DNA of 43,364 bases from Bacteroidales bacterium (GTDB lineage Bacteria; Bacteroidota; Bacteroidia; Bacteroidales; JAADJA01), in contig JAUVJI010000015.1 of NCBI GenBank assembly GCA_030596605.1, forward strand, positions 1 to 43,364. The letters run 5' to 3'. The notes under the pieces were generated by a model. It saw only the letters and a list, made by a program, of their open reading frames with translations, searched no databases and was not told the DNA's origin. Of the stretch, positions 1 to 43,364 are shown piece after piece. Numbering within the stretch: position 1 is the first letter of the stretch; each line of letters begins with the position of its first letter. The position numbers and the translations under genes are program-made.

Positions 1-154
1 TAACTGTGAAAATCGGAAATGTCAATTCCAGCCATTCATCAATTTTAATCCCACCGAATACACCAAGCAAAATAATCAGCAACATCTGAAAAGCGATGCT
101 GGAATATCTTGCATAATTATTTAAAGAATTTTTCTTTTGGTTCTTGTTGTACAT
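1..154 (-). CDS. atpZ: AtpZ/AtpI-family ATP synthase accessory protein, N-terminal part (runs off the left edge)
   Basis: Reading the minus strand from an ATG at 154 gives 51 residues, starting MYNKNQKKNSLNNYARYSS and followed by a hydrophobic stretch (IAFQMLLIILLGVFGGIKID). This looks like the first membrane hairpin of the small AtpZ/AtpI membrane proteins encoded ahead of the F-type ATP synthase subunits, which are thought to help Mg2+/Ca2+ uptake or c-ring assembly. The start lies inside the last codons of the bactofilin gene, so the two overlap by 38 bases in different frames. In Bacteroidota the order porW, bactofilin, atpZ, atpB is common, and this context supports the call. The C-terminal half is outside the window. 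Confidence 0.75.
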   Translation of the reverse strand, partial: MYNKNQKKNSLNNYARYSSIAFQMLLIILLGVFGGIKIDEWLELTFPIFTV

Positions 155-524
155 TTAGAGCAGGTGTGTTAGGCTTTTTTATTTCAGCACCACCCATATC
201 ACACGTTCCTGTAAACCTGGCGCCGGGTTCAATGGATAATTTACCAGTTATAACATCTCCATTTAGTTCTGCCGTTGATTTTAGCATTAATAATTGCTCA
301 ACGTTGATCTTGGCTTTAGTTTTTCCTGATATGTCCGCATTTTGGCAATTTACTTCACCTTCAATGCTGCCCGATTGTCCAATTACAATTTTTCCTTTGC
401 AATTGATCGATCCGATTAGCGAGCCATCAATCCGAAAATCACCGTTGGCAGTTATTTCACCTTTTATCACTGTTCCGGCAACAATGGTATTCGGTTTGGT
501 TTCTACTATGTTATTTTTAGACAT
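117..524 (-). CDS. Bactofilin-family polymer-forming cytoskeletal protein
   Basis: A 135-residue protein with a short polar N-terminus, then a central region of about 90 residues with regular Gly- and hydrophobic-rich turns (TVIKGEITANGDFRIDGSL, GKIVIGQSGSIEGEVNCQNA). This is the right-handed beta-helix pattern of the bactofilin (DUF583) domain. Bactofilins polymerise without nucleotide into filaments that place cell-wall or envelope proteins. The proline- and lysine-rich tail (about residues 115-135) is typical of the disordered ends of the family. It lies 36 bases after porW and overlaps the start of atpZ, so the three are probably co-transcribed. The family call is firm; the cellular role here is inferred. 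Confidence 0.88.
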   Translation of the reverse strand: MSKNNIVETKPNTIVAGTVIKGEITANGDFRIDGSLIGSINCKGKIVIGQSGSIEGEVNCQNADISGKTKAKINVEQLLMLKSTAELNGDVITGKLSIEPGARFTGTCDMGGAEIKKPNTPALNVQQEPKEKFFK

Positions 525-560
525 CTTATTGTTTTTTTTTGAATTATAAAATTACTAAAA

Positions 561-3203
561 TTACTGTTCCGTTAAGTAATTCTGTTTAAAAAATGCTAAA
601 TATCTTGTTATATCCTTATCTTTATAAAAAACCGGGTAGTTTTCCTGGGCAATTACAAATGCATTGTATTCTTCCTGTTCCAGCCCACCATATACGTATT
701 CGTTCGAAATAATGGCATTATAATAATTCATTGACTTATTAATGGAATTAAAATTACCGACCATTATGAAATGTGTTGAAGCATCGAGTAATATATTTGT
801 AATGGACAGGTTTTCGAGGCTGTAATACTTAATATTAAAATCAGAAATTCTTACTTTGAGTGCATTGACATTTACATTTGTTCCATTCACCAAAAGTGCA
901 AAGATTTGCTTGCTGTCAGGATCGAACTCATAGATTGACACATCAATGTATTCTTCTTCCGGTTCTTTGGTTTGGGTAGTATCTATCGGACCTTTAATAT
1001 AATTCAGGAGATTTTGCGCCATCGGAATAACTTCACTTTCGGAATACTTCGCTATTAAATTTTCAAGAGCAACTTGCAGAGAATCTACAACTTCAATTCT
1101 TCCAAGAGCCAAAGCCCTAAGGTATTCGAATTTTGCCAATAAATCCGGTGGTCCTTCAAATTCATTCAATGCCCGTGTGCTGTTGGAGTAAACTGTGTAA
1201 TATCGTTCGTTTTGATAATGTTCATAAGTTTCATTATATAATCTTACCGCAAGGTTCTTTCGCGCTTCCAACTCTTTATAGTAATTAGGATCGAGAAGGA
1301 GTTTGGCGTAATCACTATCAGGGAAATGGGCAATTATGAGAGTTTTATATTTTTCAGCCATGTCGTAATTTTCCTGGTAGGTATATAATCTATAAAGCTG
1401 ATAATATACTTGTAAAATGTATTTATTTCCCGGAAATCGTTCAAGCAGGGTTTCAAAAGATTCAACGGACTTTGGATAATCATCAAGTTTATCCTTGTAA
1501 ATAAAACCAAGATTATAAAACGCCTCTATAATTAATGAGTCGGAAATAATTATCTGATCCTCATTAAAAGGCAGGTTTTGCAAATAATATTCCCTGGAGT
1601 GAGTATCGTTGGAGGCTATGATAACACTGTCGGAAGACAGGCTATCAGCCAGTGCATACGTCTCTTCTTCTGTTTGTTCAAAAAATGATTGTTTATTTGA
1701 CAATCTCCAGTTGTCTTCTAATTTACGAATTCCCCATTTCTTCCTGAATTCAGTAAAACCAAAACTTAATGCCTGCGGATTATAAAAATACCAGGAGCCA
1801 CTGCCTGTAGGCCCTCCGATATTACTAATGCCACCCATATCCTGATTGCCGCCGGTCATGGCTAATATTTCATCAAGTTCCTTTTGTCTTTCCTCTTCTT
1901 CAATTACTTCCTCTATTATTTTGTCGATGATAGCAAATCTTTCCTCTTCCGACATACCTACAAGCATTTGCAAACTATCTTCTGTTTGAATAATAATGAG
2001 GTTGGTAACAAGTTCGGTAAGATATGAAGTACGGGCTTTTATTTTTTCATAATCGGGATAATCTTCAGGCATAACCTGAACAGCTGTGTCATAATAAGCC
2101 TGTGCCAATTCATAATCAGGAACACCAAAATATATGTCGCCTAATTTTAGAGATGAAGTTACTTTCTGATATTGGTTTGATTTTGAAGTAGCAACCGATA
2201 ATCTTAAATAATCAATGGCCAGAGTATCAATTCCATCCTTAAATGCTATATCGGAAAGAGCATAATATATTTGATCGAGAAAATCTTTATTTTTATCCTC
2301 CTTTAGCATTTTCCTGAGCTTCTTTACAATGTCTTTACTGTTATCTTCATAGCGGGTATCATAACATTTCGCAAGATTAATGGCAGCATTAAAAGCCATT
2401 TCATAAGGTGGATTTTTTTTGATAACCTGCCTGTAGTAATCAGAAGCTTTGTAAAGTTCATCCTGATCTTGATATATCTGGCCGAGAATAAATCGAACCC
2501 GGCTATCAATTGATTTCTTTTGGTTCAAATATAAGGCATCAATTAAGGGCTCAATTGCGTTGCTGTATTTTTCCTGATATATATATAGATCTGCCCGCAC
2601 CAGGGGAAGGGCCTTTTGAACCTTATTGTCTATTTTGGGATTTTTATTTATTTCATTCTGAAGATTATCCAATATTGATTGGGCCCGTTTATATTTTCCC
2701 AGTTGATTATAACTATTGCATAACCAAAGCATGGCTTCATATTTAATCTCGTTTTCCTTGTATTCATTTATGACAAATTCAAAAGTACGCCGGGCTTTGT
2801 TGTATTCCTGCTTATGAAAGTATGATAATCCAATGAGCATGTAACTGTCATCAATCCATCTGACCCATTCTTTCCTGCTAAAAAACATTGAATGCCTTTG
2901 AATATTGATGGAAGCTTTTTCAATGGCTTTGTCCATATATGGATTAAGGGATTGTGCCTCAGCCTCAGTTCCGTAATTAAATATGGGAAGAACCTTATTG
3001 TAGTTGTCTTGTACAGATTCTTCCATAATGTCCACCCCTTCGCGATAGCTTTCCCTACCATTCCAAAACATGTTGTAATGCCCGGTCAGATTGTGGTAAG
3101 CCCTGCGGATGAATGTGTTTTTTTTGGTCGAACAGGAAAAACTGGTTATTGTGAGAATGACCAGAATCAGTTGGATTATTTTATATGATTTTTGCCGGAT
3201 CAA
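561..3203 (-). CDS. porW: Type IX secretion system TPR lipoprotein PorW/SprE
   Basis: An 880-residue lipoprotein. The signal peptide ends in a lipobox with Cys24 (TSFSC). The mature part has many tetratricopeptide-like helical repeats (for example residues 110-400 and 570-700). The N-terminal segment RRAYHNLTGHYNMFWNG is characteristic of the PorW/SprE family, which is required for type IX secretion and, in gliding species, motility; it is thought to link the inner-membrane motor to the outer-membrane translocon. Three T9SS cargo genes in this window fit this. The start is a TTG at 3203: an in-frame TAA lies five codons upstream and no ATG precedes the signal peptide. It is the first gene of the porW-bactofilin-atpZ set. 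Confidence 0.87.
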   Translation of the reverse strand: MIRQKSYKIIQLILVILTITSFSCSTKKNTFIRRAYHNLTGHYNMFWNGRESYREGVDIMEESVQDNYNKVLPIFNYGTEAEAQSLNPYMDKAIEKASINIQRHSMFFSRKEWVRWIDDSYMLIGLSYFHKQEYNKARRTFEFVINEYKENEIKYEAMLWLCNSYNQLGKYKRAQSILDNLQNEINKNPKIDNKVQKALPLVRADLYIYQEKYSNAIEPLIDALYLNQKKSIDSRVRFILGQIYQDQDELYKASDYYRQVIKKNPPYEMAFNAAINLAKCYDTRYEDNSKDIVKKLRKMLKEDKNKDFLDQIYYALSDIAFKDGIDTLAIDYLRLSVATSKSNQYQKVTSSLKLGDIYFGVPDYELAQAYYDTAVQVMPEDYPDYEKIKARTSYLTELVTNLIIIQTEDSLQMLVGMSEEERFAIIDKIIEEVIEEEERQKELDEILAMTGGNQDMGGISNIGGPTGSGSWYFYNPQALSFGFTEFRKKWGIRKLEDNWRLSNKQSFFEQTEEETYALADSLSSDSVIIASNDTHSREYYLQNLPFNEDQIIISDSLIIEAFYNLGFIYKDKLDDYPKSVESFETLLERFPGNKYILQVYYQLYRLYTYQENYDMAEKYKTLIIAHFPDSDYAKLLLDPNYYKELEARKNLAVRLYNETYEHYQNERYYTVYSNSTRALNEFEGPPDLLAKFEYLRALALGRIEVVDSLQVALENLIAKYSESEVIPMAQNLLNYIKGPIDTTQTKEPEEEYIDVSIYEFDPDSKQIFALLVNGTNVNVNALKVRISDFNIKYYSLENLSITNILLDASTHFIMVGNFNSINKSMNYYNAIISNEYVYGGLEQEEYNAFVIAQENYPVFYKDKDITRYLAFFKQNYLTEQ

Positions 3204-3395
3204 GATGGTTTCCTGTTAATTTGCTGCTTATTTACCTGATTTCAACTATTTAACTTATTTTTTGCAAAAATATTTTATTTTACCTAATTAGCTTATAAAA
3301 TTATTGAAATGTATAATGAAATTGAATTTTTTTAGTTGCTCTTAGAATAAATATTACTAAAAACAGGGTATTTGAATTAGTATTTTAAAATCAGG

Positions 3396-3403
3396 TATCT
3401 TTG
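3396..3403 (+). promoter_or_regulatory. Bacteroidota-type promoter for the M23 peptidase operon
   Basis: TATCTTTG matches the Bacteroidota -7 element TAnnTTTG. A TTTG at 3371-3374 lies 21 bases upstream and fits the -33 element. The ATG of the peptidase gene follows 23 bases after the -7 box, giving a short leader. Confidence 0.65.
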
Positions 3404-3426
3404 CATCTTTGAATTTATAGTGGTTT

Positions 3427-4314
3427 ATGGCAGATTCTTCTAAAAAAAGAAAAAAGAAATTCTGGATATACAAACTCCGGAATAAGTACAGGCTCGTCAT
3501 CAGTAATGAAGAAACTTTTGAAGAAAAAATTTCCTTCCGGTTATCCCGGCTCAATGTTTTTGTTACAATAGGAACCGTAGCCATTATATTAATAGTTGCC
3601 ACCACTTTTCTTATCGCCTTTACTCCGCTAAGGGAGTATATTCCCGGCTATACTGATGTAACCCTTACAAAACGCGTTAGCGAATTAAAACGGATAACAG
3701 ATTCACTTGAAGTTGATTTTCGCCAGAAAAGTATTTATATTCAAAATATAAAAAATATAATTGATGGAAAAGAGATAGAAGAGGATACTGCTATACAAAA
3801 TGTTCAGGATGGGAATTATAACAAAATTCAATATACACATTCAAAGGAGGATTCAATTTTGCGGCAGGAATATGAGAACGAAACATCCTATGACTTATAC
3901 TATAATGACAATGAAGAGCTTTCCACTGCTACATCTCCGTTGAGTAGTTTTAACTTTTTTATCCCTTTAAAAGGTATAATTACGAATGAATTTGACCTTG
4001 TGAAGCAGCATTACGGAATTGATATCGTTTCAAAACAAAACGAAGCTGTTAAAGCAACATTGGAGGGAACAGTAATTTTTGCCGGCTGGACCCTGGAAAC
4101 AGGTTACGTAATAACCATCCAGCACAAGGGGAAATTTATTTCATCATATAAGCATAATTCAGTACTGCTCAAGCAACAGGGAAATTTTGTTAAAGCAGGC
4201 GAACCGATTGCCATCGTTGGTGAATCAGGAGAGCTAACTACCGGGCCACATTTGCACTTTGAATTATGGTACAATGGGACACCGGTAAATCCAGAGGACT
4301 ACATAGCATTTTAA
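3427..4314 (+). CDS. M23-family (LytM-type) peptidoglycan endopeptidase, membrane anchored
   Basis: A 295-residue protein with a basic cytoplasmic N-terminus (SSKKRKKKFW), one membrane span at about residues 42-67, a coiled linker and a C-terminal LytM domain (about 180-295). The residues of an active zinc peptidase are all present: His195 and Asp199 in HYGID, His243 in SSYKHNS, and His275 and His277 in GPHLHFELW. It should therefore be a catalytically competent cell-wall hydrolase rather than a degenerate EnvC/NlpD-type activator. It sits 15 bases upstream of dxr and has its own promoter, so it probably leads the operon that runs to tauE. The precise cross-link cut cannot be told from sequence. 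Confidence 0.88.
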   Translation: MADSSKKRKKKFWIYKLRNKYRLVISNEETFEEKISFRLSRLNVFVTIGTVAIILIVATTFLIAFTPLREYIPGYTDVTLTKRVSELKRITDSLEVDFRQKSIYIQNIKNIIDGKEIEEDTAIQNVQDGNYNKIQYTHSKEDSILRQEYENETSYDLYYNDNEELSTATSPLSSFNFFIPLKGIITNEFDLVKQHYGIDIVSKQNEAVKATLEGTVIFAGWTLETGYVITIQHKGKFISSYKHNSVLLKQQGNFVKAGEPIAIVGESGELTTGPHLHFELWYNGTPVNPEDYIAF

Positions 4315-4329
4315 TGAGTTAATCCATAG

Positions 4330-5508
4330 TTGAAAAAGCGAATAGCCATATTAGGATCAACAGGTTCAATCGGAACTCAGGCGCTGGAAGTAATTGATCA
4401 GCATACCGACAAGTTTGAACTGGAGGTGCTTTCTGCACTGAAAAATTCTGATTTGCTTGTTCAACAGGCATTAAAATATAAACCTAATTCGGTAGTTATT
4501 GGTAAGGAGGATTTGTATAAACAAGTTTTTAACGCCCTTGACCCTTACGATATAAAAGTTTTTGCAGGCGAAGAATCCATCCGGCAGATAGTTGAAATGG
4601 ATTCGATAGATATAGTTTTGATTGCCATGGTTGGGTTTGCCGGATTATTGCCAACAATACATGCTATTAAGGCTAAAAAGCAAATTGCCCTCGCCAATAA
4701 GGAATCCCTTGTTGTTGCAGGTGAAATGGTAACCAAACTCGCTGTTGAAAACAGAGTTTCAATAATTCCGATTGATTCTGAACACTCGGCCATTTTTCAA
4801 TGCTTAACAGGTGAAAATCCAGAAGATGTCGAAAAGATCTATCTTACAGCTTCAGGTGGGCCTTTCAGAAATTTAAGTCTGAAAGAACTGGAAAAAGTTA
4901 CAATAAAAGATGCCTTGAATCATCCAAATTGGAATATGGGTAATAAAATTACCATTGACTCGGCATCATTAATAAACAAAGGATTAGAAGTAATTGAAGC
5001 AAAATGGTTGTTTGGTTTATCCATGAAACAAATAGAAGTTGTTATCCATCCACAATCCATTATTCATTCAATTGTTCAATTCAGGGATGGTTCTATGAAA
5101 GCCCAGATGAGTTTGCCGGATATGAGAATGCCGATTCAATACGCCTTGAGTTATCCAGAAAGACTAAGCAATGATTTTCCCCGCTTAAATTTTTCAGAAA
5201 TACAGGAATTTACTTTTCAAATACCTGATATTAAAAAATTTCGTAATCTTGCACTCGCTTTTTTTGCGCTTGAAAGAGGTGGCAATTTGCCGTGTGTGTT
5301 GAATGCTGCCAATGAAATAGCCGTGGATGCATTTTTAAATAACCGGATCAGTTTTTTGCAAATGCCGGTTGTAATTGAGAAATGCATTGAGTTGGCAGGT
5401 TTTATTAAAACCCCTACTATTCAGGATTATATTGATGTTGATTTTGAAACACGGGAGCAAGCTCGAAAAATTATTAATGAATTGAATAAATTAGGCAAAA
5501 CATTTTAG
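4330..5508 (+). CDS. dxr: 1-deoxy-D-xylulose 5-phosphate reductoisomerase
   Basis: A 392-residue enzyme of the non-mevalonate (MEP) isoprenoid pathway. It converts 1-deoxyxylulose 5-phosphate to 2-C-methylerythritol 4-phosphate with NADPH. Visible features are the NADPH-binding loop GSTGSIG (residues 9-15), the metal ligands Asp149 and Glu151 in PIDSEHSA, Glu220 in NKGLEVIEAKWLF, the flexible-loop segment TASGGPFR, and HPNWNMGNKITIDSAS. Length matches the family. The start is TTG at 4330 (TTG AAA AAG), directly ahead of the conserved beta-strand RIAILG; no ATG is available nearby. dxr next to rseP is a common Bacteroidota arrangement. Confidence 0.97.
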   Translation: MKKRIAILGSTGSIGTQALEVIDQHTDKFELEVLSALKNSDLLVQQALKYKPNSVVIGKEDLYKQVFNALDPYDIKVFAGEESIRQIVEMDSIDIVLIAMVGFAGLLPTIHAIKAKKQIALANKESLVVAGEMVTKLAVENRVSIIPIDSEHSAIFQCLTGENPEDVEKIYLTASGGPFRNLSLKELEKVTIKDALNHPNWNMGNKITIDSASLINKGLEVIEAKWLFGLSMKQIEVVIHPQSIIHSIVQFRDGSMKAQMSLPDMRMPIQYALSYPERLSNDFPRLNFSEIQEFTFQIPDIKKFRNLALAFFALERGGNLPCVLNAANEIAVDAFLNNRISFLQMPVVIEKCIELAGFIKTPTIQDYIDVDFETREQARKIINELNKLGKTF

Positions 5509-5554
5509 CAAAAGAATCGTTTATTTGAACTTATAAAAATTAATTAAGCCATTA

Positions 5555-6880
5555 ATGGAAGTCGTAATAAAAATATTGCAGTTTGTACTTAGTTTATCCA
5601 TTCTCGTCATCATACATGAATTGGGACATTTTTTAGCTGCCAAAGCTTTTAAAACAAGGGTGGAAAAGTTTTATTTGTTTTTTAACCCCTGGTTCTCAAT
5701 ATTCAAATTTAAGTATGGCGAAACTGAATATGGAGTTGGCTGGTTACCCTTGGGAGGATATGTAAAGATAGCCGGAATGATTGACGAATCTATGGACAAA
5801 GAGCAATTGAATAAACCGCCACAATCCTGGGAATTCCGTAGTAAACCCACATGGCAAAGATTAATTATTATGCTGGGTGGGGTGACCATGAATATTATAC
5901 TAGCTATTTTAATTTACATATTCATGTTAGTTACATGGGGTGAAGAATACCTGCCTACCTCAGAGGTGAAATATGGAATTAAGGTTGACTCACTGGCTAT
6001 GGAAACCGGTTTGAGGGATGGTGATAAAATTTTATCCATCGACAATGAATACATTGAAAAATTCAATAAAATTCCTGAGAAAATAATTCTTGACGATGCA
6101 AAAACTATTCAGGTAGAGAGAAATGGTCAAAAAATAAATCTTGAAATTCCGGATGGTTTCCTTGCGAAATTAATAAAGCATAAATCACCTGATTTTATTT
6201 CTTTCAGGGTGCCGTTTGAGGTTGGTGACTTTACCAAAAAATCAGCAGGCAGAGAAGCAGGAATACAAATTGATGACAAGATCATTGCTTTGAATGACAA
6301 ACCTACTGAGTACTTTTATGATTTCTATAATGAATTACAAAAGCATAAAAATGAAGAGATTAAAGTTTCCATTCTTAGAAGTTCTGATACTGTTGATATA
6401 AATGTTACCGTTCCCAATGAAGGTAAATTAGGTATCTTCAGGAAGCCTCTTGAAAATTATTTTGAGTTCAGTAAAGTAAATTATTCGATTTTCACTGCAA
6501 TACCTGCAGGAGTTGTTAAGGCATACAAAGGTGTAGGGAATTATCTCAAACAATTAAAATTACTATTTAATCCTGATATTAAGGCTTATGAATCGGTTGG
6601 AGGTTTTATTACCATTGGAAGTATTTTTCCGGCTCAGTGGCACTGGCAAAGTTTCTGGACATTAACAGCATTTCTTTCCATTATGCTTGCCATATTAAAT
6701 GTACTTCCTATTCCTGCTCTCGACGGAGGCCATGTGATGTTCTTAATGTATGAGATCATTACACGAAGAAAACCAAGTGATAAGTTTATGGAATACGCAC
6801 AGATTACGGGAATGGTATTATTATTTGCCTTGTTGATCTTTGCAAATGGGAACGATATCATTAAGTTATTCAGGAATTAA
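5555..6880 (+). CDS. rseP: RIP metalloprotease RseP (site-2 protease family)
   Basis: A 441-residue intramembrane zinc protease. The first membrane segment carries the HExxH motif HELGH (residues 21-25). The third zinc ligand, Asp390, is in PIPALDGGH in a C-terminal membrane segment. Between them are two PDZ-like domains (about 130-200 and 215-290), the first containing ETGLRDGDKILSIDN. RseP-type proteases cut transmembrane anti-sigma factors or leftover signal peptides within the inner membrane. It follows dxr by 46 bases on the same strand. No anti-sigma factor or sigma factor gene is nearby, so the substrate is unknown. Confidence 0.95.
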   Translation: MEVVIKILQFVLSLSILVIIHELGHFLAAKAFKTRVEKFYLFFNPWFSIFKFKYGETEYGVGWLPLGGYVKIAGMIDESMDKEQLNKPPQSWEFRSKPTWQRLIIMLGGVTMNIILAILIYIFMLVTWGEEYLPTSEVKYGIKVDSLAMETGLRDGDKILSIDNEYIEKFNKIPEKIILDDAKTIQVERNGQKINLEIPDGFLAKLIKHKSPDFISFRVPFEVGDFTKKSAGREAGIQIDDKIIALNDKPTEYFYDFYNELQKHKNEEIKVSILRSSDTVDINVTVPNEGKLGIFRKPLENYFEFSKVNYSIFTAIPAGVVKAYKGVGNYLKQLKLLFNPDIKAYESVGGFITIGSIFPAQWHWQSFWTLTAFLSIMLAILNVLPIPALDGGHVMFLMYEIITRRKPSDKFMEYAQITGMVLLFALLIFANGNDIIKLFRN

Positions 6881-6913
6881 AATTCTTCCTTATTTTTACC
6901 GAAAAATTTCCTG

Positions 6914-8821
6914 GTGAGAAATAGGTATCTCTTCTTAATTTTCTTTTTTTTCATTTCTGTCCTTTTTATTAATGCAAAGGTATGGGGTCAAACACCTCAC
7001 GATTTTTCCACTGACATACCAAAAGTAATAGTCCAGAATATTCCGGTAGATATAACTATTACAATACCTTCCTTAATCAGTACTCAGTTAGATACTGTCC
7101 CAGTGAATATTAACGGAAAAAAAATAGAATTGATTTTTGAGAGAGGTGTCGGAAAATTGGAATATAAGTTTACAGAAAAAGAAGAATTAAAAATTGCAAT
7201 CGGAAACACACCCTTTTCCAAAATGATTACTCCGATACCCTTGTGGATGTCGGTCCTACCTCCTTTAATAGCAATTTTGATGGCGTTGGTTTTCAGGGAG
7301 GTTTTCTCTGCACTTTTTATCGGGCTAATGGTTGGTTCGGTAATCATTACATATTACCAGGGTTTTGCTTTTTGGCAGGCTATATTCCTTGGATTATTTT
7401 CCATAATTGATGTGTATATTTTGGAATCACTCAACAATAGCGCTCATTTATCTGTCATCGTTTTTTCAATGATGATAGGGGCAATGGTTGCATTGATTTC
7501 AGAAAATGGCGGAATGAAAGGAATTGTTAATATTTTATCCCGGTATGCCAACAGTCCAAGATCCGGACAGTTTGTAACCTGGCTAATGGGCATTGTAATA
7601 TTTTTTGATGACTATGCCAACACACTGGTTGTTGGAAATACCATGCGTCCTGTAACAGACAGGTTGAAAATATCACGGGAAAAACTAAGTTATATCGTTG
7701 ATTCCACAGCGGCTCCTATTACAGCAATTGCCTTTGTTACAACCTGGATTGGTGCCGAACTTAGCTATATCCAGGATGGGATTAATACAATTGGACTGGA
7801 TGAAACAGCATACGATATATTTTTAAATTCCTTAAAATATTCGTTTTACCCAATCCTGACGCTTTTGTTTGTTTTATTACTTATATACAAAAAGCGGGAA
7901 TTCGGGCCTATGCTGAATGCTGAACGTAAAGCCAGGAGGAATGGAGTTGCTAAAATTCATCCGCAGGTTCATACTGATACGGAAAGTTTTCATACAGATA
8001 AAGAGAAGTGGTATAATGCCGTGATCCCGGTAATTGTTATCATAGCCGGAACGATAATAGGATTGATCAGCACCGGATTAAATAATGTGGATTGGAATTC
8101 TGAAATCGGTTTCCCAAAAAACTTATCCAATGTAATCGGACATGCTGATTCATATAAGGCCTTATTATGGTCTTCTCTTGCAGGCGTATTGGTTGCAGTT
8201 ATATTGACAACATGTCAAAAAATAATGAGCTTGAAACAAAGCGTTGACAGTCTTGTAAAGGGATTTAAAACAATGGTAACAGCTATCCTGATCCTTGTAT
8301 TGGCATGGTCTCTCGCGCTAATCACCCAATATATGCATACTGCTGACTTTATATCGGGAATCCTGTTAGAAATAAATATTACTCCCTATTTAATCCCTTC
8401 CATTACTTTTATTCTGGCAGCGCTTGTTGCTTTTGCAACCGGATCATCCTGGGGCACTATGGCCATTTTATATCCTTTGATATTACCATCTTCCTGGTTA
8501 ATTGCACAGGAATATGGTATGGATTATGACCAGTCGATGGCTATTTTTTACAATGTTGTTTCTACGGTTTTGGCTGGTTCAGTTCTGGGGGATCATTGTT
8601 CACCCATTTCTGATACCACCATTTTGAGTTCATTAGCCAGTTCTTGTAATCATATCGAACATGTTCGAACACAATTACCTTATGCACTTACAGTTGGTTT
8701 GGTCGCTACATTTTTAGGAACCCTGCCCGCTGAATATGGTGTACCTTCATATATACTGTTTGTTGTAAATTTGATTGTTTTATATTTTATTGTGGTGATA
8801 TTTGGGAAAAAAGTTGAATAG
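6914..8821 (+). CDS. NhaC-family Na+/H+ antiporter with an N-terminal exported domain
   Basis: A 635-residue membrane protein. The transport core (about residues 105-635) is of the NhaC/ion-transporter superfamily, with about 11-12 hydrophobic segments and the family-like stretches FFDDYANTLVVGNTMRPV, STAAPITAIAFVTTWIGAEL and VLAGSVLGDHCSPISDTTI. Such proteins exchange Na+ for protons, though some relatives carry organic acids or amino acids. The first 25 residues form a signal-peptide-like segment, followed by about 75 beta-rich residues before the first core helix, an extra module compared with Bacillus-type NhaC. The start is GTG at 6914, 33 bases after rseP. Substrate is inferred from family only. 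Confidence 0.85.
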   Translation: MRNRYLFLIFFFFISVLFINAKVWGQTPHDFSTDIPKVIVQNIPVDITITIPSLISTQLDTVPVNINGKKIELIFERGVGKLEYKFTEKEELKIAIGNTPFSKMITPIPLWMSVLPPLIAILMALVFREVFSALFIGLMVGSVIITYYQGFAFWQAIFLGLFSIIDVYILESLNNSAHLSVIVFSMMIGAMVALISENGGMKGIVNILSRYANSPRSGQFVTWLMGIVIFFDDYANTLVVGNTMRPVTDRLKISREKLSYIVDSTAAPITAIAFVTTWIGAELSYIQDGINTIGLDETAYDIFLNSLKYSFYPILTLLFVLLLIYKKREFGPMLNAERKARRNGVAKIHPQVHTDTESFHTDKEKWYNAVIPVIVIIAGTIIGLISTGLNNVDWNSEIGFPKNLSNVIGHADSYKALLWSSLAGVLVAVILTTCQKIMSLKQSVDSLVKGFKTMVTAILILVLAWSLALITQYMHTADFISGILLEINITPYLIPSITFILAALVAFATGSSWGTMAILYPLILPSSWLIAQEYGMDYDQSMAIFYNVVSTVLAGSVLGDHCSPISDTTILSSLASSCNHIEHVRTQLPYALTVGLVATFLGTLPAEYGVPSYILFVVNLIVLYFIVVIFGKKVE

Positions 8822-8850
8822 TTACTGGCTTTAGCGAAATTTTATTATAA

Positions 8851-9639
8851 ATGACTTTAATTGAAATAATAATTCTTATCATTTCAGGCCTCCTGGTAGG
8901 ATTCATCAATACCCTCGCAGGCGGAGGTTCCATTATTTCACTGTCCATATTAATGTTCCTTGGATTACCTGCTAATGTGGCAAATGGTACCAACCGGGTA
9001 GCCATATTCATCCAGAACATTGCAGCTGTTGGAAGCTTCAAGCAACAAAAAGTACTGGATCATAAAAAGGGATTCTGGCTGGCCATTCCGGCAACCATCG
9101 GCTCAGTTATTGGTGCATGGATTGCAGTTGACCTGAATGAAGAAGTTATTGAAAAAGCCATTGCCATTGTGATGCTCATCATGATGTTTGTAATCCTGTA
9201 CAAACCACAACGCTGGTTAAAAGGGAAAAAAGAATTACAGGAGAAAAAAGTTACTGTCGGGCAATTTATACTTTTCTTTTTTATCGGTATTTATGGCGGC
9301 TTTTTGCATATGGGTGTGGGTTATGCTTTGCTAGCAGGAATCGTTTTAGGAGCAGGGTACGATTTGGTAAAAGCCAATGCCATCAAAGTATTTATTATTC
9401 TGATATGGGCACCGGTGATCCTAGTGGTATTTCTGATACATGGTCAGGTAAATCTTTATTATGGCCTGGTGCTTTCCATTGGCAATGTGGCTGGCGCATT
9501 GATCGCTTCACGACTGGCAGTTAAAAAAGGTGCAAATTTTGTGAGATGGGTGATTGTTGCGGTAATTTTACTAACCATTGCACATGTGTTTGGGTTGATT
9601 GATATTCAATCCTCCCTGCAAAATGTTATCAATAAATAA
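8851..9639 (+). CDS. TauE/SafE-family (TSUP) sulfite/organosulfur exporter-like permease
   Basis: A 262-residue protein with about eight hydrophobic segments and the two family repeats: NTLAGGGSIISLSIL near residue 22 and GGFLHMGVGYALLAG near residue 150. The TSUP family moves sulfite, sulfoacetate or related small anions across the inner membrane. It starts 29 bases after the NhaC-like gene on the same strand, so it is probably the last gene of the operon that begins at the M23 peptidase. Its stop faces the stop of the dCMP deaminase gene 9 bases away. The substrate cannot be told from sequence. Confidence 0.88.
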   Translation: MTLIEIIILIISGLLVGFINTLAGGGSIISLSILMFLGLPANVANGTNRVAIFIQNIAAVGSFKQQKVLDHKKGFWLAIPATIGSVIGAWIAVDLNEEVIEKAIAIVMLIMMFVILYKPQRWLKGKKELQEKKVTVGQFILFFFIGIYGGFLHMGVGYALLAGIVLGAGYDLVKANAIKVFIILIWAPVILVVFLIHGQVNLYYGLVLSIGNVAGALIASRLAVKKGANFVRWVIVAVILLTIAHVFGLIDIQSSLQNVINK

Positions 9640-9648
9640 ATATTCAGG

Positions 9649-10146
9649 TTATTGGTCGGGATACTCAAGTAAATCCTCCGAAAAATAATCCAGTTTAATT
9701 CCGGCTTCTTTAAACATTTCTTCGGTTTCTTTGCCTGCATGGTATTTTTTTTCACAAACCACCCTTTCAATTCCACAGTTGATAATCAGCATAGCACAAG
9801 TGCGGCAGGGGGTCATTCGTACATAAATAGTACCACCATCTAAAGCTATTCCTCTTCGGGCAGCCTGGGCAATGGCATTTTGCTCGGCATGTACTGTTCG
9901 TACGCAATGTTGCGTAACTGAACCATCTTCATGGATTATTTTTTTGAATAAGTGCCCTACATCATCACAATGTTGTAATCCGCGGGGCGAGCCTACATAT
10001 CCGGTCACCAAAATTTGCTTGTCGCGAACAATCACGCATCCTGCCCGTCCCCGGTCGCAGGTAGCCCTTTTGGATACCGAATGAGCTAAATCCATAAAAT
10101 ATACATCCCAGGAAGGACGGATATGTTTGTTGGTTTGTTTTGTCAT
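9649..10146 (-). CDS. Deoxycytidylate (dCMP) deaminase
   Basis: A 165-residue zinc-dependent deaminase that converts dCMP to dUMP, the precursor of dTMP. The zinc site is in HAEQNAIAQAARRG (His ligand and catalytic Glu) and TPCRTCAMLI (two Cys ligands). Additional cysteines and a histidine in the inserted loop (LQHCDDVGH, TQHCVRTV) match the second-zinc region of dCMP/ComEB deaminases. The frame is open to 10194, but the 16 extra codons lie partly in the intergenic inverted repeat. The start was therefore set at the ATG at 10146 (MTKQTNKHIRPSWDVYFM), which matches the family N-terminus. It is the last gene of a three-gene minus-strand set for nucleotide metabolism. Confidence 0.92.
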   Translation of the reverse strand: MTKQTNKHIRPSWDVYFMDLAHSVSKRATCDRGRAGCVIVRDKQILVTGYVGSPRGLQHCDDVGHLFKKIIHEDGSVTQHCVRTVHAEQNAIAQAARRGIALDGGTIYVRMTPCRTCAMLIINCGIERVVCEKKYHAGKETEEMFKEAGIKLDYFSEDLLEYPDQ

Positions 10147-10161
10147 TTTTGCATTATTGTC

Positions 10162-10271
10162 TTCACGCAAAGGCCGCAAAGTCCCGATAGCCATCGGGAT
10201 CGCAAAGGTCGCAAAGATACGATGAAGATATTTTGCGGTCTTTGCGGTTTACTCAGCGATCTTTGCGTGAA
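10162..10271. repeat. Intergenic inverted-repeat element built from GCAAAG/CTTTGC units
   Basis: The ends TTCACGCAAAG (10162-10172) and CTTTGCGTGAA (10261-10271) are a perfect 11-base inverted repeat. Between them are further GCAAAG units on the left and CTTTGCGG units on the right, so a long imperfect hairpin is possible. A smaller perfect palindrome, TCCCGAT (10182-10188) and ATCGGGA (10193-10199), is nested in the left half. The element fills the gap between the kinase and dCMP deaminase genes and supplies the last codons of the kinase gene. It has no coding capacity of its own. Confidence 0.8.
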
Positions 10272-10852
10272 CCTTTCATATATTTTGAATTTGAATCTAT
10301 ATCTATTTGTTTTAAAACTTTCTCAACTTCTAAAAACAAATCTTCAATGCTCCCATCGTTAATAAAAATAAAATCTGCCATTTCACGGCATTTGCTTAGA
10401 TTTTGTTTGCTGGGATCGGTAGCGGTCATTTCTCTTTTTTCGTTGGCAATAAAAGTATTAAAATCAATTTGATCGGTTTCAGAATTACGCAATTTTATGC
10501 GTTCGTAGCGTATCCTGGGATCAGCATCCACAGCAAAGAGATAAAATTTTCCTTTTGCTTTTAATGATTCTGCCTCACCGGGAGTCCGGATACTTTCTAT
10601 GATCGCATTTTGACTTTGTTTCAATGACTGTTCATAGAGTTGGTCGGTAATAAATGAAGGTGAATTACTTTTACGCAGGTCATTGGCTACTATCACCATG
10701 CTATCCCTGTTTTCAGGTAAATTCCTTTTGTTGATTTCCTCAAGTATAAACTGCCTGACTGAAAAATGAGTAAATCCTTTTTCCTTAACAAGGTATTCTA
10801 CAATTGTTCCTTTTCCCGAGCCCAATGTGCCTGTAATGCCAATAACTGTCAT
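10253..10852 (-). CDS. P-loop nucleotide kinase of the dephospho-CoA kinase/adenylate kinase-like type
   Basis: A 199-residue protein with the Walker A loop GTLGSGKGT at residues 7-15 and the NMP-kinase fold pattern: FTHFSVRQFILEEIN after the P-loop, IIESIRTPGEAE as the Walker-B-like strand, and the lid-region arginines of RIRYERIKLRN. This resembles AAA-type nucleotide kinases related to the archaeal UPF0200 family and to CoaE. The exact substrate is not clear. Sitting between a LOG-type phosphoribohydrolase and dCMP deaminase suggests a nucleoside or deoxynucleoside monophosphate. The last six residues (GSRKDR) are encoded inside the inverted-repeat element, so the native C-terminus has probably been replaced. 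Confidence 0.8.
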   Translation of the reverse strand: MTVIGITGTLGSGKGTIVEYLVKEKGFTHFSVRQFILEEINKRNLPENRDSMVIVANDLRKSNSPSFITDQLYEQSLKQSQNAIIESIRTPGEAESLKAKGKFYLFAVDADPRIRYERIKLRNSETDQIDFNTFIANEKREMTATDPSKQNLSKCREMADFIFINDGSIEDLFLEVEKVLKQIDIDSNSKYMKGSRKDR

Positions 10853-10907
10853 GAAGCTGTTTCTGGTTTACTATAAATATTATTACATATAAATTCTATA
10901 GCTAACT

Positions 10908-11504
10908 TTAATTCAGTGAACTTTCATCTTTTATATCACGTATCCATTTTGCAATAGTGACTGGTTGATAATCTCTTAGCATATTTAATAATTCATCTGC
11001 ATTGTTGGAGATGAAAATATTATTACGGTGTTCTTCCCGAACAAACCTTTCATTGACTGAGTGATCAAGAAATTTTATCAGTGAATCGAAATAGCCGTTT
11101 ACATTCAACAACCCAACAGGTTTGTCAATGATCCTTAACTGATTGTAAGTTAAAACTTCTGCCAGTTCATCCAATGTTCCAAATCCACCCGGAAGCGCTA
11201 CAAAAGCATCTGATATCTCTGTCATTTTTATCTTGCGTTCCGACATGCTATCTACGATAAATAATTCTGTTAACTGGTCATGGGCAATTTCAAGATCAAC
11301 AATACTTTGCGGGATAACACCTATGCTTTGCCCGCCGGTTTCAATAACAGCATCGGCTAAAATGCCCATAAGGCCAACTTTTCCTCCACCATAAACCAGG
11401 GTCAGATTTTCCTGGCTGATTAAATGTCCAAACTGCCTGGTAGCTGTTTTATAAATTTCATTCTTGCCTGTACTGGATCCGCAAAATACACAAATACTTC
11501 TCAT
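10908..11504 (-). CDS. LOG-family nucleoside 5'-monophosphate phosphoribohydrolase (TIGR00730-like)
   Basis: A 198-residue Rossmann-fold protein with the signature PGGFGTLDELAEVLT, the N-terminal ICVFCGSSTGKN and the phosphate-binding GGGKVGLMGILADA. Members of this family (often misannotated as lysine decarboxylase) release the free base and ribose 5-phosphate from purine nucleotides, including cytokinin nucleotides in plants. The Arg and Glu of the active-site region (SMSERKIKM and TLDEL) are present. It is the first gene of the minus-strand set with the kinase and dCMP deaminase, 55 bases upstream of the kinase, and a promoter element lies 26 bases ahead of its ATG. Confidence 0.9.
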   Translation of the reverse strand: MRSICVFCGSSTGKNEIYKTATRQFGHLISQENLTLVYGGGKVGLMGILADAVIETGGQSIGVIPQSIVDLEIAHDQLTELFIVDSMSERKIKMTEISDAFVALPGGFGTLDELAEVLTYNQLRIIDKPVGLLNVNGYFDSLIKFLDHSVNERFVREEHRNNIFISNNADELLNMLRDYQPVTIAKWIRDIKDESSLN

Positions 11505-11529
11505 TTCTAATCGTTTATTTGAAGGTAGG

Positions 11530-11537
11530 CAAAAATA
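11530..11537 (-). promoter_or_regulatory. -7 promoter element for the LOG-kinase-dCMP deaminase genes
   Basis: Read on the minus strand this is TATTTTTG, a match to TAnnTTTG, 25 bases upstream of the LOG ATG. It lies back to back with the rbfA element at 11554-11561. No clear -33 TTG was found. Confidence 0.45.
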
Positions 11538-11553
11538 GTAAAAAAGATAATCT

Positions 11554-11561
11554 TATTTTTG
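11554..11561 (+). promoter_or_regulatory. -7 promoter element for rbfA
   Basis: TATTTTTG matches TAnnTTTG and ends only four bases before the rbfA ATG at 11566. If this box is used, the transcript would be leaderless or nearly so. No good -33 TTG is visible at the usual distance. Confidence 0.4.
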
Positions 11562-11565
11562 CAAC

Positions 11566-11904
11566 ATGGAATCAACCCGACAACTTAAAGTATCTAAACT
11601 ATTACAGAAAGACCTGGGAGAAATTTTTCAGCGTGAAAGTAAAAATTTGTTCAGGGGTGCGATGATAACTGTAACGAAAGTGCATGTAACCCCCGATCTT
11701 TCAATGGCCAGGGTTTATCTGAGTTTATTTGCAATTGAGAATAAGGATGGATTATTGGAGCAGATTCAAGTTCATACAAGAGAAATAAGATATAAACTTG
11801 GACAGCGAATCGGCAGGCAGGTCAGAGTTGTTCCTGAATTAAGTTTTTATCTGGATGATTCATTAGACTATATTGAAAACATTGAACGGTTACTTGATGA
11901 CTAA
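11566..11904 (+). CDS. rbfA: Ribosome-binding factor A
   Basis: A 112-residue protein that binds the 30S subunit and helps mature the 5' end of 16S rRNA. The KH-like fold features are present: the N-terminal helix STRQLKVSKLLQKDLGEIFQ, the strand MITVTKVHVTPDLSMARVYLSLF, and the C-terminal VRVVPELSFYLDDSLDYIENIERLL that closes almost every RbfA. Length is normal. It starts the plus-strand rbfA-methyltransferase-permease set and overlaps the next gene by 8 bases. rbfA followed by a LolC/E-type permease is a common Bacteroidota neighbourhood. Confidence 0.95.
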   Translation: MESTRQLKVSKLLQKDLGEIFQRESKNLFRGAMITVTKVHVTPDLSMARVYLSLFAIENKDGLLEQIQVHTREIRYKLGQRIGRQVRVVPELSFYLDDSLDYIENIERLLDD

Positions 11905-12739
11905 ACCAACTATTCAAAATTTAAAATTTAAAATGCAGTACGATCCCATTAAAAGAGCATTAGGTGAAGTTTTTAATAAACAGCCTTTTCTTAGAAAGCT
12001 GTTTTACAAGCTGCTTGATTTACTATTACTGCGTACCTGGCATGTTAAAAAGGAAGTCAGAAAATGGGCAAAAGGGAGGAAGGATGATATTCAAATTTTA
12101 GATGCCGGTTCCGGATTTGGCCAGTATGTTTTTTATATATCCGGGAAAAACAATAAATGGCAAATAAAAGGGGTGGATGTTAAGGAGGAACAAATAGAAG
12201 ATTGCAGTAAATTTTTTAACAAGATCGACAGAACAAATGTTTCATTTAGTGTAGAAGATTTGTCCAAATATCGAACTGATGGTGACAAAGACCTGATCCT
12301 CTCAGTTGATGTTATGGAGCATATTCTGGAAGATGTAGAGGTATTCAGAAATTTTTATGCATCATTAAAACCAGGTGGTATGGTTTTGATTTCTACGCCT
12401 TCAGACCAGGGTGGATCGGATGTACATGATCACAACCATGAATCGTTTATTGATGAACACGTTCGGGATGGTTATAATATTGATGAAATCCAGGATAAAC
12501 TTAAAACAGCAGGATTTAATAAAACGGAAGCTTATTACAACTATGGCACACCTGGCAAAATTTCATGGAAATTGTCAATGAAATACCCAATCCTGATGCT
12601 TAATGCCTCAAAGTTGTTTTTTATTATCCTGCCGGTCTATTATTTTATCACTTTCCCGGTATCATTAATATTGAATTACTTAGATGTTTCATTTACTCAT
12701 AAGACTGGTACAGGATTAATTGTCAAAGCCTGGAAGTAA
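11897..12739 (+). CDS. Class I SAM-dependent methyltransferase with hydrophobic C-terminus
   Basis: A protein of about 280 residues. Motif I is ILDAGSGFGQY, the acidic post-I end is GVDVKEEQIE, and motif IV/V is SVDVMEHILEDVEVFRNFYASLKPGG, as in UbiE/Methyltransf_11 enzymes. After the catalytic domain a strongly hydrophobic stretch (about residues 228-262) looks membrane-associated, which suggests a lipid or envelope substrate. The frame is open from 11873, but the ATG at 11897 (ATGACTAA, overlapping the rbfA stop) is the likelier start; an ATG at 11933 is also possible. The substrate is unknown. It is inserted between rbfA and the permease gene that usually follows it. Confidence 0.78.
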   Translation: MTKPTIQNLKFKMQYDPIKRALGEVFNKQPFLRKLFYKLLDLLLLRTWHVKKEVRKWAKGRKDDIQILDAGSGFGQYVFYISGKNNKWQIKGVDVKEEQIEDCSKFFNKIDRTNVSFSVEDLSKYRTDGDKDLILSVDVMEHILEDVEVFRNFYASLKPGGMVLISTPSDQGGSDVHDHNHESFIDEHVRDGYNIDEIQDKLKTAGFNKTEAYYNYGTPGKISWKLSMKYPILMLNASKLFFIILPVYYFITFPVSLILNYLDVSFTHKTGTGLIVKAWK

Positions 12740-12830
12740 AGAATTATTCAAATTTTATGTTATTGATTTTAGATTATTTTTTTATAACTTTAGCTCACTT
12801 TAAGTACTTTAAACTTTAGGCACTTTATTA

Positions 12831-14081
12831 ATGAACTTCCCCTTTTACATAGCAAAGCGGTATCTTTTCTCAAAAAAGTCGCATAACATAATTAATATTA
12901 TCTCGGGGATTTCTGTAGTTGGTGTAACCGTTGGAACAATGGCTCTTATTGTTGTCTTGAGTGTTTTTAATGGCTTTGAAGATCTGGTAAAATCACTTTA
13001 TAATACATTTGATCCGGATTTACTCATTACAATTAAAGAAGGCAAAACTTTCGATGCAGATAAATTTCCAGAAGATAAAATCAGAAGTATACCCGGTGTT
13101 ATAAGCTATACTGAAGTTGTTGAGGAGAATGCTTTGTTGAAATACAAATCAGAACAACATATTGTTGCTTTAAAAGGGGTAAGCAATGATTTTCTGAATA
13201 ACAATCCTTTGGACTCCATGTTGGTTGATGGCAATTTTATATTGAAAGGTGAAAATGTGGATTTCACTGTAATGGGCTATTTGGTGGCTTATTCCCTTGG
13301 AATAAAAATCAATGATTTTAATAACCCATTACAAGTATATCTCCCAAAGCGAACTAAAAAACGACTTACTACTATTGACCAATCTTTTAATTCAGGTTTT
13401 CTTATACCATCGGCAGTATTTTCAGTTCAACAGGAAGTTGATTCAAAATATGTCATTGTCCCGATAGATTTTGCGAGAAAATTGCTTGAATATACTACTG
13501 AAGTTACAGGACTTGAAATTAGGTTGGATCAAGATGCCGATCTTGATAATATTCAGGCGCAAATTGAAAAAACCATAGGTGATAACTATTTGGTGAAAAA
13601 CAGGTTCCAGCAACAGGAACTTTTGTATAAAATCATGAAGTCGGAAAAATGGGCCATATTCTTCATTTTAACTTTTATCTTAATTATCGCTGCATTCAAC
13701 GTTGTCGGCTCACTATCAATGTTGATACTTGATAAAAGAAAAGACATTGCTGTAATATTTAGCATGGGCGCTACCGGGAAACGGATAAAAAGAATATTTC
13801 TTAACGAAGGATTACTGATAACATTTATCGGATCAGTGTCAGGATTAATTCTGGGCTATTTGCTTTGCCAGATACAAATGAAATTTGGATTGATTAAACT
13901 GGGCAGCGAGGCCAATGCTTTTATTGTTCCTTATTATCCTGTGAAGGTTGAGACTCTGGATATACTCGCTGTTTTTGGTATTGTTTCTCTGATAGGTTTG
14001 GTTGCAGCCTGGTATCCTGTTAAACAAATATCTTCCAGGTATTTACAGCAGCGAATTTCCGACTTTCTCAAAAGTCAATAA
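12831..14081 (+). CDS. LolC/LolE-like ABC transporter permease (FtsX/MacB superfamily)
   Basis: A 416-residue inner-membrane protein in the LolC/E layout. It has an N-terminal membrane segment (about residues 20-45, following the FYIAKRYLFSKKSHN motif typical of LolC/E), a periplasmic MacB-PCD-like domain (about 46-270), and three C-terminal segments in the FtsX domain (about 275-400). LolCDE extracts lipoproteins from the inner membrane for transport to the outer membrane. No ATPase gene (lolD) is adjacent, so the partner must be encoded elsewhere. A stem-loop followed by seven T residues ends the gene. Confidence 0.88.
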   Translation: MNFPFYIAKRYLFSKKSHNIINIISGISVVGVTVGTMALIVVLSVFNGFEDLVKSLYNTFDPDLLITIKEGKTFDADKFPEDKIRSIPGVISYTEVVEENALLKYKSEQHIVALKGVSNDFLNNNPLDSMLVDGNFILKGENVDFTVMGYLVAYSLGIKINDFNNPLQVYLPKRTKKRLTTIDQSFNSGFLIPSAVFSVQQEVDSKYVIVPIDFARKLLEYTTEVTGLEIRLDQDADLDNIQAQIEKTIGDNYLVKNRFQQQELLYKIMKSEKWAIFFILTFILIIAAFNVVGSLSMLILDKRKDIAVIFSMGATGKRIKRIFLNEGLLITFIGSVSGLILGYLLCQIQMKFGLIKLGSEANAFIVPYYPVKVETLDILAVFGIVSLIGLVAAWYPVKQISSRYLQQRISDFLKSQ

Positions 14082-14110
14082 AAAGTAAAAACATTGCAAC
14101 CTTTTATAGC

Positions 14111-14145
14111 CCTTAATTGTCTAACTTTTGCAATTAGGTTTTTTT
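14111..14145 (+). terminator. Rho-independent terminator after the LolC/E-like gene
   Basis: CCTTAATTG (14111-14119) pairs with CAATTAGG (14131-14138) apart from one bulged base, and seven T residues follow (14139-14145). It separates the rbfA operon from the protease genes. Confidence 0.65.
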
Positions 14146-14157
14146 ATGGGGAATAAG

Positions 14158-14165
14158 TAATTTTG
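14158..14165 (+). promoter_or_regulatory. -7 promoter element for the C25 protease pair
   Basis: TAATTTTG matches TAnnTTTG directly after the upstream terminator, leaving a leader of about 40 bases before the ATG at 14211. A TTTTG at 14126-14130 is a little too far upstream to be a convincing -33 box. Confidence 0.5.
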
Positions 14166-14210
14166 CACCCCTCTAAACAAAAAGAAATCAGTTTATTAAC
14201 TTTTAAATAA

Positions 14211-17200
14211 ATGGCAATGAAGAAGACTACTCTATTTGGAAGAATTCAATCACTTATACTGTTGTTTGTGTTTATTTCCGGATCTGTTTTGGCCGGGAAT
14301 ATTGTGGTAAACAACAATGTTTCAAACAGCCTTAAAATGAATGAAAACACATATTCATTCATTAGTATTACGAACACAATATCTGATATTGGATTAGTGG
14401 ATGTTAAAACCAAAGAAGGCTATTTTACTCTGCTTAATATTGAGAACTATGGAAAATCAGTCATATTGGGAGATCCTCAACTTCCTGTAATTAAAAGATT
14501 GATAGAGGTTCCATTAAATGCCGATTTTAATATTGAGATCATTTCTCAAAATTATAGTGAATTTAACCTCTCAGACTACGGAGTTTACGATTATTTAATT
14601 CCTACTCAGCCCTCCTTATCGAAGAGCGATGATCCTGAAGATGTTGAGTTTGTTTATAACAAGGACATATACACACAAGATAGTTATTTAGGCCAGGAAT
14701 TGGTTACAGTTGTGGATCTGGGTGTGATGCGGGGAGTTAGAATGGCAAGGGTCGAAATTGCTCCTGTTCAATATAATCCTGTTCAAAATACAATTAAAGT
14801 AGTTGACAATCTTGAAGTAAGAATAAATTTTACCGGTGGTGATATTCAATCAACCATTCAAATGAAGGAAGATATGTTCTCTCCTTACTTTGAAGGAATA
14901 TATGGTGAGTTAATGAATTACAAACCAATCAATGGAAAAGAACTTATTACCGATGAGCCTGTAACTTATATTATTGTTGCTGATCCGATGTTTGAATCAG
15001 CACTTCAACCTTTAGTTGAATGGAAAACTAAAAAAGGATTTTATGTTGTTGAGGCTTATACCGATGATCCTACTGTTGGAACCACAACAACCTCAATAAA
15101 GAATTATTTAGAGGATTTTTACGATAATCCTCCCACAGGTTATAATGCACAAAGTTTTGTGCTTTTTGTTGGTGATGTAGCCCAAATTCCTGCTTTTAAC
15201 AGCGGTGGACATGTTACCGACCTTTATTACTGTACTTATGACGGTGGCGGCGATATATATCCCGAATGTTACTACGGAAGATTTTCTGCTAATAACCTGA
15301 GTGAATTGCAACCCCAGATTGACAAGACACTGGAATATGAACAGTATCTGTTTCCTGATCCGACTTTCCTGGATGAAGTAGTAATGGTGGCTGGAGCGGA
15401 TGCTTCCCATGCTTTAACCTGGGGGAATGGGCAAATTAATTACGGTACAACTTACTATTTCAATGCCGCACATGGTTTATATTCTCATACATATCTCCAA
15501 CCGGAACCGGGTGGGGGCAATTATTCCCAAAACATTCGTCAAAATGTAAGCGATGGAGTAGCGTATGCCAATTATACTGCACACTGTAATTACCAGGGAT
15601 GGGGTGATCCAAATTTTACGAATAATCATGTATCACAATTGCAAAATGCCCACAAATATCCTTTGATGGTGGGTAACTGCTGCTCATCAAACGATTTTAC
15701 TTATACCTGCTTTGGTGAAACTCTCCTCAGGGCTGTTGATAAAGGAGCATTAGGATATATTGGAGGTTCTGCCAGTACTTACTGGGATGAAGATTATTGG
15801 TGGGGTGTTGGGTTTGAATCAGTCTCAGCAAATCCGACTTATAATCCAGATCATCTCGGAGCTTATGACCGTACCTTTCATGATAATGGTGAACCATTAG
15901 ATGAGTGGTATGTAACTCAGGGACAAATGTCTCCGGCAGGTAACCTTGCTGTAACACAGGCAGGGGGAGCTCAAACCTATTACTGGGAGATTTATCACTT
16001 AATGGGTGATCCTTCTGTGATGATATATTTCTCACAACCACCTGATGCAACTGCTAACTACCAGCCGTTAATGCCGTTGGCTTCTACTACTTTCCCGGTT
16101 ACTACTGATCCTTATGCTTATGTTGCTATCTCTATGGATGGAGCGCTTCACGGCTGTGCTATTGCCGATGAAACCGGTTACGCTGAAGTTAATATGTTTG
16201 AACCGATAGTTGTACCCGGAACAGCTGATGTGATTATCACCGGTCAGAACCTGAAACCTTATATAGGAACCGTAACGGTTGCATCTCCAACTACTGCTTA
16301 TGTATTGCTGAATGAATTTGAAATTGATGACAGTAATGGAAATGGTAATGGAAATGTTGATTTCGGTGAAAATATCCTGTTGGATGTTACCCTCGAGAAC
16401 CTCGGTAGTGTAACAGCCAATAACCTGACTGCTACAATTTCAACAGATGATGAAAATGTAACGCTGGACAACGCTACAACCAGCTGGCCGGATATTCCTG
16501 CCGGTGCAACTTCAATGCAAGCTGGTGCCTTTGAGTTTACCGTAAATGATATTATAGAAGATCAGCATGTTGTTTCTTTTGATTTGGAAGTGACTGACGG
16601 AACAGACACCTGGAATTCCATGTTCAATATAACATTGAATTCTCCGGTTCTTACCATTGGTACTTTCTTCATTGATGATAGTTATGGAAATAATAACGGC
16701 AGGTTGGATCCGGGTGAGAATGCTGACATCATTATTTCAAATATGAACGAAGGAGGATGTGATGCTTTAAATACAATTGCTACAGCCCTTGCTGCAAGCA
16801 GCTTAATTACTGTTAATACTTCCTCATATGATATTGGAACAATTACAATCGGAGGTAGCGAGGATGCAGTTATCAATGTAACCATTGATCCCTCAGCGCA
16901 AATTGGGGATGTGGTTCAGCTTGATTATACAGTTGAATCTGATCCTTATTCTGCTAATACTATCTTAGCTATGAGTATTGGGTTGGTTGTTGAAGATTTT
17001 GAATCAGGTGGATTTGCAAACTATGAATGGGAATTTTCCGGAAATGCTGACTGGATTATTGATGAAGCGAATCCTTATGAAGGAGTTTATTGTGCCAAAT
17101 CAGGTGATATTGGTGATGAACAAACATCCGTGCTATATATTACCATTGAAGTTACAAATGATGATCAAATCTCATTTTTCTGTAAAGTATCTTCTGAGCC

Positions 17201-18140
17201 CAATTATGATTATCTGAGATTTTATATTGATAATGTGCAACAAGATGAATGGGCAGGTGAAGTGTCCTGGGATGAAGTTTCTTATGATGTAACTGCGGGT
17301 ACGCATACTTTTAAATGGGCATATGAAAAAGATTATTCTGAATCCAATGGTAGTGATTGTGCCTGGGTAGATTATATTGTATTCCCATCGTTTGCCGGTG
17401 TTGCTCCTCTTGGAGTTGTAGTCTCCGGAAATCCAACAGAAATTTGTGCCGGTGAAAGTTCACAGCTCAATGCTTTTGCAATGGGCGGGACAGGAAATTA
17501 TACTTACGAATGGTTGCCGGAGGATGGATTAAGTGATCCGACAATTGCAAATCCTGTTGCAACCCCTGAATATACAACCACTTATTATGTAGTGGTTGAT
17601 GATGGTGACGGCACAGTTACAGGTGATGTGACTGTTACTGTTAATCCAACACCTGATACCCCAACAATACAACAGCAAGGCAATGTTTTGGTATCAAGTG
17701 CTGCATCAGGTAATCAATGGTACAATACATCTGGTATGATACCGGGAGCAACGAATCAATCTTATGCACCTACAGTAACTGATGACTATTATGTCATTGT
17801 TACAAACGAATTTGGCTGTGAGTCGGAGCCATCTGATTCTTATTACTTTATCTATACAGGATTGATTGAGATTGTTGATGGACAGAAAGTAAATATATAT
17901 CCAAATCCATTTAATGGTCAATTTACATTGGATTATTCTATTAATTCAGTGTCAGAAGTTAAGATCAGTATCTATAATACTATTGGACAGCAAATTCATA
18001 TCCTTGAAAATAATCCTGCAAAACAAGTGGGGAATCACAGGATCACTTTTGAAGCTAATCGCCTTGAAACAGGTATTTATTATTGCAAAATTGAAACTTC
18101 TGATTATACAATTGTAAAACGGATTATAAAGTCTAATTAA
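14211..18140 (+). CDS. Gingipain-family (C25) cysteine protease, Kgp-like, T9SS-secreted
   Basis: A 1309-residue secreted protease. Order: signal peptide (1-28), C25 propeptide (about 30-245), C25 catalytic domain (about 250-620), two Ca-loop repeat domains beginning at DDSNGNGNGN (about 700) and DDSYGNNNG (about 820), a cleaved-adhesin/MAM-like domain (about 924-1062), two Ig-like modules (about 1063-1215), and a type A T9SS sorting domain from IYPNPFNGQF (about 1227) to the end. The catalytic pair is His458 (NYTAHC) and Cys491 (VGNCCSS), 33 residues apart as in gingipains. GNCC, YIGGSASTYWDEDYWW and YYWEIYHLMGD resemble P. gingivalis Kgp rather than Rgp. Substrate preference is inference only. 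Confidence 0.92.
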   Translation: MAMKKTTLFGRIQSLILLFVFISGSVLAGNIVVNNNVSNSLKMNENTYSFISITNTISDIGLVDVKTKEGYFTLLNIENYGKSVILGDPQLPVIKRLIEVPLNADFNIEIISQNYSEFNLSDYGVYDYLIPTQPSLSKSDDPEDVEFVYNKDIYTQDSYLGQELVTVVDLGVMRGVRMARVEIAPVQYNPVQNTIKVVDNLEVRINFTGGDIQSTIQMKEDMFSPYFEGIYGELMNYKPINGKELITDEPVTYIIVADPMFESALQPLVEWKTKKGFYVVEAYTDDPTVGTTTTSIKNYLEDFYDNPPTGYNAQSFVLFVGDVAQIPAFNSGGHVTDLYYCTYDGGGDIYPECYYGRFSANNLSELQPQIDKTLEYEQYLFPDPTFLDEVVMVAGADASHALTWGNGQINYGTTYYFNAAHGLYSHTYLQPEPGGGNYSQNIRQNVSDGVAYANYTAHCNYQGWGDPNFTNNHVSQLQNAHKYPLMVGNCCSSNDFTYTCFGETLLRAVDKGALGYIGGSASTYWDEDYWWGVGFESVSANPTYNPDHLGAYDRTFHDNGEPLDEWYVTQGQMSPAGNLAVTQAGGAQTYYWEIYHLMGDPSVMIYFSQPPDATANYQPLMPLASTTFPVTTDPYAYVAISMDGALHGCAIADETGYAEVNMFEPIVVPGTADVIITGQNLKPYIGTVTVASPTTAYVLLNEFEIDDSNGNGNGNVDFGENILLDVTLENLGSVTANNLTATISTDDENVTLDNATTSWPDIPAGATSMQAGAFEFTVNDIIEDQHVVSFDLEVTDGTDTWNSMFNITLNSPVLTIGTFFIDDSYGNNNGRLDPGENADIIISNMNEGGCDALNTIATALAASSLITVNTSSYDIGTITIGGSEDAVINVTIDPSAQIGDVVQLDYTVESDPYSANTILAMSIGLVVEDFESGGFANYEWEFSGNADWIIDEANPYEGVYCAKSGDIGDEQTSVLYITIEVTNDDQISFFCKVSSEPNYDYLRFYIDNVQQDEWAGEVSWDEVSYDVTAGTHTFKWAYEKDYSESNGSDCAWVDYIVFPSFAGVAPLGVVVSGNPTEICAGESSQLNAFAMGGTGNYTYEWLPEDGLSDPTIANPVATPEYTTTYYVVVDDGDGTVTGDVTVTVNPTPDTPTIQQQGNVLVSSAASGNQWYNTSGMIPGATNQSYAPTVTDDYYVIVTNEFGCESEPSDSYYFIYTGLIEIVDGQKVNIYPNPFNGQFTLDYSINSVSEVKISIYNTIGQQIHILENNPAKQVGNHRITFEANRLETGIYYCKIETSDYTIVKRIIKSN

Positions 18141-18212
18141 AAAATAAAATAATCTTAATATTTGAATTCCCTGGTTCATTCGGGGAATTCTTTCATTTTA
18201 AAGCATATGATC

Positions 18213-21200
18213 ATGAAAAAATTTATTGTTACCCTTATTTTCACTTTTAGTATTTTTAGTATTTATGCCGCTGATGGTTTTGATGTTACATTTGATCAGC
18301 CGGCCAATGGTATTTATGAATTAAATTTTGATTTAGGAGAATATGATATCTCAGAAGTAACTCACGATGGGATCACTTATTCCAATATTGAATTTGGTTC
18401 AAGCATTTACACTAAACTAAAAGGATTTGCCCAGCTACCCTATATCAGTGCTACTGTGCAGTTGGCTGCTGAAAAAAATGTTACCCTTGAGATTATTGAG
18501 GGTGAGTATGAAGAGTACTCATTGGAGTATCCGATGTTGCCTTCAAGAGGAGTGATTTACAGGGATCAGGATCCTTCTACCGTTCCTTACGAAATAAGCC
18601 CAAGCTCACTTAGGGATGAATGGTATCCTCAAAACCTGGCAAACAATACAAGTCCATTTATTATAAAGGATATTAGGGGAACTACAGTATATGTTTATCC
18701 TTTCAGGTATAATGCGGTTAAGCAAGTGCTTCGTGTTTATAAAAATGTAACGGTTCAACTTGTTGAAAATGAAACTACCTCCGTTAATCCTTTAGAAACA
18801 ACACCTGAAACAGTTCTCAGGGAAATGGATGGTATTTATAAATCTTTGTTTATTAATTATGAACAATCAAAGGATGACTTAACAATAGGTGAATACGGAG
18901 ATATACTGGTAATTTGTACCGATCGAGACGAAACAGCAATTCAGCCTTATATCTATTGGAAAATGGAAAAAGGTTACAATGTAACTTTGGAAGTTGTTGC
19001 TACAAATACAAATGTTAAAACAAATGTACAGGATGCTTATAACGCAAATAATAATCTGTTATATGTTCAGCTTGTTGGTGATTGGGCCGATATTAAATGT
19101 GACCTGTATAGCGGAGGATTTCCTATGGATCCGCAACTTGGCTGTGTTGCCGGTAATGATGACTATCCCGACATTTGTATTGGAAGAATTTCGGCCAATT
19201 CTGCAAGCGATGTAACAGTACAGGTTGATAAGATCATAAATTATGAAAAGAATCCTGAAATAGGAGGTGCATGGTATAATATTGCAACAGGTATAGCATC
19301 AAATCAAGGACCCGGAGATGACGGCGAAGATGATTTTGAACATCTTGATGTAATCTGGAATGATAAGTTAGATCCTTTTACGTATGATTCATACAATCCT
19401 ATTTATGATCCCAGTGCTAATATAACAATGGTAAATAATGCAGTTAACGGAGGTACAAGTATTATTAATTATACAGGACATGGGTCTCCGACATCGTGGG
19501 GTACAACAGGTTTCAGTAACAGTAATGTAGCCGCTTTAACCAATGGAGATATGTTGCCATGGATAGTATCTGTTGCTTGTAATAATGGCGACTTTCATAC
19601 CGGAACTTGTTTTGCTGAAGCATGGGCCAGAAAAAATAATGGGGGAGCTATTATGTTCCTCGGAGCAACCATCAGCCAACCATGGGATCCACCAATGAGA
19701 GGCCAGGATTACTTTATGGATGTTTTTATTGGTGGTTATGATTATTCCGCACATCCGGGACAAAATGGAATCAGCACCACTGAACAGCGTACCACTCTCG
19801 GAGCTATTATTTTCAACGGGCTTGTTCTTATGACAACCGAAGCAGGCTCGGCAAGCGACTGGAAAACTGCCAAAACGTGGACTATGTTTGGTGATCCTTC
19901 CACCCAACCGCGTTCTGACGTTCCGGGTACAATAGCTTTATCAAATGAAACAGTTATGGCTGGAATACAATTTGCTACAATTGTTAGTGGACCTGATGGG
20001 CCTTTTGAAGGTGCAATGGTATGTCTCTCTATGAATGATGAATATTTTGCAGGAGTTACCGATGCTACCGGAAGTGTTACTATTGATCATACATTAACTC
20101 CGGGTACTGCAAAAATGGTTGTAACCGGCTTAAACCTGGAAACAATTTACCAGGATGTTACTGTTGCATCATCAAACCAGGCCTGGATAGTGGTGGAAAA
20201 TTGCGAAATAGATGATTCAAACGGAAATAACAACGGACAGGCTGACTACGGTGAGTCAGTTTTACTGAATATTTCCGCCGAAAATGTCGGATCGCTTCCT
20301 GCTGTTGGTGTTGATGCTACTTTGAGTACAACAGACCAATACATTATTATTACTGATAACTCATATACTTATGGCGATATTGGAGCAGGACAAATTGTTA
20401 ACGGAGATGGCGCTTTTGCAATTGATGTTGCTCAGGATGCCCCGGATGGTCATAGTGTAATATTTGAAGTGGAATTTACCGATGGAAACAAAGACACATG
20501 GACAAGCACAATAATTATTACTTTGCATGCTCCTGTTATGGAATTGGGTGAATATACTATTTCAGACCCAACCGGAAATAATAGCGGTACAATTGATCCG
20601 GGCGAAACAGTTGACATCATTATACAAGTAATAAATGAAGGCTCATCGGATGCCTATAATATTGAAGGCGAATTAACATGTTCTGATCCTTATGTAACAA
20701 TCGTTCAGGGACAACAATCCTATGGAAACATTACTGCCGGATCAAACGAACAGCAAATATTTACTATATATGTCGATATCAGTACACCTGCAGGACACGC
20801 TGTAACATTTAATCTTTTAATTACAGGAGATTTAAGTGTTTCCGGATCAGGTTCATTCATTGAGGTTGTGGGACAAATTCCAGTACTTATAATTGATCTG
20901 GATGGTAATACAAATTCCGGTCAAAGTATGGAAGATGCTATTGCAAGCAACGAGATGGTTGCAGAATATATGACCTCCTTTCCAGCTGATTTAAGTTTGT
21001 ATTCATCTGTTTTCCTTTGCCTCGGAATTTATTCTGAAAATCATGTGCTTACCTCTTCAGAGGGTCAGTCCCTGGCTACTTATCTGAACAATGGCGGAAA
21101 TCTTTATATGGAAGGGGGTGATACCTGGTACTACGATTCTCAAACTGCCGTACATAATATGTTTGGTATTAATGCAACTGATGATGGTTCTGATGATCTG

Positions 21201-21998
21201 GGTACCATCAATGGTCAAACCAGTACCTTTACCGAAGGTATGTCATTCAGCTACTCTGGTGATAATAACTGGATTGATCATATTGAAGCTTCGGGCAATG
21301 CATTTGCTATTTTTAAGAATCAGTCTCCTCCTTACGGAACAGGTGTTGCAAATGATGCCGGTTCTTATAAAACCATAGGATGCTCACATGAATTTGGCGG
21401 TTTGGATGATGGTACTTCTACTAAAGAAGAACTGATGGCTACATATCTTGAATTTTTCGGATTTACGACTACCTTAACGGCTTTCTTTGGCTCCAATACA
21501 ACTGAAATTTGTGAAAATGAAGTTGTTGAATTTTATGATATGTCAACCGGGGATGTAATTTCATGGGAATGGACATTCGAGGGTGGTTCACCATCCGGTT
21601 CAACTTTCCAGAATCCAATGGTTATGTACGCCACTGCAGGAGTTTATGATGTAACACTTACAGTTTCGGATGGTATTGATTCACACTCTGTTACATTGGA
21701 AGATTATATTACTGTAAATGTATGCACAGAGATTAAAGAAAATAATATTGAAAATATTTCTATATACCCTAATCCAAATAATGGTATCTTTACAGTGGAA
21801 TTAGGCGAAATTCCGAGTGAGAATGTGACAATAAAAGTGCTCAACTCATTGAGTTCAGTGGTTTACGAGAGAAGTAATATTGAAGTAAACGGTAATTTTA
21901 AAACTGACTTAGATTTGAGTCATTTGAATAAAGGCCTGTATTTCCTTGTTTTTGAAAACTACCAGGGGAATACTGTTAAACGAATCATTATTCGTTAG
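18213..21998 (+). CDS. Gingipain-family (C25) cysteine protease, Rgp-like, T9SS-secreted
   Basis: About 1261 residues from the ATG at 18213 (MKKFIVTLIFTFSIFSIYA signal peptide); the frame is open from 18162, but the extra residues would precede the signal peptide. Order: propeptide (about 25-225), C25 catalytic domain (about 229-570), Ca-loop repeat domains at DDSNGNNNG (about 667) and SDPTGNNSG (about 787), a GATase/ThuA-like alpha-beta region (about 890-1080), a PKD domain (about 1100-1165), and a type A T9SS sorting domain from IYPNPNNGIF. The catalytic pair is His423 (YTGHGS) and Cys456 (SVACNNGDF), spaced 33. SVACNNGDF and PMRGQD resemble RgpB. It follows the first protease by 72 bases. 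Confidence 0.92.
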   Translation: MKKFIVTLIFTFSIFSIYAADGFDVTFDQPANGIYELNFDLGEYDISEVTHDGITYSNIEFGSSIYTKLKGFAQLPYISATVQLAAEKNVTLEIIEGEYEEYSLEYPMLPSRGVIYRDQDPSTVPYEISPSSLRDEWYPQNLANNTSPFIIKDIRGTTVYVYPFRYNAVKQVLRVYKNVTVQLVENETTSVNPLETTPETVLREMDGIYKSLFINYEQSKDDLTIGEYGDILVICTDRDETAIQPYIYWKMEKGYNVTLEVVATNTNVKTNVQDAYNANNNLLYVQLVGDWADIKCDLYSGGFPMDPQLGCVAGNDDYPDICIGRISANSASDVTVQVDKIINYEKNPEIGGAWYNIATGIASNQGPGDDGEDDFEHLDVIWNDKLDPFTYDSYNPIYDPSANITMVNNAVNGGTSIINYTGHGSPTSWGTTGFSNSNVAALTNGDMLPWIVSVACNNGDFHTGTCFAEAWARKNNGGAIMFLGATISQPWDPPMRGQDYFMDVFIGGYDYSAHPGQNGISTTEQRTTLGAIIFNGLVLMTTEAGSASDWKTAKTWTMFGDPSTQPRSDVPGTIALSNETVMAGIQFATIVSGPDGPFEGAMVCLSMNDEYFAGVTDATGSVTIDHTLTPGTAKMVVTGLNLETIYQDVTVASSNQAWIVVENCEIDDSNGNNNGQADYGESVLLNISAENVGSLPAVGVDATLSTTDQYIIITDNSYTYGDIGAGQIVNGDGAFAIDVAQDAPDGHSVIFEVEFTDGNKDTWTSTIIITLHAPVMELGEYTISDPTGNNSGTIDPGETVDIIIQVINEGSSDAYNIEGELTCSDPYVTIVQGQQSYGNITAGSNEQQIFTIYVDISTPAGHAVTFNLLITGDLSVSGSGSFIEVVGQIPVLIIDLDGNTNSGQSMEDAIASNEMVAEYMTSFPADLSLYSSVFLCLGIYSENHVLTSSEGQSLATYLNNGGNLYMEGGDTWYYDSQTAVHNMFGINATDDGSDDLGTINGQTSTFTEGMSFSYSGDNNWIDHIEASGNAFAIFKNQSPPYGTGVANDAGSYKTIGCSHEFGGLDDGTSTKEELMATYLEFFGFTTTLTAFFGSNTTEICENEVVEFYDMSTGDVISWEWTFEGGSPSGSTFQNPMVMYATAGVYDVTLTVSDGIDSHSVTLEDYITVNVCTEIKENNIENISIYPNPNNGIFTVELGEIPSENVTIKVLNSLSSVVYERSNIEVNGNFKTDLDLSHLNKGLYFLVFENYQGNTVKRIIIR

Positions 21999-22031
21999 TA
22001 GTTTTCATGGTTTAAATTGGTTTTTGGTTAG

Positions 22032-22058
22032 AGTCCCGCTATTAGCGGGACTTTTTTT
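22032..22058 (+). terminator. Strong rho-independent terminator after the protease pair
   Basis: AGTCCCGCT and AGCGGGACT form a perfect nine-pair stem with the loop ATT, directly followed by a T run to 22058. It ends transcription of the second C25 protease gene. Confidence 0.9.
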
Positions 22059-22162
22059 ATTGTTTTATTTCACTTACAAAATATTGAAATGAAGTTTAAA
22101 TTCCTGTATTTATTCAATTAAATGAGTATTTTGTAAATTAGTGGAAAAATAAATATAACCCC

Positions 22163-23581
22163 ATGATTGATTCAGAAGAGTTCAGAAAACAAGCCCATGC
22201 ATTTGTCGACTGGATGGCCGATTATCTTGAAAATGTGGATTCATACCCGGTAAAATCAAATTTAAAACCCGGCGATATTTTAAATAAGATTCCGGAACAT
22301 CCACCTGTTTATCCGGAGGAAATGGATCAGATATTCAATGATTTTAAAGATATCCTTATGCCTGGAATTACGCATTGGCAAAGTCCAAACTTTTTTGGTT
22401 ATTTCCCGGCGAATTCCAGTTATCCTTCTCTTTTGGCGGAGATGCTAACATCCACCCTGGGAGCACAGTGTATGATATGGGAAACATCACCGGCTGCCGC
22501 AGAGCTTGAAGAAAAAGTATTGAACTGGATAAAAGATATGATCGGTTTGCCTAATGAGTTCCATGGTGTGATTCAGGATACGGCGTCAACAGCTTCATTG
22601 GTTGCATTATTGACAGCACGGGAAAAGCATTCCGAATTTCATATAAATGAGCAGGGATTTTCGCATAATAAATTCAGGATTTACTGTTCCACAGAAACCC
22701 ATTCATCAATTGAGAAGGCCGTGAAAATTGCAGGATTTGGAAGACAGTCCCTTGTAAAAATTAAAGTTGATGAAAATTTCAGGATGGATCCGGTGGCTTT
22801 GAAAAAGGCTATTGAAAAAGATATAAAAGACGACTTTTTTCCGGTTTGTATTTTTGCAACGCTTGGAACAACGGGCTCGACAGCTATTGATCCTTTGGAC
22901 AAAATTGCAGAGATAGCATCAGAATATGAAACCTGGCTGCATGTAGATGCTGCTTATGCCGGTACGGCTCTATTGCTGGATGAATATAAATGGATGATCA
23001 AAGGAATCGAAAAAGTAGATAGTTTTGTCTTTAACCCTCATAAGTGGATGTTTACCAATTTTGATTGTTCAGCCTATTTTGTTAAAGACAAGGATACCCT
23101 AATTAACACTTTTAGCATTAGCCCTGAGTACCTTAAAACAAAAACCCAGGGAGAGGTTAATAATTACAGGGATTGGGGAATTCAATTAGGAAGGCGGTTC
23201 CGGGCGCTAAAATTATGGTTTGTTATACGGAATTTTGGAGTGGAAGGCCTGAAGGAAAAGATAAGGTGTCATATAACACTGGCTAAGGAAATGGAGCAAC
23301 AAATTATTGATAGTAATAATTTTGAAATGGTTACTCCCCGCACATTAAATCTTCTGTGTTTCCGGTACAAACCAAAAAATATTAAAGACAATGGAAAACT
23401 TAACAGGCTGAATGAGGAGTTGCTGCATAAAATAAATTCAGGCGGACAGGCTTTTTTAACCCATACAAAACTAAATGGAATTTATACACTTCGAATGGTT
23501 ATCGGGCAGACAAATGTTACAAAAGAGCATGTTCAAAAAACGTGGGAGTTAATACGAAATAGTGTTGGGGAAGATTCTTAA
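22163..23581 (+). CDS. PLP-dependent aromatic-L-amino-acid decarboxylase-like protein (group II)
   Basis: A 472-residue enzyme of the pyridoxal-phosphate group II decarboxylase family. The PLP lysine is Lys294 in NPHKWMF, the cofactor-contacting segments are HVDAAYAG and DTASTASL, and the N-terminal ITHWQSPNFFGYFPANSSYP is very close to animal and plant aromatic amino acid decarboxylases (DOPA, tryptophan, phenylalanine). It would release CO2 from an aromatic amino acid to give the amine (tyramine, tryptamine or similar). The exact substrate is not readable by eye. It stands alone between the protease terminator and the convergent lptB gene, with no amino acid/amine antiporter beside it. Confidence 0.88.
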   Translation: MIDSEEFRKQAHAFVDWMADYLENVDSYPVKSNLKPGDILNKIPEHPPVYPEEMDQIFNDFKDILMPGITHWQSPNFFGYFPANSSYPSLLAEMLTSTLGAQCMIWETSPAAAELEEKVLNWIKDMIGLPNEFHGVIQDTASTASLVALLTAREKHSEFHINEQGFSHNKFRIYCSTETHSSIEKAVKIAGFGRQSLVKIKVDENFRMDPVALKKAIEKDIKDDFFPVCIFATLGTTGSTAIDPLDKIAEIASEYETWLHVDAAYAGTALLLDEYKWMIKGIEKVDSFVFNPHKWMFTNFDCSAYFVKDKDTLINTFSISPEYLKTKTQGEVNNYRDWGIQLGRRFRALKLWFVIRNFGVEGLKEKIRCHITLAKEMEQQIIDSNNFEMVTPRTLNLLCFRYKPKNIKDNGKLNRLNEELLHKINSGGQAFLTHTKLNGIYTLRMVIGQTNVTKEHVQKTWELIRNSVGEDS

Positions 23582-23619
23582 TCAGCATACCTCTCATCTC
23601 CTTTGGAGGAATTTCATTT

Positions 23620-24345
23620 TTATCTTCTCAATTCAAAATTTTCTCCCAGATAAACTTTCCTCACATGTTCATCTTCGGCCAACTCTTCTGAGGTTCCGGA
23701 TTTTAGAATGGAACCTTCGAAAAGCAAGTATGCCCTGTCAGTAATTGAAAGGGTTTCGTGTACGTTATGGTCAGTAATTAATACACCGATATTTTTTTCT
23801 TTAAGTTTGGAGACAATGGTCTGGATATCTTCCACTGCTATGGGGTCAACTCCTGCAAAAGGTTCGTCAAGGAGAATGAAACTAGGATTTACAGCCAGCG
23901 CCCTGGCAATTTCTGTCCGCCGTCTTTCACCACCCGAAAGCTGAATACCCATGCTTTTCCGAACGTGGCTAAGTCCAAATTCTTCAATCAATCCTTCAAG
24001 CCTTTCTTTTTGTTGTTCTTTTGATAGTCCGGAAAATTGTAAAACGGCCAGGATGTTATCTTCCACACTGAGTTTCCTGAAAACAGAAGCTTCCTGTGGC
24101 AGATAACCAATGCCTTTTTTCGCACGCTTGTACATTGGTTCATTTGTAATGTCAGTGTCTTCGAGAAAAATTTTCCCGGATAGCGGTTTTATCAACCCAA
24201 CGATCATGTAAAAGGTAGTGGTCTTACCGGCGCCATTAGGACCTAACAAACCCACGATTTCACCGTTTTTTACTTCAACAGTTACTTTTTTGACAACCGT
24301 ACGGCTTTTGTATTTTTTTACCAGATTTTCAGTTCGAAGAATCAT
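23620..24345 (-). CDS. lptB: LPS export ABC transporter ATP-binding protein LptB
   Basis: A 241-residue ATPase with Walker [11 protein letters not shown]-loop [14 protein letters not shown] (the LptB-specific wording), ABC signature [15 protein letters not shown], Walker [14 protein letters not shown] and the switch histidine in LITDHNVHE. LptB powers LptFG, which lifts lipopolysaccharide from the inner membrane to the LptC-A-D bridge. Length is normal. It is a single minus-strand gene here; lptF, lptG and lptC are not in the window. Its 3' end faces the decarboxylase gene. Confidence 0.95.
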
Positions 24346-24417
24346 TTATGTTGTTTCTTATAAATTCAACTGGGTTGATTAAAACTTATGTTTATTAAAA
24401 TATTTTTCTGCTGTACT

Positions 24418-24479
24418 GGAATTATGGAATAATGGAAAGTTTGATGTTCAAGTTGACTATATCATTATTCCAACATTCC
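24418..24479. repeat. Intergenic inverted repeat with GGAAT/ATTCC arms
   Basis: The 17 bases at 24418-24434 (GGAATTATGGAATAATG) match the reverse complement of 24463-24479 (CATTATTCCAACATTCC) at 15 positions. Further TTCCA units follow on the right up to about 24500. The gap between lptB and the DUF5686 gene (24346-24580) holds nothing else recognisable. Confidence 0.6.
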
Positions 24480-24580
24480 AATCTTCCACTATTTCACTAT
24501 TTCAACTCAAAAAATGCAAAAACTCGTTTCAACTATCCAAGAGGATTACTCACAAAACCAGACACCAAAGATATATATAA

Positions 24581-27124
24581 TCAGAAAGTAAAGTATAACG
24601 AAATGAACAACGCAAAATTATTTGCTCCGGTGTTGTCTAAATGTGATAACCGCCATATTCCATCAATCCTGACAAATTTAAAAATATTCTCAATGCCAAC
24701 TCCAGTTTCAAAATAAGGATCTTTGTTATTAAATGTATGGGTGATTCCTGGAAGCTCATTATATTTGTCATTTTCAGGGCTTAATTTACCTATAACACTT
24801 CGTACATAAACAACCTCGCGCCATTTTAATTTTCGAAGAAGTGGAATGTGATTTAAGAAAAGTCCGTCAAAATGATGGGTATAATATACACTGACATATT
24901 CATCACTGACAAACTCAAAATAATTCATAAGGTTGAAAGCAAATTCATCAAAAATAAACGTTTCATTTCCGGGATGTAATTCAAGCAGTGGAAATGGCAG
25001 TTTTCCCCAAATCTTGCCTGCCTCAACAATGTATCTTGACCATCCGATGTTAAAAACATTAAACCATTGTCGAATTCCAATTTTTATACGATGATATTCG
25101 TATTCTCCACCCAGAAGGTCAGGAATGCCATATCCATAGGATAACTCTAATATTGGATATTTTGTGCCGACACTTGTCCTTTCGTAATTACCTAATATAA
25201 ATTTTTCATTGAATGCAAAACGCAAGTCTAAACGAATTTCAGAGGTAATGATTCTATTTTTCACAAATAGAGAATCATTGCTACTATCTTTCAGTTTTAT
25301 TTCTGCGTCACCAACCGGAATAATATCCTTTTGTATAAAATTTATCTTATTGGTAAAACCATTAAACCACTCATGTTCATAATAAGTACTAAACTCATGT
25401 GTCATAGAAAGCTTGTCAGCCGGATTACGCCTTAGCAAGGCTGCAAAAAAGAAATCCTCCCGAAATGCATTCGGGCTGTTGCCCAACTGCTCAATATCGT
25501 ATTTGTAATTAGCTCCGAACGCCTTTCTTGGATTTTTACTCGGTAAATACAAAATACCTGCTCCATATTTTACCTTTGTATCTTTGGTTCCATAAGCTAT
25601 ATGACCTTCTATCCTGAACTTCTCATTTAATTTGGGTGTTGTTCTGCATCCGATTCTTAAGCGTGTTCCTTCGATATCATTAAAGCTTACAAGGGAACCG
25701 TAGGGACCAATTTCAATCTTATTCAACTCATAATACCCGGTAAATAAAGTTTCAATAATATCCACCCAGGTTTTGATTGCCGGAAGGTTTTTTAATGTGT
25801 CAATCATGTAGTAGATCGTCCTCTCATCTTCAGTCAATGAATCATGCCGGTTTTGATCCCAGAAATCTGCATCCTTATTGTATGCTTTATCTTCAACAAT
25901 GACAGTAGTAGGTTGTGAGTAAAACTTTTTATCTTTTAGCTTATTAAAGACAAAATCTCTATAAGTGGTTGTTTTTGTTCCAAAAAACCCCAGGGTCTTT
26001 TTTGTGTTTTCTACTATATTAAAATCGCCTATACCCTGATCTTTAATAACCATCCAGTATTTATTATCAATAAAATCGAATTCCTGCATCAAAACCAAAT
26101 CATCAATAAAGTTGATGTTTGCATCATCCACGATTTTTATATTGAATGATTTAATTGCAAAGGTTGTATCATGAACCCAAAAATGACCCGTAAATGTCAT
26201 CTCCTGTTTCCGGCGTGGTTTAAACATAATTTTATAACACCACTTTTCCTTTTTATAGCTGCTGTCAATTAGGTAATACTTATAATGACTCAGGCCAAAG
26301 TTGGCTATGGGACTAATGAAGTTCTTTTGAAAGATGGTAATATAATTATCATAAAAATTGTATTTCTGAAACATCTCCCCAAGGAATTGTAACACACTTT
26401 CATTTTCTACTCCTGAAATTTGTGCTGCTTTAATCACTTCTTTCTCCGACCTGGGATTTTTTCTGAAATAATATTCTGACAGGGATTCTGATAAAAATAT
26501 GGGAAGATAAGTTTTACCATTGACTGTGGAAGTGTCCATATAATCAAAGATAAAACTGAATGGCCTTAATATTCGTCTGTTTTGAAATCGTTCACCCAGA
26601 TTATTAGCATCGATCTGAATTTTATTGTATGCCTCATATTGATATGCCTCAAATTCCTTCTTGTTGTTAGTAGTTTTGTTTTCAATTATTTTCCGGAGTA
26701 ATATTTCAGCCGGATTTTCACCTGCAAGGATTACCACCTCAGGTAAATCAATATTTTTTGATTCAAGATCAAAGCTTACTTCCTGGAACTTGTTTTTAAT
26801 AATTATAACGGATTGGATTTTATACCCTACACAAGAAGCAACTAATGTATCGGAAGGAGAATTAGTTTCAATAGAGAAGTTCCCGTCAAAATCGGAAGTA
26901 ACCCCAATTGTAGTTCCTGTAAAATAAATATTTGTAAATGGGATTGGTTCCTGGGTTTCTGCATCTCTTACATGACCCATTATTTTTGTAACCTGCCCTG
27001 TCCCATGAATATAGGCAAGCAGAAGAAACAAGAGACAGATAAAAAATCTTATATCTTTATTTACTTTCGTATGACGTTTCAATAATTTAATAAAATTCAA
27101 ATTATTTTTCTTAACCTGATACAT
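24581..27124 (-). CDS. DUF5686 outer-membrane beta-barrel protein with carboxypeptidase-regulatory-like domain
   Basis: An 847-residue envelope protein. An N-terminal signal segment (about residues 25-45, FFICLLFLLLAYIHGTG) is followed by a carboxypeptidase D regulatory-like beta-sandwich (about 48-120, GHVRDAETQEPIPFTNIYF), the DUF5686 region (about 140-450), and a C-terminal part rich in alternating aromatic residues that ends in Phe (FISLYFTF), as expected for an outer-membrane barrel. The layout recalls TonB-dependent receptors but no plug domain is seen. The family is widespread in Bacteroidota and its function is unknown. No SusC/SusD partner lies nearby. Confidence 0.85.
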   Translation of the reverse strand: MYQVKKNNLNFIKLLKRHTKVNKDIRFFICLLFLLLAYIHGTGQVTKIMGHVRDAETQEPIPFTNIYFTGTTIGVTSDFDGNFSIETNSPSDTLVASCVGYKIQSVIIIKNKFQEVSFDLESKNIDLPEVVILAGENPAEILLRKIIENKTTNNKKEFEAYQYEAYNKIQIDANNLGERFQNRRILRPFSFIFDYMDTSTVNGKTYLPIFLSESLSEYYFRKNPRSEKEVIKAAQISGVENESVLQFLGEMFQKYNFYDNYITIFQKNFISPIANFGLSHYKYYLIDSSYKKEKWCYKIMFKPRRKQEMTFTGHFWVHDTTFAIKSFNIKIVDDANINFIDDLVLMQEFDFIDNKYWMVIKDQGIGDFNIVENTKKTLGFFGTKTTTYRDFVFNKLKDKKFYSQPTTVIVEDKAYNKDADFWDQNRHDSLTEDERTIYYMIDTLKNLPAIKTWVDIIETLFTGYYELNKIEIGPYGSLVSFNDIEGTRLRIGCRTTPKLNEKFRIEGHIAYGTKDTKVKYGAGILYLPSKNPRKAFGANYKYDIEQLGNSPNAFREDFFFAALLRRNPADKLSMTHEFSTYYEHEWFNGFTNKINFIQKDIIPVGDAEIKLKDSSNDSLFVKNRIITSEIRLDLRFAFNEKFILGNYERTSVGTKYPILELSYGYGIPDLLGGEYEYHRIKIGIRQWFNVFNIGWSRYIVEAGKIWGKLPFPLLELHPGNETFIFDEFAFNLMNYFEFVSDEYVSVYYTHHFDGLFLNHIPLLRKLKWREVVYVRSVIGKLSPENDKYNELPGITHTFNNKDPYFETGVGIENIFKFVRIDGIWRLSHLDNTGANNFALFISLYFTF

Positions 27125-27228
27125 TTATAATAAGAATCCAATTCCTTCGAATTCGGATAATCATTTATTCTGATTGATTCACAATAGTAAAAACAGGATT
27201 GGTTAAAACACTAATTTTCAGCTGAATT

Positions 27229-28194
27229 TTACAATATCCCCTCTTTTAGAATATCGTGTAAGTGAATAACCCCAACATATTTAGTGCCATCAACAACCAA
27301 AAGCTGTGTTATGTTATTTTTGCGCATTGTGCTCAGGGCATCAACAACCAGGGTGTCTTTGTCTATTGTGCACGGGGAAGGGGTCATTATATCTCCGGCT
27401 CTTTTAGTTTCGATTGAATAGTTTTTTTCGAGCATGCGCCTGAGGTCGCCGTCTGTAATGATACCGACAAGCTTACCATTATCTATAACTGCAGTAGCGC
27501 CTAACCTATTGGAAGAAATTTCCATAATCGTCGATTTAATGTCATCATTTACATTAACGGCAGGTGCAGCATTATGAGGGTATAAATCCTCAACCCTTAA
27601 ATATAACTTTTTGCCCAATGCCCCGCCGGGATGGTATTTGGCGAAGTCATCAACCGAAAAACCCCTGCATTCCAACAAAGCAATAGCAAGTGCATCGCCC
27701 ATAACAAGTTGTGCTGTGGTGCTAGATGTCGGCACAAGATTATTGGGACAGGCCTCCTTAACAACACTCGTATTAATCAAAAAATCAGCCTGATTGGCCA
27801 GGTATGAATCAAGGTTCCCGGTAAAGGCAATTAGTTTACTTCCCCTTATTTTAAGTAAAGGAATTAAAACTTTGATTTCCGGAGTATTGCCACTATTTGA
27901 AATACAAATAATGATATCATTTTTTTGAATAATGCCTATATCTCCATGAATGGCATCGGCAGCATGCATAAAAATTGATGGCGTTCCGGTTGAATTTAGC
28001 GTTGCAACAATTTTAGAGGCAATATTTGCACTCTTACCAATACCAGTAATAATAACTCGTCCCTGTGATTTGTATATTAATTCAACTGCCCTCGCAAAAT
28101 CGTCATTTACTTGGTTTTTAAGATTTTGAATAGCATTTAGCTCTTCATCAATTGTATTTATTGCTGTTTGTTTTATTTCTTTAATTGATTTCAA
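27229..28194 (-). CDS. kdsD: D-arabinose 5-phosphate isomerase, KdsD/KpsF/GutQ family
   Basis: A 321-residue protein with an N-terminal SIS sugar-isomerase domain (about residues 35-170; TGIGKSANIASKIVATL, AADAIHGDIGI, ISNSGNTPEI) and two C-terminal CBS domains (about 205-320). It interconverts ribulose 5-phosphate and arabinose 5-phosphate, the first step towards Kdo for lipopolysaccharide. The KdsD active-site histidine segment (FMHAADAIHGD) and KYHPGGALGK are present. The start is TTG at 28194 (TTG AAA TCA ATT); no ATG is upstream in frame. It is monocistronic. Together with the nearby lptB it points to LPS production, although the genes are not in one operon. Confidence 0.95.
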   Translation of the reverse strand: MKSIKEIKQTAINTIDEELNAIQNLKNQVNDDFARAVELIYKSQGRVIITGIGKSANIASKIVATLNSTGTPSIFMHAADAIHGDIGIIQKNDIIICISNSGNTPEIKVLIPLLKIRGSKLIAFTGNLDSYLANQADFLINTSVVKEACPNNLVPTSSTTAQLVMGDALAIALLECRGFSVDDFAKYHPGGALGKKLYLRVEDLYPHNAAPAVNVNDDIKSTIMEISSNRLGATAVIDNGKLVGIITDGDLRRMLEKNYSIETKRAGDIMTPSPCTIDKDTLVVDALSTMRKNNITQLLVVDGTKYVGVIHLHDILKEGIL

Positions 28195-28227
28195 TTATAT
28201 AATATTGTTATATTTGTTTATCTTTAA

Positions 28228-28235
28228 CAAAGATA
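28228..28235 (-). promoter_or_regulatory. -7 promoter element for kdsD
   Basis: The minus strand reads TATCTTTG, matching TAnnTTTG, 33 bases ahead of the kdsD start. A convincing -33 TTG was not found. Confidence 0.45.
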
Positions 28236-28351
28236 CAAACATTATATTTGTTGGTTATTGATGTTTTTCAAAAAAATATCTAAGAAAAAAAGAATCTATA
28301 TTATAAAAAATGTATTATTTTCGGTAAAGATATTATAGATTATAATTTTTA

Positions 28352-28386
28352 TTTGCTTAATAGATTTATTTTTTTCTTTAAATTTG
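28352..28386 (+). promoter_or_regulatory. Promoter for recQ
   Basis: TTTG at 28352-28355 and TAAATTTG at 28379-28386 are separated by 23 bases, fitting the Bacteroidota -33/-7 pair at the wide end of the usual spacing. It lies in a very AT-rich stretch shared with the divergent kdsD promoter and gives a leader of about 80 bases. Confidence 0.55.
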
Positions 28387-28471
28387 TATTAACGACATTT
28401 TATTTTCAGGTTTGTTAAAGAAATTTTTAAAACTATATTTAATACTTTATAATTTATTGTTGTAGGAAGAG

Positions 28472-30673
28472 ATGGAAAAATTGGTTGAATACCCGTTGCA
28501 CGATTTATTAAAGAAAATATTCGGATTTGATAGTTTTAAAGGAAACCAGGAAGCTATAATAAGAAGTGTATTGGCAGGGGAGAATACTTTTGTTATTATG
28601 CCTACCGGGGGTGGTAAGTCGATGTGCTACCAATTGCCGGCAATTATGAGTGGAGGTACTTCAATCATTATCTCCCCGTTGATTGCCTTAATGAAGAATC
28701 AGGTTGATGCCATTAGAAATTTTGGCGCTGAACAGGGAATTGCTCATTTTATGAATTCTTCTTTATCCAAAGCAGAGATAACAGCAGTTAAAGAAGATCT
28801 TCTTAAAGGTAAAACCAAATTATTATATGTTGCTCCAGAGTCTTTAACTAAAGGAGAAAATGTTGAATTTCTGAAAAAAATCAAAATTTCTTTTTACGCT
28901 GTGGATGAAGCTCACTGTATTTCAGAGTGGGGGCATGATTTCAGGCCCGAGTATCGTAGAATTCGTCCTATTATTGAATCTATCGGGCAGGATGTGCCCA
29001 TAATGGCATTAACGGCTACAGCTACACTTAAGGTTCAGCAAGATATTCAAAAAAACCTGGACATCCTGGATGCGAAAGTTTATAAATCATCCTTTGACAG
29101 GCCCAATCTGTATTATGAAATTCGCCCAAAGACAAAAGAAGTTATTAAGGATATAATAAGGTATATTAAAAATCATTCTAATAAATCAGGAATTGTATAT
29201 TGTTTAAGCCGTAAAAAAGTTGAAGAACTTGCCGAAACTTTCCAGGTAAATGGAATTAAGGCGTTACCCTATCATGCAGGTTTGGATGCTTTAACCCGTC
29301 GGACCAACCAGGATAAATTCCTTATGGAAGATGTTGATGTAATAGTTGCAACCATAGCATTTGGGATGGGCATTGATAAACCTGATATCCGGTTTGTTAT
29401 CCATCATGATATCCCGAAAAGTATTGAAGGTTATTACCAGGAAACAGGAAGAGGAGGCCGTGATGATGGAGAGGGGAATTGTATTGCGTTTTATAGCTAC
29501 GATGATATATTAAAACTGGAAAAATTTATGAAAGGCAAGCCTGTTGCCGAGCAGGAAATTGCTAAACAGTTATTGCAGGAAACAACTTCTTATGCTGAAT
29601 CATCGGTTTGCCGTCACCGTCAATTGCTTCATTATTTCGGCGAAGAATATGAGCATGATACTTGTGGTGCTTGTGATAATTGTCTACATCCCAAAGAAAA
29701 ATTTGAAGGCAAAGATTATATGGTAATTGCATTAGAAGCAGTATTGGAGGTTAAACAGCTTTTTAAATCAAACCATATTATCAATATATTGGTTGGCAAA
29801 AACAACGCTACCATTAAATCCTTCAAACATAATAAATTAAAATCTTTCGGACGGGGAATGGATCATGATGAAAAATTCTGGAATGCTGTTATACGCCAAT
29901 CCCTGATAAATAATTTGCTTGTTAAGGATATTGATAATTATGGATTACTGAAGGTAACCCAGGAAGGTGTTGATTTTCTGGAAAACCCTTTCTCTATAAT
30001 GCTTGCCAAGGATCACGATTATGATAGTTTGGATGGAGATGACGATTTCTTTGATGGAGGGGCAGCAAAAACCGGCACTGCCGACCAAACTTTGTTTTCA
30101 TTATTAAAGGATTTAAGAAAGGAGATTTCGCGAGATGAAAATCTGCCTCCATTTGTAATTTTCCAGGATCCTTCATTGGAAGATATGTCAATTCAGTATC
30201 CGATAAGTGAAGAGGAGTTATTGCAAATCACCGGTGTGGGATCAGGAAAGGCAAAAAAATATGGTCAGCCTTTTTTGGAGTTTATCAAGCAATATGTTGA
30301 GGAAAATGAAATTATGAGGCCATATGATATGGTTGTAAAATCTGTGGTTAATAAATCAGGCCTTAAGGTTTATATCATTCAGAGTATTGACAGAAAACTT
30401 GCATTGGAAGATATTGCACATACCAAGGATTTAACTGTGAGTGAATTGCTAACAGAAATTGAAAGTATTGTAGCTTCAGGAACAAAAGTAAATATCAGCT
30501 ACTATACTAATGAGTATGTAGATGAATATCATCAGGAAGAAATTTATGAATATTTTGGTGAAGCTGAAACAGATTCAATACAGGAAGCATTGGAAGAATT
30601 GGGAGAAGAGGAATTTAAAGAAGAAGAAATCCGTCTGATGCGTATAAAGTTTATGTCGGATGTAGGAAATTAA
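28472..30673 (+). CDS. recQ: ATP-dependent DNA helicase RecQ
   Basis: A 733-residue superfamily 2 helicase. Motif I is MPTGGGKSMCYQLP, the DEAH box is VDEAHCISEWGHDFR, motif III is ALTATAT and motif VI is QETGRGGRD. The RecQ-C-terminal zinc site is in SVCRHRQLLHYFG plus CGACDNCLHP, followed by a winged helix and an HRDC-like segment (about 545-625, containing LLQITGVGSGKAKKYG). The last about 110 residues are an acidic extension with a helix-turn-helix-like part, as in longer Bacteroidota RecQ proteins. It unwinds DNA with 3'-5' polarity in recombination and repair. Its start is the ATG at 28472. Confidence 0.96.
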   Translation: MEKLVEYPLHDLLKKIFGFDSFKGNQEAIIRSVLAGENTFVIMPTGGGKSMCYQLPAIMSGGTSIIISPLIALMKNQVDAIRNFGAEQGIAHFMNSSLSKAEITAVKEDLLKGKTKLLYVAPESLTKGENVEFLKKIKISFYAVDEAHCISEWGHDFRPEYRRIRPIIESIGQDVPIMALTATATLKVQQDIQKNLDILDAKVYKSSFDRPNLYYEIRPKTKEVIKDIIRYIKNHSNKSGIVYCLSRKKVEELAETFQVNGIKALPYHAGLDALTRRTNQDKFLMEDVDVIVATIAFGMGIDKPDIRFVIHHDIPKSIEGYYQETGRGGRDDGEGNCIAFYSYDDILKLEKFMKGKPVAEQEIAKQLLQETTSYAESSVCRHRQLLHYFGEEYEHDTCGACDNCLHPKEKFEGKDYMVIALEAVLEVKQLFKSNHIINILVGKNNATIKSFKHNKLKSFGRGMDHDEKFWNAVIRQSLINNLLVKDIDNYGLLKVTQEGVDFLENPFSIMLAKDHDYDSLDGDDDFFDGGAAKTGTADQTLFSLLKDLRKEISRDENLPPFVIFQDPSLEDMSIQYPISEEELLQITGVGSGKAKKYGQPFLEFIKQYVEENEIMRPYDMVVKSVVNKSGLKVYIIQSIDRKLALEDIAHTKDLTVSELLTEIESIVASGTKVNISYYTNEYVDEYHQEEIYEYFGEAETDSIQEALEELGEEEFKEEEIRLMRIKFMSDVGN

Positions 30674-30693
30674 AAAGCGAATAAAAATTAAAT

Positions 30694-30701
30694 TATTTTT
30701 G
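30694..30701 (+). promoter_or_regulatory. -7 promoter element for the ompH-DUF4296 pair
   Basis: TATTTTTG fits TAnnTTTG between recQ and ompH. The -33 element is not obvious in the A-rich sequence upstream. Confidence 0.4.
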
Positions 30702-30716
30702 CCAAATTAAAAATCA

Positions 30717-30747
30717 AAAAGACCAGCAATTTTTTGTTAGGTCTTTT
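30717..30747 (+). promoter_or_regulatory. Hairpin between recQ and ompH (weak terminator or leader structure)
   Basis: AAAAGACC (30717-30724) and GGTCTTTT (30740-30747) can form an eight-pair stem with a 15-base loop. The T run is within the stem, so it is a poor classical terminator. If the upstream -7 box is used it would lie in the ompH leader. Confidence 0.3.
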
Positions 30748-30767
30748 GTTGTTAAAAAAACTTTATT

Positions 30768-31415
30768 ATGATCGAAGAGAAATCTAATTTAAAGGACAAA
30801 ACCGGAAGAATAAGTTTAATATTTAGTGTGATAGCCATAATAGCTGTAATTGTCTTTTTTGTTCTTGAAATTACTGAAAATGACGAATCTCATGAACCGG
30901 CCATCGGAAAAAGCATGCCTGTTATTTCTTCAGAATCAGGTTCAATTGTTTTTGTTAATACAGATATGGTATTGCAAAACTATGAATTGGTTACCAAACT
31001 AACCACAGAACTTGAAAGTGATAGAAAAAGGAAAGATGCAGATTTTACTTCCAGGCAAAAAGCTTATGAGTCCGATGCTGCATATTTTCAGGACCAAGTT
31101 CAACAACAATCCATTTCCGAAGCTAGTGCCCAGCAAATTTATGAACAGCTTATGATGAAGCAACAGGAATTATATGAATTGCAGGATCAGCTTACTGCAC
31201 AACTGGCACAAAAAGAATTTGAAATGAACATGGTTTTGCTCGATAGCATTCGGAATTATTTAGAAAGGTTGAACCTGACATACAAATACGACTATATTTT
31301 GAGTTATAACTCAACCGGAAATATTTTATTAGGGAGAGATACCTTTAATATTACCCAACAAATTATTGATGGTTTAAACAAAGAATATTTTATAAAGTAT
31401 AAACCTGAAGAGTGA
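30768..31415 (+). CDS. OmpH/Skp-family periplasmic chaperone-like protein
   Basis: A 215-residue protein with an N-terminal membrane segment (about residues 17-37, RISLIFSVIAIIAVIVFFVL) that has no clear cleavage site and may serve as an anchor. The start of the Skp fold, GSIVFVNTDMVLQNYELV (about 58-75), precedes a long charged coiled coil (about 75-170) and the closing strands DYILSYNSTGNILLG. Skp holds unfolded outer-membrane proteins in the periplasm. It overlaps the next gene (the stop TGA lies within GTGA), so both are translated from one message. The membrane anchor differs from the cleaved signal of enterobacterial Skp. Confidence 0.85.
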   Translation: MIEEKSNLKDKTGRISLIFSVIAIIAVIVFFVLEITENDESHEPAIGKSMPVISSESGSIVFVNTDMVLQNYELVTKLTTELESDRKRKDADFTSRQKAYESDAAYFQDQVQQQSISEASAQQIYEQLMMKQQELYELQDQLTAQLAQKEFEMNMVLLDSIRNYLERLNLTYKYDYILSYNSTGNILLGRDTFNITQQIIDGLNKEYFIKYKPEE

Positions 31416-31774
31416 AACCGGAAAAACTGATATATTTTTTATTTCTGACGTTGATTTTCCAGTTCAGCTGCACACGACAGTTAGAGAAAGGAGTATTACT
31501 TCCAGATGATTTGATTCCCAAAGAAGAAATGGTTAATATTATTGTTGATTTAAGACTTTATGATGCCATTATAAAGACAAAGCAAAAAAAAGCAGCCACT
31601 GAAGTCAATTTTTATAAATATTATCTTCATAATTCCATATTGGAAAAATATGATATCACCCGCGAAAACTTTGAGCATAGCCTAACTTATTATTTATATG
31701 ATGTAGAAGTTATGGATGAAATATATGCAGATGCCATAACCAAGCTTAGCAAAATGAAAAGCGAAGCGGAATAA
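31412..31774 (+). CDS. DUF4296-family lipoprotein
   Basis: A 120-residue small lipoprotein with Cys20 in the lipobox (FQFSC), followed by the DUF4296 pattern LLPDDLIPKEEMVNIIVDLR and a helical remainder that includes YDITRENFEHSLTYYLYD. The family is specific to Bacteroidota and of unknown function. The start is GTG at 31412, overlapping the ompH stop by four bases, so translational coupling is likely. Its neighbour suggests an envelope role. Confidence 0.85.
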   Translation: MKPEKLIYFLFLTLIFQFSCTRQLEKGVLLPDDLIPKEEMVNIIVDLRLYDAIIKTKQKKAATEVNFYKYYLHNSILEKYDITRENFEHSLTYYLYDVEVMDEIYADAITKLSKMKSEAE

Positions 31775-31779
31775 ATAAT

Positions 31780-32199
31780 TCAAGGCCTCTCATATGTTGC
31801 AGTACACGTATATAAGTCAGCCCCATCATTTACAGTGTAATTCCATTCAATTTTTTTCTTATTAAGAACTCCTCCTCCCTGGACAATATTACTTCCGTCA
31901 TCACACATGCCCTGTGATGGGATTGTAATGGTACTACCTGCAACGATGGCATAGGGCGGCTTTTCCTCTGAGCCAATCAACCAAAAGTTTTTGATCAGAA
32001 CCTGGCTGCTATTTGAAGGATCTTTAATTATTTCCACCTGGTAAGATGTCCGGTTACAGGTTTCGTCAACATCCCATGTCCCGAGAAATTCTTCGCGGTC
32101 ATCTGTAATTATTACAATATCATCATCTTCAAGGCAGCATGGTATCATCGAGATAATAAAGCCAAGTAAAAATAGTTTAATCAAAATATGCTTTTTCAT
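31780..32199 (-). CDS. Small putative lipoprotein, lipocalin-like
   Basis: A 139-residue protein with a signal peptide and Cys21/Cys22 at the lipobox end (SMIPCC), an acidic linker (LEDDDIVIITDDREE), then EFLGTWDVDETCN, resembling the opening of lipocalin-like Bacteroidota lipoproteins. The rest is short beta strands. Cysteines near residues 57, 98 and 133 could form disulfides. No function is recognised. Its stop nearly abuts that of the DUF4296 gene (convergent), and it is divergent from a second small lipoprotein of similar build. Confidence 0.7.
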   Translation of the reverse strand: MKKHILIKLFLLGFIISMIPCCLEDDDIVIITDDREEFLGTWDVDETCNRTSYQVEIIKDPSNSSQVLIKNFWLIGSEEKPPYAIVAGSTITIPSQGMCDDGSNIVQGGGVLNKKKIEWNYTVNDGADLYTCTATYERP

Positions 32200-32246
32200 G
32201 TTCCAAATTTCGAGAAAAAATGAAATAACTGTGCCAGAAATAATGT

Positions 32247-32254
32247 TATCTTTG
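32247..32254 (+). promoter_or_regulatory. -7 promoter element for the small lipoprotein and perhaps the TPR gene
   Basis: TATCTTTG matches TAnnTTTG, 26 bases before the ATG at 32281, in the gap between two divergent lipoprotein genes. Confidence 0.5.
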
Positions 32255-32280
32255 GCAATAGGATGCTAATATACAATAAT

Positions 32281-32742
32281 ATGCATAATCTTTCAAAATA
32301 TGTTTTTTCTGTGTGTATCTTCTCGTTATTGTTGCTTTTAATAATTGGTTGCAGTGAAAAGGAGGAGGAAGACGGATGGGACAAATGTCATGATTGCACT
32401 GTTGAGTCCTGGTTGGGTGTTTTTTCAGGTACTTGCGATTATTTCAACTACAATTCAAATCTTACGCAAAACGATTTACCTATAACAATTGAAATAAGTG
32501 AAACAGCGCCAGAATACTTAGAAGTAAAAATAAGTGTACCACAATATTATAATTCAACAATATTTGGCGACCTGATCAGTTCACCAATAATTTCTTTCGC
32601 CGGATCAGGTTCTTCAGTTACTTCAACTTTATATAAAAATGGACAGAGTCTTAAAATAACAGGAAACTCAAAGAAGTATCATTATGAATCCGACACGCTG
32701 GTTATGGAAGAAGTTGTTAATTTTGAATTATTAAAAAATTAA
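32281..32742 (+). CDS. Small putative lipoprotein, beta-rich
   Basis: A 153-residue protein starting MHNLSKYVFSVCIF; the frame is open six codons further upstream, but the ATG at 32281 gives a normal signal peptide. The lipobox ends in IIGC with Cys24, followed by an acidic stretch (SEKEEEDGWD) and a CxxC (KCHDC) that could bind a metal or form a disulfide. The remainder (ESWLGVFSGTCDYF onwards) alternates beta strands, as in lipocalin-like proteins. It precedes the TPR gene by 36 bases and may be co-transcribed with it. Function is not recognised. Confidence 0.65.
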   Translation: MHNLSKYVFSVCIFSLLLLLIIGCSEKEEEDGWDKCHDCTVESWLGVFSGTCDYFNYNSNLTQNDLPITIEISETAPEYLEVKISVPQYYNSTIFGDLISSPIISFAGSGSSVTSTLYKNGQSLKITGNSKKYHYESDTLVMEEVVNFELLKN

Positions 32743-32778
32743 TCAGGAATAATAAAAAGATAATATTCGAAAGAAAAT

Positions 32779-35007
32779 ATGGATAAAAAAGGATTGGAAA
32801 GAAATTATCAGCTTATTGTGCGACATATTTATAATAATAAATTGAAAGACGCACTGGATGTATTAAAGGGGCTGGTTATACATTCAAGAAAAGGCGATTA
32901 TATTTCACAATATGAGTCATTGGACGATACGTATGAGAATTTATTAAAATATGCTATTGAGGGAATTAATGATCCACAGCGAGAAAAGATATACCAGCAT
33001 ACACGGGTTTCTGTATTGGAACTTGCCGACCTTGCTTTGCAGTATGCATACATGAACGATAGTGATCAATATATTTATCGCCTGAAAAAGAAAATTGAAT
33101 TTGAATCAAAGCAAATTAAAGAAGAGGCCATAAATAGTATTGAGAATTTGGCTTTCGATGAAGAATTATCGGATGTTTTGGAAAGCAGCCTTGAAACGGA
33201 AACCAATAAAAAGGAAGAATATCAAAATCATCAGGAAGTATTGGTCAAAATTTTTAATCTTCTTTGGTTAACCGACAAATTTAAGGATGCTGACCTGAAA
33301 TTGATTAATGCTATTTATGAGGCTAAAAATTTCCCCTGGTATGAACAATCTATCATTATCAGTGCTTTAACCCTTAGTTCATTCAGATGCTTTGACATTA
33401 AGAAAATAGAATTGCTGATTGACTATACATTGAATGAAAATGATCAAATAAAGCAACGGGCCCTGGTAGGGTTATTCCTTAATTTATATATCCATAATAA
33501 AAGAATAAGTTTTTTTCCGGATTTAATAGAGAAAATAAAAACATTAGCAGATTATAATGATATTGAAAAGAATATTGAACTTATTGCGATTCAATTACTA
33601 AAGTCGAAGGAAACAGAAAAAATTACAAAAAAGCTTGAGGAAGAAATCCTTCCGGAGATGGTAAAATACCAACCTATCCTGAAGGATAAATTGGATCTGG
33701 ATAATATTTTATCGAGCGATTACATGGATGATAAAAATCCTGATTGGGAGCGGGTTTTTGAAGATGCTCCGGACCTGCTTGATAAATTACAGGAAATTTC
33801 AAAGCTCCAGATGGAAGGTGCAGATGTATTTATGAGCGCTTTTTCCAGGTTAAAACACTTTGAATTTTTTAATGAAATTACAAACTGGTTCAGGCCTTTT
33901 CATACGGATAATTTTGTTATTAACGAAGTGCTAAATAAGGAAGAAGAAAATTTTAACACCTCACTTTTTCTCGATGGATTATCGAAATCCTTTTTTATGT
34001 GTAATTCAGATAAGTATTCTTTTTGCCTGAATATTCAGTACATGCCTGAGTTGCAGAAAGGTATGATGCTTGAAATGTTTAATGCCGAACTGGAAGGATT
34101 AAGAGAAATTCAGGAGGAAGATGAAATACTGAACAAGTCAACGCGCATTAAAAGCATTTATTCACAATATATCCAGGATCTATACAGATTTTACAAACTG
34201 CATCCTTTGAGAGGTGAGTTCAAGGATATATTTAACCTTAAGCTTGATTTTTATTATTGCGATTTCTTCACGACCCTGGTAAAGGATGATAATATATTGC
34301 GCAATATCGGTGAATTCTTTTTTGAAAAAGATTATTATGAACAAGCCCTCGAAATTTACTTGCTATTGAACAGTAAAGGCGATAATAATCTGGAGATCTT
34401 TGAAAAAATTGGATACAGTTACCAAAAGCTAAAGAATTACAAAGAGGCTTTGAATTTTTATAAAAAAGCAGAACTGTTCGAGGCTAATCGGGCATGGAAT
34501 TTAAAAAAACTGGGACTTTGTAACCGTCACCTGAAAAATTATGAGGTATCATTAAAGTATTATTTAGAGGCTGAAGAAATTGAACCTGATAATCTTTATA
34601 TCCAAACATATATTGGCCATTCATACCTTGACCTGAAGCAATATGAAAATGCACTTAAATATTATTTTAAGGTTGAATTTACAGCTGATGAAAACAGGAA
34701 AGTGCTTCGTCCGATTGCGTGGTGTTCCTTTGTATTAGGAAAGTTTGAAAAAGCCAAAGAATATTTTGAACGCTTAATGGAAAATGAAGCCAACAAATAT
34801 GACTTTATGAATTTAGGTCATGTTGAATGGTGTTTGGGTGACCGGAAAGCAGCGCTTAAAAATTACAAAACTTCAATCAATCGTGAGGATAATAATTTGA
34901 AATCATTTATGGGTAGTTTCGAAGAGGACAAAAAGTATTTGATTCAGTTTGGTATAAAGGAAAGTGAGATAACTTTTATGATCGATTACCTGAAGTATTT
35001 ACTTTAG
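32779..35007 (+). CDS. Large cytoplasmic tetratricopeptide-repeat protein
   Basis: A 742-residue, almost entirely helical protein without signal peptide or membrane segment. Clear TPR units lie at about residues 535-715, for example NLEIFEKIGYSYQKLKNYKE, NLYIQTYIGHSYLDLKQYEN and DFMNLGHVEWCLGDRKAAL. The first 530 residues have diverged alpha-solenoid repeats. TPR proteins act as scaffolds for protein-protein contact. No enzymatic domain is visible and no partner gene is evident, although it may share a message with the small lipoprotein upstream. Function is unknown. Confidence 0.8.
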   Translation: MDKKGLERNYQLIVRHIYNNKLKDALDVLKGLVIHSRKGDYISQYESLDDTYENLLKYAIEGINDPQREKIYQHTRVSVLELADLALQYAYMNDSDQYIYRLKKKIEFESKQIKEEAINSIENLAFDEELSDVLESSLETETNKKEEYQNHQEVLVKIFNLLWLTDKFKDADLKLINAIYEAKNFPWYEQSIIISALTLSSFRCFDIKKIELLIDYTLNENDQIKQRALVGLFLNLYIHNKRISFFPDLIEKIKTLADYNDIEKNIELIAIQLLKSKETEKITKKLEEEILPEMVKYQPILKDKLDLDNILSSDYMDDKNPDWERVFEDAPDLLDKLQEISKLQMEGADVFMSAFSRLKHFEFFNEITNWFRPFHTDNFVINEVLNKEEENFNTSLFLDGLSKSFFMCNSDKYSFCLNIQYMPELQKGMMLEMFNAELEGLREIQEEDEILNKSTRIKSIYSQYIQDLYRFYKLHPLRGEFKDIFNLKLDFYYCDFFTTLVKDDNILRNIGEFFFEKDYYEQALEIYLLLNSKGDNNLEIFEKIGYSYQKLKNYKEALNFYKKAELFEANRAWNLKKLGLCNRHLKNYEVSLKYYLEAEEIEPDNLYIQTYIGHSYLDLKQYENALKYYFKVEFTADENRKVLRPIAWCSFVLGKFEKAKEYFERLMENEANKYDFMNLGHVEWCLGDRKAALKNYKTSINREDNNLKSFMGSFEEDKKYLIQFGIKESEITFMIDYLKYLL

Positions 35008-35035
35008 CAAAATAGAATACCACACATTTTTTAAA

Positions 35036-35278
35036 TTAATCGATAACGAAAATCTTTTGTTGTTCAAGTAATTGGTTTCCTGAAAATAAACCAAGAAGAT
35101 AAAATCCCTCACTTATGTTCCCGGTTGGGATAGATATGTTATTTCCCGAATTACCCTGATATTCAAAAGAGCTAACCTTTTTGCCAAGAACATTAAAAAG
35201 TTCTATACGATAATTGCGATCTGCTTGAAAGTTAAAAGAGACATTGATAAAGTAATATTTTTGACCATAAATGCTTTG
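35036..35278 (-). pseudogene. Orphan T9SS sorting-domain-like remnant following the thioredoxin-like gene
   Basis: Eighty codons read on from the TAA at 35279-35281 in the same frame and end at a TAA at 35036-35038. They encode FNFQADRNYRIELFNVLGKK, then a linker, ISEGFYLLGLFSGNQLLEQQ and KIFVID, which is the strand pattern of a type A T9SS sorting domain. There is no start codon or upstream gene of its own, and the usual IYPNP opening is missing. It looks like the 3' end of a lost or swapped gene. It parallels the sorting domain that ends the gene just upstream (INVFDLTGRKV, KQEGFYFVQILENKQIISTN). Confidence 0.6.
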
Positions 35279-36079
35279 TTAGTTTACTTTAATTAGTTTA
35301 TTAGTAGATATAATCTGCTTGTTTTCTAAAATTTGTACAAAGTAAAATCCTTCCTGCTTTCCTGAGAAATCAGCTTTGACAAAATATTTACCGGCCGGGT
35401 AATAAACCGGTTCAAATCCCATTACCTTTCTGCCGGTTAAGTCGAAAACATTGATTTCAATTTCTTTGTCTGAATCAAAGTTCAGGTAGAAATGTGCATA
35501 ATCTTTAACAGGATTAGGGCCAATGGTTAGAATATCATCTTCCTGCTGTGCAACATGAATATCTGTCAAACATGCCTGGGCAATGCCACCTGCATTTGTC
35601 ACACTATCAACTATATTGGTAAATGTAGGTAGCCATACCTGTTTAACTGAAATATATCTGTTCGGTTGAATTACCACTATTGCCGGTGTTGCCTGCAAAT
35701 TATAAAGCAAGTGTACCTGATTACCTCCTCCTTCCTGACCGCTTATACCCGGATATTGAATACCATAAATAGAATCGAAAGCCATTACATCCTCATTGGT
35801 ATTCCCCTTATCTATACCCATAAAAAAGACATTTCCGTCGTTACATCCAAATTCTTCGTAAGCCGCCTGCATATCTGGCGCATACGTCTGGCAAGCACCT
35901 CAATTGGTCGAAAAGAAGTCAATGACTACCATCTGCCCTGCGTCCAAAATGTCAAAAAGTTCGATGGTGTTCCCATAGGTATCCTTAACTGTGAAATTTT
36001 TCGCAGTGTCAAGGGTTGTTTGTGCACTTAAAGCAAAAACAGATATTGAAATAATAACTGTTAATAGAAATTTTTTCAT
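35279..36079 (-). CDS. Secreted thioredoxin-like T9SS cargo with in-frame TGA: candidate selenoprotein
   Basis: Two frames, 36079-35903 and 35899-35279, are in phase and separated only by the TGA at 35902-35900. Joined, they give 266 residues: signal peptide (1-19, FALSAQ), a redoxin/TlpA-like thioredoxin fold (about 25-170), a linker, and a type A T9SS sorting domain (about 183-266, IGPNPVKDY to LIKVN). The TGA is codon 60, in VVIDFFSTN-TGA-GACQTYAPD, exactly where the first Cys of CxxC belongs; Cys63 is the second. The cis-proline is in LQATPAIVVI. A SECIS-like hairpin follows. Read as Sec this is a UxxC redox protein; otherwise it is a nonsense-disrupted or mis-sequenced gene. Confidence 0.7.
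35857..35886 (-). promoter_or_regulatory. SECIS-like stem-loop downstream of the in-frame TGA
   Basis: On the minus strand CGTATGCGCC (35886-35877) pairs with GGCGGCTTACG (35867-35857): CGTA/TACG, one T-T mismatch, GC/GC, one bulged G, then GCC/GGC, with the nine-base loop AGATATGCA. The stem starts 13 bases after the TGA and the loop 23 bases after it, with a G second in the loop. This agrees with the published bacterial SECIS rules as I recall them (loop about 16-37 nt from UGA, G among the first two loop bases). The 43 bases after the TGA contain 26 G or C, far above the surrounding AT-rich sequence. No folding program was run. Confidence 0.55.
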
Positions 36080-36303
36080 TTTTATATGTTTATAAAGTAT
36101 GTTGACAATTAGATTTATCATTTAGTTGCTCAACTGAATAAATCCTTACATCACTTAACATTTATTTAACAAAAATGTTTAAAATTATCTTATTAAATCC
36201 TTTGGCATGAATTTTAAAACAATAAATCAGAAATAATTAAAAGTTATATCTTTATCATTTGATTTAGAACTGAAGGTTAAGCATTTATTTTAACTAAATA
36301 GTA

Positions 36304-37251
36304 ATGGCAAAGACAGAACTAAACCGGACACCCCTTGTTGAATTTTCTGCGGATAAAATGAAAGAACTTGTCCGTAATTTTACACCGGGAAAAATTACTG
36401 CTTTCCTTGATGTAACCGACCTGAATGCTGACACGCAATCTCCAAAATTAAATAAGATGGCTGATTGGGCTACAACCTTTGGCTGTGCCTCTGTATGTGT
36501 TAATCCGGTTGAGGCTGATACATTACCTGCCTTATTGAAAGGTACAAAAGTTAAGGAATGTTATGTAATAGATTTTCCGTTAGGGAAAATGGATATTGAA
36601 ATGAAAGCAGCGCTCACAGCTCATACTGTTAAGAAAAGCCGTGAGTATAGGGGTGAAGGGAAAGGGTTTATCGATTTGGATATGGTGATCAATGTGGGGC
36701 GATTTAAAAAAGATCCTGATTACACATTAGAAGAAATAAATGCTATTTGTGATGCAGCAGATGGCGAACATGTAAAGGTAATCGTTCGATCTGCTGAACT
36801 AACAGAGAAAGAACTTTATAAAGTATCGGAAATTGTAGCTTCTTCCAGGGCACATTTTATAAAAAATTCAACAGGAATGGATGGTTACGGAGCAATGCCT
36901 GAGCATATACGAATTATGAGGGAAGTTGTCGGTAATAGTATGGGTGTGAAAGCTGCAGGTGGAATTTCTGATGCCATGACTGCCATGCGTTTAATATATG
37001 CGGGTGCTCCTGAAGAATCATTACAAACGCCTGAACTGTTCAGGTTGGGTACGAGTAAACCATTAACAATTATTACTTCCATGGGATGGTTGCGGCACAA
37101 TACGGATGACTGGATAGATGCGGGTATAATACCTTGTACTATTTGCCCTTTTCACCACACCGGAAAACTTAGAGTTGAAATTCGTGAAGCCAGCAATCGC
37201 CGGTGTCAGAATTGTAAGTTTAAAGAATATAGGAAACATAAAGAATTTTAG
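36304..37251 (+). CDS. DeoC-family aldolase with C-terminal CxxC/CxxC extension
   Basis: A 315-residue protein. The class I aldolase barrel of the deoxyribose-phosphate aldolase family is shown by DLDMVINVGRFK, the Schiff-base lysine Lys187 in HFIKNSTGMDGYGA, and Lys216 in GVKAAGGISD. DeoC splits 2-deoxyribose 5-phosphate into acetaldehyde and glyceraldehyde 3-phosphate. It is longer than typical DeoC (about 220-260 residues). The last 40 residues carry Cys278 and Cys281 (PCTICPFHH) and Cys301 and Cys304 (RRCQNCKF), a probable zinc or iron-sulfur site. It ends 11 bases before the aldehyde oxidoreductase gene, so the two form an operon. The true substrate may differ from deoxyribose phosphate. 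Confidence 0.82.
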   Translation: MAKTELNRTPLVEFSADKMKELVRNFTPGKITAFLDVTDLNADTQSPKLNKMADWATTFGCASVCVNPVEADTLPALLKGTKVKECYVIDFPLGKMDIEMKAALTAHTVKKSREYRGEGKGFIDLDMVINVGRFKKDPDYTLEEINAICDAADGEHVKVIVRSAELTEKELYKVSEIVASSRAHFIKNSTGMDGYGAMPEHIRIMREVVGNSMGVKAAGGISDAMTAMRLIYAGAPEESLQTPELFRLGTSKPLTIITSMGWLRHNTDDWIDAGIIPCTICPFHHTGKLRVEIREASNRRCQNCKFKEYRKHKEF

Positions 37252-37262
37252 AAACAAACAAT

Positions 37263-39104
37263 ATGAAAGCAATAAAAGGTGGATATTTTGGTCGGTTGCT
37301 GAGGGTTAACTTGAGTGATCTCTCATATAAAGAAGAAGAAATACCTGAAAAATTATTGATTGATTTTATTGGTGGCAGGGGCCTTGGTTCTAAAATTTTA
37401 TTTGATGAGCTACCGGCAAATGCTGATCCCCTGGGACCTGAAAATAAGCTGATCTTTGCTACAGGGCCACTAACCGGGATAAATGCTCCAACAACCAGCC
37501 GGTTTGCTGTTGTAGCAAAATCTCCCCTTACCGGAACAATAGGAGGTTGTTCATCAGGAGGTCACTTCGGTATCGACCTTAAATCAACAGGGTATGATGT
37601 TTTGGTAGTGGAAGGGATAGCAAAAAACCCATGTTACATTTGTATTGTTGACAATAATGTTGAGATTAGGGATGCTTTGGATTTATGGAGAAAAAACACA
37701 CACATCACAACTGATGAATTGCTTACTCAAACTGATCCAAAGGCAGGGATTGCATGCATAGGTCAGTCAGGGGAGAACAAGCAGCTAATCGCTGCGATCA
37801 TGAATGAAAAAAACCATGCTGCAGGACGTGGAGGTTTGGGGGCCGTGATGGGATCAAAAAAGTTGAAAGCCGTTGTTGTGAGCGGAAACAATAAGACACC
37901 CGTTGGTGATAAGGATATTGTGGATCGGGCTGTTAAGCAGTGGCGTACTTTTGTAGGTGAAGCTCCTTTAACAAAAGATGTATTAAAAGAATATGGAACA
38001 CCGGCACTTGTGAATACCATTAATCATGATGGGTCATTTCCATCCTATAATTTTCAGGAAGGTGTATTTAATGATGCTGAATCATTATCCGGGGAAACAT
38101 TCAAAGAACTTTATTTTGTAAAACGGCAACCCTGTGCCGGTTGTCCTATTGCGTGTGCCCGTCTAACAGCAACACCTGAGCGTGAGGGTAAAGGTCCTGA
38201 ATTTGAAACGATCTGGTCGTTTGGCGCTTCCTGTGGTGTAAACGATTTGGAAAAGATCATCCATGCCAATTACAATTGCAACGAATATGGTTTCGATACC
38301 ATCTCTGCCGGTAATACGGTTGCCTGTGCCATGGAGATGTCTGAAAAAGGATATTTCCCGGATCATGTCATGGAGCAGATCAGGAAAGATATTGGACATG
38401 ATCTCAAATTTAGTGATGCGGAGGCCATTGTTAAGTTAAGTGAGTTGATCGGTAAAAATGAGGGTTTTGGAAAAGAATTGGGTTTGGGTAGTTCCAGACT
38501 TGCTGAAAAATACGGCCACCCTGAAGTTGCTATGCATGTTAAGGGCCTGGAGCTTCCTGCTTATGATCCGAGAGGTTTTCATGGAATGAGTTTAACTCTG
38601 GCTACAAACAATCGGGGAGGATGTCATTTACGGTCTTATCTTGTCAGTACTGAAGCATTGTCAACACCTTTTGCCATCAACCGATTTGAGAAAAAAGGAA
38701 AAGCAGGATTGGCCAAACTTTACCAGGATTTGACAACTACTATTGACTCCATGGTGGCCTGCTTGTTTACTTCATTCGCGCTAAACCCCGATTTGTATGC
38801 AAAATTGGTTGGTTCTGTTATGGGTATTGAAATGGATGGAAATGACCTTTTGAAAACAGGGGAAAGAATTTGGACTATTGAAAAACTTTTTAATCTTAGA
38901 GAAGGAAAGTCTAAAAAAGATGATACACTTCCCGACAGGGTATTAAATCAGCCCTTATCTTCAGGCTTATCAAAAGGATATAAAATTGAATTTGATGAAT
39001 TGCTGGATGAATATTACCAGGTTCGTGGCTGGACTGAAGATGGAATTCCATTAGCTGAAAAGCTTGAAGAACTTGGACTTACTTTTGAAAGTAGTTTTTT
39101 GTAA
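37263..39104 (+). CDS. aor: Tungsten-type aldehyde:ferredoxin oxidoreductase
   Basis: A 613-residue enzyme of the AOR family, which oxidises aldehydes to carboxylic acids at a bis-pyranopterin tungsten (or molybdenum) centre and passes the electrons to ferredoxin. The N-terminal domain has GGRGLGSKILFDEL and GTIGGCSSGGHFG. The [4Fe-4S] ligands are Cys291, Cys294 and Cys298 (PCAGCPIACAR) and Cys500 (SMVACLFTS). The pterin-contacting NNRGGCHLRSY is present. Length fits the family. The enzymes are oxygen-sensitive, so an anaerobic lifestyle is implied. It lies 11 bases after the DeoC-type aldolase, which could supply its aldehyde. No MoaD-like or ferredoxin gene adjoins it. Confidence 0.93.
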   Translation: MKAIKGGYFGRLLRVNLSDLSYKEEEIPEKLLIDFIGGRGLGSKILFDELPANADPLGPENKLIFATGPLTGINAPTTSRFAVVAKSPLTGTIGGCSSGGHFGIDLKSTGYDVLVVEGIAKNPCYICIVDNNVEIRDALDLWRKNTHITTDELLTQTDPKAGIACIGQSGENKQLIAAIMNEKNHAAGRGGLGAVMGSKKLKAVVVSGNNKTPVGDKDIVDRAVKQWRTFVGEAPLTKDVLKEYGTPALVNTINHDGSFPSYNFQEGVFNDAESLSGETFKELYFVKRQPCAGCPIACARLTATPEREGKGPEFETIWSFGASCGVNDLEKIIHANYNCNEYGFDTISAGNTVACAMEMSEKGYFPDHVMEQIRKDIGHDLKFSDAEAIVKLSELIGKNEGFGKELGLGSSRLAEKYGHPEVAMHVKGLELPAYDPRGFHGMSLTLATNNRGGCHLRSYLVSTEALSTPFAINRFEKKGKAGLAKLYQDLTTTIDSMVACLFTSFALNPDLYAKLVGSVMGIEMDGNDLLKTGERIWTIEKLFNLREGKSKKDDTLPDRVLNQPLSSGLSKGYKIEFDELLDEYYQVRGWTEDGIPLAEKLEELGLTFESSFL

Positions 39105-39129
39105 ATTTAATTAATTGAAAAAAGAGGGA

Positions 39130-40626
39130 TCAACCGCAATGAAAGTATTGTTCAACTAATTTCATGACTTCTTCTGGTTTATTCTCTAATTCTTTTCTCA
39201 GGTTTTTATCCTTGAACTGACGGTGGTATTCAACTACACCATTTATAATACCCTTTGTAAACACATCATATTGTAGCAAGATATCTTTTTGTTTCTCCAG
39301 AAAATCAGCCGATTCAGCACAAGAAGCAGGTAAATGATGTAAGTTATTAGCTTTGTCATTATCTTTGAAAATATCCACATCCACATAAGTTTCTTCTGCA
39401 TATTTCAGGGCATTTTTCATTTCCAACCCATGGCGTGCTGCTACAGCAAGACATGCAAACAATGTATAAATATCAGCTGAACCATCCGAGGCCCTGTACT
39501 CAACCGTTTGTTTATCGGGCACATCATTTTTAAGCTCAACTTCAAGGGGATTGGCATCTTTGGACATATTCATTTTACCGGTCCAGCCTAGTGGCACCCT
39601 TACCAGTACCGACCTGTTCCGGTCGCCCCAGCAAATGTTTGTTGGAGCTTCCTGATGAGGTACCAGCCTGAAAAAGGATGTTGGGTTAAGGTTGCCAAAA
39701 GCAGTGATGGAAGGGGCAAGATCGAGGAATCCGGCAATCATCTTTTTTGCCGTATCGGTTAACTTTCCATTTTTAACCATTATGTTTTTACCATTCTTTG
39801 TCAATTTGGTATGCACATGCATTCCGCTTCCTGCTTTGCCAACAGTAATTTTAGGGGCAAACGTAATTGTAACACCGTATTTGTATGCCAGTGTCCTTAA
39901 AATCCACTTTGCAATCAACAGTTGGTCAGCTGCACTTTCAATATCATCGGGTAAAAATTCAATTTCGCTTTGTTCATATTCCAGGTCATCTACAGTAAAA
40001 TTTCCCACTTCTGAGTGTCCATATTTTATCTGGCCACCGGCTTCGGCAATGGCCAACATGGCTTCCCTTCTGAAATTACCCCATTTTGAAAAAGGCTCAC
40101 CTTCGTGATAACCCTTCTGATCAGTAGCCGGATAAAGCTCTTCTTTATCGCTGATAATATAATATTCCAATTCGCCCATTGCGTGCATGGTATAGCCTGT
40201 TCTTTCCTTTAAAACTTCATGAGCTTTTTTTAATATATATTGCGGGGAGCCTTTAAGCGGTTCTCCATCTTTTGTGTAATATGAACAAATTATATCAATG
40301 GTAGGAACTTCAGAAAAGGGGTTTACAAAAGCGGTTTTATACCTGGGTATGACGTACAAATCGCTTGAACCGGCTTCTATAAAAGGAAAAAGACTGGATC
40401 CATCCACACGCTCACCATAAGTTAATAAATCATCGAGATGTTGTTTGCTGTTGATCACAAAGTTTAACGATTTTAATCGTCCATCCCAGCCACAATACCT
40501 GAAATTTATCATGGAAATATCATGGTCTTCAATATATCGGATTAAATCTGCTTTTTTAAAGTTTTCAGCAGGCTTATTTAAATATTGAACCAGCGGGTTT
40601 GGGTTCATTTCCGTGTAATTGTTCAT
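39130..40626 (-). CDS. glnA: Glutamine synthetase family protein (GlnA-like, type I fold)
   Basis: A 498-residue enzyme. The beta-grasp N-terminal domain contains DISMINFRYCGWDGRLKSLN and the loop ERVDGSSLFPF. The catalytic domain has the Glu ligands in MGELEYYI and QSEIEFLP, the ATP/glutamate segment GKAGSGMHVHTKL and the arginines of WGDRNRSVLVRVP. Glutamine synthetase makes glutamine from glutamate, ammonia and ATP. The tyrosine adenylylation motif NLYDLPPE of enterobacterial enzymes is not present, so control by adenylylation is unlikely. It converges on the AOR gene (25 bases between stops). Some relatives ligate other amines (gamma-glutamylamide synthetases), so the substrate is not certain. 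Confidence 0.88.
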   Translation of the reverse strand: MNNYTEMNPNPLVQYLNKPAENFKKADLIRYIEDHDISMINFRYCGWDGRLKSLNFVINSKQHLDDLLTYGERVDGSSLFPFIEAGSSDLYVIPRYKTAFVNPFSEVPTIDIICSYYTKDGEPLKGSPQYILKKAHEVLKERTGYTMHAMGELEYYIISDKEELYPATDQKGYHEGEPFSKWGNFRREAMLAIAEAGGQIKYGHSEVGNFTVDDLEYEQSEIEFLPDDIESAADQLLIAKWILRTLAYKYGVTITFAPKITVGKAGSGMHVHTKLTKNGKNIMVKNGKLTDTAKKMIAGFLDLAPSITAFGNLNPTSFFRLVPHQEAPTNICWGDRNRSVLVRVPLGWTGKMNMSKDANPLEVELKNDVPDKQTVEYRASDGSADIYTLFACLAVAARHGLEMKNALKYAEETYVDVDIFKDNDKANNLHHLPASCAESADFLEKQKDILLQYDVFTKGIINGVVEYHRQFKDKNLRKELENKPEEVMKLVEQYFHCG

Positions 40627-40785
40627 ATGCTCCTGTTTATCTTTATTACACCATATTTCAAAAGGGTGTCAAACTTAATAAAATTTTTAATTTAAAGGAT
40701 AGTCTTCAACCGATTTTAAAATTTAATATTGATCAGCTTCCCGCAACTTTAATTAATTTTGGAGATTATATGATCAGGAGATTTT

Positions 40786-41847
40786 ATGGTTCTCAATATA
40801 AATGAAATATCATTCTTTACTGTTTTTCTAATTTTTATTTTAGGAGTATTATTACTCGATCTGGGTGTTTTCACTAAAAACAACCATAAAGTTGGCCTTA
40901 TGGAAGCATTGATCTGGTCGGTGGTTTGGATTGGGCTTTCCATTACTTTTTATTTTTTCATTATTCATTGGGGTTACCTGATCCATGGAATTGAGAACCT
41001 TGAAGAACTTCAGGAAAGGATAGTTAAATACAAGCACCCTATTATTATTGAAGGACTTGGTTTGCAAGAGGCACTTGTTCTTTACGAAAAAAATCTTGCC
41101 CTGGAATACCTGACCGGTTACCTGATCGAGAAATCGCTTTCAGTGGACAATATTTTCGTGATCATACTTATTTTCTATGCTTTCGGTGTTGAGGAAATTT
41201 ACTATAAGCGTGTTTTGATCTGGGGTATTATTGGCGCTGTTGTTATGCGGTTTATTTTCATTTTTACAGGCGCTGCACTGGTAGCAAGGTTTGAATGGAT
41301 TTTGCTTGTTTTTGGAGCCTTCCTTGTTTTTACCGGAATAAAACTCTTCCTCGATCGGCACAAAGAAGGAAAAATTGAACCGGAAAAACACCCAATCGTC
41401 CGGTTTGCATCAAAATACTTTAATGTTTACAAGAGTTATGTTGGCCATAAATTTTTTATAAAAGTGGATGGTAAAAGATATATAACTCCTCTTTTTATCG
41501 TTTTGCTTGTGATTGAATTTTCAGATGTAATTTTTGCTGTTGATTCAATCCCGGCCATATTTGCGATTTCCAAAGATCCTTATATAATTTTCTTTTCCAA
41601 CATATTTGCGATCCTGGGATTAAGGGCGTTATTTTTTCTTCTCGCCAATGTTCTGAACAAATTCCATTATTTAAAAATGGGATTATCTGTTTTATTGATC
41701 TTTATTGGAATAAAAATGTTGGTGCATGATTTCTTGAGTGAAGCAGGATTTACAACTGTTCATTCTTTGTATGTTATATTAGGGATTTTGCTGATAAGTA
41801 TATTGGCTTCTATATTATTCCCACCAAAAACTGTTGCTCAAAATTAA
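40786..41847 (+). CDS. TerC/Alx-family integral membrane protein
   Basis: A 353-residue protein with about nine hydrophobic segments. The family motifs are LLLDLGVFTKNNHKVG near the N-terminus, EKSLSVDNIFVIILIF in the middle and IEFSDVIFAVDSIPAIFAI in the second half; the acidic residues in the membrane segments are those thought to bind metal. TerC/Alx proteins are linked to tellurite resistance, manganese export and alkaline response. A cytoplasmic loop rich in charges (DRHKEGKIEPEKH) lies near residue 190. No other ter gene is nearby. The gene has its own short leader after the divergent glutamine synthetase gene. Confidence 0.92.
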   Translation: MVLNINEISFFTVFLIFILGVLLLDLGVFTKNNHKVGLMEALIWSVVWIGLSITFYFFIIHWGYLIHGIENLEELQERIVKYKHPIIIEGLGLQEALVLYEKNLALEYLTGYLIEKSLSVDNIFVIILIFYAFGVEEIYYKRVLIWGIIGAVVMRFIFIFTGAALVARFEWILLVFGAFLVFTGIKLFLDRHKEGKIEPEKHPIVRFASKYFNVYKSYVGHKFFIKVDGKRYITPLFIVLLVIEFSDVIFAVDSIPAIFAISKDPYIIFFSNIFAILGLRALFFLLANVLNKFHYLKMGLSVLLIFIGIKMLVHDFLSEAGFTTVHSLYVILGILLISILASILFPPKTVAQN

Positions 41848-41887
41848 ATAAACGAAAAAGAAAATTTTCCGCATTTAATTGATTTTT

Positions 41888-41979
41888 CTTAGTGTGTCTT
41901 AGTGACTTTGCGACTTAGTGGCGGAAATTGCTAAATCAAAATTTGCCACAAAGGCACTAAATCACAAAGTTTCACGAAG
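41888..41979. repeat. Intergenic inverted-repeat element built from CTTAGTG/CTTTGTG units
   Basis: Two 35-base arms (41888-41922 and 41945-41979) match each other as inverted repeats at 25 of 35 positions, with a 22-base spacer. Each arm is itself made of about four near-repeats of CTTAGTG or CTTTGCG. The ends are CTTAGTG and CACGAAG. The element lies between the convergent terC and meaB genes. It has the same architecture as the element at 10162-10271 but different unit sequence. Confidence 0.8.
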
Positions 41980-42024
41980 TTTTTGAAGATTGTTATTTCC
42001 TAAATAAGTTCATTAATAAGGCAT

Positions 42025-43125
42025 TTACCTATTCAGATTTTTGTAATAAATATTTAATAAATCACTGGCAGCCTTGTAGGAGCTTATTTTTCCACTTAAA
42101 ACATTCTGTTTATACTTTGGTAACAAATTGATCACAGCTTGATTGTTGTCAAAATCCTCACGGAAGCTTCCCCTGATAGTTTCCAGCATAATTTTGATTT
42201 CCTGATCCTGCCTTTTCTTCAGGAAATAGCCATTGGTCTGGGTTAGATTTAAATAATCGGAAATAATTGTCCAAATGTTTTCAATTCCTTTGTTTGATAA
42301 AGCAGAACATGTTTCCACAAGGGGCACCCATCCTGATTCTGATGGCGGATAAAGGTGTAAAGCATTTGCATACTGCCTTTTGGCTAATTCGGCTTTTTTA
42401 ATGTTGTCTCCGTCCGCTTTATTGATAACAATGGCATCTGCCATTTCCATGATACCACGCTTAATTCCTTGTAATTCATCCCCTGCACCGGCAAGCATCA
42501 GCAAAAGGAAAAAATCAACCATGGAATGAACAGCTGTTTCTGATTGGCCTACACCCACCGTTTCCACAAAAATGGTATCAAATCCGGCAGCTTCGCAAAT
42601 AACGATGATCTCTTTGGTTTTACGGGCAACGCCACCCAGTGAGCCGGCAGAAGGAGATGGGCGGATAAAGGCATTTGTATCGTTGGCCAAAGTCTCCATT
42701 CGTGTTTTGTCACCAAGTATGCTGCCTTTTGTACGCTCACTGCTTGGATCAATGGCCAGCACTGCAAGTTTCCTGTCCTGTTTTGTAAGATTAATTCCTA
42801 ATGTTTCTATAAAGGTACTTTTTCCAACGCCCGGAACGCCGGTAATTCCAATTCGGATTGAATTACCTGAATATGGTAAGCATTTTTCAATGATCTCCTG
42901 GGCAAGTTTCTGATGATTGGGTAAGGAGCTTTCAACAAGGGTGATGGCTTTGCTTAAAATTGTACGGTTGCCATTTATTATACCTTCGAAATATTCTTCA
43001 ACTTCAAAAATTTCCTTTTTCGATTTTTTTATCCGGCTTGCTGCATCCGGATTAAATGATGAAGGCTGTTCAATGCCTTTTTGGACTTTTAAAGCAGAGT
43101 TTTTATGTTTTTCTTTGTCTGTCAA
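42025..43125 (-). CDS. meaB: Methylmalonyl-CoA mutase-associated GTPase MeaB
   Basis: A 366-residue G3E-family GTPase that loads and protects the adenosylcobalamin cofactor of methylmalonyl-CoA mutase. The P-loop is GITGVPGVGKSTFIE (about residue 93), followed by AVDPSSERTKGSILGDKTRM, the Walker-B/switch segment VETVGVGQSE and the base-recognition NKADGDN. The start is TTG at 43125 (TTG ACA GAC AAA); an ATG alternative is not seen. The mutase genes (mutA/mutB) are not in the window. The presence of MeaB implies succinate-propionate metabolism. It is divergent from the ATP-cone gene on the right edge. Confidence 0.93.
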   Translation of the reverse strand: MTDKEKHKNSALKVQKGIEQPSSFNPDAASRIKKSKKEIFEVEEYFEGIINGNRTILSKAITLVESSLPNHQKLAQEIIEKCLPYSGNSIRIGITGVPGVGKSTFIETLGINLTKQDRKLAVLAIDPSSERTKGSILGDKTRMETLANDTNAFIRPSPSAGSLGGVARKTKEIIVICEAAGFDTIFVETVGVGQSETAVHSMVDFFLLLMLAGAGDELQGIKRGIMEMADAIVINKADGDNIKKAELAKRQYANALHLYPPSESGWVPLVETCSALSNKGIENIWTIISDYLNLTQTNGYFLKKRQDQEIKIMLETIRGSFREDFDNNQAVINLLPKYKQNVLSGKISSYKAASDLLNIYYKNLNR

Positions 43126-43233
43126 ATTACCTTAATATTTCCAACAAATATAGGCATATTTAATATCTGTCATTTTTGAAAAATAAAACAAACTGTATTT
43201 TTTTCCCTAAATTTATGCAAAAATTCATGATGT

Positions 43234-43364
43234 ATGCATAAAGACGATAATCCTATTTTTATAACAAAAGGTAACGGCCAGAAGGCACCTTTTAATGTTC
43301 AGAAACTAATTGATTCACTCGACAGGTCGGGAGCCGGAGAAGAGGATATAGAGCAGGTTATTCA
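43234..43364 (+). CDS. ATP-cone domain protein, N-terminal part (runs off the right edge)
   Basis: From the ATG at 43234, 43 residues are visible: MHKDDNPIFITKGNGQKAPF, then NVQKLIDSLDRSGAGEEDIE. This is the beginning of an ATP-cone fold: a short strand pair, a positively charged turn, the PF motif and the first helix. ATP cones regulate class I and III ribonucleotide reductases and NrdR, and also occur at the N-terminus of some restriction-endonuclease-like proteins of Bacteroidota. The rest of the gene is needed to tell which it is. Confidence 0.7.
   Translation, partial: MHKDDNPIFITKGNGQKAPFNVQKLIDSLDRSGAGEEDIEQVI

Follow-up and report, generated by a model that had tools for sequence, protein, structure and literature searches.

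A candidate thioredoxin-fold selenoprotein bearing a type IX secretion tag in a Bacteroidales lineage

The type IX secretion system (T9SS) is a carrier of proteins to the cell surface. Prx-like thiol:disulfide oxidoreductases of PF00578 with a UxxC motif are described as selenoproteins in two reviews (PMC9312934 and PMC13188914), whose passages cited here mention neither a sorting domain nor export by T9SS; the 2022 review of this pair has no word beginning with Bacteroid or secret in its main text, and the 2026 review none beginning with Bacteroid, secret or sorting in its own. A table of the 2026 review also has a selenobacteriocin (TIGR04081) and a TonB-dependent receptor FCYXU (NF049945), which, to judge from their names, presumably likewise place selenocysteine (Sec) in a protein that leaves the cytoplasm but are other protein types, and for which the cited passages mention no sorting domain. 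For the Bacteroidetes, the cited parts of a 2006 survey report that Sec decoding was not detected (PMC1794560), and those of a 2016 survey report one genome with SelD alone (PMC5029168). Among open-licence papers we found none joining selenoproteins or selenocysteine with type IX secretion, T9SS or the Por secretion system (PMC12016528 and PMC13055991 use selenium and secretion words in unrelated places), and a wider search of the open-licence literature returned no title pointing to exported Bacteroidota selenoproteins. An earlier mention elsewhere is possible, yet this agrees with the original prediction for the locus described here, which held a T9SS-exported selenoprotein of a Bacteroidota to be uncharacterised. 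The UxxC Prx-like catalytic type is known; export of such a selenoprotein by T9SS appears to be new.

We analysed a 43,364-nt stretch of DNA from a Bacteroidales genome, referred to as the window, in which two in-phase open frames had been noted that a single TGA separates, with no other stop over 266 codons. The minus-strand frame at 36079-35279 confirms this: its single internal TGA is codon 60 (35900-35902), its terminator is TAA (35281-35279), and reading through the TGA yields ...VIDFFSTN-U-GACQTYAPD... within a product of 266 residues. We propose that the whole gene (35279-36079, minus strand) encodes an exported thioredoxin-fold selenoprotein, with codon 60 as the presumed selenocysteine at position 1 of a UGAC motif, directly before a helix at residues 61-76. 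Residues 1-19 (MKKFLLTVIISISVFALSA; 36023-36079, minus strand) resemble a signal peptide by eye and include a helix at 2-17 in the AlphaFold2 model. Residues 24-143 (35651-36010, minus strand) are assigned to an AhpC-TSA/ResA-like thioredoxin fold by Pfam (AhpC-TSA, E = 7.9 × 10−14), AlphaFold2 and Foldseek, and residues 188-263 (35291-35518, minus strand) to a T9SS type A C-terminal sorting domain (Por_Secre_tail, E = 4.5 × 10−8), which scored 33.7 bits with PF18962 (cut-off 27) and 32.7 bits with TIGR04183 (cut-off 23). The AlphaFold2 model, built with Cys instead of U, had a mean pLDDT of 84.9 and a pTM of 0.59, with block means of 78-94 across residues 21-140. ResA structures ranked first in a Foldseek search with this model (top E = 1.1 × 10−10, TM by target length 0.89), and a sequence profile also ranked ResA first.

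The protein compares with known families on several sides. It shares with the Prx-like selenoproteins the Pfam family, the UxxC motif and the replacement of the first Cys by Sec, and with ResA (NF002854) and a ResA-like WAxxUGC protein (NF041054) the ResA-like thioredoxin fold. Its score with the ResA model is 44.7 bits against a cut-off of 170, so that it may work like ResA without being filed as ResA; the same model matches all 43 Sec proteins assembled below at E ≤ 0.01, while NF041054 has no match to the window at E ≤ 0.1 and matches two of the 43 (best E = 0.0012). Like T9SS type A cargo (TIGR04183/PF18962), it has a sorting domain above cut-off, a signal-peptide-like start and SprA in its genome, and it differs from such cargo in its predicted selenocysteine.

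The distribution of the TGA among homologues is central to how codon 60 is read. A 92%-identical protein of another genome of the genus (G001) has the same TGA, so the window TGA is not a chance event. Searching 60 related genomes gave 48 homologue matches in 28 genomes, with one TGA in 23 and none in 25 (five of the 48, without a CxxC readable by pattern, were left out of later counts); in an order-wide set of 393 genomes, for each of which the best nine candidates at most were scored, 96 have a match, and 29 matches in 20 genomes carry one TGA among the matches listed. Both searches united yield 43 genes with a TGA, spread over 28 genomes. All 43 have the TGA as the U of UxxC, and the frame continues beyond it in every one; no internal TAA or TAG occurs among the listed matches of either search. 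Column 60 of an alignment of the window subfamily with Cys homologues holds TGA in 10 of 18 rows and a Cys codon in the other 8, placing the window TGA opposite the first Cys of the CxxC of its relatives, as had been predicted. Among 55 further named loci, 42 (L151-L192, with titles naming Bacteroidales, Bacteroidota or Bacteroidetes, Lentimicrobiaceae or Chlorobiota) span the site, where 33 have Cys and 9 have TGA; we judged these nine to be genus members already counted among the 60 relatives.

A nonsense mutation, pseudogene or sequencing error in an ordinary CxxC thioredoxin would be the plainest alternative, as TGC and TGT lie one base away from TGA, the window derives from metagenome-assembled (MAG) data, and the remnant of a second sorting domain just downstream shows that the locus has known decay. 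Relatives carry TGA or Cys at this site with no scattered nonsense mutations; the TGA recurs across the 28 genomes always at position 1 of the redox motif, without TAA or TAG among the listed matches, and is closely linked with SelB among the 60 relatives (below). A base error is very unlikely because separately assembled genomes share the same TGA, which contradicts the mutation or error that the original prediction had kept as an alternative. We rejected both pseudogene and sequencing error on the conservation of the TGA and consider this alternative exceedingly improbable.

The downstream remnant lies at 35040-35278 (minus strand), in frame beyond the TAA of the gene, and is an orphan second sorting domain that probably remains from a tandem paralogue; in three genomes (G002, G006 and G014) an intact Cys paralogue sits directly downstream of the window-gene homologue. 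The other matches listed in the window's own genome span the C-terminal part only, and no Cys back-up copy was seen in the assembly.

We next considered the relation between Sec and Cys forms. When 88 thioredoxin domains, 43 with Sec and 45 with Cys, were placed on a quick tree after masking of the site, at least nine Sec/Cys changes were needed, compared with a shuffled mean of about 29.5, and starred branches alone force four; Sec and Cys have therefore replaced each other on several occasions. The gene neighbouring that of the window protein, at 32779-35007, encodes a TPR protein by our reading, and its tail adjoins the window-gene homologue in 16 of 19 loci tested, in both Sec and Cys forms, and the two forms are therefore orthologues at one locus.

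A genome that decodes UGA as Sec should contain the corresponding machinery, and the search for selA, selB, selC and selD suggested by the original prediction found all of them in one locus of the window's own genome (G000; 4.34 Mb MAG, 87.7% complete, 5.6% contamination). Contig C45 carries, in order, tRNA-Sec, SelA, SelB, a protein that appears YedF-like by sequence, and SelD, with tRNA-Sec (57.8 bits), SelA (532), SelB (327) and SelD (373) all above curated cut-offs. ARAGORN calls the sole tRNA of this locus as tRNA-SeC with anticodon tca. C45 is unlikely to be a stray contaminant because it is 95% identical to G001 DNA across the 4463 nt that they share, the G001 contig stopping inside selB. 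A second SelD match lies at C81:24713-25633 within a 735-residue open frame and is probably a fusion.

Decoding of UGA as another amino acid, through a code change, an opal suppressor or a Cys-inserting tRNA, would account for the Cys that occupies this position in many relatives, and the reading frame would be no different with a UCA tRNA charged with Cys. TGA nevertheless terminates 2 of the 20 long ORFs (≥250 codons) of the window, so TGA has not been reassigned in general, and a homologue in G008 and G016 uses TGA at the redox position and again as its terminator; a global code change was rejected on this use of TGA as a normal stop. The one tRNA of the C45 locus is called as tRNA-SeC and lies beside selA, selB and selD. 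We regard a reading of codon 60 as any other amino acid as very unlikely.

The TGA form of the thioredoxin also follows the Sec machinery across genomes. SelB scored above cut-off in 14 of the 60 relatives, and a TGA homologue is present in 14/14 of these compared with 1/46 of the others (G049; Fisher P = 8.6 × 10−13, ignoring kinship, with 12 of the 14 from one genus). Counting G009 and G007 as Sec-decoding gives 14/16 versus 1/44 (P = 1.0 × 10−10, kinship again ignored). A tRNA-Sec match of at least 56 bits occurs once each in 15 of the 60 relatives, namely the 14 SelB genomes and G009, and ARAGORN returned tRNA-SeC for each of three of these examined (G000, G012 and G009). These 15 were kept from 39 listed matches; the remaining 24, at 44.8-49.6 bits, were set aside and rejected, all being tRNA-Ser by ARAGORN.

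Individual genomes illustrate the association and its exceptions. Three genus members with the Cys form (G003, G006 and G013) gave no SelB above cut-off, no tRNA-Sec and no match to the second family described below. Both G004 and G015 have SelB and hold the Cys form of the window gene together with a TGA form in another copy. A contig of G009 carries tRNA-Sec and selA and breaks off 40 codons into selB, and this genome has the window gene in Cys form only, with no TGA thioredoxin at E ≤ 1 × 10−12. SelB was not found in G007, which has a second-family TGA gene with the same motif and a window-gene copy cut before the site. The exception, G049, has two TGA thioredoxin genes (C37, C184) with no SelB above cut-off and no tRNA-Sec at E ≤ 1 × 10−7; its genus mate G554 has three (C25, C27), and our guess is that the missing SelB and tRNA-Sec of G049 reflect an assembly gap. 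A TGA thioredoxin gene adjoins selD in G004, G015, G565 and G604, and selC in G047 and G552. Around the TGA genes of 13 further genomes, the stretches examined contain selB in G604 and G565, selD with a YedF-like gene in G748 and tRNA-Sec alone in G552, with no sel genes seen in those of the other nine. The G552 tRNA-SeC lies at 8116-8210 (minus strand) of C83 (L270), beside the TGA thioredoxin gene; neither selA nor selB has a match in the 17.5 kb around it. A phylum-wide search of 395 genomes for SelB at E ≤ 1 × 10−70, in which few candidates per genome were scored and which therefore indicates rarity in the sample and not absence, returned the window's own genome only.

We then asked how the UGA might be marked for Sec insertion. 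The window contains a predicted bacterial SECIS hairpin at 35857-35886 (minus strand), with arms at 35877-35886 and 35857-35867 and a 9-nt loop at 35868-35876 (AGATATGCA); it has nine pairs, a 23-nt spacer from the TGA to the loop and a G at loop position 2. These features fit the bacterial SECIS model as given in the cited passage of PMC13188914, which specifies a loop of 3-9 nt located 16-37 nt past the UGA, a G as first or second loop nucleotide and an upper stem of 4-16 bp. Taken alone, the window hairpin is no better than synonymous shuffles of its sequence (P = 0.40), and the support for a SECIS element comes from the family. All 10 members of the window subfamily share the hairpin design, loop G included, and ten pairs are formed in 96% of alignment cells; equivalent positions in eight Cys homologues pair in 60%, and RNAalifold on these homologues gave no structure. 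Double changes in the subfamily number two cells in two pairs, equalled by 10 of 500 shuffles; in one of them, an Ala-to-Val substitution faces a synonymous change across the stem. A separate clade of the thioredoxin tree, also comprising 10 Sec genes, has changes on both sides in 6 of 11 pairs, and its covariation score was reached by 0 of 500 shuffles, for a structure derived from four members of that clade and thus favouring it; two of its genes adjoin selD.

Across the whole family, the free energy after the codon relative to synonymous shuffles had a mean z of −1.56 in 43 Sec genes and −0.11 in 45 Cys genes (Mann-Whitney P = 9 × 10−8, with codon-shuffle nulls that ignore kinship); this comparison left out 17 named loci judged duplicates, L193-L195, L196-L205 and one repeated G049 gene. 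Stems of at least 7 bp separate the forms weakly (36/43 Sec versus 27/45 Cys, P = 0.018). A minimum-energy test found a G at loop position 1 or 2 in 11 of the 43 Sec genes, and either the loop G or the loop itself absent in 32; for 7 genes, no 3-10 nt loop lay within the 16-37 nt range. Covariation supports predicted hairpins in the Sec genes and not in the Cys homologues.

At E ≤ 0.01, TIGR04183 matches 42 and PF18962 41 of the 43 Sec proteins, so that the Sec thioredoxins of this set carry an export tag as a rule. Among T9SS components we looked for SprA, which is present at full length in the window's genome (2611 bits), and sorting domain and SprA together uphold the T9SS tag that had been predicted, with a surface location as the likely consequence. 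SprA matches fall on three contigs of this genome (C42, C146 and C90; one full, two partial), which is perhaps a sign of a mixed bin. A selenoprotein whose sorting domain goes unused, acting in the periplasm as a ResA/TlpA-like enzyme, would fit the nearest solved structures, which are those of ResA, an enzyme that acts at the outer side of the inner membrane. Against such a placement stand the near-universal TIGR04183 match, the SprA of the genome, the C-terminal domain, which is kept in the aligned Cys members too, and the PKD domains whose models match 23/43 Sec proteins; we consider it unlikely.

On this evidence the window gene very probably encodes an exported selenoprotein, and we place the probability of the full reading, a selenoprotein exported by T9SS, at roughly 90%. 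The sel locus, the conserved TGA, the link with SelB and the SECIS signal of the family all argue, at the level of sequence, for the Sec reading put forward in the original prediction. In this reading, tRNA-Sec and SelB would insert selenocysteine at UGA codon 60 under the direction of a SECIS hairpin that lies inside the coding region, 14-43 nt past the UGA, and the product would have a U-x-x-C active site in a thioredoxin fold like that of ResA. Its putative signal peptide would bring it into the periplasm via Sec, and its type A C-terminal domain would then commit it to the type IX secretion system for delivery to the cell surface or the medium. Outside the cell it would most likely be a selenol/thiol-disulfide oxidoreductase; fold and motif point to a putative thiol- or selenol-disulfide oxidoreductase of the ResA/TlpA/Prx-like kind. 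For its substrate reaction, we give about even odds to disulfide exchange with other exported proteins or small thiols, and less to peroxide reduction.

The UGA could in principle be a selenium switch, yielding a 59-residue product under selenium scarcity and the full enzyme under a plentiful supply, the switching itself being the function. UGA recoding competes with termination, according to the cited passage of PMC4513850, and the assembly of the window's genome has no visible Cys back-up copy, both of which would suit a switch. The 59-residue product would nevertheless be without most of the thioredoxin fold, and the sequence seems to give no pointer to a role for it, making the switch extremely unlikely as the function.

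The window thioredoxin may not be the only candidate of this kind in its genome. Directly upstream of selC on C45, a plus-strand frame of 598 codons (L082, 1034-2827) has one TGA at codon 344 in the context STMGCFCVSUGLTPPG, and its product carries a T9SS type A domain at residues 515-595 (TIGR04183 38.2 bits, cut-off 23; PF18962 just below cut-off). This second family, with the motif GCFCxxUGxTPPG, occurs in 14 of the 60 relatives with exactly one TGA each, at an identical position in 16/16 copies (these 14 and two more in G565), and in 13 genomes the gene precedes selA within the sel locus. At E ≤ 1 × 10−30, all matches among the 60 relatives came from the genus and none was a Cys form; neither Pfam nor NCBIfam models cover the TGA and its surroundings at E ≤ 0.01, and the AlphaFold2 model is weak (pLDDT 68). 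The family is unrelated to the window thioredoxin and likewise joins a T9SS tag to a conserved TGA.

Taken together, the two families suggest a coupling between Sec decoding and type IX secretion in this Bacteroidales lineage. We lean slightly towards the broader view that several families of the order hold an exported selenoproteome, in which T9SS cargo (the UxxC thioredoxin and the GCFCxxUGxTPPG family) is linked to the Sec machinery and Sec on the outer surface is the rule and not the exception. Related bacteria keep the arrangement, and a little-known group of exported selenium proteins thereby becomes visible; annotation that ends at the TGA would split such surface enzymes into two fragments. 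If the reading is true, it becomes testable how a reactive selenol survives export, which extracellular target is reduced or oxidised, and where the electrons come from. A compact arrangement of these genes is seen in G565, where positions 1074-16633 of C18 (L279) hold selC, selA, selB, a YedF-like gene, selD, a Sec thioredoxin, the two second-family copies and a second selB.
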